NCBI GenBank assembly: GCA_905233285.1
Contig: CAJODY010000026.1
Location: forward strand, 1-39,063
From: an uncultured Bacteroidaceae bacterium
GTDB lineage: Bacteria; Bacteroidota; Bacteroidia; Bacteroidales; Bacteroidaceae
DNA length: 39,063 nucleotides
Direction: 5' to 3'
Below the pieces are notes generated by a model. That model did no database searches. It was not told the origin of the DNA and was given only the letters and a program-made list of their open reading frames with translations. Positions 1 through 39,063 of the stretch are shown here, piece by piece. Position 1 is the stretch's first letter. Each line of letters opens with the position of its first letter. The position numbers and the translations under genes were made by a program.

Positions 1-88
1 CAATATCTGGCATAGGCTGCTGACCGTCTTTGGCCTTCAGCCCCATTCCACAACGCATTAAAATGACAAAATTCCTAATTGGTGTCAT
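1..88 (-). CDS. Partial gene at window edge, product unknown
   Basis: An open frame starts at ATG 88-86 and stays open to the window edge, giving 29 residues that begin MTPIRNFVILMRCGMG. It starts 6 bp after the stop of the upstream glycosyltransferase gene on the same strand, so it is very likely the next gene of the polysaccharide operon. A purine-rich GAGGAACG lies just before the ATG. The visible residues are too few for me to recognise a family. From context another glycosyltransferase or sugar-modifying enzyme is plausible, but this is inference only. Confidence 0.5.
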   Translation of the reverse strand, partial: MTPIRNFVILMRCGMGLKAKDGQQPMPDI

Positions 89-94
89 CGTTCC

Positions 95-1204
95 TCAACT
101 ATATACTGCTTTATCATAAACCTCGTTAGTCTGTTTGGCTATGATATCCCAATTGTAACGATGCATATCATAGAGTGGCTTTTGCGATATATGAATCATT
201 TCTTCCAACCTGTTTGCAAGCATCTCTATATTGCCGCAAGGGAAATAGCAGCTCTCGTCAAGACCTATTTCCAAGTTGGCGGGGATGTCACTTGCAACAA
301 CGGGAATGTTGTATGACATCGCTTCAAGCAGGGCAATAGGCAATCCCTCGTGACTGCTGGGCAAGCAATAGCAGGAGGCGTTAGTTAAGAGTGAGTGCAG
401 TTTCTTGCCTTTTATGAAACCCGTCAGTACAACATCATTCTCCTTTGCTCGCATTTTGAGGCAACGGGAGTACTCGTCTTCAAAGTCTGTATCACCAGCC
501 AAAACAAGTCGCATATCCTCATGAATTCGTCCTGACTTCTTGAGTAAAAGGAAAGCATCGACAAGGTGATGCAGATTCTTTTCTGGAACAAAGCGACACA
601 TGCCCAAAATATATTTGCCTTCTTCTATACCAAGTTCGCTGAAATACTCTGGAAAAGCACATATCTCAGGTTGTGTCACCCCATTATATATGAGTGTCAC
701 ATTTTTCTTTCTTCCACATTTCTTTGCGATTAGGGTTTTGATGACATCAGATATAACGATTACTTGATTCGCAAATCTGCAACCAAACTGTTCGCCAAGT
801 TTCAGCATCATCTTGGCCACCTTTCCCCATTTGTCTCGATCGTAGTCAGGGCCGTGATGTGTCATAACAACTCGTAGGCCACGTAACCGGGCGTATGGTG
901 CCAGCAGGTTGGGACCAATAGTATGGATATGAATCAGATCTGCTCCCAACGACTTTGCTTTATTGATGGCTCGAAAAGTATGTATGATTGCCTCAAACTT
1001 CTTGGACTTGGGCGCATCGATGTCGATAATTTTCACCCCTTGCCATTCTGTCAACGGCGTTTCTTCTCTGACATAGTTTTTCCGACGAATAACAGTTACA
1101 TCATATCCCATAGCAGCAATTCTTGGAAAAAGCTTCTCGCAATGTGTCTCCACACCGCCCATTATATTGGGTATGCCACGTGTACCTGTTACTACAACCT
1201 TCAT
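95..1204 (-). CDS. Glycosyltransferase family 4 (GT-B fold)
   Basis: A retaining GT-B glycosyltransferase of about 369 residues, expected to move a sugar from a nucleotide-sugar onto the growing lipid-linked repeat unit at the cytoplasmic face. The N-terminus has the glycine-rich donor loop GTRGIPNIMGGVE (about residues 7-19). The C-terminal domain carries GMCRFVPEKN with the Arg/Lys pair near 204 and 209, and SSHEGLPIALLEA with the EX7E glutamates near 286 and 294. The frame opens further upstream to 1276, but I chose ATG 1204 because it begins the conserved MKVVVTGTRG strand and sits 1 bp after the stop of the radical SAM gene. The longer version would overlap that gene by about 70 bp. Donor and acceptor sugars cannot be read from the sequence. 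Confidence 0.9.
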   Translation of the reverse strand: MKVVVTGTRGIPNIMGGVETHCEKLFPRIAAMGYDVTVIRRKNYVREETPLTEWQGVKIIDIDAPKSKKFEAIIHTFRAINKAKSLGADLIHIHTIGPNLLAPYARLRGLRVVMTHHGPDYDRDKWGKVAKMMLKLGEQFGCRFANQVIVISDVIKTLIAKKCGRKKNVTLIYNGVTQPEICAFPEYFSELGIEEGKYILGMCRFVPEKNLHHLVDAFLLLKKSGRIHEDMRLVLAGDTDFEDEYSRCLKMRAKENDVVLTGFIKGKKLHSLLTNASCYCLPSSHEGLPIALLEAMSYNIPVVASDIPANLEIGLDESCYFPCGNIEMLANRLEEMIHISQKPLYDMHRYNWDIIAKQTNEVYDKAVYS

Positions 1205-1205
1205 G

Positions 1206-2417
1206 CTAATTGATATCGATTTGTCTGTTTGTTTCTGCTTTTGTGGCTTCATAGCCTTGACCAGCAACATCGTCATTCACAATATCCTCACCACGCTTGC
1301 CTTTAAGAGCCTCCTTGGAATCTTCAGAAAGGCCATTGTTAATAACGGCATTCATATCGCATGTAGAACATTTGTCCAGCTCCTCTTTGCTAACTTTCCC
1401 GTCACGGTATTTGCAGCAAATATCCTGTTCGTACATTGAGTATTGCATACCCATCAGACTCTTAGCCTTATGCCATATTACCCATGGAATAACCCGCCAG
1501 ATGTATTTATGCATAGCAGGACTCACCGAACCAATCATCCAACACTCACGGTCACAGCAGCGTACCTTTCGACGCACCTTTTCAGCCTCAGGTGAATTCC
1601 ACAGCTCATCCCATGTTTGTCGATTCAGATTTCCCATCACCTCCTTATCTTTCGTTCCGTTACAAGGCATCACATCTCCGTATGGATCAATAAAGAAAGT
1701 GTCAAAACTCATATCGCAAGGTAGTAAACGTTTCTGCCCGTAGATATAGTTGATAAGTCCGTGGTTGAAGTATGCCCGGAACCATTTCTTCGGAGAATTA
1801 GACTCAAGAAGCCTATTAACCAGGTTCTCGAAGTTCTTTGCCACCATTGGTCGGTCTTTGATGATATTCTTAGCCTCTACGAAATAGAAAGAGTTATGCA
1901 GGGAAGCTGTTGCGAACTCCATACCCATCTTGTTTGAGATATCATATAGAGGAACTAAATCTGGTGCATTCTTGTCCTGCACGGTCATACCGAAGCCTAC
2001 ATCCTTCATTCCCATCTCACGTAGTTTCTTCAGCGTTGTATATCCACGTTGGTAACCGTCGTTCAGTCCTCTGATTTCGTTGTTGGTCTTTTCGAGGCCT
2101 TCAATAGAGATACGGATGCCTATTTGTGGAAAATCCTTGCAAAGGTCAATGATGCGATCTGTGAAGAATCCGTTTGTGGAAATCACGATTCTATCGGACT
2201 TTTTATATAGTTCGCGTACGACCTCCTTTAGATCTGTACGTATAAAAGGCTCTCCACCAGTAATGTTGGTGAAATACATCTTAGGTAGCTTCTTGATGGT
2301 CTCAATAGAAATCTCCTCCTCAGCTTTTGAAGGAGCCTTATATCGATTGCACATTGAACAACGTGCATTGCAACGGTATGTTACAATCACGGTGCCATTT
2401 AGTTTCTTTTCTACCAT
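1206..2417 (-). CDS. Radical SAM/SPASM domain protein in polysaccharide operon
   Basis: A 403-residue radical S-adenosylmethionine protein. The 4Fe-4S motif CX3CX2C is C16-C20-C23 in TYRCNARCSMCNRYK. It is followed by the glycine-rich SAM motif NITGGEP and the strand VISTNGF. A SPASM-like auxiliary cluster region follows: LLPCDMSFDTFFIDPYGDV, a Cys soon after it in MPCNGT, then RCCDRECW. A further cysteine set, DICCKY and KCSTCD, lies in an unusual C-terminal extension, and the tail is polar. The start overlaps the upstream GT4 stop by 7 bp and the stop lies 1 bp before the next GT4, so it is translationally embedded in the operon. Such enzymes act on peptides or small molecules by radical chemistry. 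The substrate here is unknown, and a sugar or amino-acid substituent of the polysaccharide is inference. Confidence 0.88.
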   Translation of the reverse strand: MVEKKLNGTVIVTYRCNARCSMCNRYKAPSKAEEEISIETIKKLPKMYFTNITGGEPFIRTDLKEVVRELYKKSDRIVISTNGFFTDRIIDLCKDFPQIGIRISIEGLEKTNNEIRGLNDGYQRGYTTLKKLREMGMKDVGFGMTVQDKNAPDLVPLYDISNKMGMEFATASLHNSFYFVEAKNIIKDRPMVAKNFENLVNRLLESNSPKKWFRAYFNHGLINYIYGQKRLLPCDMSFDTFFIDPYGDVMPCNGTKDKEVMGNLNRQTWDELWNSPEAEKVRRKVRCCDRECWMIGSVSPAMHKYIWRVIPWVIWHKAKSLMGMQYSMYEQDICCKYRDGKVSKEELDKCSTCDMNAVINNGLSEDSKEALKGKRGEDIVNDDVAGQGYEATKAETNRQIDIN

Positions 2418-3685
2418 ATTCTTTTCATTACTTTTTTGAAAACCTCCATTAGTTGGTTATAATGAGCTTCAGGTGAATATACTGTTTCAATGAGTTTATA
2501 ACCATTCTCACCCATTTTCTTCGCCTCTTCTTGATGCTCGAACATGTATTGTACTTTCGACATCAAGTCTTTAGCATCCGCATACTTGAATTTTAACCCG
2601 GTCTCACCGTCACTTACCATGTATTGCAGACTTCCGAAGTCTGTGGCAATGACTGCTTTCTTGAAAGCGTAGCTTTCTATCAGAGAGTTGGGGAAATTAT
2701 CATACCATTCACTGGGGACAACAGTGCATAAACAGGACTTTAGATAAGGAGCAATCTGTTCAAAATCCATTTTGCCTAAGAATTCGATATTCTTGTTTTT
2801 ATCAGCATATGCTTTCAAATCCTCTTCATAACCATCATGACAGAATCCAATGATTTTAAGTTGGTAAGGGGCGTCTTTGAATGCCTTAATGAGTGTCATC
2901 AGTCCTTTCTGCTTTTCCAGACGTCCAACATACAGTACAAAAGGTTCATAGGTAACCTGTGGATTCACTTCTTTCAGATTAAAGAAGGTTGGTATGTGAT
3001 TCAGTTTTTCGTAAGGAATGCCATATTCATTCAGTTTCTTATAGGTAAACTCACTTGGCACAACAAAAGCATCGATACGCTGATGTACATTCATGACATC
3101 ATGCAGCCGTTTAGCCATCATTTTTATGCCACTATACACATGTGAATTCAGTACACATCTGTTCTTCACGCATGCTATTCTGTTGCCCTTTAGACATTCT
3201 TCGCAGACACCAATCCTGTAGTTGTAGAACAAGGCGTTGGGGCACATATATTGGAAGTCGGAGATTCTATGTACCACTGGTACTTTCATCTCTTTTGCAG
3301 CATCCACTATGGATGGTGAGATTTTATTGTGCATCTGTATGACATACACAAGGTCTGGCTTCTCATCCTTGATAATCTGTCTCATTTTCCGCTTAGCTTC
3401 CATAGAATAGAACATGCGAGTGAAAGACTTCAGAACCAGTCTTAATGATTTCTTTTTTTGGGCAGACTGTGCAAAATACACCTCATCATCCACGATGTCT
3501 AGGAAGTATCTCTCTAGTTCGGGGCGTTCCTTTCCATTTACTATAATTGGCACATTGCGGGATGACTTGATAGAGAACGGAATAACCTCATGGCCGTTCT
3601 TCTCCAATATCTCCTTGATATTGAAGTAATACCTTTCCGGCCCTCCAGAAAAGAAGTATCTATAGTTTACAAGTATTATCTTCAT
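2411..3685 (-). CDS. Glycosyltransferase family 4 (GT-B fold)
   Basis: A 424-residue GT-B glycosyltransferase. The N-terminal MKIILVNYRYFFSGGPERYY carries the typical SGGPE donor-side loop. The C-terminal GT4 core begins at FVLYVGRLEKQKGL (conserved Arg and Lys) and continues to PSEWYDNFPNSLIESYAF, which holds the EX7E-type pair. The middle has several cysteines (MCPNALFYNYRIGVCEECL with further Cys after it), a pattern seen in GT4 enzymes of Bacteroidota capsule loci. Start ATG 3685 lies 10 bp after the stop of the ATP-grasp gene, and the stop overlaps the radical SAM start. It probably adds one sugar of the repeat unit; its specificity is unknown. Confidence 0.9.
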   Translation of the reverse strand: MKIILVNYRYFFSGGPERYYFNIKEILEKNGHEVIPFSIKSSRNVPIIVNGKERPELERYFLDIVDDEVYFAQSAQKKKSLRLVLKSFTRMFYSMEAKRKMRQIIKDEKPDLVYVIQMHNKISPSIVDAAKEMKVPVVHRISDFQYMCPNALFYNYRIGVCEECLKGNRIACVKNRCVLNSHVYSGIKMMAKRLHDVMNVHQRIDAFVVPSEFTYKKLNEYGIPYEKLNHIPTFFNLKEVNPQVTYEPFVLYVGRLEKQKGLMTLIKAFKDAPYQLKIIGFCHDGYEEDLKAYADKNKNIEFLGKMDFEQIAPYLKSCLCTVVPSEWYDNFPNSLIESYAFKKAVIATDFGSLQYMVSDGETGLKFKYADAKDLMSKVQYMFEHQEEAKKMGENGYKLIETVYSPEAHYNQLMEVFKKVMKRIW

Positions 3686-3695
3686 GGCGATATTT

Positions 3696-4592
3696 TTATA
3701 TCGGCAGTTTCAGCCATTCTCCTATTTTGTAATCCCATTCTGCAGGTTCAAAAGGAACATTGCCGGAGAAATGGAAGAATGTTAATTCCCCGAAGTAAAT
3801 TTTCCCATTAATGTCATACAAATCCACCCGGATATGTGGATAACCTTTACTTAATTTCTCTGCCAAAGCTATCATCTTTTCAAAGCCTGCAGGTTTCGTT
3901 ATCTTTCTGGTTGCCCATGGATGTCCCTGTACGAATGGCAGGTGATTGAATTCTGTGTCAAAGAAATCAAATTTTACATCACCAATATTTCTATCTGTGG
4001 CAATGAAAAGCATCTTGCATTTACCGTCAAAACAAAAAAACTTATAGTCTTTTAGTTCATTTCCAGACTCATCCACCATAAGTTGTTCTGCAATAATACG
4101 AGGCTTGATACTTTTATATGGATATTCTCTATGCTCATAGAAATAATTATGCTTCAGACTTTTACATATCTTTTTCTTTGCCTTTTTTAATGTCATGTCG
4201 CTTTTATCCTTGCATATAGCAACGCCACCAGAGTCATGAGTAGTCTTAAGTACAATTTTATCAGGCAGTTTGCTAAAGTCGATGTCATCCCATGAATCCC
4301 ATATACCAAGCGTTGGAATAATATGTTCATCACCAATCATGGCCCGTACATATACCTTCGCTTCGTACTTATCTACCAATCGAGTATAATCAGGGTGGAT
4401 ATCATTCAATTTCAACCACTGAAGTTTTTCATTATATGTAACTGGATGATTCAGATTGGGAAATTTCCCCATACCAGAAAAATATTCCCAGCGGACAAAT
4501 GTCTCATCGCTCATAAAGCGAGAGAACATACGTCGCAGAATAACGCCAAATGTCCAGTATGGATCTTTAAACACCTTTAATATCTTGCTCAT
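3696..4592 (-). CDS. TupA-like ATP-grasp protein
   Basis: A protein of about 298 residues resembling the ATPgrasp_TupA family, named for the Bacillus teichuronopeptide gene tupA. Visible family features are FPNLNHPVTYNEKLQWLKL near the N-terminus, the DKYEAKVYVR segment, the nucleotide-binding strand KIVLKTTHDSGG, KPRIIAEQLM, and the metal/ATP region LKDYKFFCFDGK followed by RVDLYDINGKIYFGELTF. ATP-grasp enzymes form amide or ester bonds through acyl-phosphates. This subfamily occurs widely in polysaccharide loci, often labelled as glycosyltransferases. I chose ATG 4592 rather than the TTG at 4598. It begins 8 bp after the upstream GT2 stop. A role in attaching an amino acid or carboxylate to the glycan is inference. 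Confidence 0.85.
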   Translation of the reverse strand: MSKILKVFKDPYWTFGVILRRMFSRFMSDETFVRWEYFSGMGKFPNLNHPVTYNEKLQWLKLNDIHPDYTRLVDKYEAKVYVRAMIGDEHIIPTLGIWDSWDDIDFSKLPDKIVLKTTHDSGGVAICKDKSDMTLKKAKKKICKSLKHNYFYEHREYPYKSIKPRIIAEQLMVDESGNELKDYKFFCFDGKCKMLFIATDRNIGDVKFDFFDTEFNHLPFVQGHPWATRKITKPAGFEKMIALAEKLSKGYPHIRVDLYDINGKIYFGELTFFHFSGNVPFEPAEWDYKIGEWLKLPI

Positions 4593-4600
4593 GAGCAATC

Positions 4601-5581
4601 TTACTTGTCTTGTTGTTTTATTTGCAAATAATACTTTGTAAAAATATCCTTCGGAGTCATATTTGTCATCATTGACTCACATATATACCAGTCGCCAACA
4701 GACAATATATAATCAGGATTGGGCTTAGTTCTTATAGAGCCTTTAATCCAATGAACAACAAACTGTAAAAATGCTCTTAACAAATACACCATCCTTAAAA
4801 GATTATAACCTAATCCCTTTGTTGAATTTCCTGCATAAAAATACACCCCTCCCTTTGCATGAGCTGGGCGTGTAGCTGTTTGAATCATGGACAGTGATTT
4901 GCCTGACATACCCTCCTTATGTATCAAGGTGAGATCAGCATTCACCCAACACTGGTACCCCATCTTGTTGATCTTTGTTGACAATGCTATATCTTCAGGA
5001 GAAAAGAAGAAATATTCGTCAAAGTATCCTGCCTGTTCCATAATATTTGTTTTTATCAGGAATGCGGCACCTATTATATTATAGGTCTGGAATATACCAG
5101 TCTTGTTTGAATATTTCCTGTCATTTTTCTCATTAAATAAATGGATGATACTTAGCAACATTTGTTTCCAACCGATATATGGACGTCCGCATACCTGTGT
5201 TATTCCATCAAATCCAATGAGTCTCGGACTGATTATCGCAACACTTTCTGGCAGTTTTTCTATCGTTGAAACAAGCCGGTCTATAACAGGCATCTGCATC
5301 TCCGTGTCATCATTCAATACGAAACAATATTTTCCCTGTGCTAGCTTCAGCGCTAGATTATTATTTTCTGAGAAACCTCTTATCTCATTACTCTCTATAA
5401 ATGTAACCCAAGGGAAATCATTCTTGACTTTCTCCAAATTTTCCTTTGTAAAGAGATATGCCACCACAAAGGTCTCGTATGTTACCTCTGTCGTGTATTT
5501 TCGGATGCTCTCCAAACAAGGATACAGATTATTCAGATTGTTCATGCAAACAATAACGATACTAACATCTGTTATAGCCAT
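4601..5581 (-). CDS. Glycosyltransferase family 2 (rhamnosyltransferase-like)
   Basis: A 326-residue inverting GT-A glycosyltransferase. The N-terminus reads VSIVIVCMNNLNNLYPCLES. The donor region NEIRGFSENNNLALKLAQGKY is followed by FVLNDDTEM, in which DDT is the DXD-type metal/nucleotide site (about residues 94-98). The acceptor domain shows AGYFDEYFFFSPEDIALSTK, typical of the WcaE/rhamnosyltransferase-like branch. The C-terminus has a hydrophobic amphipathic stretch, YNLLRMVYLLRAFLQFVVHW, that probably contacts the membrane. It begins 10 bp after the wzy stop and ends 8 bp before the ATP-grasp ATG. Sugar specificity cannot be assigned. Confidence 0.9.
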   Translation of the reverse strand: MAITDVSIVIVCMNNLNNLYPCLESIRKYTTEVTYETFVVAYLFTKENLEKVKNDFPWVTFIESNEIRGFSENNNLALKLAQGKYCFVLNDDTEMQMPVIDRLVSTIEKLPESVAIISPRLIGFDGITQVCGRPYIGWKQMLLSIIHLFNEKNDRKYSNKTGIFQTYNIIGAAFLIKTNIMEQAGYFDEYFFFSPEDIALSTKINKMGYQCWVNADLTLIHKEGMSGKSLSMIQTATRPAHAKGGVYFYAGNSTKGLGYNLLRMVYLLRAFLQFVVHWIKGSIRTKPNPDYILSVGDWYICESMMTNMTPKDIFTKYYLQIKQQDK

Positions 5582-5591
5582 ATTATAATAT

Positions 5592-6923
5592 CTATTCGCT
5601 TTGTCTTATAGTATTATTTTGTTTGTTGAATCCAATGGTTTTGCTACTTCCATATTTTCGCAGATATATCCATATCAAAAAAATATAGAAGAATAATAAA
5701 TTTCCAGATTCGAAAGAGTAGTCGCCATAAAAAACGCCTTTAGCAACATATGATCCAGCAATAATTATTACGAGAATGTTTATAAAAGAAATGCATGGAG
5801 ACACCCTTTTGCGTTTCCGTGTCATCAGGTAATAAAAAAGCAAGAAAAAAACAGGAGTAAGAACCCTCCCCCAGTTAAAAAACCAAGTTCCAGCTACGCC
5901 ATGAAAAATATATGTTGGATTAGGATAATGAAATTTGTTCGCTATAAACATTGAAGTTACACCTTCGTCTTCACGAGCTTTTCCATTATCATAATCTAAT
6001 CCTACTATTCTGCGATAGAGGGGAAACTGATTCCAACCGTAAAAAGGTTCTTTTAAATCTTGGTATAATAGTCCACAAAAATTCAGTTGTGATTCACCGG
6101 CATATCTTAATGTTGAATATCCAATATAATCAGATTCATCATCTGAAAAACGTGCTTGGGTAATGCTTGAAAAAATTGGATACACAATGCCTCCCAATGC
6201 TATTACATAAAAAATAATCTTTTTTCTCAGCCTGTTTTCTATATAACTTTGAATAAGTATAATAATAGTGAGAATTTCAAAATAAACAAATATTATAACA
6301 GATCTTGAAATATTAGATAGCATTAGATTGAGATTATATGCAAGATACAAAAAGATACAATATTTGTCAATAAATCTTTTTTTATTTAATAAGATAATAT
6401 TAACAGTTGATATGGTAAGGAGTAATATAGGGGTGGAGCCAAATAAACGTTGTAAAATTAAGATAAAGAAATTTCCCCTATGTGAATCTTGGAATCCATA
6501 CGTTTCATTGCGTAGGTCGGCCAAATCTTCGCTGGAATGATAATAATCGAAACTTTCAGGTAGCCTTATCAGCAGAACAACAGATAAAATAAAAGATAGA
6601 AAATATTGAATATTTGTCAAAAATTTTTCATTATAACCCGAAATAATTTTATAATTATCAATGGATACATCTTTAAAAGCCAATATGAGAAGAGTATTTA
6701 AAGCAAAAAGATATAATACAGATTCTATTGTAATAGTTCCTTGTGCGGATTCGCTAAAGAAATATAAGGGAGAAATAAAAAGAAGAAGACCAAAAATAGA
6801 ATTTCCTAAATACAATGCAGATAAAAAAGAACAAACATTATTCCACTTATATTTCACAATACAGTATATAAAAAGTGAAATATAGAGTAAAATATTGATA
6901 TAAAGTGTTTGTATTTCTGTCAT
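5592..6923 (-). CDS. O-antigen/capsule polymerase, Wzy-like membrane protein
   Basis: A 443-residue, strongly hydrophobic protein with about ten to twelve predicted membrane spans and a large polar loop (roughly residues 260-345, containing GYSTLRYAGESQLNFCGLLY and WNQFPLYRRIVGLD). This is the expected layout of a Wzy polymerase, which joins undecaprenyl-linked repeat units at the periplasmic face. Wzy proteins share little sequence, so the call rests on topology, on the loop, and on being the only such protein beside a Wzx and an initiating transferase. The gene is very AT-rich, well beyond the flanking glycosyltransferase genes. Start ATG 6923 lies 32 bp downstream of the next GT2 gene. Confidence 0.78.
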   Translation of the reverse strand: MTEIQTLYINILLYISLFIYCIVKYKWNNVCSFLSALYLGNSIFGLLLFISPLYFFSESAQGTITIESVLYLFALNTLLILAFKDVSIDNYKIISGYNEKFLTNIQYFLSFILSVVLLIRLPESFDYYHSSEDLADLRNETYGFQDSHRGNFFILILQRLFGSTPILLLTISTVNIILLNKKRFIDKYCIFLYLAYNLNLMLSNISRSVIIFVYFEILTIIILIQSYIENRLRKKIIFYVIALGGIVYPIFSSITQARFSDDESDYIGYSTLRYAGESQLNFCGLLYQDLKEPFYGWNQFPLYRRIVGLDYDNGKAREDEGVTSMFIANKFHYPNPTYIFHGVAGTWFFNWGRVLTPVFFLLFYYLMTRKRKRVSPCISFINILVIIIAGSYVAKGVFYGDYSFESGNLLFFYIFLIWIYLRKYGSSKTIGFNKQNNTIRQSE

Positions 6924-6955
6924 CTTGTATTTTAAGTTTATAATATAATCATGGG

Positions 6956-7840
6956 TTAATTCATATATTTAATATTAAACATTTGATATAAAAGTTTTGT
7001 TACGGATATACCTTTTTTGTGGATTATATATAATTGTTTAACAAACTCTATGAAGTTTTTTTTTAGGAGAAGAACCATAATCCCCCTAATTCGCATAGGT
7101 TCTATAATGTAACCGTTCTTTTCCATAAATAGTTGTACTCTGGTGTAAACCCAAAGTCTGGTGAGTATTTTTTCAAGAGTGTCTCCAAATTCTGCAGAAA
7201 CGGAACCTTTACGAAGAGTAAGGACATATATTTTCTTGTCAATAATATCTATTTTATTAGCCAAACATCCTGTGGTCACAGAAAAATAATAGTCATTGGC
7301 AACTTTTGTTTCATCAAATTTCAGATTATTATTATTCACGAAATGATGTTTTATGAGTTTTGCCCATGGCTCGCAGTACAGATATCGAAAGGGAGATGAA
7401 TCATTGGTTTTCTTGAAATTGTTAAACAATAATTCTTTCCCCATATTCCTATTTGCTTTTTGTTGGATGTTGTCCGAATAAACGCTTTCTATATTGAAAT
7501 ATATTATATCAGCTTCACTATTATAATATTCGTCTAAGATTTTTTCAAATCCATTAACAAAGTAATCGTCAGCATCAGCAAAAAGTAACCAGCGTCCTTT
7601 AGCGAATTTCAATCCGATATTTCTTGCATACCCCCCACCTTTATTAGTGTCATTTATATAAAATTCCACATTTTTTCTTTTTAAATAACTGTATTCTTGC
7701 AAATATTTTTTTGCATCTGGACTACAATCATCTATAATCACTACTTGTATGTCTTCTCTTTCAGGTATAGACATACAACACCTTTTCAGTAGAAGTGGGG
7801 TATTATAGTGTGGAATAATAATTGTATATTTTATGTCCAT
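6956..7840 (-). CDS. Glycosyltransferase family 2
   Basis: A 294-residue GT-A glycosyltransferase. It opens with YTIIIPHYNTPLLLKRC, followed by VVIIDDCSPD (uridine-binding Asp), NKGGGYARNIGLKFAKGRWL, and the metal-binding FADADDYF (about residues 90-97). These are the canonical GT2 elements in order. The C-terminal half is basic and less conserved. The gene is AT-rich like its neighbours wzy, the acyltransferase and wzx, suggesting these genes moved together. It starts 6 bp after the acyltransferase stop. The sugar transferred is unknown. Confidence 0.9.
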   Translation of the reverse strand: MDIKYTIIIPHYNTPLLLKRCCMSIPEREDIQVVIIDDCSPDAKKYLQEYSYLKRKNVEFYINDTNKGGGYARNIGLKFAKGRWLLFADADDYFVNGFEKILDEYYNSEADIIYFNIESVYSDNIQQKANRNMGKELLFNNFKKTNDSSPFRYLYCEPWAKLIKHHFVNNNNLKFDETKVANDYYFSVTTGCLANKIDIIDKKIYVLTLRKGSVSAEFGDTLEKILTRLWVYTRVQLFMEKNGYIIEPMRIRGIMVLLLKKNFIEFVKQLYIIHKKGISVTKLLYQMFNIKYMN

Positions 7841-7846
7841 ATAACT

Positions 7847-8596
7847 TTATATTTCGGATTTTTGGGGCAGTATAATTATTTCCGTTTTATTTAACACAGT
7901 TGTGTTGTTTGGTATATCTTTCCCCGAAATTAAGGTTCTATATCCACAAATGCAATTGTTTCCTATTTTTGATCCTTTTAGAATTGCGACAGAATCTCCA
8001 ATCCAAACATCATTACCTATAACTACAGGCTTCGTTATAGGCTTTCGTGAGACATCGCGCATAAGATATTGTTTTTTCCATCTTTCACGTCTATTGAGTG
8101 CCCCTTCAATTTCATGAGTATTTGTATCCCATAGTTTGACATTGTACGAAATTTCTACAAAATCTCCAATAGAAATAGATTCATCACAACGTATTTCAGA
8201 AAATTCATTCAGATTAATATAATTCCCAAATGTTACTTTCCCTCCAAATCGTATCCAAAATTTTTGAGCTCTTATCCGATTAAATTCTCCGAAGGACAAT
8301 ATTCCAGAACTAATAATTACTTGTTGCTTTGTAGGCATAATACCCTTTGAAAGGAAAGAGGATTCTCCAATTTCTACACGTCCATTGGAAAGGGCAAAGC
8401 ATGTATCATAAATCTTCACATTATTGCATATTATCATAATAGAATTGTTCCTCAAATGTATTTTTGAACGAATAATTCTACATCCTTGCCCAATTTCTAT
8501 TTTTGATCCTTTTTCAGCATACACATAAGAACCAAATAGTAAATAATACCATCTGATACAGAAAAGTTTCCTGATGAATGATGTTATTTTATCCAT
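7847..8596 (-). CDS. Hexapeptide-repeat (LbH) acyltransferase
   Basis: A 249-residue protein with a left-handed beta-helix. Hexapeptide-type turns run through IEIGQGCRIIRSKIHLRNNS, VEIGESSFLSKG, VTFGNYINLNEFSEIRCDE and SIGDFVEISYNVKLWDTNTH, and end in KPVVIGNDVWIGDSVAILKG and SKIGNNCICGYRTLISGK. The DTNTHEIEG segment contains the likely catalytic His of the WbbJ/xenobiotic acetyltransferase class. Such enzymes usually transfer acetyl (from acetyl-CoA) to a sugar hydroxyl. The upstream end overlaps the wzx 3' end by 13 bp, indicating tight coupling. The acyl group and sugar target are not determinable here. Confidence 0.87.
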   Translation of the reverse strand: MDKITSFIRKLFCIRWYYLLFGSYVYAEKGSKIEIGQGCRIIRSKIHLRNNSIMIICNNVKIYDTCFALSNGRVEIGESSFLSKGIMPTKQQVIISSGILSFGEFNRIRAQKFWIRFGGKVTFGNYINLNEFSEIRCDESISIGDFVEISYNVKLWDTNTHEIEGALNRRERWKKQYLMRDVSRKPITKPVVIGNDVWIGDSVAILKGSKIGNNCICGYRTLISGKDIPNNTTVLNKTEIIILPQKSEI

Positions 8597-10113
8597 TTCG
8601 TTTTGATTTTAAATGCCGTTTGTTTAACATAATTTTTTTCGTCAAAAGTGAGAGAAAAAAGATATGTCATTATTAAAAAAACTATGATAGAAGTTATAAA
8701 TGTAAATATAAAATTGAGGGTTGGCGGAAGATAATAAGAAGTTAACGAGCATGCAATAATTGAAAAGAGAACAGGTTGAAAAATTCTGCAGAGAACGTTT
8801 CTTGAATAATCCATTAATGAAATATTTAAAAAGTGGCTCGCTATATACAAGCGTACGAAACCTGCAAAAAGTTCAACAAAAGCATATAAAATGATTACAC
8901 TAACTACAGAAAAATTCAACGATAATAAAAAATACCCTAACGGAAGAATAAGAATTTTTACAGCGCCAACATATATAGAAGAAATTTTGACTAGATTGCA
9001 AGCTTGAAAAGAAGAATTGATACCAACGGTTAGTTGATCAAACATCATAGCAAGTAGCACAAATTTACAGAAAACGACAGAATATTCAGGAATGTCTTTT
9101 AACCATAGGTTCAATATTGTTTCCATCTCAAACAGACATGGAATAGAAAAAAAAGCCAGGAGTAGGAATCCATATTTACAAGCGCATAAGGACATATATA
9201 TCATTCTTTTTCTGTTTCCTGAACCTTCTGCTTTCATTATTTGAGGATTGATGCTACGAATCATTGTAACTGAAAAATAATTCAATTGGGAAGAAACTTG
9301 ATTTGCAACGGCGTATGCAGCATTTATTGCTGGTCCTTTAAACATGTTTAATAAAACTGCAATTCCTTGGCTTTTACTTATCGCTGTAAAAGAACCGACT
9401 AAATTCCAACTTGCAAAAATCCCCATGTCTTTAAGCAATTTTTTGTTGAAGTTTGTAAAATCAATGTGCTTACATTCTGGATATTTCCAATTGCAAATGA
9501 TATAATATAAGAGAAAGGAAAATATAGATATACATCCCATTCCTATTCCGTATATAAGTAGTTTGTCTTCAAATGCGATATAAGTAATAAGGATTGCAAT
9601 AAAAAGTTTTCCAAGGGACTCCAGTATTGATATGATAGCAATAAATATCATTTGTTCATTTGCGTTTATGCTAGCCGTATAAGGAACAGAAATGAAAGTA
9701 AAAAAAACAGCTATAATTGCAAATTGGAATACTGTTTTTGCTGTTTCGAGTCTTTCATAAGGTATTTGCAAATAAGAATCTATAAAGTAGGTGCCCCCTA
9801 TTTCTAATAATAAAACAATTATTATTCCTAAAATAGCATGTAAAAAAAGACTATGATTAAAGATTGAAATTAAAGTTTTTGTATTATTCTGGCCTTGATA
9901 AAAGGATAAGTATCTTTGTGTAGATGTTGTCAATGCCCCATTTAAAAAAGAGAGCATAGCAATGACTCCCATGATGACATTAAATATACCATAATCAACC
10001 GCTCCCAACGAAGAAAGCACTATTCTAACAGAGAATAGTGATACACCAATTGAAACTGCCATTTTAATGTACAGGACAATGGTATTCAATATTATAAGAG
10101 AACCTGGCTTCAT
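8584..10113 (-). CDS. Polysaccharide flippase, Wzx-like (MOP superfamily)
   Basis: A 509-residue integral membrane protein with about 12-14 hydrophobic segments. It has the N-terminal RIVLSSLGAVDYGIFNVIMG motif characteristic of Wzx/RfbX flippases and a second half-repeat starting near KDMGIFASWNLVGSFTAISK. It is expected to move undecaprenyl-pyrophosphate-linked repeat units from the cytoplasmic to the periplasmic face. It is the first AT-rich gene after the initiating transferase, separated from it by 87 bp in which I see no gene. Start ATG 10113. Length and topology match the family. Confidence 0.9.
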   Translation of the reverse strand: MKPGSLIILNTIVLYIKMAVSIGVSLFSVRIVLSSLGAVDYGIFNVIMGVIAMLSFLNGALTTSTQRYLSFYQGQNNTKTLISIFNHSLFLHAILGIIIVLLLEIGGTYFIDSYLQIPYERLETAKTVFQFAIIAVFFTFISVPYTASINANEQMIFIAIISILESLGKLFIAILITYIAFEDKLLIYGIGMGCISIFSFLLYYIICNWKYPECKHIDFTNFNKKLLKDMGIFASWNLVGSFTAISKSQGIAVLLNMFKGPAINAAYAVANQVSSQLNYFSVTMIRSINPQIMKAEGSGNRKRMIYMSLCACKYGFLLLAFFSIPCLFEMETILNLWLKDIPEYSVVFCKFVLLAMMFDQLTVGINSSFQACNLVKISSIYVGAVKILILPLGYFLLSLNFSVVSVIILYAFVELFAGFVRLYIASHFLNISLMDYSRNVLCRIFQPVLFSIIACSLTSYYLPPTLNFIFTFITSIIVFLIMTYLFSLTFDEKNYVKQTAFKIKTKWIK

Positions 10114-10200
10114 CCAGTTTTGAGTTGATTTAATAGAATGTCTTTTCCCTTTTCTTCTTCCTGATATTGCTCTATCAAGCAGGCGTGATGTTTGCTGCCT

Positions 10201-11595
10201 TTAATAAGCATTTTTGTCTCTCTTGAAGATGGTCTTGACAGTCATCCATATGATGCGGATGTCGAGCCAGAGGCTCCAATGCTGGGTGTACCAGATGTCG
10301 CGCTCAACTCGACCTTCCATCTGCCACAGTTCACGGGTTTCACCGCGGAAACCAGTTACCTGCGCCCAGCCGGTGATGCCGGGTTTGACGAAGTGGCGCA
10401 CCATGTACTTATCTATCAGTTTGTCGTATTGCTCCGTATGAGCTAGCATGTGAGGGCGGGGACCCACAATGCTCATGTTTCCAATCAACACGTTCCAGAA
10501 TTGAGGCAGTTCGTCAATGTTGGTCTTACGCATGAAATCACCAAAGGGGAATTTGCGCGGGTCGTCCTTGGTGGCCTGCAGACGGTCGGCATCGCTATTA
10601 ACATGCATGGAGCGGAACTTATAGCAGTAGAAATCGTGGCCGTCAATTCCAGTGCGCAACTGGCGGAAGAATACCGGTCCCGGGCTTTGACGTTTTATAA
10701 TCAGCACGATGAACGGCAGCAGCAGTGCTGTGGGTATCAGGCACAGGATGGATAAGACGATGTCCGACAGTCGTTTTAACAGTCTGTTCATCGGCTCTTC
10801 CAACGGACTGGTGTAGGTGGTCATCACGCCGATGTCATCGATGAGAGTCGGCTGCAGATTCAATTTTTCCTCTGCCGTCGGCAAATAGTAGAACTTCACC
10901 ATGCTGTGATCGCATAGGCGTACGGTCTGCTCTATCATTTCGCGCTCCTTGTGCGAAACACACAAATAGAGTTCTTCGCCCAATGGTAGATCTTCCGGGT
11001 GGGACAGCAACGATTCGAAGTCTTTGACACTTCCGTTATGGCTCAGACCCTCGATTTCACCGTAGATGTTACGAATCTTATAGCCATATGTGGAATTACT
11101 TGTGAGTTTCTTATATAAATTCAGAAGTTCTTTGTCCGATCCGACAAGTGTTACGTAACGTGTATTGTAGCCCGACTGTCTGAGTTCCTTCACTAACCAT
11201 CGTTCTAAGAATCGCAGTAGGATGAGAATCGCCAGCATAACAAGACCCATGACAAACAGATACACTCCCACACGGGAGATGAAGCGAATGGAGCGCAACA
11301 TCAGATACGAGAGCAGCGTCTGCATCCCTACGAGCATTGTGCAGCGACGCAGTATGGCATTGGCACCCACCATACGTTCATGAATAACCGACGGGAAGCA
11401 ATACTCCGCAATGATGAAAGCAAAGATGCAAATCATCCAAAAGGCCCCTTCCTTCTCTCCGTCCCAGTTCTTTGACGCGGGAATGGCATTAGTCAAGATG
11501 TAGAGCAGGCCGCACAGCACCGCAAAGTCCACCGCAATTATAAGTAGCTGTATAAGTCTGTTTGTCTGGTTATCGTTCTTTATTCGTATTTGCAT
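10201..11595 (-). CDS. Polyprenyl-phosphate glycosyl-1-phosphate transferase (WbaP/WcaJ type)
   Basis: This 464-residue enzyme starts repeat-unit synthesis by transferring a sugar-1-phosphate from a UDP-sugar to undecaprenyl phosphate. The N-terminal part has four membrane spans (roughly residues 12-32, 45-62, 78-105, 115-140), followed by a CoA-binding-like Rossmann region (YVTLVGSDKELLNLYKKL). The C-terminal catalytic domain (about 265-460) has one hydrophobic re-entrant helix, PGPVFFRQLRTG, YKFRSM, NIDELPQFWNVLIGNMSIVG, PRPH and KPGITGWAQV, all diagnostic of the family. Its base composition is balanced, unlike the next genes. It begins 3 bp after the upxY stop, so it is co-transcribed with upxY. 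Bacteroidota members are usually annotated as glucose transferases, but the sugar is not proven. Confidence 0.93.
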   Translation of the reverse strand: MQIRIKNDNQTNRLIQLLIIAVDFAVLCGLLYILTNAIPASKNWDGEKEGAFWMICIFAFIIAEYCFPSVIHERMVGANAILRRCTMLVGMQTLLSYLMLRSIRFISRVGVYLFVMGLVMLAILILLRFLERWLVKELRQSGYNTRYVTLVGSDKELLNLYKKLTSNSTYGYKIRNIYGEIEGLSHNGSVKDFESLLSHPEDLPLGEELYLCVSHKEREMIEQTVRLCDHSMVKFYYLPTAEEKLNLQPTLIDDIGVMTTYTSPLEEPMNRLLKRLSDIVLSILCLIPTALLLPFIVLIIKRQSPGPVFFRQLRTGIDGHDFYCYKFRSMHVNSDADRLQATKDDPRKFPFGDFMRKTNIDELPQFWNVLIGNMSIVGPRPHMLAHTEQYDKLIDKYMVRHFVKPGITGWAQVTGFRGETRELWQMEGRVERDIWYTQHWSLWLDIRIIWMTVKTIFKRDKNAY

Positions 11596-11598
11596 TGT

Positions 11599-12276
11599 TC
11601 AATCTGTATTAATTGGCATTATAAAGGCTGTTGGTATATAGGCTGTTGAAATGAGTCCGATGCTGGACAAAGAAAGAACCACTCTCTGCTGACCTGCCAC
11701 ACGGGCAACCCTCCCTTCGACTCCTTTGAAGAGGCCTTCTATCACCCTGACCGTCTCGCCGCCCTTGTAATGGCACTGCGATTCATCCACAAACTTCAGA
11801 TGCTCACTCATGTTAGATGTAGCAATGATGAAGTTCTCCATTTCATTGCAGGATATGGTCAATGGAGGGTTCTTTCCCATTTCGTCTTGGACAAAATGAT
11901 TGTAATAATAGGTAAGAAATGATAAAGCCGGCGTATGTTTTACGTACTCCTCGGCTTTGTCCTCTGTGGTATATACGAAAAGAAGGTTTGGGAGCAATTT
12001 CTCCAAAACTTTCTTTTGCTTTCCATTTACTATTTTGCGTGCATAGCGCTTGGCGATATAGACATACGTACCCTCTTCCACGATGTAGTCCGCAGCCTGA
12101 TCTTCTCTTCCATACGAGGCTCTAAAAACATACCAACTTTTACTAGGGTTATATACATACCTTACCGACACCCCTGTTTTCGAGCTTTTCGTTTCGGGGA
12201 AGGCATCAAGGGTAAACCTGACGCTAGGAGGATCTGACTCGCCTCTTCGAGTTGTCACATTAGACAATGTGGCCAT
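11599..12276 (-). CDS. UpxY-family transcription antiterminator (NusG paralogue)
   Basis: A NusG-like protein of about 225 residues. The NGN domain begins at KSWYVFRASYGREDQAADYI and continues through YVYIAKRYARKIVNGKQKKV and EKLLPNLLFVYT. The C-terminal KOW segment is GGETVRVIEGLFKGVEGRVA. In Bacteroides, UpxY proteins let RNA polymerase pass termination sites in the leader of their own capsule operon, and being the first gene fits that role. The frame is open to ATG 12420, but I prefer ATG 12276. A -33/-7 promoter (TTG, 20 bp, TATCTTTG) lies at 12325-12295, inside the longer reading, and the added N-terminus is polar and unlike the family. No UpxZ gene follows; the sugar transferase starts 3 bp after the stop. 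Confidence 0.88.
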   Translation of the reverse strand: MATLSNVTTRRGESDPPSVRFTLDAFPETKSSKTGVSVRYVYNPSKSWYVFRASYGREDQAADYIVEEGTYVYIAKRYARKIVNGKQKKVLEKLLPNLLFVYTTEDKAEEYVKHTPALSFLTYYYNHFVQDEMGKNPPLTISCNEMENFIIATSNMSEHLKFVDESQCHYKGGETVRVIEGLFKGVEGRVARVAGQQRVVLSLSSIGLISTAYIPTAFIMPINTD

Positions 12277-12294
12277 TATTTCGTTAATCAGCTG

Positions 12295-12325
12295 CAAAGA
12301 TACTGCTTTTTTGTAGCACGAGCAA
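12295..12325 (-). promoter_or_regulatory. Predicted promoter of the upxY polysaccharide operon
   Basis: On the minus strand, TTG (12325-12323), exactly 20 bp, then TATCTTTG (12302-12295). This matches the Bacteroidota primary sigma consensus TTTG-N19-21-TAnnTTTG. Transcription would start near 12288, leaving a leader of about 12 nt before ATG 12276. No inverted repeats suitable for a phase-variable invertible promoter flank it within the visible sequence. Confidence 0.55.
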
Positions 12326-12428
12326 CGGCTTGTAGCGAGAAAATTATGCCGATCATTGTTTTTTTGTTGTCCACCGCTTAGTTGCCGCAAGTTTGCCTCT
12401 TCGTGATACGTCGGGCGCATGGTGAAAA

Positions 12429-12507
12429 TTCCAAGCGCTTGGAAATAAAATTCTAAGCGCTTGGAATTTAATTTCTAAGCGCTTAGAAGTTGAGAGCGGC
12501 TGGGACG
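12429..12507 (+). repeat. 79-bp palindrome-triplet element, copy 1
   Basis: Three 16-bp palindromes of form TTCYAAGCGCTTRGAA lie at 12429-12444 (perfect), 12451-12466 (one mismatched pair) and 12473-12488 (perfect). They repeat at an exact 22-bp step with AT-rich 6-bp spacers. After 8 bp comes CGGCTGGGACG (12497-12507). Copy 2 at 37077-37155 has the same order, spacing and total length. This copy lies between divergent genes, 5' of both upxY and the GH43 gene, so it cannot be simply a terminator. The function is unknown. Confidence 0.9.
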
Positions 12508-12580
12508 TGGTGTGAGGATAGGGGAAAAGAAAAATACTTTCTTTTTCGCCACAAGGTTTTATCAGTACGAATAAAATATG

Positions 12581-12588
12581 TAACTTTA
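12581..12588 (+). promoter_or_regulatory. Possible -7 element for the GH43 gene
   Basis: TAACTTTA differs from the Bacteroidota -7 consensus TAnnTTTG at one position and lies 38 bp before ATG 12626. A T-rich stretch (12557-12560) stands where the -33 element is expected. The rest of the 12277-12625 gap holds the upxY promoter and the palindrome element; I see no gene in it. Confidence 0.35.
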
Positions 12589-12625
12589 CCCCGCATTTGT
12601 ATTATGATTTAATTTTTGGACAGTT

Positions 12626-14041
12626 ATGAAAAGGATTGAAATTCTCATTTTATGTGTTATGTTGGCTGTGACAACAACGGCTGGAGTTAAGGCTGATGGC
12701 AAGTCGGAAGGAGAGTGGACGACAATCAGAAACGGACAAGTGTGGCTTACTGCCGAGGGCGATACGGTGCAGGCTCATGCCCCAGGATTCGTGCTTGTAG
12801 ATGGGGTGTGGTATATGTGCGGAGAGGATCGTGCGAATACCTGGCGGCCAGATGTAAATTTGTATAGCAGTCGTGACTTAGTGAACTGGAAGTTCGAGAA
12901 GAAGATAATCGAGAATGGGGTGACGACAAAGGAACTGGGCAGGAGCCGTATGATTGAACGTCCGAAGTTGCTGTATAACCCGAAGACGGGGAAGTATGTG
13001 GTATGGTGCCATTACGAGTCGCGCAATTACGGAGCGTCGGAGGCTGCATGCTTTGAGAGCGACAAGGTGAATGGTGAATATAAATATGTGTGGAGCGGCA
13101 GGCCGCTCGGGGTGAAGAGTCGCGACTGCAATGTTTTTCAGGATAAGGAGGGAACGGCTTATTTCATTTCAACTACGGAGGAGAACCAGCACTTGGGACT
13201 GTTCCGACTGAGTGAGGATTACCACGAGGCTGTGGAGCATACTGAGATTTTCAGTCATCAGCGCAGGGAGGCTCCAGCCATAGTGAGACTGGGCGATACG
13301 TATTTCATGTTTAGTTCGGCTTGTACGGGATGGGATCCTAACCAATGCAAACTGTCGTACAGCAACGACTTGCGTCAGGGATGGACTCCGTTGGAGAATA
13401 TAGGCAATAACATCGCTTTCGATACTCAGGCGGCTGCCATTCTGGAGGTAAGGGGTACGAAGACGACAACATACTTGTATGTGGGTGACCGCTGGCAAGA
13501 CCCAGGGCTGCCAGACACGAAGACTATCATCTTTCCGATTGAGTTTGAAGGCGAGAAGTGTAAGTTTGAATATCACGAAAGGTTCGATATAAATTTCACC
13601 ACAGGCGAATGGCGTGAGACTCCTACCGACGGATTGTTTGTCGATAAGAGCGGTTGGAAAGTTGTGGAGAGCAGTGGCGAAGCAGAGGGAAGGGGCGCCG
13701 GCAGGAACGTCATCGACGGCGACAAGACTACGGCATGGTTCTCGCGTCAGGGAGAAGAGGGTGAAGCTCTGCACTTCATTCAGATAGACGTGGGTAGAAA
13801 GCAGAAGATACGTGGTCTGTTGCTTACTCCAAATCTGCAGGCTGGTGGTCGCGGACTGGTACGCGATTATGAGTTTCTGGTGAGTGCGGATGGCAAGGAG
13901 TGGACTGTGGCAAGCAGTGGCAGATGGATGCCATACTATACGGAGGTTGATTTCGAAGCGCAGGAGTGCCGATACTTCAAACTAGTGTGCAAGAGGAGTC
14001 GTTTTGTGTCTGTGGCAGAAATTGATGTGATGAAAGAATGA
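12626..14041 (+). CDS. Secreted GH43 glycosidase (galactanase-like) with C-terminal CBM32
   Basis: A 471-residue exported enzyme. Residues 1-23 form a signal peptide (ILILCVMLAVTTTAG). Residues about 35-330 match the GH43 subfamily close to exo-beta-1,3-galactanases: TVQAHAPGFVLVDGVWYMCG, MIERPKLLYNPKTGKY (E111), REAPAIVRLGDTYFMF (E215), TGWDPNQ, FDTQAAAIL (Q268) and YLYVGDRW. In the characterised fungal relative the catalytic set is two Glu and a Gln acting as base, and the same three types are in place here. Residues about 341-470 form an F5/8 type C (CBM32) beta-sandwich (NVIDGDKTTAWFS to AEIDVMKE). It probably trims galactose-containing glycans in the periplasm or at the surface. No SusC/SusD pair is in view, so it is a stand-alone enzyme here. 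Confidence 0.85.
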   Translation: MKRIEILILCVMLAVTTTAGVKADGKSEGEWTTIRNGQVWLTAEGDTVQAHAPGFVLVDGVWYMCGEDRANTWRPDVNLYSSRDLVNWKFEKKIIENGVTTKELGRSRMIERPKLLYNPKTGKYVVWCHYESRNYGASEAACFESDKVNGEYKYVWSGRPLGVKSRDCNVFQDKEGTAYFISTTEENQHLGLFRLSEDYHEAVEHTEIFSHQRREAPAIVRLGDTYFMFSSACTGWDPNQCKLSYSNDLRQGWTPLENIGNNIAFDTQAAAILEVRGTKTTTYLYVGDRWQDPGLPDTKTIIFPIEFEGEKCKFEYHERFDINFTTGEWRETPTDGLFVDKSGWKVVESSGEAEGRGAGRNVIDGDKTTAWFSRQGEEGEALHFIQIDVGRKQKIRGLLLTPNLQAGGRGLVRDYEFLVSADGKEWTVASSGRWMPYYTEVDFEAQECRYFKLVCKRSRFVSVAEIDVMKE

Positions 14042-14080
14042 ATTTGCAATTTGTTTTACTTCTAATTCTACTTTTTTTCG

Positions 14081-14088
14081 TAACTTCG
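14081..14088 (+). promoter_or_regulatory. Possible -7 element for the DUF3078 gene
   Basis: TAACTTCG is one base from TAnnTTTG and lies 23 bp before ATG 14111, in the 69-bp gap after the GH43 stop. No well-spaced -33 element is visible, so this is weak. Co-transcription with the GH43 gene is the alternative. Confidence 0.3.
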
Positions 14089-14110
14089 CCCTGATTTTAG
14101 GTAAGCAAAG

Positions 14111-15370
14111 ATGAAAAAAGCAAATATCCTGTGTAGTTTGTTGTTTGTGAGTATGTTGGCTATGGCTGATAACGTTGTGTTGTCGCCATATCTGTTTAAA
14201 GTGGTTGGTCCGCGTGTCTATAGAAGTGAGGCTACACGACGGGCATTCAGTCTGGACTGGACTCCGAAGTCGGAGCTGAAGCAGTCGGTGCCGGTGGAGA
14301 CGGAGGGTATGCGTATGCGTGACGGCATGAACGAACTGATGGACAAGGAGTTGTTCAAGGCTTACATGGAACACCCTACTGATTTTCGATATCACGAAGG
14401 TATGGTTGAAGGTCAGCAGCTTATCCCAATCGATGGTTCGGTGGAACGCTCTGGTAGCCGTGCGGGTGATGAGACGATGAATAACCTGCTAAGTGTGGAT
14501 GTAGGCAAGAAGGATGTGGCATCGCTCGTAGGTCCGCTTGACATCGGACTGGAGATTGAACGTCCGAATTTCTGGAAAACTAAAGGTGAGTTCAGTCTGC
14601 AATATACGCAGAACTACTACTCGGAGATGTGGTATAAGGGAGCGAACAACAATATGACGTTTCTGGGTTCCGTGCTGCTCGAAGCAAACTATAACGACCA
14701 GAAACGCATCCAGTGGGATAACAAGCTGGAGATGAGACTCGGGTTCATCAATTCGAAGAGTGATACGGTGCACAAATATATACCTAGCGACAATAAGTTG
14801 TATCTGATGAGTAAGTTGGGTGTGAGAGCTATCAAGGATTTTTTCTATACTCTCTCAACGGAGGCACAGACACAGATTATGAACGGATATAAGGTGAACG
14901 ACACGACGAAATATTCAGCTATCCTCGCCCCGCTCGATGTATTCGTGTCAATCGGTATGGACTACAAACCGAAACTAAGGCACGATAATACGTTGTCTGT
15001 AGCTGTTCTGCCGCTTTCGTACAAGTTGCGTTATATCGCCGGTGGCGACGACGTGATAATCAAGGAATACAAGATGCGCGACGGACTGCGCCATCAGAAC
15101 GACTTCGGTTCGAAAATTGAGGCGACCTGTAAGTTTACCCTTGTAAAGAACCTTGTGTGGAAGAGCCGCCTTTACTATTATACTACATATAAATATGTGG
15201 AAGCTGAGTGGGAGAATGTCCTGACTTATTCATTCAGCCGATATATCCAGACGGAATTTTTCACCCTGTGGCGATTTGACGATAACCGCGATATGAAGTA
15301 TTGGGACGAGAAACTCGGCTTCTTCCAATTCCGTGAGTATCTCACACTGGGGCTGGCGTATAAATTCTGA
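14111..15370 (+). CDS. DUF3078-type outer-membrane beta-barrel protein
   Basis: A 419-residue exported protein that I place in the DUF3078 family. It has a short signal peptide (MKKANILCSLLFVSMLAMA, cleaved near 19-20) and a charged N-terminal region with ELMDKELFKAYMEHPTDFRY. Many aromatic-ending beta strands follow, such as KGEFSLQYTQNYYSEMWYKG, NKLEMRLGFINSKSD and VWKSRLYYYTTYKYVEAEWE. The protein ends in LTLGLAYKF, a terminal Phe typical of outer-membrane barrels inserted by the Bam machinery. The motif WYKGANNNM is characteristic of the family. The function is unknown in the literature I know. It sits 69 bp after the GH43 gene; a joint role is not shown. Confidence 0.75.
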   Translation: MKKANILCSLLFVSMLAMADNVVLSPYLFKVVGPRVYRSEATRRAFSLDWTPKSELKQSVPVETEGMRMRDGMNELMDKELFKAYMEHPTDFRYHEGMVEGQQLIPIDGSVERSGSRAGDETMNNLLSVDVGKKDVASLVGPLDIGLEIERPNFWKTKGEFSLQYTQNYYSEMWYKGANNNMTFLGSVLLEANYNDQKRIQWDNKLEMRLGFINSKSDTVHKYIPSDNKLYLMSKLGVRAIKDFFYTLSTEAQTQIMNGYKVNDTTKYSAILAPLDVFVSIGMDYKPKLRHDNTLSVAVLPLSYKLRYIAGGDDVIIKEYKMRDGLRHQNDFGSKIEATCKFTLVKNLVWKSRLYYYTTYKYVEAEWENVLTYSFSRYIQTEFFTLWRFDDNRDMKYWDEKLGFFQFREYLTLGLAYKF

Positions 15371-15393
15371 TAAATGACGGCCTCACCCCCGCC

Positions 15394-15443
15394 CCCTCAC
15401 CCTAATGAGAGGGTAGAAAAGTCCCTCCCCATTATGGGGGAGG
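15394..15443. repeat. Two GC-rich hairpins downstream of the DUF3078 gene
   Basis: Two adjacent inverted repeats: CCCTC (15394-15398) with GAGGG (15409-15413), and CCTCCCC (15424-15430) with GGGGAGG (15437-15443) around a 6-nt loop. Neither is followed by a T-run, so they are weak as factor-independent terminators. C/G-rich hairpins of this style occur as dispersed intergenic repeats in Bacteroidota; only one copy is in this window. The rest of the 15371-15605 gap holds the asnA promoter and no gene. Confidence 0.5.
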
Positions 15444-15542
15444 TTAGGTAGGGGCTGTTAGTACAAAAGAGCGATTTTGTTCTCTTTGTAAAGAAAACTG
15501 GAGTAAAATGCTAACAATTTGCAATTATTTTAGCATATTTTG

Positions 15543-15573
15543 TTGCAAAATAATTTTGCTTGCCATAACTTTG
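15543..15573 (+). promoter_or_regulatory. Promoter of the asnA-queD-queE operon
   Basis: TTG (15543-15545), 20 bp, then TAACTTTG (15566-15573) is a full match to the Bacteroidota -33/-7 consensus. It lies 32 bp before ATG 15606, giving a leader of about 25 nt. It is the best promoter match I found in the window. Confidence 0.7.
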
Positions 15574-15605
15574 CAGCCGTAATTTGAAAAAAGCTAAGAG
15601 AAGAC

Positions 15606-16643
15606 ATGAGCAAATTGGTAAAAGTTGAGGGTTACAAACCGTTGCTTTCTCCCGTTCAGACGGAGCAGGGAATAAAACTCATCAAGGAGTTTTTTCAGGT
15701 GAACCTGAGTACAGCGCTCCGCCTGCGCAGAGTCACAGCACCGCTGTTCGTGCTGCGTGGACTGGGTATCAACGACGACCTCAACGGTGTGGAACGTCCT
15801 GTCACTTTTCCTATTAAGGACATGGGCGAGCAGATTGCAGAAGTGGTGCACTCGCTGGCTAAGTGGAAACGCATGATGCTGGCCGAGTATGACATAGAAC
15901 CCGGTTACGGACTCTATACTGACATGAATGCCATACGTGGTGATGAGGAACTGGATAATATACACTCGCTCTATGTTGACCAGTGGGATTGGGAACGCAC
16001 AATAACTGCAGCTGACCGTAATCTCGACTTCCTGAAGAAGATTGTACGTGATATATATGCTGCAATTCTGCGCACAGAATACCTCGTTCACGAGACCTAT
16101 CCTCATATAAAGCCGTTCCTGCCGGAAGAGATTCATTTCATCCACAGCGAAGAGCTGCGCAGGATGTATCCCGACATGACTCCGAAGGAACGTGAAGATG
16201 CTATCTGCAAAGAGTATGGAGCTGTGTTCATCATGGGCATCGGTGGTAAACTGGGCGATGGAGAACCGCACGACGGACGTGCACCTGACTATGACGACTG
16301 GAGCACACCAAACAGCGATGGCTTCTTCGGTCTCAACGGTGACATCATGATATGGTATCCTCTGCTGGGTCGTGCACTCGAACTCTCATCAATGGGTATC
16401 CGTGTGGATAAGGAGGCTCTACTGCGTCAGTTGAAGTTGGCAGGTAAGGAAGACCGCCTGAACCTCTACTTCCATAAGAAACTGCTCAACGACGAGATGC
16501 CACTCAGTATCGGAGGCGGTATAGGTCAGAGCCGACTCTGCATGGTACTGCTCCAGAAGGCTCACGTCGGAGAGATACAGGCAAGCATCTGGCCTGACGA
16601 CATGAGAAGGGAATGTGCCAAGGCTGGTATGCCACTTATATAA
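15606..16643 (+). CDS. asnA: Aspartate--ammonia ligase
   Basis: A 345-residue AsnA, which makes asparagine from aspartate, ammonia and ATP (AMP-forming) in the cytoplasm. It is unrelated to the glutamine-dependent AsnB but shares the class II aminoacyl-tRNA synthetase fold. Recognisable segments are VQTEQGIKLIKEFFQVNLST, RVTAPLFVLRGLGINDDLNG, VHSLAKWKRMMLAEY, GLYTDMNAIRGDEELDNIHS, YVDQWDWE, FIMGIGGKLGDGEPHDGRAP and the motif-3-like LSIGGGIGQSRLCMVLLQK near the C-terminus. Length is close to the E. coli enzyme. It is the first gene after a consensus promoter, and queD follows 15 bp after its stop. A metabolic link between asparagine and queuosine synthesis is not obvious. Confidence 0.97.
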   Translation: MSKLVKVEGYKPLLSPVQTEQGIKLIKEFFQVNLSTALRLRRVTAPLFVLRGLGINDDLNGVERPVTFPIKDMGEQIAEVVHSLAKWKRMMLAEYDIEPGYGLYTDMNAIRGDEELDNIHSLYVDQWDWERTITAADRNLDFLKKIVRDIYAAILRTEYLVHETYPHIKPFLPEEIHFIHSEELRRMYPDMTPKEREDAICKEYGAVFIMGIGGKLGDGEPHDGRAPDYDDWSTPNSDGFFGLNGDIMIWYPLLGRALELSSMGIRVDKEALLRQLKLAGKEDRLNLYFHKKLLNDEMPLSIGGGIGQSRLCMVLLQKAHVGEIQASIWPDDMRRECAKAGMPLI

Positions 16644-16658
16644 AACCTAAGGACGCGA

Positions 16659-17018
16659 ATGTATTACGTATCGAAGCGCATGGAAATCTCAGGTAGTCAT
16701 CGCCTGAACCTGAGTTACGAAAGCAAATGCTGTAATATGCATGGGCACAACTGGATTATAACTATTTACTGCAAGGCTGAAAAGCTGAACGAAGATGGCA
16801 TGGTTTGTGACTTTGCACATATCAAGCAGTCCATCCACGGTTATCTTGACCACGGCAACCTGAATGAACTTCTGCCTTTCAATCCTACAGCCGAGAATAT
16901 TGCCCGCTGGATTACCGAACAGATTCCGCAATGCTACAAGGCAAGTGTGCAGGAAACGGACTCAAATACAGCAGTATATACTAACGATGCTAAGATTGAC
17001 GGACACGAAGCCCTGTGA
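16659..17018 (+). CDS. queD: 6-carboxy-5,6,7,8-tetrahydropterin synthase
   Basis: A 119-residue QueD of the PTPS/6-pyruvoyltetrahydropterin synthase fold. It converts 7,8-dihydroneopterin triphosphate to 6-carboxytetrahydropterin, the second step of 7-deazaguanine (queuosine) synthesis. The zinc ligands are His14 (SGSHRL) and His28/His30 (CCNMHGHNW), with Cys24 as the likely catalytic cysteine in the CX3HGH pattern. DFAHIKQ and YLDHGNLNELLPFNPTAENI supply the catalytic Asp/His and the conserved PTxEN segment. Length is normal. Its stop overlaps the queE start as TGATG, so the two are translationally coupled. Confidence 0.95.
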   Translation: MYYVSKRMEISGSHRLNLSYESKCCNMHGHNWIITIYCKAEKLNEDGMVCDFAHIKQSIHGYLDHGNLNELLPFNPTAENIARWITEQIPQCYKASVQETDSNTAVYTNDAKIDGHEAL

Positions 17019-17608
17019 TGCAATATAAGATAAACGAAATATTCTACTCGATACAAGGAGAAGGCCACAACGCCGGATGCGCTGCGGTCTTCGTCCGTTT
17101 TTCGGGGTGCAATCTCCGATGTCCTTTCTGCGATACCCAACACGAGGAGGGAACGATGATGAGTGTGGAGGAGATCTGCAACAAGGTGGCAAAGTATCCG
17201 GCATCCCTTGTGGTGCTGACTGGCGGCGAGCCTTCACTTTTCGTAGATGCACCTTTGTGTGATGCGTTCCATGCACTGGGCAAGACTATTGCAATAGAAA
17301 CAAACGGAACGCGTGAACTGAATGTTCCTATTGACCATATCACCTGCAGTCCGAAATTTGAATACTGCAAGGAAGGCGATGCCTCACTTCGTCTGAAGCA
17401 TATAGACGAACTAAAGGTAGTATATACCGGCAAGAACGATATGTCGCTCTACGAGAATATAAAGGCTGACTCGTATTATCTTCAACCATGTGATACGGGC
17501 GACAGGGATGAGACAAAAAACATAGTCGAACAGACGCTCGACTATGTTATGAATCATCCGAAATGGAGACTTTCGCTCCAACTTCACAAGATTTTAAATG
17601 TAAGATAG
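17018..17608 (+). CDS. queE: 7-carboxy-7-deazaguanine synthase (radical SAM)
   Basis: A 196-residue QueE, which rearranges 6-carboxytetrahydropterin to 7-carboxy-7-deazaguanine in the queuosine pathway. EIFYSIQGEGHNAG is the family's N-terminal signature. The 4Fe-4S motif CX3CX2C is C31-C35-C38 in SGCNLRCPFCDTQH. VLTGGEPSLF is the SAM-binding glycine motif, followed by IAIETNGTRE and the CSPKFE strand. I chose ATG 17018 (TGATG overlap with queD) instead of the in-frame GTG one codon earlier. The 3' end overlaps the convergent pgpA gene by 15 bp. No preQ1 riboswitch is visible upstream of this operon. Confidence 0.95.
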   Translation: MQYKINEIFYSIQGEGHNAGCAAVFVRFSGCNLRCPFCDTQHEEGTMMSVEEICNKVAKYPASLVVLTGGEPSLFVDAPLCDAFHALGKTIAIETNGTRELNVPIDHITCSPKFEYCKEGDASLRLKHIDELKVVYTGKNDMSLYENIKADSYYLQPCDTGDRDETKNIVEQTLDYVMNHPKWRLSLQLHKILNVR

Positions 17609-18118
17609 TCCGAAACGGACAATCAGCGTAAGCAACATGGCATAGAAGCCTGCCAACAGGTCGTCTGCCATGCAGCCCCAACCTCCATCTACATTATTAT
17701 CCACCCATCGGCAACCCAAGGGTTTTGTGATGTCAATGATGCGGAAAAAGACGAATCCAACGGTGGAAAGCAGGAACATCTGCCACACCGGACCGTCAAA
17801 GAAACACACTGCCAGACATGCCATCCACGTGCCCAGTGGTTCGTCGATGACTACGGCACGAGGGTCTCTGCCCCAGTAGCGTTCCATCACATTCGTAGTC
17901 CATATACCTACGAGCGTAGTGCTTACAAGCAGTGCAATAGTAGCAATGAAAAGCCATACGGGTGGCAAAACCCACCAGAGCACCCACCAAATGATGAGTC
18001 CGAGCAGTCCGGCATAAGTACCGGGGGCTCCGGGCAACAGTCCCGTTCCGAGGCATGTGGAAATGGCTACATGCATCATGGGAGCTATATGAATATCTTT
18101 TGTGTTGTTGTTTGACAT
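17594..18118 (-). CDS. pgpA: Phosphatidylglycerophosphatase A
   Basis: A 174-residue integral membrane phosphatase that removes the 3-phosphate from phosphatidylglycerophosphate to give phosphatidylglycerol. Family motifs appear in order: GTGLLPGAPGTYAG (about 24-37), DPRAVVIDEPLGTWM (about 84-98), FFRIIDITKP, and VDGGWGCMADDLLAGFYA with the paired acidic residues. Four hydrophobic helices match the family. It starts 12 bp after the stop of the MacB-like permease and is probably the last gene of the efflux operon, although its lipid function is unrelated. The 3' end overlaps queE on the other strand. Confidence 0.94.
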   Translation of the reverse strand: MSNNNTKDIHIAPMMHVAISTCLGTGLLPGAPGTYAGLLGLIIWWVLWWVLPPVWLFIATIALLVSTTLVGIWTTNVMERYWGRDPRAVVIDEPLGTWMACLAVCFFDGPVWQMFLLSTVGFVFFRIIDITKPLGCRWVDNNVDGGWGCMADDLLAGFYAMLLTLIVRFGLSYI

Positions 18119-18130
18119 CTTTGAAATATG

Positions 18131-19351
18131 TTATTCGTGACGGATGGCTTCGATTGGGTCGAGTCGTGCGGCTTTCTGTGCAGGTATATATCCGAACAAG
18201 ACTCCGATGAATACACAGACTAGGAACGAGACGTAGATAGACCAAGCAGGTACGCTCGACGGCATACCGACGGCTGGAGCTAAGAATTCGCTGGCACTTA
18301 CTCCCACAAAGATACCTATGAGTCCACCGGTGACGGAGATGAGTACCGACTCGATGAGGAACTGTAACGAGATGACGGCTCCTGTAGCTCCTACAGCCAT
18401 ACGAAGACCAATCTCCTTGGTACGTTCAGTGACACTCACCAGCATGATGTTCATGATGCCGATGCCGGCTACGAGGAGCGAGAAGGCTGCGGCAACAACG
18501 AGGATGAGGGTGACGGTGTCCATTGTGGTGGACATGGTTTCCATCATCTCTGCCTGTGAACGGATGGTGAAGTCATCAACTGCATCGCCTTTGAGTTTAT
18601 GGTTTTCACGAAGTATCTGTGTTAGTTCCTCGATGGCTGCATCGGAGAGTTCTTCGGTTATGGCAGAACAGACGATGCTTGAGAAGTAAGTCTGTGCTGC
18701 TATACGTTTCATCACGGTGGTGTAGGGAGCTATGATTACATTGTCCTGATCCATACCCCAGTTGTTGTAACCTTTTCCCTTGAGTACTCCGACGATGCGA
18801 AGTGGGATGGACTTGAAACGTATGTTTTTACCGATGGGATCGACTCCTTCGCCAAAGAGTTCCTTTACAATGGTTTGTCCGACTACTGCCACCTTGGCTG
18901 CTTTCTTTATATCCTCCTCGGTGAAGCAGTCACCTTTCTCGATTACCCATTTCTTGATTTCGAGGTATTCAGGACTTTCGCCATAGATGGTGGAGTTAGT
19001 ATTATTGTTTCCGTAGATGACCTGTCCTGAAGATGTGACTTCGGGTGATACGTTAGTGACGTATTTCTTATTTGCCTCTATGCTTTGGTAGTCTGCAATC
19101 TTAAGGGTTTGCATGCTGGATGGGTCCTGACGTACACCACCACGCATATCAGCTCCTGGACGAATGGTGAGCAGGTTTGTTCCCATCGTTGAAAGCTCCT
19201 TGCGTATGCTCTCTTTCGAACCCTGTCCGATTGCCATCATGATGATAACGGCTGCCACACCAATGATGATGCCAAGCATGCTGAGGAAGGAACGCATCTT
19301 GTTGCTGGCAATAGCTGTAAAGCTGACTTTGAATAAGTTAAGTATGTTCAT
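18131..19351 (-). CDS. MacB-like ABC transporter permease (FtsX family)
   Basis: A 406-residue permease. One N-terminal transmembrane helix (MLGIIIGVAAVIIMMAIGQG, about 26-45) is followed by a large periplasmic MacB_PCD domain (about 50-270). Three C-terminal helices form the FtsX domain (LILVVAAAFSLLVAGIGIMN, LRMAVGATGAVISLQFLIES and YVSFLVCVFIGVLFGYIPA). It ends with AQKAARLDPIEAIRHE, the typical MacB tail. MacB-type transporters are mechanotransmitters that work with a periplasmic adaptor and TolC to expel drugs, peptides or lipid-linked molecules. The ATPase is encoded separately just upstream (3 bp gap), unlike E. coli MacB where the two are fused. Confidence 0.93.
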   Translation of the reverse strand: MNILNLFKVSFTAIASNKMRSFLSMLGIIIGVAAVIIMMAIGQGSKESIRKELSTMGTNLLTIRPGADMRGGVRQDPSSMQTLKIADYQSIEANKKYVTNVSPEVTSSGQVIYGNNNTNSTIYGESPEYLEIKKWVIEKGDCFTEEDIKKAAKVAVVGQTIVKELFGEGVDPIGKNIRFKSIPLRIVGVLKGKGYNNWGMDQDNVIIAPYTTVMKRIAAQTYFSSIVCSAITEELSDAAIEELTQILRENHKLKGDAVDDFTIRSQAEMMETMSTTMDTVTLILVVAAAFSLLVAGIGIMNIMLVSVTERTKEIGLRMAVGATGAVISLQFLIESVLISVTGGLIGIFVGVSASEFLAPAVGMPSSVPAWSIYVSFLVCVFIGVLFGYIPAQKAARLDPIEAIRHE

Positions 19352-19354
19352 GAA

Positions 19355-20113
19355 TCAGTCGTCTTGTGGTTTTGGTAGTGCAGCAAGTGCTTCTGCTGCC
19401 GACTTGATGTTCGGATTGAGTGTGTCTTCGCGTATCATTCCGTCTCGCAGATTGATGTTTCGGCTTGAATATTCTGCAATCTCAGGGTTGTGGGTCACGA
19501 AGATGATGGTATGTCCCTTGTGGTAGAGTTCCTGGAATAGTACGAGCATCTCGAACGAAGTACGTGTGTCGAGGTTTCCGGTAGCTTCGTCGGCAAGTAG
19601 TACGGCAGGGTTGTTGACCAGAGCTCGGGCTATGGCAACACGCTGCATCTGGCCACCTGACATTTGGTTTGACTTGTGTTCCAGACGGTCGCCCAGTCCT
19701 ACGGCTTGAAGAGCCTTGATTGCTGCCTCGCGTCGTTGCCTCGCGTTGTATTTGTTGTTGTACATCAGTGGCAGTTCTACGTTCTCGACAGCTGTAGTCT
19801 TCGCAAGCAGATTGTAGTTCTGGAAGACAAATCCAATCTTCTTGTTGCGTAGGTGGGCACGTTGGTTTTTCGACATCTTTCTCACACTGATGCCGTCGAG
19901 GATATAGTCGCCCGAGGTGGGGGTGTCAAGACATCCAAGTTGGTTGAGCAACGTGGATTTTCCTGAACCTGATGTGCCTTGTATGGTGACGAACTCGCCT
20001 TCGTAAATCTTGAAGCTTACTCCACGTAGCGCTTTGACAGTCTCGCTGCCAACTTGGAAGTAGCGTTTTACGTTTTGCAGTTCGATGACGACCTTTCTTT
20101 TGTCTTCAGCCAT
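19355..20113 (-). CDS. MacB/LolD-type ABC transporter ATP-binding protein
   Basis: A 252-residue ATPase that powers the neighbouring permease. The Walker A motif is GTSGSGKSTLL (about 44-54), followed by the Q-loop VFQNYNLL, signature MSGGQMQRVAIARAL, Walker B VLLADEATGNLDT and the switch His in IIFVTHNPEIA. The LDTPTSGDYILDG insertion is characteristic of the MacB/LolD group. The C-terminal tail after NLRDGMI is variable. It lies 9 bp after the adaptor gene stop and 3 bp before the permease, forming a tripartite efflux operon with tolC. Confidence 0.95.
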   Translation of the reverse strand: MAEDKRKVVIELQNVKRYFQVGSETVKALRGVSFKIYEGEFVTIQGTSGSGKSTLLNQLGCLDTPTSGDYILDGISVRKMSKNQRAHLRNKKIGFVFQNYNLLAKTTAVENVELPLMYNNKYNARQRREAAIKALQAVGLGDRLEHKSNQMSGGQMQRVAIARALVNNPAVLLADEATGNLDTRTSFEMLVLFQELYHKGHTIIFVTHNPEIAEYSSRNINLRDGMIREDTLNPNIKSAAEALAALPKPQDD

Positions 20114-20122
20114 AGCCTTCGG

Positions 20123-21274
20123 TTATTTCTTTTTGTTGTTTCGTGGACGAGGCATGAATGGGTTGGATGCACTCTCTTCTTCTTCCTCTTCTCCTCCGTC
20201 GATGTTGAAATCTACGAGCACTTCAGTTCCTTCTTCTATTCCACTGATAATCTCGGTCAGTGTACCGTTTGTAGTACCCACCTCTACAGCATGAGCCTTG
20301 AAGGTATTGCCATTAAGAGTCCATAGTTTTGCGGGAGCCTGTACGTCCTCGATGTTCTGTTCTTTGGTCATGATGGCTTCGTTGGGAGTAAAGCGCAGAG
20401 CTTTCGACGGCACCGCCATCACGCCGTTCTTTTCGAGTGTGTAGATAGTTACGTTGGCTGTCAGACCCGGTTTCAGTTTCAGGTCGTTGTTGGGAGCAGA
20501 TATCACTACCTCGTAGGTTACGACGTTGCTTTCGGTAGTTGCTTGCTGACGTACCTGAGTCACCATACCTTCGAATGTGTCATCGGGGAACGCATCAACA
20601 GTGAAAGATACACGTTGTCCTTCCTTCACTCCGCCTATGTCGGCTTCGTCGATGTCGGCAATCACTCTCATGTCGGTAAGGTCTTGTGCAATGATGAAAA
20701 GGGTAGGGGTGGTCATGGATGATGCTACTGTCTGTCCTTCTTCCACTTCCTTCGAGAGCACTACTCCGTCGATGGGTGCTGTGATGGTGGCATAACCGAG
20801 GTTGGTTTGTGCTTCCTGTACAGCCTGCTGCTGTACTTTGACTGTCTGTACGGCCTTGTCGTAACTGAGTTTTGCATTTTCGTAGTCGTTAGCACTTACA
20901 AGTCCTTTCTCGTAGAGAGTCTTGAAACGATGGTAGTTAGCGTTCTGAAATGCGAGGTCGGACTGTGCGTTCGACAGGTTGCTCTGTGCACTTGCCAGTT
21001 TGCTGAGCAGGTTGGTCTTGTCCAGTTCGGCTATGACTTGCCCTCGCTTCACTTCGCTGTTGTAATCGACATAAATCTTGTCGATGATACCACTTACCTG
21101 AGTACCTACTTCCACTTCGGTCACAGGTTCGATAGTACCTGTGGCAGTGATGCTTGTAGATATGTCCTGTTTCTGCACTGTGGCAGAGTTGTAAGTCACT
21201 TTCGGTTCGTTAGAGCAACTTGCAATGATTAGTGCTGCAGAAATTATCGCAGTCAGTTTCTTCTTGTTTTGCAT
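20123..21274 (-). CDS. MacA-like periplasmic adaptor lipoprotein (HlyD/RND family)
   Basis: A membrane-fusion protein of about 383 residues. From ATG 21274 the N-terminus reads MQNKKKLTAIISAALIIASC, a lipoprotein signal whose lipobox ends in the acylated Cys, so the protein is anchored by lipid. The frame is open to 21343, but that start lies inside the tolC 3' end and would bury the signal. Next come the lipoyl/barrel half (VEVGTQVSGIIDKIYVDYNS), a coiled-coil hairpin (about 85-165, LLSKLASAQSNLSNAQSDLA), the second lipoyl half (ATITAPIDGVVLSKEVEEGQ) and beta-barrel domains. An acidic tail (GGEEEEEESASNPF) precedes basic PRPRNNKKK. It should link the MacB-like permease to TolC. Confidence 0.92.
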   Translation of the reverse strand: MQNKKKLTAIISAALIIASCSNEPKVTYNSATVQKQDISTSITATGTIEPVTEVEVGTQVSGIIDKIYVDYNSEVKRGQVIAELDKTNLLSKLASAQSNLSNAQSDLAFQNANYHRFKTLYEKGLVSANDYENAKLSYDKAVQTVKVQQQAVQEAQTNLGYATITAPIDGVVLSKEVEEGQTVASSMTTPTLFIIAQDLTDMRVIADIDEADIGGVKEGQRVSFTVDAFPDDTFEGMVTQVRQQATTESNVVTYEVVISAPNNDLKLKPGLTANVTIYTLEKNGVMAVPSKALRFTPNEAIMTKEQNIEDVQAPAKLWTLNGNTFKAHAVEVGTTNGTLTEIISGIEEGTEVLVDFNIDGGEEEEEESASNPFMPRPRNNKKK

Positions 21275-21317
21275 ATATCGATATTTACCAATTTCCATTT
21301 TAGCTTTAAACTTTATA

Positions 21318-22652
21318 TCACAGTTCCATTTTCTCTCCTGCATAGAACTTCAGCAGGGCTTTATTGTAGAGGGTTGTATATTTAGCTTGTAGCAGTTGTT
21401 GTTCTGCCGACAGGAGATTGTTCTTGCCTGTAGTCAGTTCTACGATGTTTTTCAGTCCACAGTTGAACTGTTCGCTTACGAGGTTGTAGCTTTCCTCCAT
21501 GCTTTCCTTATTCTTCTTTGCATATATGAACTGCTGCTGTGAGGTGGTGGCATCGAGCCAGTACTTTTCTACACTTTTATATATGTTTTTCTTGTATGCC
21601 TGCAGAGTCAATTCGTTGTTCAACTTCGAGAACTTAGCCTTGCGTATGGCAGTGCGGGTAGTGAGTTGGTCGAAGATGGGCATGGAGAGGGTCAGTCCGA
21701 GCGAATTGGAAAAATTGTTCTTAATCTGCCTGCCGAAGTCCGTATGTTGTCCGCTTGAGTTGCTTGTTCCCATTCCGGCAGTCATTGACAGGGTCGGCAT
21801 ATAACCGGTTCGAGCCGATTTGATAGCTATCTCAGCAGACTCGATGTTGAGTTCACCCTGACGTATCTCGGGACGGTTGCCGAGTGCTGCTAGATAAATA
21901 ACCTCCTTGTCAGGAATGACGGTAAGTACCTGTGAATCGTCGATATCGGGGTCAACTACATCAAACTCCTCGTCGTTGCTGAGTTCGAGCAACTGTTTTA
22001 GTTGCATTTCGAAATTTGCCAACTGGCTCTTAGCACTTACAAGTGAGTACAGGTCTTGGTTTACCTGTGCTTCCAGTTGTACCCAATCGACTCTTGCCAG
22101 GCTACCCACTTCCATCATCTCTTTTGCACGGTCGGCCTTCGCCTGTGAAGCCTTCACTATCTCTTCGTTTACACGTACAGCCTCTGCTTCATAGAGAATC
22201 TGGACATAGAGTTGTACAATCTGTTCCTGTATAGTGTTGGCTTCCTTCTGCTCGCTCAGTTCGTTTATCTCCTCCGTCAGTCTGTTCTGCTTGATAGTCA
22301 TTCGGTTTTTGTTCCAGTTCCATACCGTCCAGTTGGCATTGATTCCATACGAACCATTGTAACTCACATGATTAGTGTTGGTTGTCATCGAACCATTAGT
22401 CAGGTTTGTAGTCGATTGACTAAAGGGGCGGTAACTCATGTTCTGGTTTGTGCTGAATGACACAGAGGGGAAGAGTGCAGAGCGGCTTTGCAACATATCC
22501 TCGTGACTTTGTTGAGTCTTGATTTTGGCTTGCTTCAGACTGATGTTGTTAGTCAGAGCATAATCGATACATTCCTGCAATGTCCATATTTTCGCATTCA
22601 TCGTGAATGGTAGCAGGAATGCAAGGGCGCAGATGATTTTTCTTCTTGTCAT
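21318..22652 (-). CDS. TolC-family outer-membrane efflux protein
   Basis: A TolC/OEP protein of about 444 residues. Starting from ATG 22652, the signal peptide is MTRRKIICALAFLLPFTMNA, followed at once by KIWTLQECIDYALTNNISLK, the conserved start of mature TolC proteins. The two OEP repeats are long alpha-helical and glutamine-rich segments; LAALGNRPEIRQGELNIESA marks the family's second-repeat motif. The frame extends to 22736, but that would run into the RNase P RNA gene and hide the signal peptide. It is the first protein gene of the tolC-macA-macB-pgpA operon and begins only about 24 nt after the RNase P RNA 3' helix, with no room for its own promoter. Confidence 0.93.
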   Translation of the reverse strand: MTRRKIICALAFLLPFTMNAKIWTLQECIDYALTNNISLKQAKIKTQQSHEDMLQSRSALFPSVSFSTNQNMSYRPFSQSTTNLTNGSMTTNTNHVSYNGSYGINANWTVWNWNKNRMTIKQNRLTEEINELSEQKEANTIQEQIVQLYVQILYEAEAVRVNEEIVKASQAKADRAKEMMEVGSLARVDWVQLEAQVNQDLYSLVSAKSQLANFEMQLKQLLELSNDEEFDVVDPDIDDSQVLTVIPDKEVIYLAALGNRPEIRQGELNIESAEIAIKSARTGYMPTLSMTAGMGTSNSSGQHTDFGRQIKNNFSNSLGLTLSMPIFDQLTTRTAIRKAKFSKLNNELTLQAYKKNIYKSVEKYWLDATTSQQQFIYAKKNKESMEESYNLVSEQFNCGLKNIVELTTGKNNLLSAEQQLLQAKYTTLYNKALLKFYAGEKMEL

Positions 22653-22675
22653 TTGTGTTTTGATTTTTAAGAAAA

Positions 22676-23022
22676 CGAAAAGCACTTGTGCTATAAGCCG
22701 GGTTCTGTAGCTAGTCGGTGACCAACTGTTCGTCATTTATCTACGACACATGTCACCATGTGCCTCAAGCGTTCTACCCTCTGCCTTGGGCGGGCTACCC
22801 TCATAACGGCAGCTCCTAAGATGCACAGCCAACGTGTCACCACGCTGCTGGTGGGCTTTTACCCCACCTTCTCACCCTTACCCCGAAGGGCGGTTATTTT
22901 CTTCTGCGTTACTCAACCCTCACGGACTGCTTCTACGTTAGGAAGTAGGATGCCCTGTGCTGCCCGGACTTTCCTCTTTCGGCACGAATGCCGTCAGCGA
23001 CGAACCGCACAACTGCCTTTCG
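22676..23022 (-). ncRNA. rnpB: RNase P RNA, bacterial type A
   Basis: The minus strand shows the universally conserved core: GAGGAAAGTCCGGGC with CAGCACAGGGC after it near the 5' end, and AGAACCCGGCTTATAG near the 3' end. Helix P1 pairs the strand beginning CGAAAGGCAGTTGTGC at 23022 with the strand ending GCACAAGTGCTTTTCG at 22676, 16 positions with one mismatch and one G-U pair. A TACCTTTG -7 element ends 6 nt before the predicted 5' end. This RNA is the catalytic subunit that trims tRNA 5' leaders. The exact ends are estimated from P1. Confidence 0.96.
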
Positions 23023-23027
23023 CATTG

Positions 23028-23035
23028 CAAAGGTA
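23028..23035 (-). promoter_or_regulatory. -7 promoter element of rnpB
   Basis: TACCTTTG on the minus strand, a full match to TAnnTTTG, lies immediately before the predicted RNase P RNA 5' end at about 23022. A T-rich TTTC lies near the expected -33 position. It may also be the only promoter for the downstream tolC operon. Confidence 0.65.
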
Positions 23036-23111
23036 CGGGTAATATGTGAAATGAAAGTGAAAATGAAACTTTCCTTACACATTATTTATTTATAATTAAC
23101 AAAAAAAATAC

Positions 23112-23119
23112 TACCTTTG
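23112..23119 (+). promoter_or_regulatory. -7 promoter element of the nhaC gene
   Basis: TACCTTTG on the plus strand, 26 bp before the GTG start at 23146, is divergent from the rnpB promoter across 76 bp. The upstream region is very AT-rich, without a clear TTTG at -33. The predicted transcript start near 23126 supports the GTG, because the only nearby ATG (23123) is followed by a stop after one codon. Confidence 0.55.
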
Positions 23120-23145
23120 CGGATGAATTAAAATTCTTTTAGTAC

Positions 23146-24399
23146 GTGTTCCGATTATCACCGCTCATATTGTTCCTCGTGCTTTATTTAGGTACAAGCG
23201 TTGTACTGAAAGATTTCTACAGTATACCCATTGCAGTAGCATTCCTTCTCTCGGCTATATTTGCCATACTTGCTCCCGGGGGAACATACAAGGAGCGTAT
23301 CGATGCTTTTACAAAGGGTATTGGTGAATCGACGGTCGGACTGATGCTTCTCATTTTTATCCTGTCTGGTGCGTTTGCAGCAACAGCGAAGGCTATGGGA
23401 GCTGTGGATAGTACGGTAAACATGACCTTGCAAATCCTTCCGTCCGCTCTGCTCCTGCCTGGTGTGTTTGTGGCTTCGTGTTTTATTTCGTTCAGCATCG
23501 GTACGTCATGTGGCACGATTGCGGCTCTGACTCCCGTAGCAGTGGGTATCGCTGACGCTGCCGGCATCAGTGTGCCGTTGATGGTCGGGCTGGTGGTAGG
23601 CGGTACTTTTTTCGGCGATAATCTCTCGTTCATCAGTGATACAACAATCATCGCGACCCAGACTCAGGGCTGTCGGATGAAGGATAAATTCCTGACTAAC
23701 ATTCGCATAGTGTTACCATGTGCGTTAATCCTAGCTGTTGTATATTTCTTCATAGGTCGCAATGTCGGAATGGTGACTCATGTAGGCGACTACCAGCTAG
23801 TGAAGATTATTCCATATCTGTGTGTCATTGCAGCCGCACTGACGGGTATGGATGTGATACTGGTGTTGATTTTGGGTCTATTCACCACGGCTCTGATAGG
23901 AATATTAGATGAGAGTTTCAGTCCGTTGGGTTGGCTACAGGAAGTGAATAATGGTATATTGGCTATGGCAGAACTCATGCTCTGCACACTGCTTGCAAGT
24001 GGAATGCTGGCGATTATACGCAGTCAGGGCGGAATACAATATATCATTGAGAAAATAACACGACATATCAACGGACGCCGAGGTGCAGAGCTGTCATTGG
24101 CTATGCTAGTGGTGTTCGTGAATATCTGTACAGCAAACAATACGGTAGCTATAATTACTGTGGGAAGTATTTCACATGATATTGCACAGAAGTTTGGCAT
24201 AGACCCTCGTCGCTCAGCATCAATCCTCGATACGATGTCGTGCTTTGCCCAAGGATTGCTGCCCTATGGAGCACAGGTGCTCATAGCTGCTGGACTGGCA
24301 ACTGTCAATCCGGCTTATATCATTCCTTACCTCTGGTATCCGATGATGATAGGTGTAGCTGTGACATTGAATATAATGATTAAAAGTAATTCGAAATAA
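23146..24399 (+). CDS. NhaC-family Na+/H+ antiporter
   Basis: A 417-residue inner-membrane protein with about ten to twelve hydrophobic spans, consistent with exchange of Na+ for H+. Family features are SIGTSCGTIAALTPVAVGIA, VVGGTFFGDNLSFISDTTII (conserved Asp/Asn in the transport core), TLLASGMLAIIRSQGGIQYI and DTMSCFAQGLLPYGAQVLIA. It starts with GTG at 23146, since there is no usable in-frame ATG between the predicted transcript start and the first membrane helix. It is shorter than many NhaC proteins, but both transport halves are present. A secreted peptidase gene follows after 26 bp. Substrates other than Na+ (for example a carboxylate) cannot be excluded for this superfamily. Confidence 0.88.
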   Translation: MFRLSPLILFLVLYLGTSVVLKDFYSIPIAVAFLLSAIFAILAPGGTYKERIDAFTKGIGESTVGLMLLIFILSGAFAATAKAMGAVDSTVNMTLQILPSALLLPGVFVASCFISFSIGTSCGTIAALTPVAVGIADAAGISVPLMVGLVVGGTFFGDNLSFISDTTIIATQTQGCRMKDKFLTNIRIVLPCALILAVVYFFIGRNVGMVTHVGDYQLVKIIPYLCVIAAALTGMDVILVLILGLFTTALIGILDESFSPLGWLQEVNNGILAMAELMLCTLLASGMLAIIRSQGGIQYIIEKITRHINGRRGAELSLAMLVVFVNICTANNTVAIITVGSISHDIAQKFGIDPRRSASILDTMSCFAQGLLPYGAQVLIAAGLATVNPAYIIPYLWYPMMIGVAVTLNIMIKSNSK

Positions 24400-24425
24400 T
24401 AATAATAACTAAAACCTATGATGTC

Positions 24426-27125
24426 ATGAAAAAGTTTTCACTTCTCTGCAAGGGGAACAGATTCGTGCTACTTATTTGTGTCGCTATGTTTGGAAATGCA
24501 TCCATGCAGGCAGCAGATACCAAGACAGTTTACACATTCGATGTGTACCGCACCATCGGCCAGACCGACGTGTCGGTATGTCCGACCAGCACCAGCGTAT
24601 TGTGTAATGTGCTCAACTGTACGTCGGAGGGTTCGTTTGAGACGGCTCTCGCAAATTCCGTGGTGAAATTCTATGCTGTTAATGCAGCCGGTAGTTATGC
24701 TGCAAAGACCAGTTATTCGCTTTATTTCACTACAGCCGGAGCATCAGTAGCTGTTGCAAATAAGAACAAAGCCATTACGACTGTGTTTGATAAGAAGTCG
24801 GCTATCACCCTCAATACTTTTAATGAAAAACTTGAGGATGGTAAGAGCTATCTGGTGAAAGAAGCATTCATTAACGTAAACACAAAAGACACAGTAGAGA
24901 TGCATTTCAATGTCATCATCGGCGATGAGCAGAAAGTGGTGACTGATATGCCGCTATTCAACCATAGGAAAGACAAGATAGACTCATGGCTTGCAACTCC
25001 ATACGTGCAGCAGAACGACGAAGATAGTGAGGTGAACAACTGTATTCAGGTCGCTCCAGGTGATAAGATTACAATGGGACTTCGTGTGCGCAACGAAGGT
25101 GACAAGGTTGTGTTCAATGTAAAGAACGCTGCAGGCAAGTCACTAAAAAACTTCAATAGCAAGGACTTTGTAATGGAAGATGTGACAAAGGAGAATGCCG
25201 GCATCTACACGCTTACTGCCAGATACACTCCTGCAGGCGGTACGATGAAGACTCAGACCTGCCTGTTCTGTGTGGATGTGCAGGAACATCAGGGTGAATA
25301 CTTTGACTGGGACGCTGACGGTCCGAAGTGGAGCTATGATTTCCGTGACGAATATCCAGGAGGTTTTGTCGTGCCGACAAAGAAGCATACTTTCAAAAAG
25401 AAAGATGGCACTGCTGCCAATCAGGTGCATGGTAACTGGTGGAGCGTGTATTGGGGCGACAACTTGAACTCGGAATGTGGCAGCACCGAAGTAGCTCAGA
25501 AAGCAATGGAGAATGCCATTGCTAAGTTTGACGTCGATTTTGCTTATATACGCGATGAAATGGGTTGGCCACCAGATATCAATGCCCGTCAGGGATGGAA
25601 GTCGTTTATCTATGTATTTGGTTCTGGTTTGTCGAATGACGATACACCAAACACAGAAATGGGTGGCTATCAGGGATATACCAATGCAGATGGTAGCGGT
25701 TGGCCATGTGTATGGGCATCGTACTATCCGATGAGTCGTTTCCGTGACGATGCAGACAAGAAATGGGACGACGGCGAATACCAGCGTGAGGCAATGATTC
25801 ACGAAGGCATACATGCTCTCTTTGCAGACTATCCCGGATGTAAGTCATCAGCTTGGTTTCAGGAAGCAGGAAACGTTTGGCTTCAGGGAGCAATGAATGC
25901 CAAGCGCGGTAAGGGCGCACAAGTGTCCGGTTGGCTCGGTGTGGGTAACTTGATTTGTCCTTTTATGCCTATCGAGTGTTATTCGGGCTGGTTGCAGGAC
26001 GGTTCGTTTGGTGGACCAGCTGCTGAAGGTGTTAATATGTACGGACCAAGTGGACAGGTTTGTACTTGGCGTAACCTCATTGGTGGTGTCCAGTATGGTG
26101 AAACCTTTCCAATCTTTCTTGGACTTAACGTAGGCATCGGCAGTGTGCCTTGGATTTGGCGCTACTGCACAGACTATGTGCTCAAGGGCATTGCTTTGGG
26201 CAACGAAGCAGAGGGAGTGGAAGGTATTGGTGATGAAGGTATGCGTCAGCTCATAATGCACTATCGTGCCAAACTGGCTACTATGGACTTCAAGGAGAGT
26301 TCGAATGGTATGCGTAGTCTGCTTGATGGGGCGTTTGGTACCGTAGTGAAGGCTGAATGGGAACCTTATTGGATAGATGTGGCTCCTTTTGCCCTTACTC
26401 CGTACCAGACTCTCGAACTTAACGATGCTGATGGTTGGATGGCTCCTGATACCACTACTAATCCTGGATGGAGTGGAGGTAATATCATACCTATCCATGT
26501 GGGAAAGAACGGATGTGAAGTCTTTTTCCGTCCAGAGGATGATAATATGCGTTGTCAACTATGTTATCGAACCCGTGACGGACGTACCTTCTACAGCCAG
26601 CCCGTGTTCTGTGGTAAGATGAAGCTGACATGGGACAGCTCTAACGAGCCCGCAAACGATGTGGTATTCATTGTTCCTTGCAACACTGACTACATCTACG
26701 AAGGTGATGCTCAGCGCAAGAAGCATTGGGACTATCGTATCAAACTGGGTGATGGTGCACTTGCTCCTGCTTCCATCCGCAAGAAATGGTATTTCTACGA
26801 ACAGACTATTATTGACGAAGATTATGTTGCAACAGGCATCGAGACTCCGCAGATTGCTGATGTCAATGAGAAATTAGCTGATGCCAAGTTCCGCATCCTC
26901 TCAGGTGCTTTCTATAGTGGTCAACAGGTTCGTTTCGACCTTGCTGGTGTGAATCCTGCCGACGTAGTTGCACATCTTGTAGGTATGAGTGGTGTAGTTA
27001 TCGATGCACAGCCTTTGAGCAGTGAGAGCACAATACAGTTGCCTGCTAATCTGCGTCGTGGAATGTATATCCTTGCTCTTCGCTACAATGGTAAGGTTTC
27101 CACGTTTAAGGTATTTGTAGAGTAG
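24426..27125 (+). CDS. Large secreted HExxH metallopeptidase-like protein with type IX-like C-terminus
   Basis: An 899-residue exported protein. A signal peptide (FVLLICVAMFGNASMQA, to about 29) is followed by two beta-rich domains (about 30-290), the second Ig-like. The catalytic-looking region is about 290-660, with HEGIH at 459-463 in EAMIHEGIHALFADYPG and E480 in WFQEAGNVW, a gluzincin-type zinc site with its third ligand 17 residues on. A beta-rich segment (about 680-820) follows. The last about 70 residues, ending LRRGMYILALRYNGKVSTFK, resemble a type A sorting domain of the type IX secretion system. I cannot name the peptidase family. It may be co-transcribed with nhaC. Substrate unknown; host or dietary glycoproteins are a guess. 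Confidence 0.72.
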   Translation: MKKFSLLCKGNRFVLLICVAMFGNASMQAADTKTVYTFDVYRTIGQTDVSVCPTSTSVLCNVLNCTSEGSFETALANSVVKFYAVNAAGSYAAKTSYSLYFTTAGASVAVANKNKAITTVFDKKSAITLNTFNEKLEDGKSYLVKEAFINVNTKDTVEMHFNVIIGDEQKVVTDMPLFNHRKDKIDSWLATPYVQQNDEDSEVNNCIQVAPGDKITMGLRVRNEGDKVVFNVKNAAGKSLKNFNSKDFVMEDVTKENAGIYTLTARYTPAGGTMKTQTCLFCVDVQEHQGEYFDWDADGPKWSYDFRDEYPGGFVVPTKKHTFKKKDGTAANQVHGNWWSVYWGDNLNSECGSTEVAQKAMENAIAKFDVDFAYIRDEMGWPPDINARQGWKSFIYVFGSGLSNDDTPNTEMGGYQGYTNADGSGWPCVWASYYPMSRFRDDADKKWDDGEYQREAMIHEGIHALFADYPGCKSSAWFQEAGNVWLQGAMNAKRGKGAQVSGWLGVGNLICPFMPIECYSGWLQDGSFGGPAAEGVNMYGPSGQVCTWRNLIGGVQYGETFPIFLGLNVGIGSVPWIWRYCTDYVLKGIALGNEAEGVEGIGDEGMRQLIMHYRAKLATMDFKESSNGMRSLLDGAFGTVVKAEWEPYWIDVAPFALTPYQTLELNDADGWMAPDTTTNPGWSGGNIIPIHVGKNGCEVFFRPEDDNMRCQLCYRTRDGRTFYSQPVFCGKMKLTWDSSNEPANDVVFIVPCNTDYIYEGDAQRKKHWDYRIKLGDGALAPASIRKKWYFYEQTIIDEDYVATGIETPQIADVNEKLADAKFRILSGAFYSGQQVRFDLAGVNPADVVAHLVGMSGVVIDAQPLSSESTIQLPANLRRGMYILALRYNGKVSTFKVFVE

Positions 27126-27151
27126 CGAAAGTTACACATTATAATATAATA

Positions 27152-27180
27152 AGAGAGGGGTGAACCGTTCACCCCTCTCT
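27152..27180. terminator. Bidirectional terminator between convergent secreted-protein genes
   Basis: A 13-bp perfect stem, AGAGAGGGGTGAA (27152-27164) with TTCACCCCTCTCT (27168-27180), around a 3-nt loop. It lies 26 bp after the peptidase stop and 24 bp after the stop of the opposing gene. On the minus strand the stem is followed by TTATTATATTATAA, giving a good intrinsic terminator. On the plus strand no T-run follows. Confidence 0.8.
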
Positions 27181-27204
27181 CTGATTGTCGTATAGATTGT
27201 GATA

Positions 27205-29697
27205 TTAGTAAACCACTTTCTGACGTTTTGCGTTGACGTAGATAGAGCCCTTTACAGGAACCGGGACTTCACGACCGCTCATGTCTATGAACTTGTCGAT
27301 AGTAACTGTTGCTTCCGGAGCATCTACGCGAGTCACAGTTTCTGTATCTCCTGCGGAGATATTGAATACATATACGCCAGCCTCAGTCTTCAGACCTACC
27401 TTTGTGGTATATATTACACCGGCCTCAGGTTCGTTGCCGAGAAGACTCATTGAGAACGACTGTGACGGGAGGTCGAATGCTATAGCAAATACAGCTTTGT
27501 CAATATCATCAATATTATCAATGTAGTGACCATTTTCGTCCATCATCGCATCTTCGCCTACAAATATGTCAGTAGCACCGTATGTGACGAGTTTGCCGCC
27601 TGAGTTCTGAACAAGCCATTCAGCAGTCTCAAGGTCGTCGGCAGTGATGCCAAGTGCTTCGAATACAGGTTCCCAATCTATGGGGTTGCTCTGATAGAGT
27701 CCCTCGTTCAGTCCGTCGCTGAATATATTATCCTCGGAGAGAGAGAATGTTACGTCTGATTCACCGACAGGTTTTGATGCTTCACCACGTTCTTTAACGT
27801 ATTCTATGTCAAGAGTAATCTTGGCATACTTGCCGTTCTCTTCATTTACGAGGTAGAATACACTCTCAAATGTCTGACCTACAGTGCGAGCATCAGGCAT
27901 AGCATAGTATGTGATTACACCATTTGCGTATGTCATACCGTAAGCACTTGTAGATCCCCATGAACCAACAGATTTGCCATCTTCTGCCATCCAGAATCCT
28001 GGATTTGGATCACAACTGTATGCATCTGAATATGACATTACATCATCAGTCCATTTCTCGCCGTACAATATTGGATCTTCTGTACCTATTGCAGTTGCAA
28101 TTGCAGTCATGTCAAGAGAAGTTTTGCAAGATGGATCCTGACCGTATCCTTCGCTTGAAATCAGCTGTACATCATATGCTGCAGCATATGCTTGTGTCCA
28201 TGATGAAGGATCAATATCGGAAGTTACTGTTACAGTATATGCAAGATTAACAGAATAATAATTCTGAAGGTATTTGAATACCAATTGTGCGTTACATGTA
28301 ACAGGTTCGGTGATGTTAGTAAAGTGACCCTGCATCTGACCAACTTTAAGTTTGCCTTCTTTTAGATTATCGATAGCTACAAAGAATGCAGATGACGATC
28401 CCCAACTAGTAATAACTCCTTCTTCATTAAAGTAAAAGCCACCTGACCCTTCGGTATGATTATCGCTGATGCTTCCGCCACTCATTGCATATATATCATC
28501 TATATCATCAATTGTACAGCCCAGAGCTTCGCATATGGCATCCATGTCAACCGAAAAAGCCTTTGTTGAGTATGAATCATTTATAACTGCTGACACTTCT
28601 ACGTTAGTAGAACCTATTTCTACCATTGCATCTGGGTCGATAGTAGGAGGCTCTTCCATTACGACCTTGACCTTGATACGTGCAGCCTTGTCGCCATTTA
28701 CGAGATAAAGGAATGTTGAGTCGTTGTCCTCAGTAGATGTGAAAGTGCCTGGGAACTGACCTGAGTTGATAGAGTATTCACCTTCTGCAAGAGTGATCTC
28801 CTGAGTATAGAATGTGTTTGCTCCAGTGTTCCAAGCCTTAGGCGCATTGATTTCAAGTGGAATATCCTCACCTGTTGATTCGTCATAGTTTGCATAGCGA
28901 CCAAACCAAGCACCATCTGCTGCATCTTCTGGGTGAGAGAGTGAGTCTTTCAGTTCGTAAAAAGCATCCTTACTGGTGTCACCTGCATTCAAATTGATGT
29001 AGGTCTGTGTGTAAGTCTGAGCAGATGCTTTAGAGTCGAATTCTTCAGCTGTTGTACCGAGAGCTTCGTAAACGCCTTCAAGTGTAGCAGAGTATGTCTT
29101 GCCTTCGTAGCTCTTGCCGATTGTAAAGTTCAGTGGAAGTTCGTAGTCTGCGACAATCTGTAAAGTTGAAAGGTAAACCTCTGTAGGTTGAGGTGCAGCA
29201 TTAACGTGGAGGTTAACGTTGAACTCTATTTCTTTTTCGCCATTTACAAGATAAAGAGTGCAAGCGAGGTCTGTCGGCTCGTAGATTTTCTTGAAGACGT
29301 TTGGCATCTGACCTACTTGAACATAGAAAACAGGGTCAATTGGATTGCCATCTTCGTCTTTAGTGTCGTAGAACAGACCTGCAAACCAAGCTGCATTATC
29401 TCCCCATCCAACTTGAACACCTTCTTTGTCCATCCAGAAAAGTGATGGCTCATCCATGTGGGTGTTAGTTCTGTCTTCAGTCGTTTTGAGATAAACGTTG
29501 TCAGGATTTTCAAGCAGTGCGGTTAAAGCATCTCCGTCAGCAAGGTCGAGAGCTGATAAGATTTCTGTAACATCGAAGGACTGAGAACCGCTGTCGTAAT
29601 TGTCTTCCGGGTCGCTTGTGATGTTTACATCATAAGCCCATGCTGTACTTACACATGTGAGTGCAAGCATCAGAAAGAAAGAGTAGATTTTCTTCAT
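27205..29697 (-). CDS. Secreted multi-domain protein, about five tandem DUF4859-like modules
   Basis: An exported protein of about 830 residues with signal peptide MKKIYSFFLMLALTCVSTAW. ATG 29697 is preferred to the ATG two codons earlier. It is built from about five repeats of 130-180 residues. A module typically contains a predicted helix with EALG or SALD, a segment like FWMDKEGVQVGWGDNAAWFA, then VGQMPNVFK and YLVNGEKEIEFNVNL. Compare GFYFNEEGVITSWGSSSAFF and FWMAEDGKSVGSWGSTSAYG in later modules. I match these to DUF4859, a Bacteroidota extracellular domain of unknown role, probably beta-sandwich and possibly glycan-binding. The end, FIDMSGREVPVPVKGSIYVN with a basic tail, resembles a type IX sorting tail. 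The protein is strongly acidic and likely surface-exposed. It faces the metallopeptidase gene across a shared terminator. Confidence 0.72.
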   Translation of the reverse strand: MKKIYSFFLMLALTCVSTAWAYDVNITSDPEDNYDSGSQSFDVTEILSALDLADGDALTALLENPDNVYLKTTEDRTNTHMDEPSLFWMDKEGVQVGWGDNAAWFAGLFYDTKDEDGNPIDPVFYVQVGQMPNVFKKIYEPTDLACTLYLVNGEKEIEFNVNLHVNAAPQPTEVYLSTLQIVADYELPLNFTIGKSYEGKTYSATLEGVYEALGTTAEEFDSKASAQTYTQTYINLNAGDTSKDAFYELKDSLSHPEDAADGAWFGRYANYDESTGEDIPLEINAPKAWNTGANTFYTQEITLAEGEYSINSGQFPGTFTSTEDNDSTFLYLVNGDKAARIKVKVVMEEPPTIDPDAMVEIGSTNVEVSAVINDSYSTKAFSVDMDAICEALGCTIDDIDDIYAMSGGSISDNHTEGSGGFYFNEEGVITSWGSSSAFFVAIDNLKEGKLKVGQMQGHFTNITEPVTCNAQLVFKYLQNYYSVNLAYTVTVTSDIDPSSWTQAYAAAYDVQLISSEGYGQDPSCKTSLDMTAIATAIGTEDPILYGEKWTDDVMSYSDAYSCDPNPGFWMAEDGKSVGSWGSTSAYGMTYANGVITYYAMPDARTVGQTFESVFYLVNEENGKYAKITLDIEYVKERGEASKPVGESDVTFSLSEDNIFSDGLNEGLYQSNPIDWEPVFEALGITADDLETAEWLVQNSGGKLVTYGATDIFVGEDAMMDENGHYIDNIDDIDKAVFAIAFDLPSQSFSMSLLGNEPEAGVIYTTKVGLKTEAGVYVFNISAGDTETVTRVDAPEATVTIDKFIDMSGREVPVPVKGSIYVNAKRQKVVY

Positions 29698-29803
29698 AAG
29701 CATTAATTGATTTGGTTATTAATATTGTTTATTTTGTTGTTTGCTCGTTTAGGGTTTTTACCTGCTCCCATACTTGGCAGCATGCAAATATTGCAAATAA
29801 AAA

Positions 29804-29829
29804 TACAATGTGCGCGCACGTACATTGTA
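29804..29829. promoter_or_regulatory. 26-bp imperfect palindrome upstream of the DUF4859-repeat gene
   Basis: Arms TACAATGT (29804-29811) and ACATTGTA (29822-29829) are perfect inverted repeats around a GC-rich centre, about 107 bp before ATG 29697. The symmetry suggests a dimeric regulator site or a cruciform. No consensus TAnnTTTG was found in this gap, which would fit an activator-dependent promoter. The function is inferred only. Confidence 0.4.
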
Positions 29830-29845
29830 CTTTCTTGATAATTTG

Positions 29846-29877
29846 TCAAAAGTGCAACTTGAACGCTGTACTTTTGA
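29846..29877 (-). terminator. Hairpin after the thioesterase gene, possible operon terminator
   Basis: An 11-bp stem with one G-T pair: TCAAAAGTGCA (29846-29856) with TGTACTTTTGA (29867-29877) and a 10-nt loop, 31 bp after the thioesterase stop on the minus strand. The downstream sequence is AT-rich but lacks a clean T-run, so termination is plausible and not certain. The rest of the 29698-29907 gap holds the palindrome and no gene. Confidence 0.5.
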
Positions 29878-29907
29878 TATGTGGAGTTTGCATTTCGGGT
29901 GGCTTGC

Positions 29908-30321
29908 CTACATCAGAGAATCGAAAGTGAAGTCTTTATTTACCCTGCAGGCAAGCCCTGTCATACATGCCAACAAATCCCCGTGCTGGTTGCGAATCTG
30001 CATGTTGCAATAGGGCAGACGATGATGGTCGAACGTCTCTCGGCATTCAGCCGTGAGGTGGTCGCCCAGTTGTGCCGACTTCAGGAATGTAACGGTGTTG
30101 GAGATGCCGAGTGTCAATACTCCGTGACAATTAGCTACGGCAGCAAAGGAAAGGTCAGCGAGGGTGTAAAGAACCCCTCCCTGACACACTCCTGCACCAT
30201 TAAGATGTCGCTCCTCCACCGTCAGTTCTGCTTTGGCATAGCCTTCGCGCACTTCGGTCAGTTGTGCTCCTATGCTCGCTGCAAAGCGGTCGGTGGTGTT
30301 CAGCCGTTCAAGCAAGGTCAT
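29908..30321 (-). CDS. PaaI-family hotdog thioesterase
   Basis: A 137-residue single hotdog domain. The motif HLNGAGVCQGGVLYTLADLS (about 38-58) is the PaaI signature, with the acidic catalytic residue in LADL on the hotdog helix. NTVTFLKSAQLGDHLTAECR is the second conserved strand pair. PaaI enzymes hydrolyse hydroxyphenylacetyl-CoA or phenylacetyl-CoA thioesters. It is the last gene of the set after a phenylacetate-CoA ligase and overlaps the ACT-protein gene by 14 bp, so an aryl-CoA substrate is well supported by context. Confidence 0.92.
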   Translation of the reverse strand: MTLLERLNTTDRFAASIGAQLTEVREGYAKAELTVEERHLNGAGVCQGGVLYTLADLSFAAVANCHGVLTLGISNTVTFLKSAQLGDHLTAECRETFDHHRLPYCNMQIRNQHGDLLACMTGLACRVNKDFTFDSLM

Positions 30322-30718
30322 AGGTCTTCAGTTTCTTCAGGGCGATAATCTCCTGGGTCTTCTCTGTATCGCTGGTGCGCAGGATAAGTATTCCCTTACC
30401 TGCGACAAGGAAAGAGTACATGTAGCTGATATTGATGTCGGCAGAGGCGAAGTACTGTATTGCTGCAGCTGCCTGTCCTGGTGTGTCGTCAAGTTCGATG
30501 GCAAACACATCGTTGCTGATGGCACTGATTCCACGCTCTTTCAACAGACTGATAGCCTTGGTCGGGTTATCGCAGATTATACGGTAGATGCCGTATTCCA
30601 CTGTGTCACTTATGGTTGAGGCTATGATTTGGATGTTTGCCTCTTTCAGAACGTTGAGCACTTTCAGGAGTGTGCCCGATTTGTTCTCGATGAATATTGA
30701 TATCTGTTTAATTGTCAT
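30308..30718 (-). CDS. Tandem ACT-domain protein
   Basis: A 136-residue protein made of two ACT domains. The first is TIKQISIFIENKSGTLLKVL to about residue 65; the second starts near SNDVFAIELDDTPGQAAAAI. ACT pairs usually bind amino acids and regulate enzymes. The D/E-x-x-PG loop (ENKSG, DDTPG) is the ligand-binding position. Stand-alone double-ACT proteins beside phenylacetate-CoA ligase genes recur in anaerobes, suggesting control by an aromatic amino acid. It lies 19 bp after the ligase stop and overlaps the thioesterase gene. The ligand is inferred from context. Confidence 0.92.
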   Translation of the reverse strand: MTIKQISIFIENKSGTLLKVLNVLKEANIQIIASTISDTVEYGIYRIICDNPTKAISLLKERGISAISNDVFAIELDDTPGQAAAAIQYFASADINISYMYSFLVAGKGILILRTSDTEKTQEIIALKKLKTYDLA

Positions 30719-30737
30719 TGCTTGTAAAGGTTAAGTG

Positions 30738-32054
30738 TTATTGATAGACTTTTCTCTTATCTACTACACGGACGGCTTTGCCTTCGCTTACTGGCAGTGA
30801 ACCTTTGGCTACGAACTTGACGTGCGGAGTGAGCAGAATCTCGTCTTTCAGGGCACGGGTTACGGTCTTGTTGAGCGCCTGCAGACGTGCATAGTCGTCG
30901 GTGAACATGTCTTCGAGTTCTACTTCTACTGTCATATTGTCGTTGTCCTCGTCGGTAGTAAGTGTGATGAGGTAGTTGTTTGCCAGTTCGGGGAAATGCA
31001 TGAGTATCTTCTCAATCTGGATTGGGAAGATGTTTACACCACGGAGCACCATCATGTCGTCGCTACGTCCGCGCATACGGTCGAGACGGATGTGGTTGCG
31101 TCCGCAAGGACAGCTGTGTCCGAGTACACGTGTGAGGTCGCGTGTACGATAGCGGAGCAGTGGCATAGCTTCGCGTTTTAGAGTGGTGAGCACGAGTTCG
31201 CCGATTTCACCCTCGGGTACTGGTTCCAGCGTTTCGGGGTCAACAATCTCTACGATGTAATAGTCTTCCCAGAAGTGGAGTCCGTTCTGCTCTTTACATT
31301 CGAAGCCAACACCTGGACCGCACATCTCGCTCATGCCGAACGAGTTGTATGCCTTTACTCCCATCATCTCTTCAATACGCTTACGCTGTTCTTCGCTGTG
31401 GGGTTCGGCACCGATGACGAGTACCTTGAGCTGGGTGTCGCGACGTGGGTCAACTCCTTGTTCTTTCATCACTTCGTAAAGACGTGTCACATAGCTTGGT
31501 ACGGCATGGATGGCTGTGGTGCCAAAGTCCTTGATGAACTTAATCTGACGGAGTGAGTTACCTGCTGCAGCAGGTACGGTGAGCATTCCGAGTTTCTCAG
31601 CTCCATACTGGAATCCGAGTCCGCCGGTAAACATTCCGTAACCTGATGAGTTCTGGAATACGTCGTCGGGACGCAGACCTACCATCCAGAGGTTACGTGC
31701 CACTTGGTTTGCCCATTCGTCGAGGTCGTTCTTTGTGTGAAGAATAACGGTAGGGTTACCTGTGGTACCTGAACTGGAGTGCAAGCGGGTACACTGGCGA
31801 AGTGGAACACTTGCGATACCGAATGGATAAGTGTCTCGCAGGTCTTGCTTTGTGGTGAAAGGAATCTTGCGGATGTCGTCGAGGCTCTTGATGTCCTCGG
31901 GTTTCAGTCCGCACTCTTCAAAACGTTTTTTATAGAAAGGTGAATTCATACAGTGTCGTACTGTAGCCTGCAGACGCTCGAGCTGGAGTTTCTGGATTTC
32001 CTCTCTCGACAGCGTCTCGAATTCGGGATGCAAGTAGGGTGATTTGTCGTCCAT
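30738..32054 (-). CDS. paaK: Phenylacetate--CoA ligase (intact copy)
   Basis: A 438-residue acyl-adenylate-forming ligase of the PaaK family. It makes phenylacetyl-CoA (or a related aryl-CoA) from the acid, ATP and CoA. In anaerobic Bacteroidota the reaction is often thought to run in reverse to gain ATP. The AMP-binding P-loop is SSSGTTGNPT (93-102), with SFGMSEMCGPG, YRTRDLTRVL, the cysteine motif HSCPCGRNH and the hinge/C-terminal RMRGRSDDMMVLRGVNIFP. The C-terminal AMP-binding domain is complete. It starts at ATG 32054, 17 bp beyond a 9-bp tandem CTAG array that joins the upstream RNA methyltransferase gene. ACT and thioesterase genes follow. Confidence 0.94.
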   Translation of the reverse strand: MDDKSPYLHPEFETLSREEIQKLQLERLQATVRHCMNSPFYKKRFEECGLKPEDIKSLDDIRKIPFTTKQDLRDTYPFGIASVPLRQCTRLHSSSGTTGNPTVILHTKNDLDEWANQVARNLWMVGLRPDDVFQNSSGYGMFTGGLGFQYGAEKLGMLTVPAAAGNSLRQIKFIKDFGTTAIHAVPSYVTRLYEVMKEQGVDPRRDTQLKVLVIGAEPHSEEQRKRIEEMMGVKAYNSFGMSEMCGPGVGFECKEQNGLHFWEDYYIVEIVDPETLEPVPEGEIGELVLTTLKREAMPLLRYRTRDLTRVLGHSCPCGRNHIRLDRMRGRSDDMMVLRGVNIFPIQIEKILMHFPELANNYLITLTTDEDNDNMTVEVELEDMFTDDYARLQALNKTVTRALKDEILLTPHVKFVAKGSLPVSEGKAVRVVDKRKVYQ

Positions 32055-32070
32055 AGTTTTTATTGTTTGG

Positions 32071-32124
32071 TTTTTCTAGTTTTTCTAGTTGTCCTAGTAA
32101 TCCTAGTGATTCTAGTAGTTCTAG
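32071..32124. repeat. Six tandem 9-bp CTAG repeats
   Basis: Plus-strand units of form NNNNNCTAG at 32071, 32080, 32089, 32098, 32107 and 32116, ending at 32124. CTAG recurs exactly every 9 bp, and two diverged units extend to about 32142. On the minus strand the array overlaps the stop of the RNA methyltransferase gene and runs to 17 bp before the paaK ATG, so it fills the intergenic leader. All six TAG triplets are in the frame of the upstream gene. Confidence 0.9.
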
Positions 32125-32915
32125 GTTCTCGTGGTTCTCTGCCTTACGGCTTCGTACATGAGGATGGCTGCACTTACCGACACGTTGAGTGAGTCGAGTT
32201 TGCCGAGCATTGGAATGCGTATATGTTTGTCGGCTGCATCTCGCCATTTGTCCGTGAGTCCTGTAGCCTCCGTTCCCATCACGATGGCTGTAGGACGTTT
32301 CATGTCTGTATCGTAGTATAGTGACGAGTCCTGCAGTTGTGCGGTAAGTATCTGTATGTTTCGTGCTTTCAGGAATGCGATACATTCGTCCGAGGTGCAA
32401 GCCACACATTGTACGGTAAACCTTGCCCCGATGCTGCTGCGTATGAGGTTGGGGTTGTAAAGGTCGGTCAGCGGGTCGCACACAATGACTGCATCCACTC
32501 CGGCTGCGTCGGCACTACGGAGTATAGCCCCCAGGTTGCCGGGTTTCTCTACACTCTCCACAACGACGATGAGCGGATTATCCGGCAGGGACAGGTCTTC
32601 CATTCCTAGGTTCTTTTCCTTTACTACGGCTACGATACCCTCTGTGCTGCCTCTGTAAGCAATCTTTTCATAGACTTGTTTTGAAACCTCTATCATAGAT
32701 GCTCCGTCGATGTTCCCTTCTGCTATGTGGAAAGTAGGGTTGGGGCTGTAGTATATTTCCTTGATTTCGAATCCGCTTTCTATACAATGCTCTACTTCAC
32801 GTACGCCTTCTACCACGAACATCCCCTTGCTACGCCGTTCCGACACTTTCTGCTGCAGGGCAACCAAGGATTTTATCCTCGGGTTCTGTGTGCTCGTTAT
32901 ATGTAAGGCTTCCAT
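32121..32915 (-). CDS. TrmH/SpoU-family RNA 2'-O-methyltransferase
   Basis: A 264-residue SPOUT-class methyltransferase acting on rRNA or tRNA ribose. The N-terminal substrate-binding domain starts ITSTQNPRIKSLVALQQKVS and contains GMFVVEGVREV. The three SPOUT motifs are VVVESVEKPGNLGAILRSAD (motif 1, conserved N and R), AIVMGTEATGLTDKW (motif 2) and IPMLGKLDSLNVSVSAAILM (motif 3), which form the knotted SAM site. The final residues RTTRT and the stop TAG come from the start of a 9-bp repeat array, so the 3' end has probably been reshaped by repeat growth. The start is ATG 32915, 19 bp after the permease stop. The exact target nucleotide is unknown. Confidence 0.93.
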   Translation of the reverse strand: MEALHITSTQNPRIKSLVALQQKVSERRSKGMFVVEGVREVEHCIESGFEIKEIYYSPNPTFHIAEGNIDGASMIEVSKQVYEKIAYRGSTEGIVAVVKEKNLGMEDLSLPDNPLIVVVESVEKPGNLGAILRSADAAGVDAVIVCDPLTDLYNPNLIRSSIGARFTVQCVACTSDECIAFLKARNIQILTAQLQDSSLYYDTDMKRPTAIVMGTEATGLTDKWRDAADKHIRIPMLGKLDSLNVSVSAAILMYEAVRQRTTRT

Positions 32916-32934
32916 ACGTGTAGGTCGTGATGAA

Positions 32935-34476
32935 TTAGAATGGGAAAAGGAGTGTCGTTATGAATACGTCGGCAACCAGTATGATTAACGTCATAGGTAT
33001 GCCCACTACGGCAAAGTCCTTGAACTTATATCCGCCCGGCATATATACCAGCATGTGGGTTGGTGAACCGATTGGAGTAGCAAAGCTGCTGCTGACGGCT
33101 ACCATCAGGGCTATGCAGAATGTCATCGGGTTCAGGTGGAGTGTCGTAGCAGTAGTCATGGCGATAGGGTAGAAGATGGCTGCTGCTGCCGTGTTGGATA
33201 TGAATGTTGTGACTATCATAGCTGTAAAGCAGACCACCGTGAGTACAACGTACGGATTTGTGCCGCAGCTGTGCAGCAGTCCTTCGGCTATGGAGTGTGC
33301 CAGACCTGAGTTCTCAATGGCTTTACCAATGCAAACGCTACCTGCAAAGACTATAAGGATGTTCCAGTCTATCGCTTTCAATGCCTGTTCTGCTTTGCAG
33401 CAACGGCATAGCACCATTGCAAATGCTGCAATCAGACACGCATTAACCATCGGCATGATGTTAAAGGCTGAGAGAAGCATCATCGCTAACATAATCAAGG
33501 CTGACAGGATGGTTTTCATACCGCTTACGTTTTCGTCTGCCGACTCCAATATGCCTTCCATGTGCTTGGCTTCAAGCCCGAACCTCTGGCAGGTGTCACG
33601 TATCGCTTTTACCTTTCCGGTTACAATCATACGGTCGGAACCCATGATGAATTCGTCACCTTTTACAGGAGTTATCATCTCGCTGTCGTAGCCTTTGACG
33701 GCTAACAGGTCTATGTCGAAAGGCTTTCCGTTGTTGTATTTCTTGTAAACGTCGTCCAAAGTCATGCCTACATACGGACTGTCTGCCGGAACAGTCAGTT
33801 CGGTAGTGTAGTCATCTATATCGGCATCGTCCATCGGCGATTTATGGGTAGGCAGCAGTTTTCCCATTGCTACCATGCTGACTACTCCTACTACGAGGCA
33901 GAACAGTCCGACGAGTGTTGGCGTGAATATGTTCATGTGGACTCCGCTGCTTTCTTCATACATCTGAGAAATGATAAGGTTGGGAGGAGTACCGATAAGT
34001 GTACAGATTCCACCCATTCCTGCTGCATAGCTTAATGGTATGAGAAGCTTGGATGGTGCGATGCCTAGTTTCTTCGACCATATCTTCACGACGTTAATGA
34101 AAAGAGCTACGACTGTCGTGTTGCTCAGCATGGACGAGAGTATGGCAACTGGCATCATCAGGCGCACTATGGCACCCGACAACGTCTTCGGCGTTCCCAT
34201 CAGATGTTTTACCATCCAGTTCAGCACTCCGCCATAGGTCAGGCCGGCTACGATTGCAAACAGAATGGCAACTACTACGACCGACTCCGAACTGAATCCG
34301 TCGAATGTGTCTTCAAAGTCCAGAACCCCGAATACCAGCAGGGCTGTCATGGTTGCAAGGAAGGCAGCTTCAGTTCTTATGTTCGTATAAATCAAAGCTG
34401 CGAACATAGCTACTACAACTACGATAGTGAACCATGCGTTCCCTGATAATCCCCAAAATGTGATATGCTCTAACAT
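32935..34476 (-). CDS. SLC13/DASS-family transporter with TrkA-C domain
   Basis: A 513-residue inner-membrane transporter. The DASS/CitM core is split in two halves; SNTTVVALFINVVKIWSKK and SYAAGMGGICTLIGTPPNLI carry the SNT and TPPN-type ion/substrate signatures. The second half has TFISNTAAAAIFYPIAMTTA and SSSFATPIGSPTHMLVYMPG. Between the halves (about 200-300) lies a RCK_C/TrkA-C-like regulatory domain (TTELTVPADSPYVGMTLDDV to KVKAIRDTCQRFG). Substrates of the family are dicarboxylates, sulfate or Na+-coupled anions. In this operon an aromatic or keto acid is possible but unproven. I chose ATG 34476 over 34503 because it lies 4 bp after the SDR stop and starts the natural MLEHITFWG N-terminus. 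Confidence 0.9.
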   Translation of the reverse strand: MLEHITFWGLSGNAWFTIVVVVAMFAALIYTNIRTEAAFLATMTALLVFGVLDFEDTFDGFSSESVVVVAILFAIVAGLTYGGVLNWMVKHLMGTPKTLSGAIVRLMMPVAILSSMLSNTTVVALFINVVKIWSKKLGIAPSKLLIPLSYAAGMGGICTLIGTPPNLIISQMYEESSGVHMNIFTPTLVGLFCLVVGVVSMVAMGKLLPTHKSPMDDADIDDYTTELTVPADSPYVGMTLDDVYKKYNNGKPFDIDLLAVKGYDSEMITPVKGDEFIMGSDRMIVTGKVKAIRDTCQRFGLEAKHMEGILESADENVSGMKTILSALIMLAMMLLSAFNIMPMVNACLIAAFAMVLCRCCKAEQALKAIDWNILIVFAGSVCIGKAIENSGLAHSIAEGLLHSCGTNPYVVLTVVCFTAMIVTTFISNTAAAAIFYPIAMTTATTLHLNPMTFCIALMVAVSSSFATPIGSPTHMLVYMPGGYKFKDFAVVGIPMTLIILVADVFITTLLFPF

Positions 34477-34480
34477 AGGT

Positions 34481-35281
34481 CTAACAGTTATACATCTTTC
34501 CAACTACTTTATTTGCCAACCACGTGGGCAGCAGACGGTTGCCCAGACATTCGAGGTCGGACACTATATCACTTGTGTAGAACAGACTCGGACAGCGTTT
34601 TGTACAAGCCTTGACTACTTTTTTTGCCACCTTTTCCGATGTCATTCCGTTGTTCTCCTCCTGTTCCATCTGCTCTATGGCTCCCTTCATATTGGGATAG
34701 ACATCGCTGCCGGCAAGGTCTGTACGGCGTGCAGCTCCGAATCCTGTATTCACATTGCCCGGCATCACGCAGCTGACAGTTATGTCGTATGCTTTCAGTT
34801 CGTTTTTCAGTCCAAAGGCAAAGGCGTTGAGTGCTGACTTTGTAGCCGAGTACATAGCCTGGAACGGAATGCTGAACACGGCTGCCATACTACTTACGAA
34901 AACGATACGTCCGCGTTCCTTGCCTTGCTTCTCCTGACTGCGCATAAGCGGAAGGGCTGCCTGTACGACGCGGATAGGACCATACACGTTGACGTCGAAC
35001 TGGCGTTGCATCTCTTCTTCTTTCGTAAATTCAATAGAGCCTGCCACACCCATACCTGCGCAAAGCACGAGTACGTCGATGTGACCTTCCTTGTCGGCAA
35101 TCTGCTTGATGGCAGACTCGATGGTGTCGCGATTCGTCACGTCGCAGGCGATATGGGCTACACCCTCCTGCGGCTTGTCACTACGGCTCAGGTCATATAC
35201 TTTCCAACCCTTGTCAGCCATCATTCGTGCTGTGGCGCGTCCGATACCCGACGATGCTCCTGTGATAACTGCTACTCCCAT
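34481..35281 (-). CDS. Short-chain dehydrogenase/reductase (SDR)
   Basis: A 266-residue classical SDR with a Rossmann fold. The cofactor motif TGASSGIG is at about 7-14, with CDVTN and VLCAGMGVAG (the NNAG-equivalent, here CAGMG). The catalytic Ser is in IVFVSSMAA and the YxxxK is in MYSATKSALNAFAFG, followed by VMPGNVNTGF. The LSRS after the second strand (no acidic residue there) suggests NADP(H) preference. The C-terminal part resembles SDR proteins with a membrane-associated tail. It lies 3 bp after the aminotransferase stop and 4 bp before the permease, so it is in the same operon. The substrate is not known. Confidence 0.92.
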   Translation of the reverse strand: MGVAVITGASSGIGRATARMMADKGWKVYDLSRSDKPQEGVAHIACDVTNRDTIESAIKQIADKEGHIDVLVLCAGMGVAGSIEFTKEEEMQRQFDVNVYGPIRVVQAALPLMRSQEKQGKERGRIVFVSSMAAVFSIPFQAMYSATKSALNAFAFGLKNELKAYDITVSCVMPGNVNTGFGAARRTDLAGSDVYPNMKGAIEQMEQEENNGMTSEKVAKKVVKACTKRCPSLFYTSDIVSDLECLGNRLLPTWLANKVVGKMYNC

Positions 35282-35284
35282 CGT

Positions 35285-36595
35285 TTATTTATGGTTTTGG
35301 TTGAACATCTCGATTCTTTCTTTGAAAATCGGCTCCAGTTCCCTGCTGAAGAACGAAGTACAGATTCTGACGCCCTGTTCCAGACTGCCCATAGTGTCGA
35401 GCGGGAAGACGGCGATGCCGTAGTACATCAGTTCGCGAGTCAGTTCGAGGTCATTCATGCCCGGATACTGTACTGTGAAGTAGAATCCGTCGGCAAGCGG
35501 AGCTCCGAGGTCGTTGTCATAGACGAGGTAGAAGCCGTTGGCGAGCAGAACATCCTTCATGAACTTCGCACGACGTCCGTATTCGCGTACGTCGGCAAGG
35601 AAGTTGTATTTTCCGTCGCATGCTGCCTCCATAAGCGCTGCCATAGCGTGTTGCACGCTGTGGGTCGTACCACTCGAAAGGGTGTACATCAGGCGGTTGC
35701 AGAAGAAGTTTCCGAATTCACCCACTCCGAAGTTCTTTTCGAGTGCAGGATAAACCCTGTGGTAGAGTTTGTTGCTTATGCAAGCCACACCGATACGCTG
35801 TCCTGCGTATGAGAAAGCTTTCGAACCCGATACAGCCAGGATGTAATTGTCTGTATAATGTGCTATAGTAGCTTGGAAAGGAGCCTCGAACGGATGACTG
35901 AGGTCGCGACGGAAGTCCATAGCAAAGTAAGCAAGGTCTTCCAGCACGATGCAGTCGTACTTGTTCACGAGTTTGGCAATGCCTTTCAGTTCCTCGTCCT
36001 TGAAGCAAACCCACGACGGGTTGTTCGGATTGGAATAGACGATACCACAGATATTGTTCTGCGAAAGGATTTCGTCCAGTTTCTTCACGAGTGCCTCGCC
36101 ACGATAGTCGTGGATGTCGAGACCTATGTGTTTCAGTCCGATGACGTCGCATTGCGTAGTCTGCACGGGGAATCCGGGATGGATGAACAGAACGGTGTCC
36201 TTCTCAGGCATAGCGTGGTGCCAAGCCGTGAACGTAGCGAAGGTGCCCTGCATCGAACCTGTCGTCGGGATGCAGCAGAGCGGATCGACATCCACATCTA
36301 TAAATGCCTTTGCGAAGCGTGATGCTGCCTGCTTGATGCGAGGAATGCCGCCGTTGGGAGGGTATATCGTAGCACAACCTTCAGCCAGAGCCTTCTTCTC
36401 GGCTTCGATGGCGATGTCCGACGGCTTCAAGCCTGGCACACCCATCTCAAGGTGAATAACCGTCTGTCCTGTCTTCTCTTCCAATACCTTCGACAACGAC
36501 TGAATGTCGCGAATCGTTGCCTGTGAAAAGTCGCCTAAAGCCATCTCGTTGATGGCACTTGTCACCGTCTCGAAATCTAATGGAGTATTTTTCAT
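35285..36595 (-). CDS. PLP-dependent aminotransferase, class I/II
   Basis: A fold type I aminotransferase of about 436 residues. Features are PPNGGIPRIKQAASRFAKAF, the PLP-stacking region TTGSMQGTFATFTAW, FIHPGFPVQTTQCDVIGL, IVYSNPNNPSWVCF (conserved Asn), VLEDLAYFAMDF (Asp and Tyr contacting PLP) and the Schiff-base Lys in AVSGSKAFSYAGQRIGVA. I chose ATG 36595. The -7 element at 36630-36623 puts the transcript start near 36616, inside the longer frame, and the extra N-terminus is not family-like. It leads the operon with SDR, permease, RNA methyltransferase and aryl-CoA genes. Aromatic amino acids are a reasonable but unproven substrate. Confidence 0.92.
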   Translation of the reverse strand: MKNTPLDFETVTSAINEMALGDFSQATIRDIQSLSKVLEEKTGQTVIHLEMGVPGLKPSDIAIEAEKKALAEGCATIYPPNGGIPRIKQAASRFAKAFIDVDVDPLCCIPTTGSMQGTFATFTAWHHAMPEKDTVLFIHPGFPVQTTQCDVIGLKHIGLDIHDYRGEALVKKLDEILSQNNICGIVYSNPNNPSWVCFKDEELKGIAKLVNKYDCIVLEDLAYFAMDFRRDLSHPFEAPFQATIAHYTDNYILAVSGSKAFSYAGQRIGVACISNKLYHRVYPALEKNFGVGEFGNFFCNRLMYTLSSGTTHSVQHAMAALMEAACDGKYNFLADVREYGRRAKFMKDVLLANGFYLVYDNDLGAPLADGFYFTVQYPGMNDLELTRELMYYGIAVFPLDTMGSLEQGVRICTSFFSRELEPIFKERIEMFNQNHK

Positions 36596-36620
36596 ATCTT
36601 CTGTTCTTACAAAATTTCCT

Positions 36621-36660
36621 TGCAAAGGTACAATATAAAAATGAAAAGCGTACCTTTGCA
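36621..36660. promoter_or_regulatory. Divergent promoter pair, inverted repeat of -7 elements
   Basis: TGCAAAGGTA (36621-36630) and TACCTTTGCA (36651-36660) form a perfect 10-bp inverted repeat separated by 20 bp. Read outward, each contains TACCTTTG, the -7 consensus, directed to the aminotransferase (ATG 36595) and to the DUF486 gene (ATG 36679). Clear -33 elements at standard spacing are not visible. Both elements decide the starts of the genes they face. Confidence 0.6.
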
Positions 36661-36678
36661 GCGCCAAAAAATCAATAT

Positions 36679-37047
36679 ATGAACGGAATATATACTGTGG
36701 TGCTGCTTATCGGCAGCAACATATTCATGACCCTCGCATGGTACGGACACCTGAAACTGCAGCAGATGCACGTCAGCGACAGCTGGCCTCTCATCGCCGT
36801 AATCATCTTTTCGTGGGCAATCGCTTTCTTCGAATATTCGCTTCAGGTACCTGCCAATAAGATTGGTTTCATCGGCAATGGCGGTCCCTTTACCCTTGTT
36901 CAGCTCAAGGTCATCCAAGAGGTCATATCCCTTACCGTCTTCACCGCTATTGCCGGTATGATGTTCCAAGGTGAGCAACTCCATTGGAACCATTTCGCAG
37001 CTTTTCTCTGTCTTATTGCTGCCGTCTGGCTCGTATTTCTCAAGTAA
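36679..37047 (+). CDS. DMT-superfamily DUF486 small membrane protein
   Basis: A 122-residue protein with four transmembrane helices. Family landmarks are VVLLIGSNIFMTLAWYGHLK, IFSWAIAFFEYSLQVPANKI, QLKVIQEVISLTVFTAIAGM and the C-terminal WNHFAAFLCLIAAVWLVFLK. DUF486 proteins are half-size drug/metabolite transporter relatives that probably dimerise in the inner membrane; their substrate is unknown. An in-frame start exists at 36559, but the promoter element at 36651-36658 and the conserved MNGIYTVVLL N-terminus fix the start at 36679. It is a single-gene unit ending at a repeat/terminator. Confidence 0.9.
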   Translation: MNGIYTVVLLIGSNIFMTLAWYGHLKLQQMHVSDSWPLIAVIIFSWAIAFFEYSLQVPANKIGFIGNGGPFTLVQLKVIQEVISLTVFTAIAGMMFQGEQLHWNHFAAFLCLIAAVWLVFLK

Positions 37048-37076
37048 GAAAAAATGGCTCGCCCTTCGCGTTGAAT

Positions 37077-37155
37077 TTCCAAGCGCTTAGAAATAAAATT
37101 CCAAGCGCTTGGAAATAAAATTCTAAGCGCTTGGAATTTCAGCACGGCTGGGACG
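37077..37155 (+). repeat. 79-bp palindrome-triplet element, copy 2
   Basis: Palindromes of TTCYAAGCGCTTRGAA lie at 37077-37092, 37099-37114 (perfect) and 37121-37136, again at an exact 22-bp step, with ATAAAA spacers. CGGCTGGGACG follows at 37145-37155, 8 bp after the last palindrome as in copy 1. Orientation is the same as copy 1. This copy lies between two convergent genes. Confidence 0.9.
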
Positions 37156-37165
37156 CCGTTTTTTT
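37144..37165 (+). terminator. Intrinsic terminator of the DUF486 gene
   Basis: The stem ACGGC (37144-37148) and GCCGT (37155-37159), loop TGGGAC, runs directly into seven T (37159-37165). It reuses the conserved tail of the palindrome element. In copy 1 the same tail is not followed by a matching arm or T-run, so the terminator is specific to this copy. Confidence 0.65.
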
Positions 37166-37182
37166 GATGTATTGAACCCGAC

Positions 37183-38498
37183 TTATTTCCAGTCCGTAAG
37201 GATAGTTCTCTTGTCGAGCACGTGCTTTGCCTTGCCCGTCGAACGCTCGATGTTGCCCGGCTCCTTGATATGGATGTTAGGCTTGATGCCTACCATACTT
37301 ACGATGCGGTCGTAGAGCGGTTTGATGAATGGCATCTGCTTGGCAGGGTTCGGTGAGAAGTATTCGGTACGCAGTTCGACGTCGAGGTCGAATGTGTCTT
37401 CGTTGTTCTTGCGGTCCACCGTGATGAAATACTGTGGGGTGAAGACCGGGAACTCCGTCAGTATGGTCTCTATCTGAGATGGGAATACGTTCACACCACG
37501 GATGATGAGCATATCGTCGCTTCGACCCAGAATCTTTCCGAGACGTACTGTCGTACGACCACATTCGCAAGGCTCGTAGTGAGGTGGGTAAGGTCGCGAG
37601 TACGATAGCGGAGTATAGGCATAGCCTCCTTGCAGAGGGAGGTGAATACCAACTCGCCCTCTTCGCCTGGTGCTACGGGTTCGAGTGTTTCAGGATTGAT
37701 GATTTCCGGATAGAACATATCCTCAGCTACGTGTGTGCCGTTCTGGAAAAGACATTCGCCGCCCACGCCCGGACCACACATCTCAGTCAGTCCGTAGATG
37801 TCGATTGCCTTTAAGTGCAGTTTCTTTTCCAATTCGCGGCGGATGCCCCAAGTCCAAGGTTCGGCTCCGAAGAATCCGACTCTCAGTTTCAGGTCTTCAG
37901 CCTTGATGTCGGGACTCTGTTCTATCACCTCAGCCAGATGCAGGGCGTAGGAAGGAGTACAGCAGAGAGCAGTAGTGCCGAAGTCCTTCATCAGCATGAT
38001 TTGCTTCTTTGAGTTTCCTGCTGAGATGGGCAACTGAACGGCTCCACGTGCCATTGCTCCGTCATGAGCTCCGAGTCCTCCGGTGAAGAGTCCGTAGCCG
38101 TATGCAACCTGAACGATATCACCTGGACCTACGTCGCCGACAGCAAAAACTCGTGCCACGCACTCAGCCCACATCTTCAGGTCGTTCTCGGTATAAGTGC
38201 CGACAACGGGTTTGCCTGTAGTACCGGAAGAGGCGTGAATTCGACGGATTTCACTCTGTGGAACAGCCTGCAGACCGAACGGATACTCGTCGCGCAGGTC
38301 GTGCTTCGTTGTGAAAGGCAGCTTGTAGATGTCTTCGATGCCATGAATATCCTCGGGTCTTACACCCATGTGGTCCATCTTCTTCTTGTAGAACGGAACC
38401 TTCTCGTAGCATCGCTTTACAGTCTTGACCAGACGTTCAGACTGTAGTTTTCGCATGGATTCTCTGTCCATGCACTCCATTTCGGGATTGTGAATCAT
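37183..38498 (-). pseudogene. paaK: Phenylacetate--CoA ligase, second copy, frameshifted
   Basis: A full-length PaaK-family gene (about 438 codons) split by one frameshift. The first part, from ATG 38498, has RIHASSGTTGKPVVGTY (AMP-binding loop), VAYGYGLFTGGLGAHDG, IYGLTEMCGPGVGGEC and ILRYRTRDLTHLT. The reading then shifts. From about 37580 the next frame continues YEPCECGRTTVRLGKILGRS, IIRGVNVFPSQIETILTEF and the C-terminal domain to the stop at 37183. Adding one base near 37577-37582 would restore LTHLTYEPCECGRT, so a single-base deletion (real or a sequencing error) explains it. It differs clearly from the intact copy at 30738, so it is a paralogue and not a recent duplicate. It follows iorB by 28 bp. 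If the shift is real, the adenylating C-terminal domain is lost. Confidence 0.88.
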
Positions 38499-38526
38499 AG
38501 TAGTTATTAATGTATTTATGGGGGTT

Positions 38527-39063
38527 CTACTTCTTGCTTGCTTCCACACCCATGTCGAATGCCTTCAGGTTGGCTTCTACCACAGCCTCACCTTTGCGTG
38601 CAAAGATGACGGAGATGGCTTTGCGCAACTGTTCGACGCTGAGAATCTCGATGAATGGGGCAGCCATACCCAGCAGAACCATGTTGGCTCCGCGTGCGTT
38701 GCCTGCGTCCTTGGCTACACTCTCGATGTCGAGCTGAACGACAGAAGGCATACTTGCGAGTTCTGCCATAAGTGCGGTTTCATCGGGGTAATCGGGTATG
38801 TTTACGAATGGTTTGTTGCTCGTAACAATAGTGCCTGTCTTAGCAAGATAAGGCAGAATTCCATCGGTTCCATAGAGATGACTACGTCGGCTCCACCGAG
38901 GGAAATGAGGTCGGAATAGATGGGTTCGGTAGAGAGACGCAGGTTCGACTGTACGTCGCCGCCGCGCTGACTCATTCCGTGTACTTCTGCCTGTTTCAGG
39001 TTGATGCCAGCCTCTGTGGCTGCTTCGCCTATGATGGTAGCGATGGAGAGGATGCCTTGTCCG
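38527..39063 (-). pseudogene. iorB: Indolepyruvate ferredoxin oxidoreductase beta subunit, partial and frameshifted
   Basis: The C-terminal part of an IorB/POR-gamma-type protein, open at the window edge. The first frame reads GQGILSIATIIGEAATEAGI, AEVHGMSQRGGDVQSNLRLS (the conserved HGMSQRGG motif) and GADVVISMEPME, then goes out of frame to a stop at 38804-38802. Another frame resumes at about 38860 with ILPYLAKTGTIVTSNKPFVN and runs through MVLLGMAAPFIEILSVEQL to the stop at 38527. Homologues have MEPMEALRYLPYL here, so about 10 bases may be missing near 38858-38863. IorAB oxidises aryl-pyruvates to aryl-acetyl-CoA with ferredoxin. It sits directly before the broken paaK, and iorA would be expected beyond the window. 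Assembly error remains possible. Confidence 0.8.

Follow-up and report, generated by a model that had tools for sequence, protein, structure and literature searches.

The window that we analyzed, a 39,063-nucleotide stretch of DNA from an uncultured Bacteroidaceae bacterium, holds two copies of a dispersed, mostly intergenic and exactly phased array of palindromes, in which both the palindromic core and the 22-bp step show signs of constraint and whose step recurs with other motifs in related genomes. From the anatomy of these arrays we infer that they are docking sites for a dimeric, sequence-specific DNA-binding protein that binds cooperatively along one helix face and has a chromosome-scale role, a reading to which we assign a probability of about one in two.

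Both copies that the initial annotation had described are present in the window, in a common orientation (Table 1). Each copy contains the 16-mer TTCYAAGCGCTTRGAA three times at exact 22-bp steps, and the 11-mer CGGCTGGGACG begins 8 bp past the last 16-mer in both. At a tolerance of up to 3 mismatches, 8 palindrome matches occur in the window, compared to 0.43 expected in shuffles; 6 of the 8 are exact and fall in the two arrays, and the remaining 2 carry 3 mismatches. The right-hand end of copy 1 is nearest to the end of an array on contig C27 of the source genome (L021), and its left-hand end resembles, by eye, the opposite end of the same array. Copy 2 is flanked on both outer sides by T-runs when its ends are read outward.

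Table 1. Positions of the array copies, their ends, and the neighboring genes in the window.
Feature	Position	Strand	Remark
Sugar transferase gene adjoining the NusG-domain ORF	10201-11595		
Copy 1 flanking ORF, NusG domain	11599..12420	-	Called start 8 bp from the array
Copy 1 left-hand end	12407..12428	-	TTTTCACCATGCGCCCGACGTA read outward; unclassed
Copy 1 palindrome 1	12429..12444	.	TTCCAAGCGCTTGGAA
Copy 1 palindrome 2	12451..12466	.	TTCTAAGCGCTTGGAA
Copy 1 palindrome 3	12473..12488	.	TTCTAAGCGCTTAGAA
Copy 1 right-hand end	12489..12509	+	Class C; CGGCTGGGACG at 12497-12507
Copy 1 flanking ORF, glycosyl hydrolase 43 and F5/8 type C domain	12626..14041	+	
Copy 2 flanking ORF, DMT_6 (DUF486) membrane protein	36559..37047	+	
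Copy 2 left-hand end	37056..37076	-	ATTCAACGCGAAGGGCGAGCC read outward; differs in the orthologous element of G001 (L173)
Copy 2 palindrome 1	37077..37092	.	TTCCAAGCGCTTAGAA
Copy 2 palindrome 2	37099..37114	.	TTCCAAGCGCTTGGAA
Copy 2 palindrome 3	37121..37136	.	TTCTAAGCGCTTGGAA
Copy 2 right-hand end	37137..37157	+	Class A variant; CGGCTGGGACG at 37145-37155, then a T-run
Copy 2 flanking ORF, AMP-binding enzyme C-terminal domain	37183..37512	-	

The gene context was also as first described, with copy 1 between divergent ORFs and copy 2 between convergent ORFs, the latter copy being overlapped by a spurious 82-codon ORF. The called start of the NusG-domain ORF beside copy 1 may lie too far upstream. 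Next to copy 2, the N- and C-terminal domains of an AMP-binding enzyme are spread over two overlapping ORFs in different frames (37183-38549), which looks like a frameshift or an assembly error. At gathering scores, the sole Rfam match in the window was a bacterial RNase P RNA of class A on the minus strand (22678-23016), away from the arrays.

The exact palindrome occurs 29 times in the source genome (G000; 110 contigs, 2.55 Mb, 89.9% complete), distributed over 13 arrays or loci and 12 contigs, and the reversed-pattern control gave no match. With 13 arrays or loci in this genome and the step kept in relatives, the possibility that only the two window copies exist and that no relative shares their phasing does not hold. 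When units were counted at up to 3 mismatches, eight of the G000 arrays had three units, three had two, and two had one, and all 19 spacings were 22 bp. The sister species G001 (RUG11924) carries 22 arrays and 40 exact palindromes; 21 loci contain an exact palindrome and one further array (C3:61377) contains none. There, too, every spacing was 22 bp (40 of 40), and 20 of 21 arrays had three units. Given the existence of single-unit arrays (L021 and L023) and of arrays with cut units (L169 and L170), the arrays can decay. Seven of the 13 arrays in G000 lie no more than about 600 bp from a contig end, where by our own arithmetic about 5% of the bases fall (C10, C11, C14, C40, C45, C51, and C80, corresponding to L016, L017, L018, L022, L023, L024, and L026); these may mark assembly forks or strain rearrangements.

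The 11-mer had been taken for a fixed tail, and this part of the description did not survive the census. A query joining the last half-palindrome to CGGCTGGGACG at up to 3 mismatches matches at 10 arrays and is exact in 3, and the outer ends vary in both G000 and G001. Of the 70 outward-read ends in these two genomes, 59 match one of three class strings (TTTCAGCGCGGCAGGCGCACC, TTTGAGAGCGGCAGGGACGTG, and TTTTGACGCCCCTTCGCTGCC) in at least 12 of 21 letters, a loose threshold applied to strings derived from the same data. The other 11 fit no class, at least 2 of them coming from a chance hit. Paired by element (36 entries, including at least one chance hit), the ends are A-B in 9, A-C in 9, A-A in 5, and B-C in 1, with an unclassed or missing end in 12. 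Shared ends of this kind were not evident by eye in G277 or G273. Paralogues within G001 align over approximately 100 to 115 bp, some of them across longer duplicated stretches, and in G000 an alignment over 100 bp was found for a single pair of array loci. The arrays of the window's own lineage look like copies of an element of about 100 to 115 bp with related ends, and dispersal by copying would account for their spread there.

Comparison of the fetched stretches placed four arrays at matching positions in G000 and G001 (copy 2 with L173, L016 with L166, L020 with L177, and L024 with L176), and a fifth shared array (L017 with L179) is supported through one flank only. Two other G000 loci, L025 and L021, partly align with G001 array loci, the arrays being at different places. 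Around copy 2 the two species share 94% identity over 4 kb, with the array kept and one end different. In L173, a short local palindrome, GACGCAGAAGCGTC, takes the place of the end found at window positions 37056-37076, a change that could have arisen by template switching. Some arrays (L023, L168, and L179) lack the usual end and directly adjoin another repeat, similar to AAATGCGAGTAAGCGAGAGCAGAAAAAGTTTACTT. A hairpin-like repeat, as judged by eye, stands at the copy 2 site in at least 11 of the 28 other members of the genus compared (L208-L235), and across the other genus members this site is too diverged or rearranged for an empty-site comparison. At the one locus examined that is occupied in G000 and free of an array in G001 (L019), we saw no clean empty site or target duplication, because gene order differs in G001.

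The motif itself is narrowly distributed. Among 150 genomes, including the source, the exact palindrome occurred in three, namely G000, G001, and a lone match in G093. Of the 45 genomes of the genus, G000 and G001 carry the array and the other 43 do not. The looser motif YAAGNNCTTR at a 22-bp step, searched in 399 Bacteroidaceae genomes, matched 20. G000 gave 19 pairs and G001 gave 41; in genus g19, G277 gave 346, G062 gave 55, G238 (Red_deer_4_mag_139) gave 41, and G183 gave 12; in genus g30, G332 gave 13, and G188 and G217 gave 2 each. G464 and G376 also gave 2 each, and eight other genomes had one pair each, as chance could give. The 11 pairs in G451 are, by eye, a conserved 22-bp direct repeat. 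This repeat, CAAGGTCTTATCGCAGAAAGAG, is near perfect and has a conserved spacer (C1 133236-133311 and other places), and may be another kind of repeat. In the order, the pattern YAAGYRCTTR at 22 bp was found in 2 of 295 genomes, G000 and a lone pair in G602. Given these genus, family, and order searches, the YAAG-CTTR motif family appears to be confined to the Bacteroidaceae as sampled. A plasmid or phage source was considered and rejected: copy 1 had no match in the plasmid collection, and the five viral contigs with the loose pattern show single pairs and no longer arrays in the excerpts printed. In a wider contig scan, many of the listed matches outside Bacteroidales look like single terminator-like palindromes. 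In Streptococcus (L034, L048, L061, L074, L088, and others), an inverted repeat that contains TTCAGACTGAAGACAAAG and is conserved recurs next to promoter-like sequence, often near contig ends, and is perhaps an rRNA operon leader.

The step is kept outside the window's lineage, with 38 of 39 spacings at 22 bp in a first sample of G277 and 35 of 35 in G273 (17 arrays among those listed). Three units is the commonest array size in G000, G001, and G273; the 17 G273 arrays among those listed comprise 12 with three units, 3 with four, and 2 with two, and the 15 arrays of the first G277 sample include 7 with four and 6 with three. Spacers in both genomes are near random, and cores and step are kept: the 12 spacer columns of G273 carry 0.1 to 1.1 bits among the arrays listed, the core letters being fixed by the search, and four central spacer columns of G277 carry 0.2 to 0.5 bits. 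Outside arrays, single YAAGYRCTTR cores number 7 in the 302 kb of the first G277 sample, compared to about 4.6 estimated at equal base use. No skipped internal unit was found in arrays with at least two exact cores in G277, G000, G001, or G238, with steps of 44 or 66 allowed. At some array ends of G277 (7 of 52, with 5 of 5 inner matches), the next unit survives only as its inward half, compared to a rate of about 1% at places picked at random.

Changes at the Y/R position of the palindrome had been described as often compensating, a claim that the counts do not bear out: 16 of 30 G000 palindromes are Watson-Crick there (Fisher p, 0.71). Co-variation between the arms at this position was not seen in G238 (p, 0.50) or in G277 (p, 0.06, in the opposite direction), where arm position -2 showed a weak trend towards pairing (p, 0.13). 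A significant compensating trend was found in G001 (Fisher p, 0.005), in which the elements seem to have been copied from one another. In the G273 arrays listed, 13 of 52 and 21 of 52 of the positions that directly flank the core are Watson-Crick. Given that the outer arms mostly lack co-variation, hairpins are unlikely and binding by a dimer is likely; on balance, the arms seem to be independent half-sites that a protein dimer would read on double-stranded DNA. Selection on symmetry and phasing, which the initial annotation had suggested, is supported, as arrays with the same step and other motifs exist in relatives.

Some of these other arrays came to light through a search designed as a control. 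The reversed pattern of YAAGNNCTTR gave many matches in some genomes, and searching it directly in 12 of these showed palindromes of their own, so the reversed pattern is not an independent control. G273 has ATTC-RY-GAAT at 22 bp in 109 pairs, five g9 genomes have GTTC-NN-GAAC pairs, and the matches in G038 and G201 look like direct repeats. In a sequence-agnostic scan, G183, G047, and G054 showed further palindromes arrayed at 22 bp, and G191 showed one such array of the GTTC-GAAC kind; the 22-bp arrays of G238 and G259 were weaker, and odd palindromes formed 21-bp arrays in G005 and G277. The array of G005, a member of the window's genus, lies downstream of the same gene that stands next to window copy 2. 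G277 and G183 each have more than one array family. The second family of G277 has a 21-bp step and AAATTTAASTTAAATTT-like units (L279 11869, L284 7870, and L285 5830). In 592 kb of this genome there are three 21-bp TTAASTTAA arrays, and CTCAAAA...TTTTGAG borders two of the three as printed.

Over periods of 18 to 27, the agnostic scan gave 38 matches at 22 bp, 5 at 21 bp, and none at other periods or after shuffling, in a set in which many loci had been fetched for holding arrays and some several times. Over periods of 15 to 35, fresh stretches also gave 18, 23, 27, 29, and 32, which by eye are mostly short-unit or perfect repeats, and the G277 matches at 21, 28, and 35 include apparent multiples of a 7-bp repeat. 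A 22-bp array was present in 2 of 15 fresh stretches within the family (L332 and L335) and in 0 of 5 outside it. Three of 19 stretches chosen largely from earlier hits had one, that of L305 and weak ones in L308 and L320, and the repeat at 21 in L312 is of the short-unit kind. Among the 99 other loci of the wider contig scan and the viral contigs (741 kb, mostly other phyla), from which 20 array-bearing loci had been left out beforehand, there were no arrays at 21 or 22 bp and one at 20 bp. Exact 21-bp pairs of the G005 kind numbered 5 in 5 of the 45 genus genomes, one of them AT-rich, against 40 pairs in 13 of 45 for the reversed control. This control is not independent either, because the reversed pattern matches the 21-bp array itself in L209, and the search says little about how common that family is. 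A rule by which even palindromes step at 22 bp and odd ones at 21 bp fits most families and was rejected, being broken by L245 and L308 (odd, 22) and L329 (odd, 23).

As judged with a simple ORF caller, the arrays lie mostly between genes and in every gene orientation, near the background mix. The 28 arrays scored in G277 comprise 14 in tandem, 5 in divergent, and 4 in convergent gaps and 5 inside ORFs, compared to 77 tandem, 27 divergent, and 29 convergent background gaps. Among the 17 G273 arrays listed, 2 are inside ORFs of at least 200 codons and 4 are in convergent gaps. Overall, 15 of 81 array rows (two arrays being listed twice) overlap a called ORF of 71 to 840 codons. Overlaps with long ORFs fall mostly in the first 40 codons (L016, L166, L191, and L398), where the ORF may have been called from too early a start; the exceptions are L290 (codons 85-105 of 485) and L400 (codons 638-658 of 675). 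In the tandem gaps of G277, G001, and G000, arrays lie near the upstream stop codon, with a mean relative position of 0.25 when negative distances are set to 0 (n, 23). This bias is weaker when the 100 bp before starts is excluded (P, 0.02 in the three genomes and 0.11 with the other g19 genomes), and it was not evident among the listed arrays of G273, which lie about as far from stops as from starts.

The neighboring genes have little in common. Pfam searches of two sets of 43 and 78 flanking proteins (taken from 49 and 82 listed, with orthologous and some long or doubtful proteins omitted and two window ORFs added) found no family common to more than two, and no transposase family recurred among the scanned neighbors. 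We accordingly rejected a parent gene carried beside the arrays, for which no recurrent Pfam family was seen. Along the contigs, the listed G273 arrays are more evenly spaced than random, with a minimum interval of 13.6 kb (P, 0.002 for the minimum and 0.011 for the coefficient of variation). The tendency is weak in G277 (P, 0.03 and 0.07), and the three intervals in G001 are too few to tell (P, 0.10 and 0.18). This test was chosen after the data had been seen, it used 10 and 16 intervals among the arrays listed, and its null allows places inside genes.

The main rival to a docking array is a MITE-like element, in which the array would be the inside of a small non-autonomous transposon, the palindromes would be binding sites for a transposase acting in trans, and each species would have families of its own. 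We consider this rather unlikely as the explanation for the arrays as a whole. The related outer ends of the G000 and G001 copies support it, as do the alignments among G001 paralogues over about 100 to 115 bp and in some cases further, the patchy distribution, and the coexistence of several array families in G277 and in G183. BrickBuilt of Porphyromonas, moreover, has been described as a MITE whose interior holds a 23-nt tandem repeat (PMC4596501). It is weakened by the random spacers of G273 and G277, where copies share neither spacers nor, by eye, outer ends, yet keep cores and phasing intact, unlike dead copies. Nor is there a recurrent transposase family among the scanned neighbors, or a clean empty site or target duplication at L019, the gene order there differing in G001. 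The docking and MITE-like readings may be compatible, in that a protein-docking array could have spread by copying.

Three further explanations seem to us improbable to differing degrees. The placement of tandem-gap arrays close to the preceding stop codon in G277, G001, and G000, together with the hairpin-like repeat at the copy 2 site in at least 11 of 28 genus members (by eye), would suit a transcription roadblock or bidirectional insulator, in which bound arrays halt RNA polymerase between genes in the manner of phage stoperators. That role is improbable, given that the bias becomes weaker when promoter space is left out and that G273 shows no clear sign of it. Intrinsic-terminator-like sites (a GC-rich hairpin plus a T-run) are, in G277, equally rare at gene ends with arrays (1 of 17) and without them (15 of 155), and an intrinsic terminator was rejected on the same counts. 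Helically phased sets of palindromes are a typical feature of cooperative repressors, and the arrays could on this ground be operators of a global transcription regulator near its target promoters. Convergent gaps, which are without an ordinary promoter, bear arrays about as often as the background, however, and for this reason we disfavor a promoter or operator set; the flanking genes are also functionally unrelated, and we hold this alternative to be quite improbable. A hairpin acting as RNA or single-stranded DNA, whether REP/REPIN-like or RNA stabilizing, is highly improbable. The arrays are, like the REP families, palindromic, extragenic, lineage specific, and multicopy, and the compensating trend in G001 (p, 0.005) points the same way, but the outer arm positions lack co-variation in G000, G238, and G273, and the exact 22-bp step would have no obvious reason. 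Within the list of candidates offered by the initial annotation, then, a protein array on one helix face stands as the best reading, whereas the REP-like hairpin is disfavored for want of co-variation in most outer arms. No evidence for an attachment site came up in the course of the motif, end, and neighbor analyses.

In the docking-array reading, each palindrome would hold one dimer of a putative DNA-binding protein, and the exact 22-bp step would set several dimers, most often three, on one helix face, allowing them to bind cooperatively. Given that the arrays are mostly intergenic, occur in every gene orientation, have unrelated neighbors, and tend to even spacing in two genomes, the complex would most likely act on a chromosome scale, as an address or anchor for nucleoid organization or segregation rather than at single promoters. 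The candidate protein and its sites probably co-evolve, since the recognized sequence differs between species and the geometry stays. Chromosome-organizing proteins usually keep their sites across a genus; in contrast, and as a point against this reading, this array motif is found in 2 of 45 genus species. More tentatively, the arrays could belong to a Bacteroidaceae chromosome-addressing system, in which a fast-evolving dimeric protein would sit over three or more palindromes spaced at two helix turns, the geometry being fixed from genus to genus and the sequence swapped between species. Such a system might occupy from about a dozen to perhaps more than 100 intergenic places and be caught in an arms race or in co-evolution with its own sites.

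If a protein does bind the arrays, gut and rumen Bacteroidaceae would have a chromosome-scale system whose sites can be recognized by geometry alone, and each species would gain a readable set of chromosomal addresses. The turnover of the motif between close species at constant spacing would then be a clean natural case of protein-site co-evolution. If the arrays are instead a mobile element, selection or copying preserves helical phasing across unrelated families. Under either reading, the arrays are a direct bait for the candidate protein.

We found no phased palindrome arrays in the Bacteroidetes repeat literature as covered by titles and the starts of abstracts (few subscription journals and no bioRxiv preprints), which is weak evidence of novelty. 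The Noc/NBS, SlmA/SBS, and MatP/matS systems consist of tens of scattered short palindromes that are bound by protein and not tied to promoters, and our arrays resemble them as many dispersed palindromic sites without a promoter link. Noc, SlmA, and MatP sites are single and conserved across relatives, whereas ours are phased arrays of lineage-specific sequence with a putative protein. REP/REPIN families with RAYT are species-specific extragenic palindromes in many copies, sometimes with several families per genome; the arrays differ from these in their strict 22-bp step and in lacking hairpin co-variation, both in G273 and, for the Y/R position, in three of the four genomes analyzed. Nearest to the arrays among described repeats are PINSR and BrickBuilt. 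PINSR of Prevotella intermedia has a 188-bp unit, 177 and 184 copies in two strains, and no terminal inverted repeats, as far as the published description extends (PMC4755523). Like the arrays it is intergenic, and it is described as amplified in one Prevotella sublineage and most likely non-coding; unlike them, it has no phased palindrome array reported in that description (PMC4755523). BrickBuilt of P. gingivalis is an intergenic minisatellite-containing MITE described as present in 19 copies in ATCC 33277, with elements of 84 to 991 nt, 1 to 22.8 abutting units, and IS5-like terminal repeats (PMC4596501). BrickBuilt and the arrays are both intergenic and lineage specific in Bacteroidales, and both have leader and tail ends and an internal repeat whose period, 23 nt in BrickBuilt (PMC4596501), is near two turns of the helix. 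They differ in that BrickBuilt units lack spacers (PMC4596501), whereas our arrays consist of 1 to 7 palindromes at a 22-bp step with short spacers. Also unlike BrickBuilt as described, the array motif differs from one species to the next and the geometry stays.
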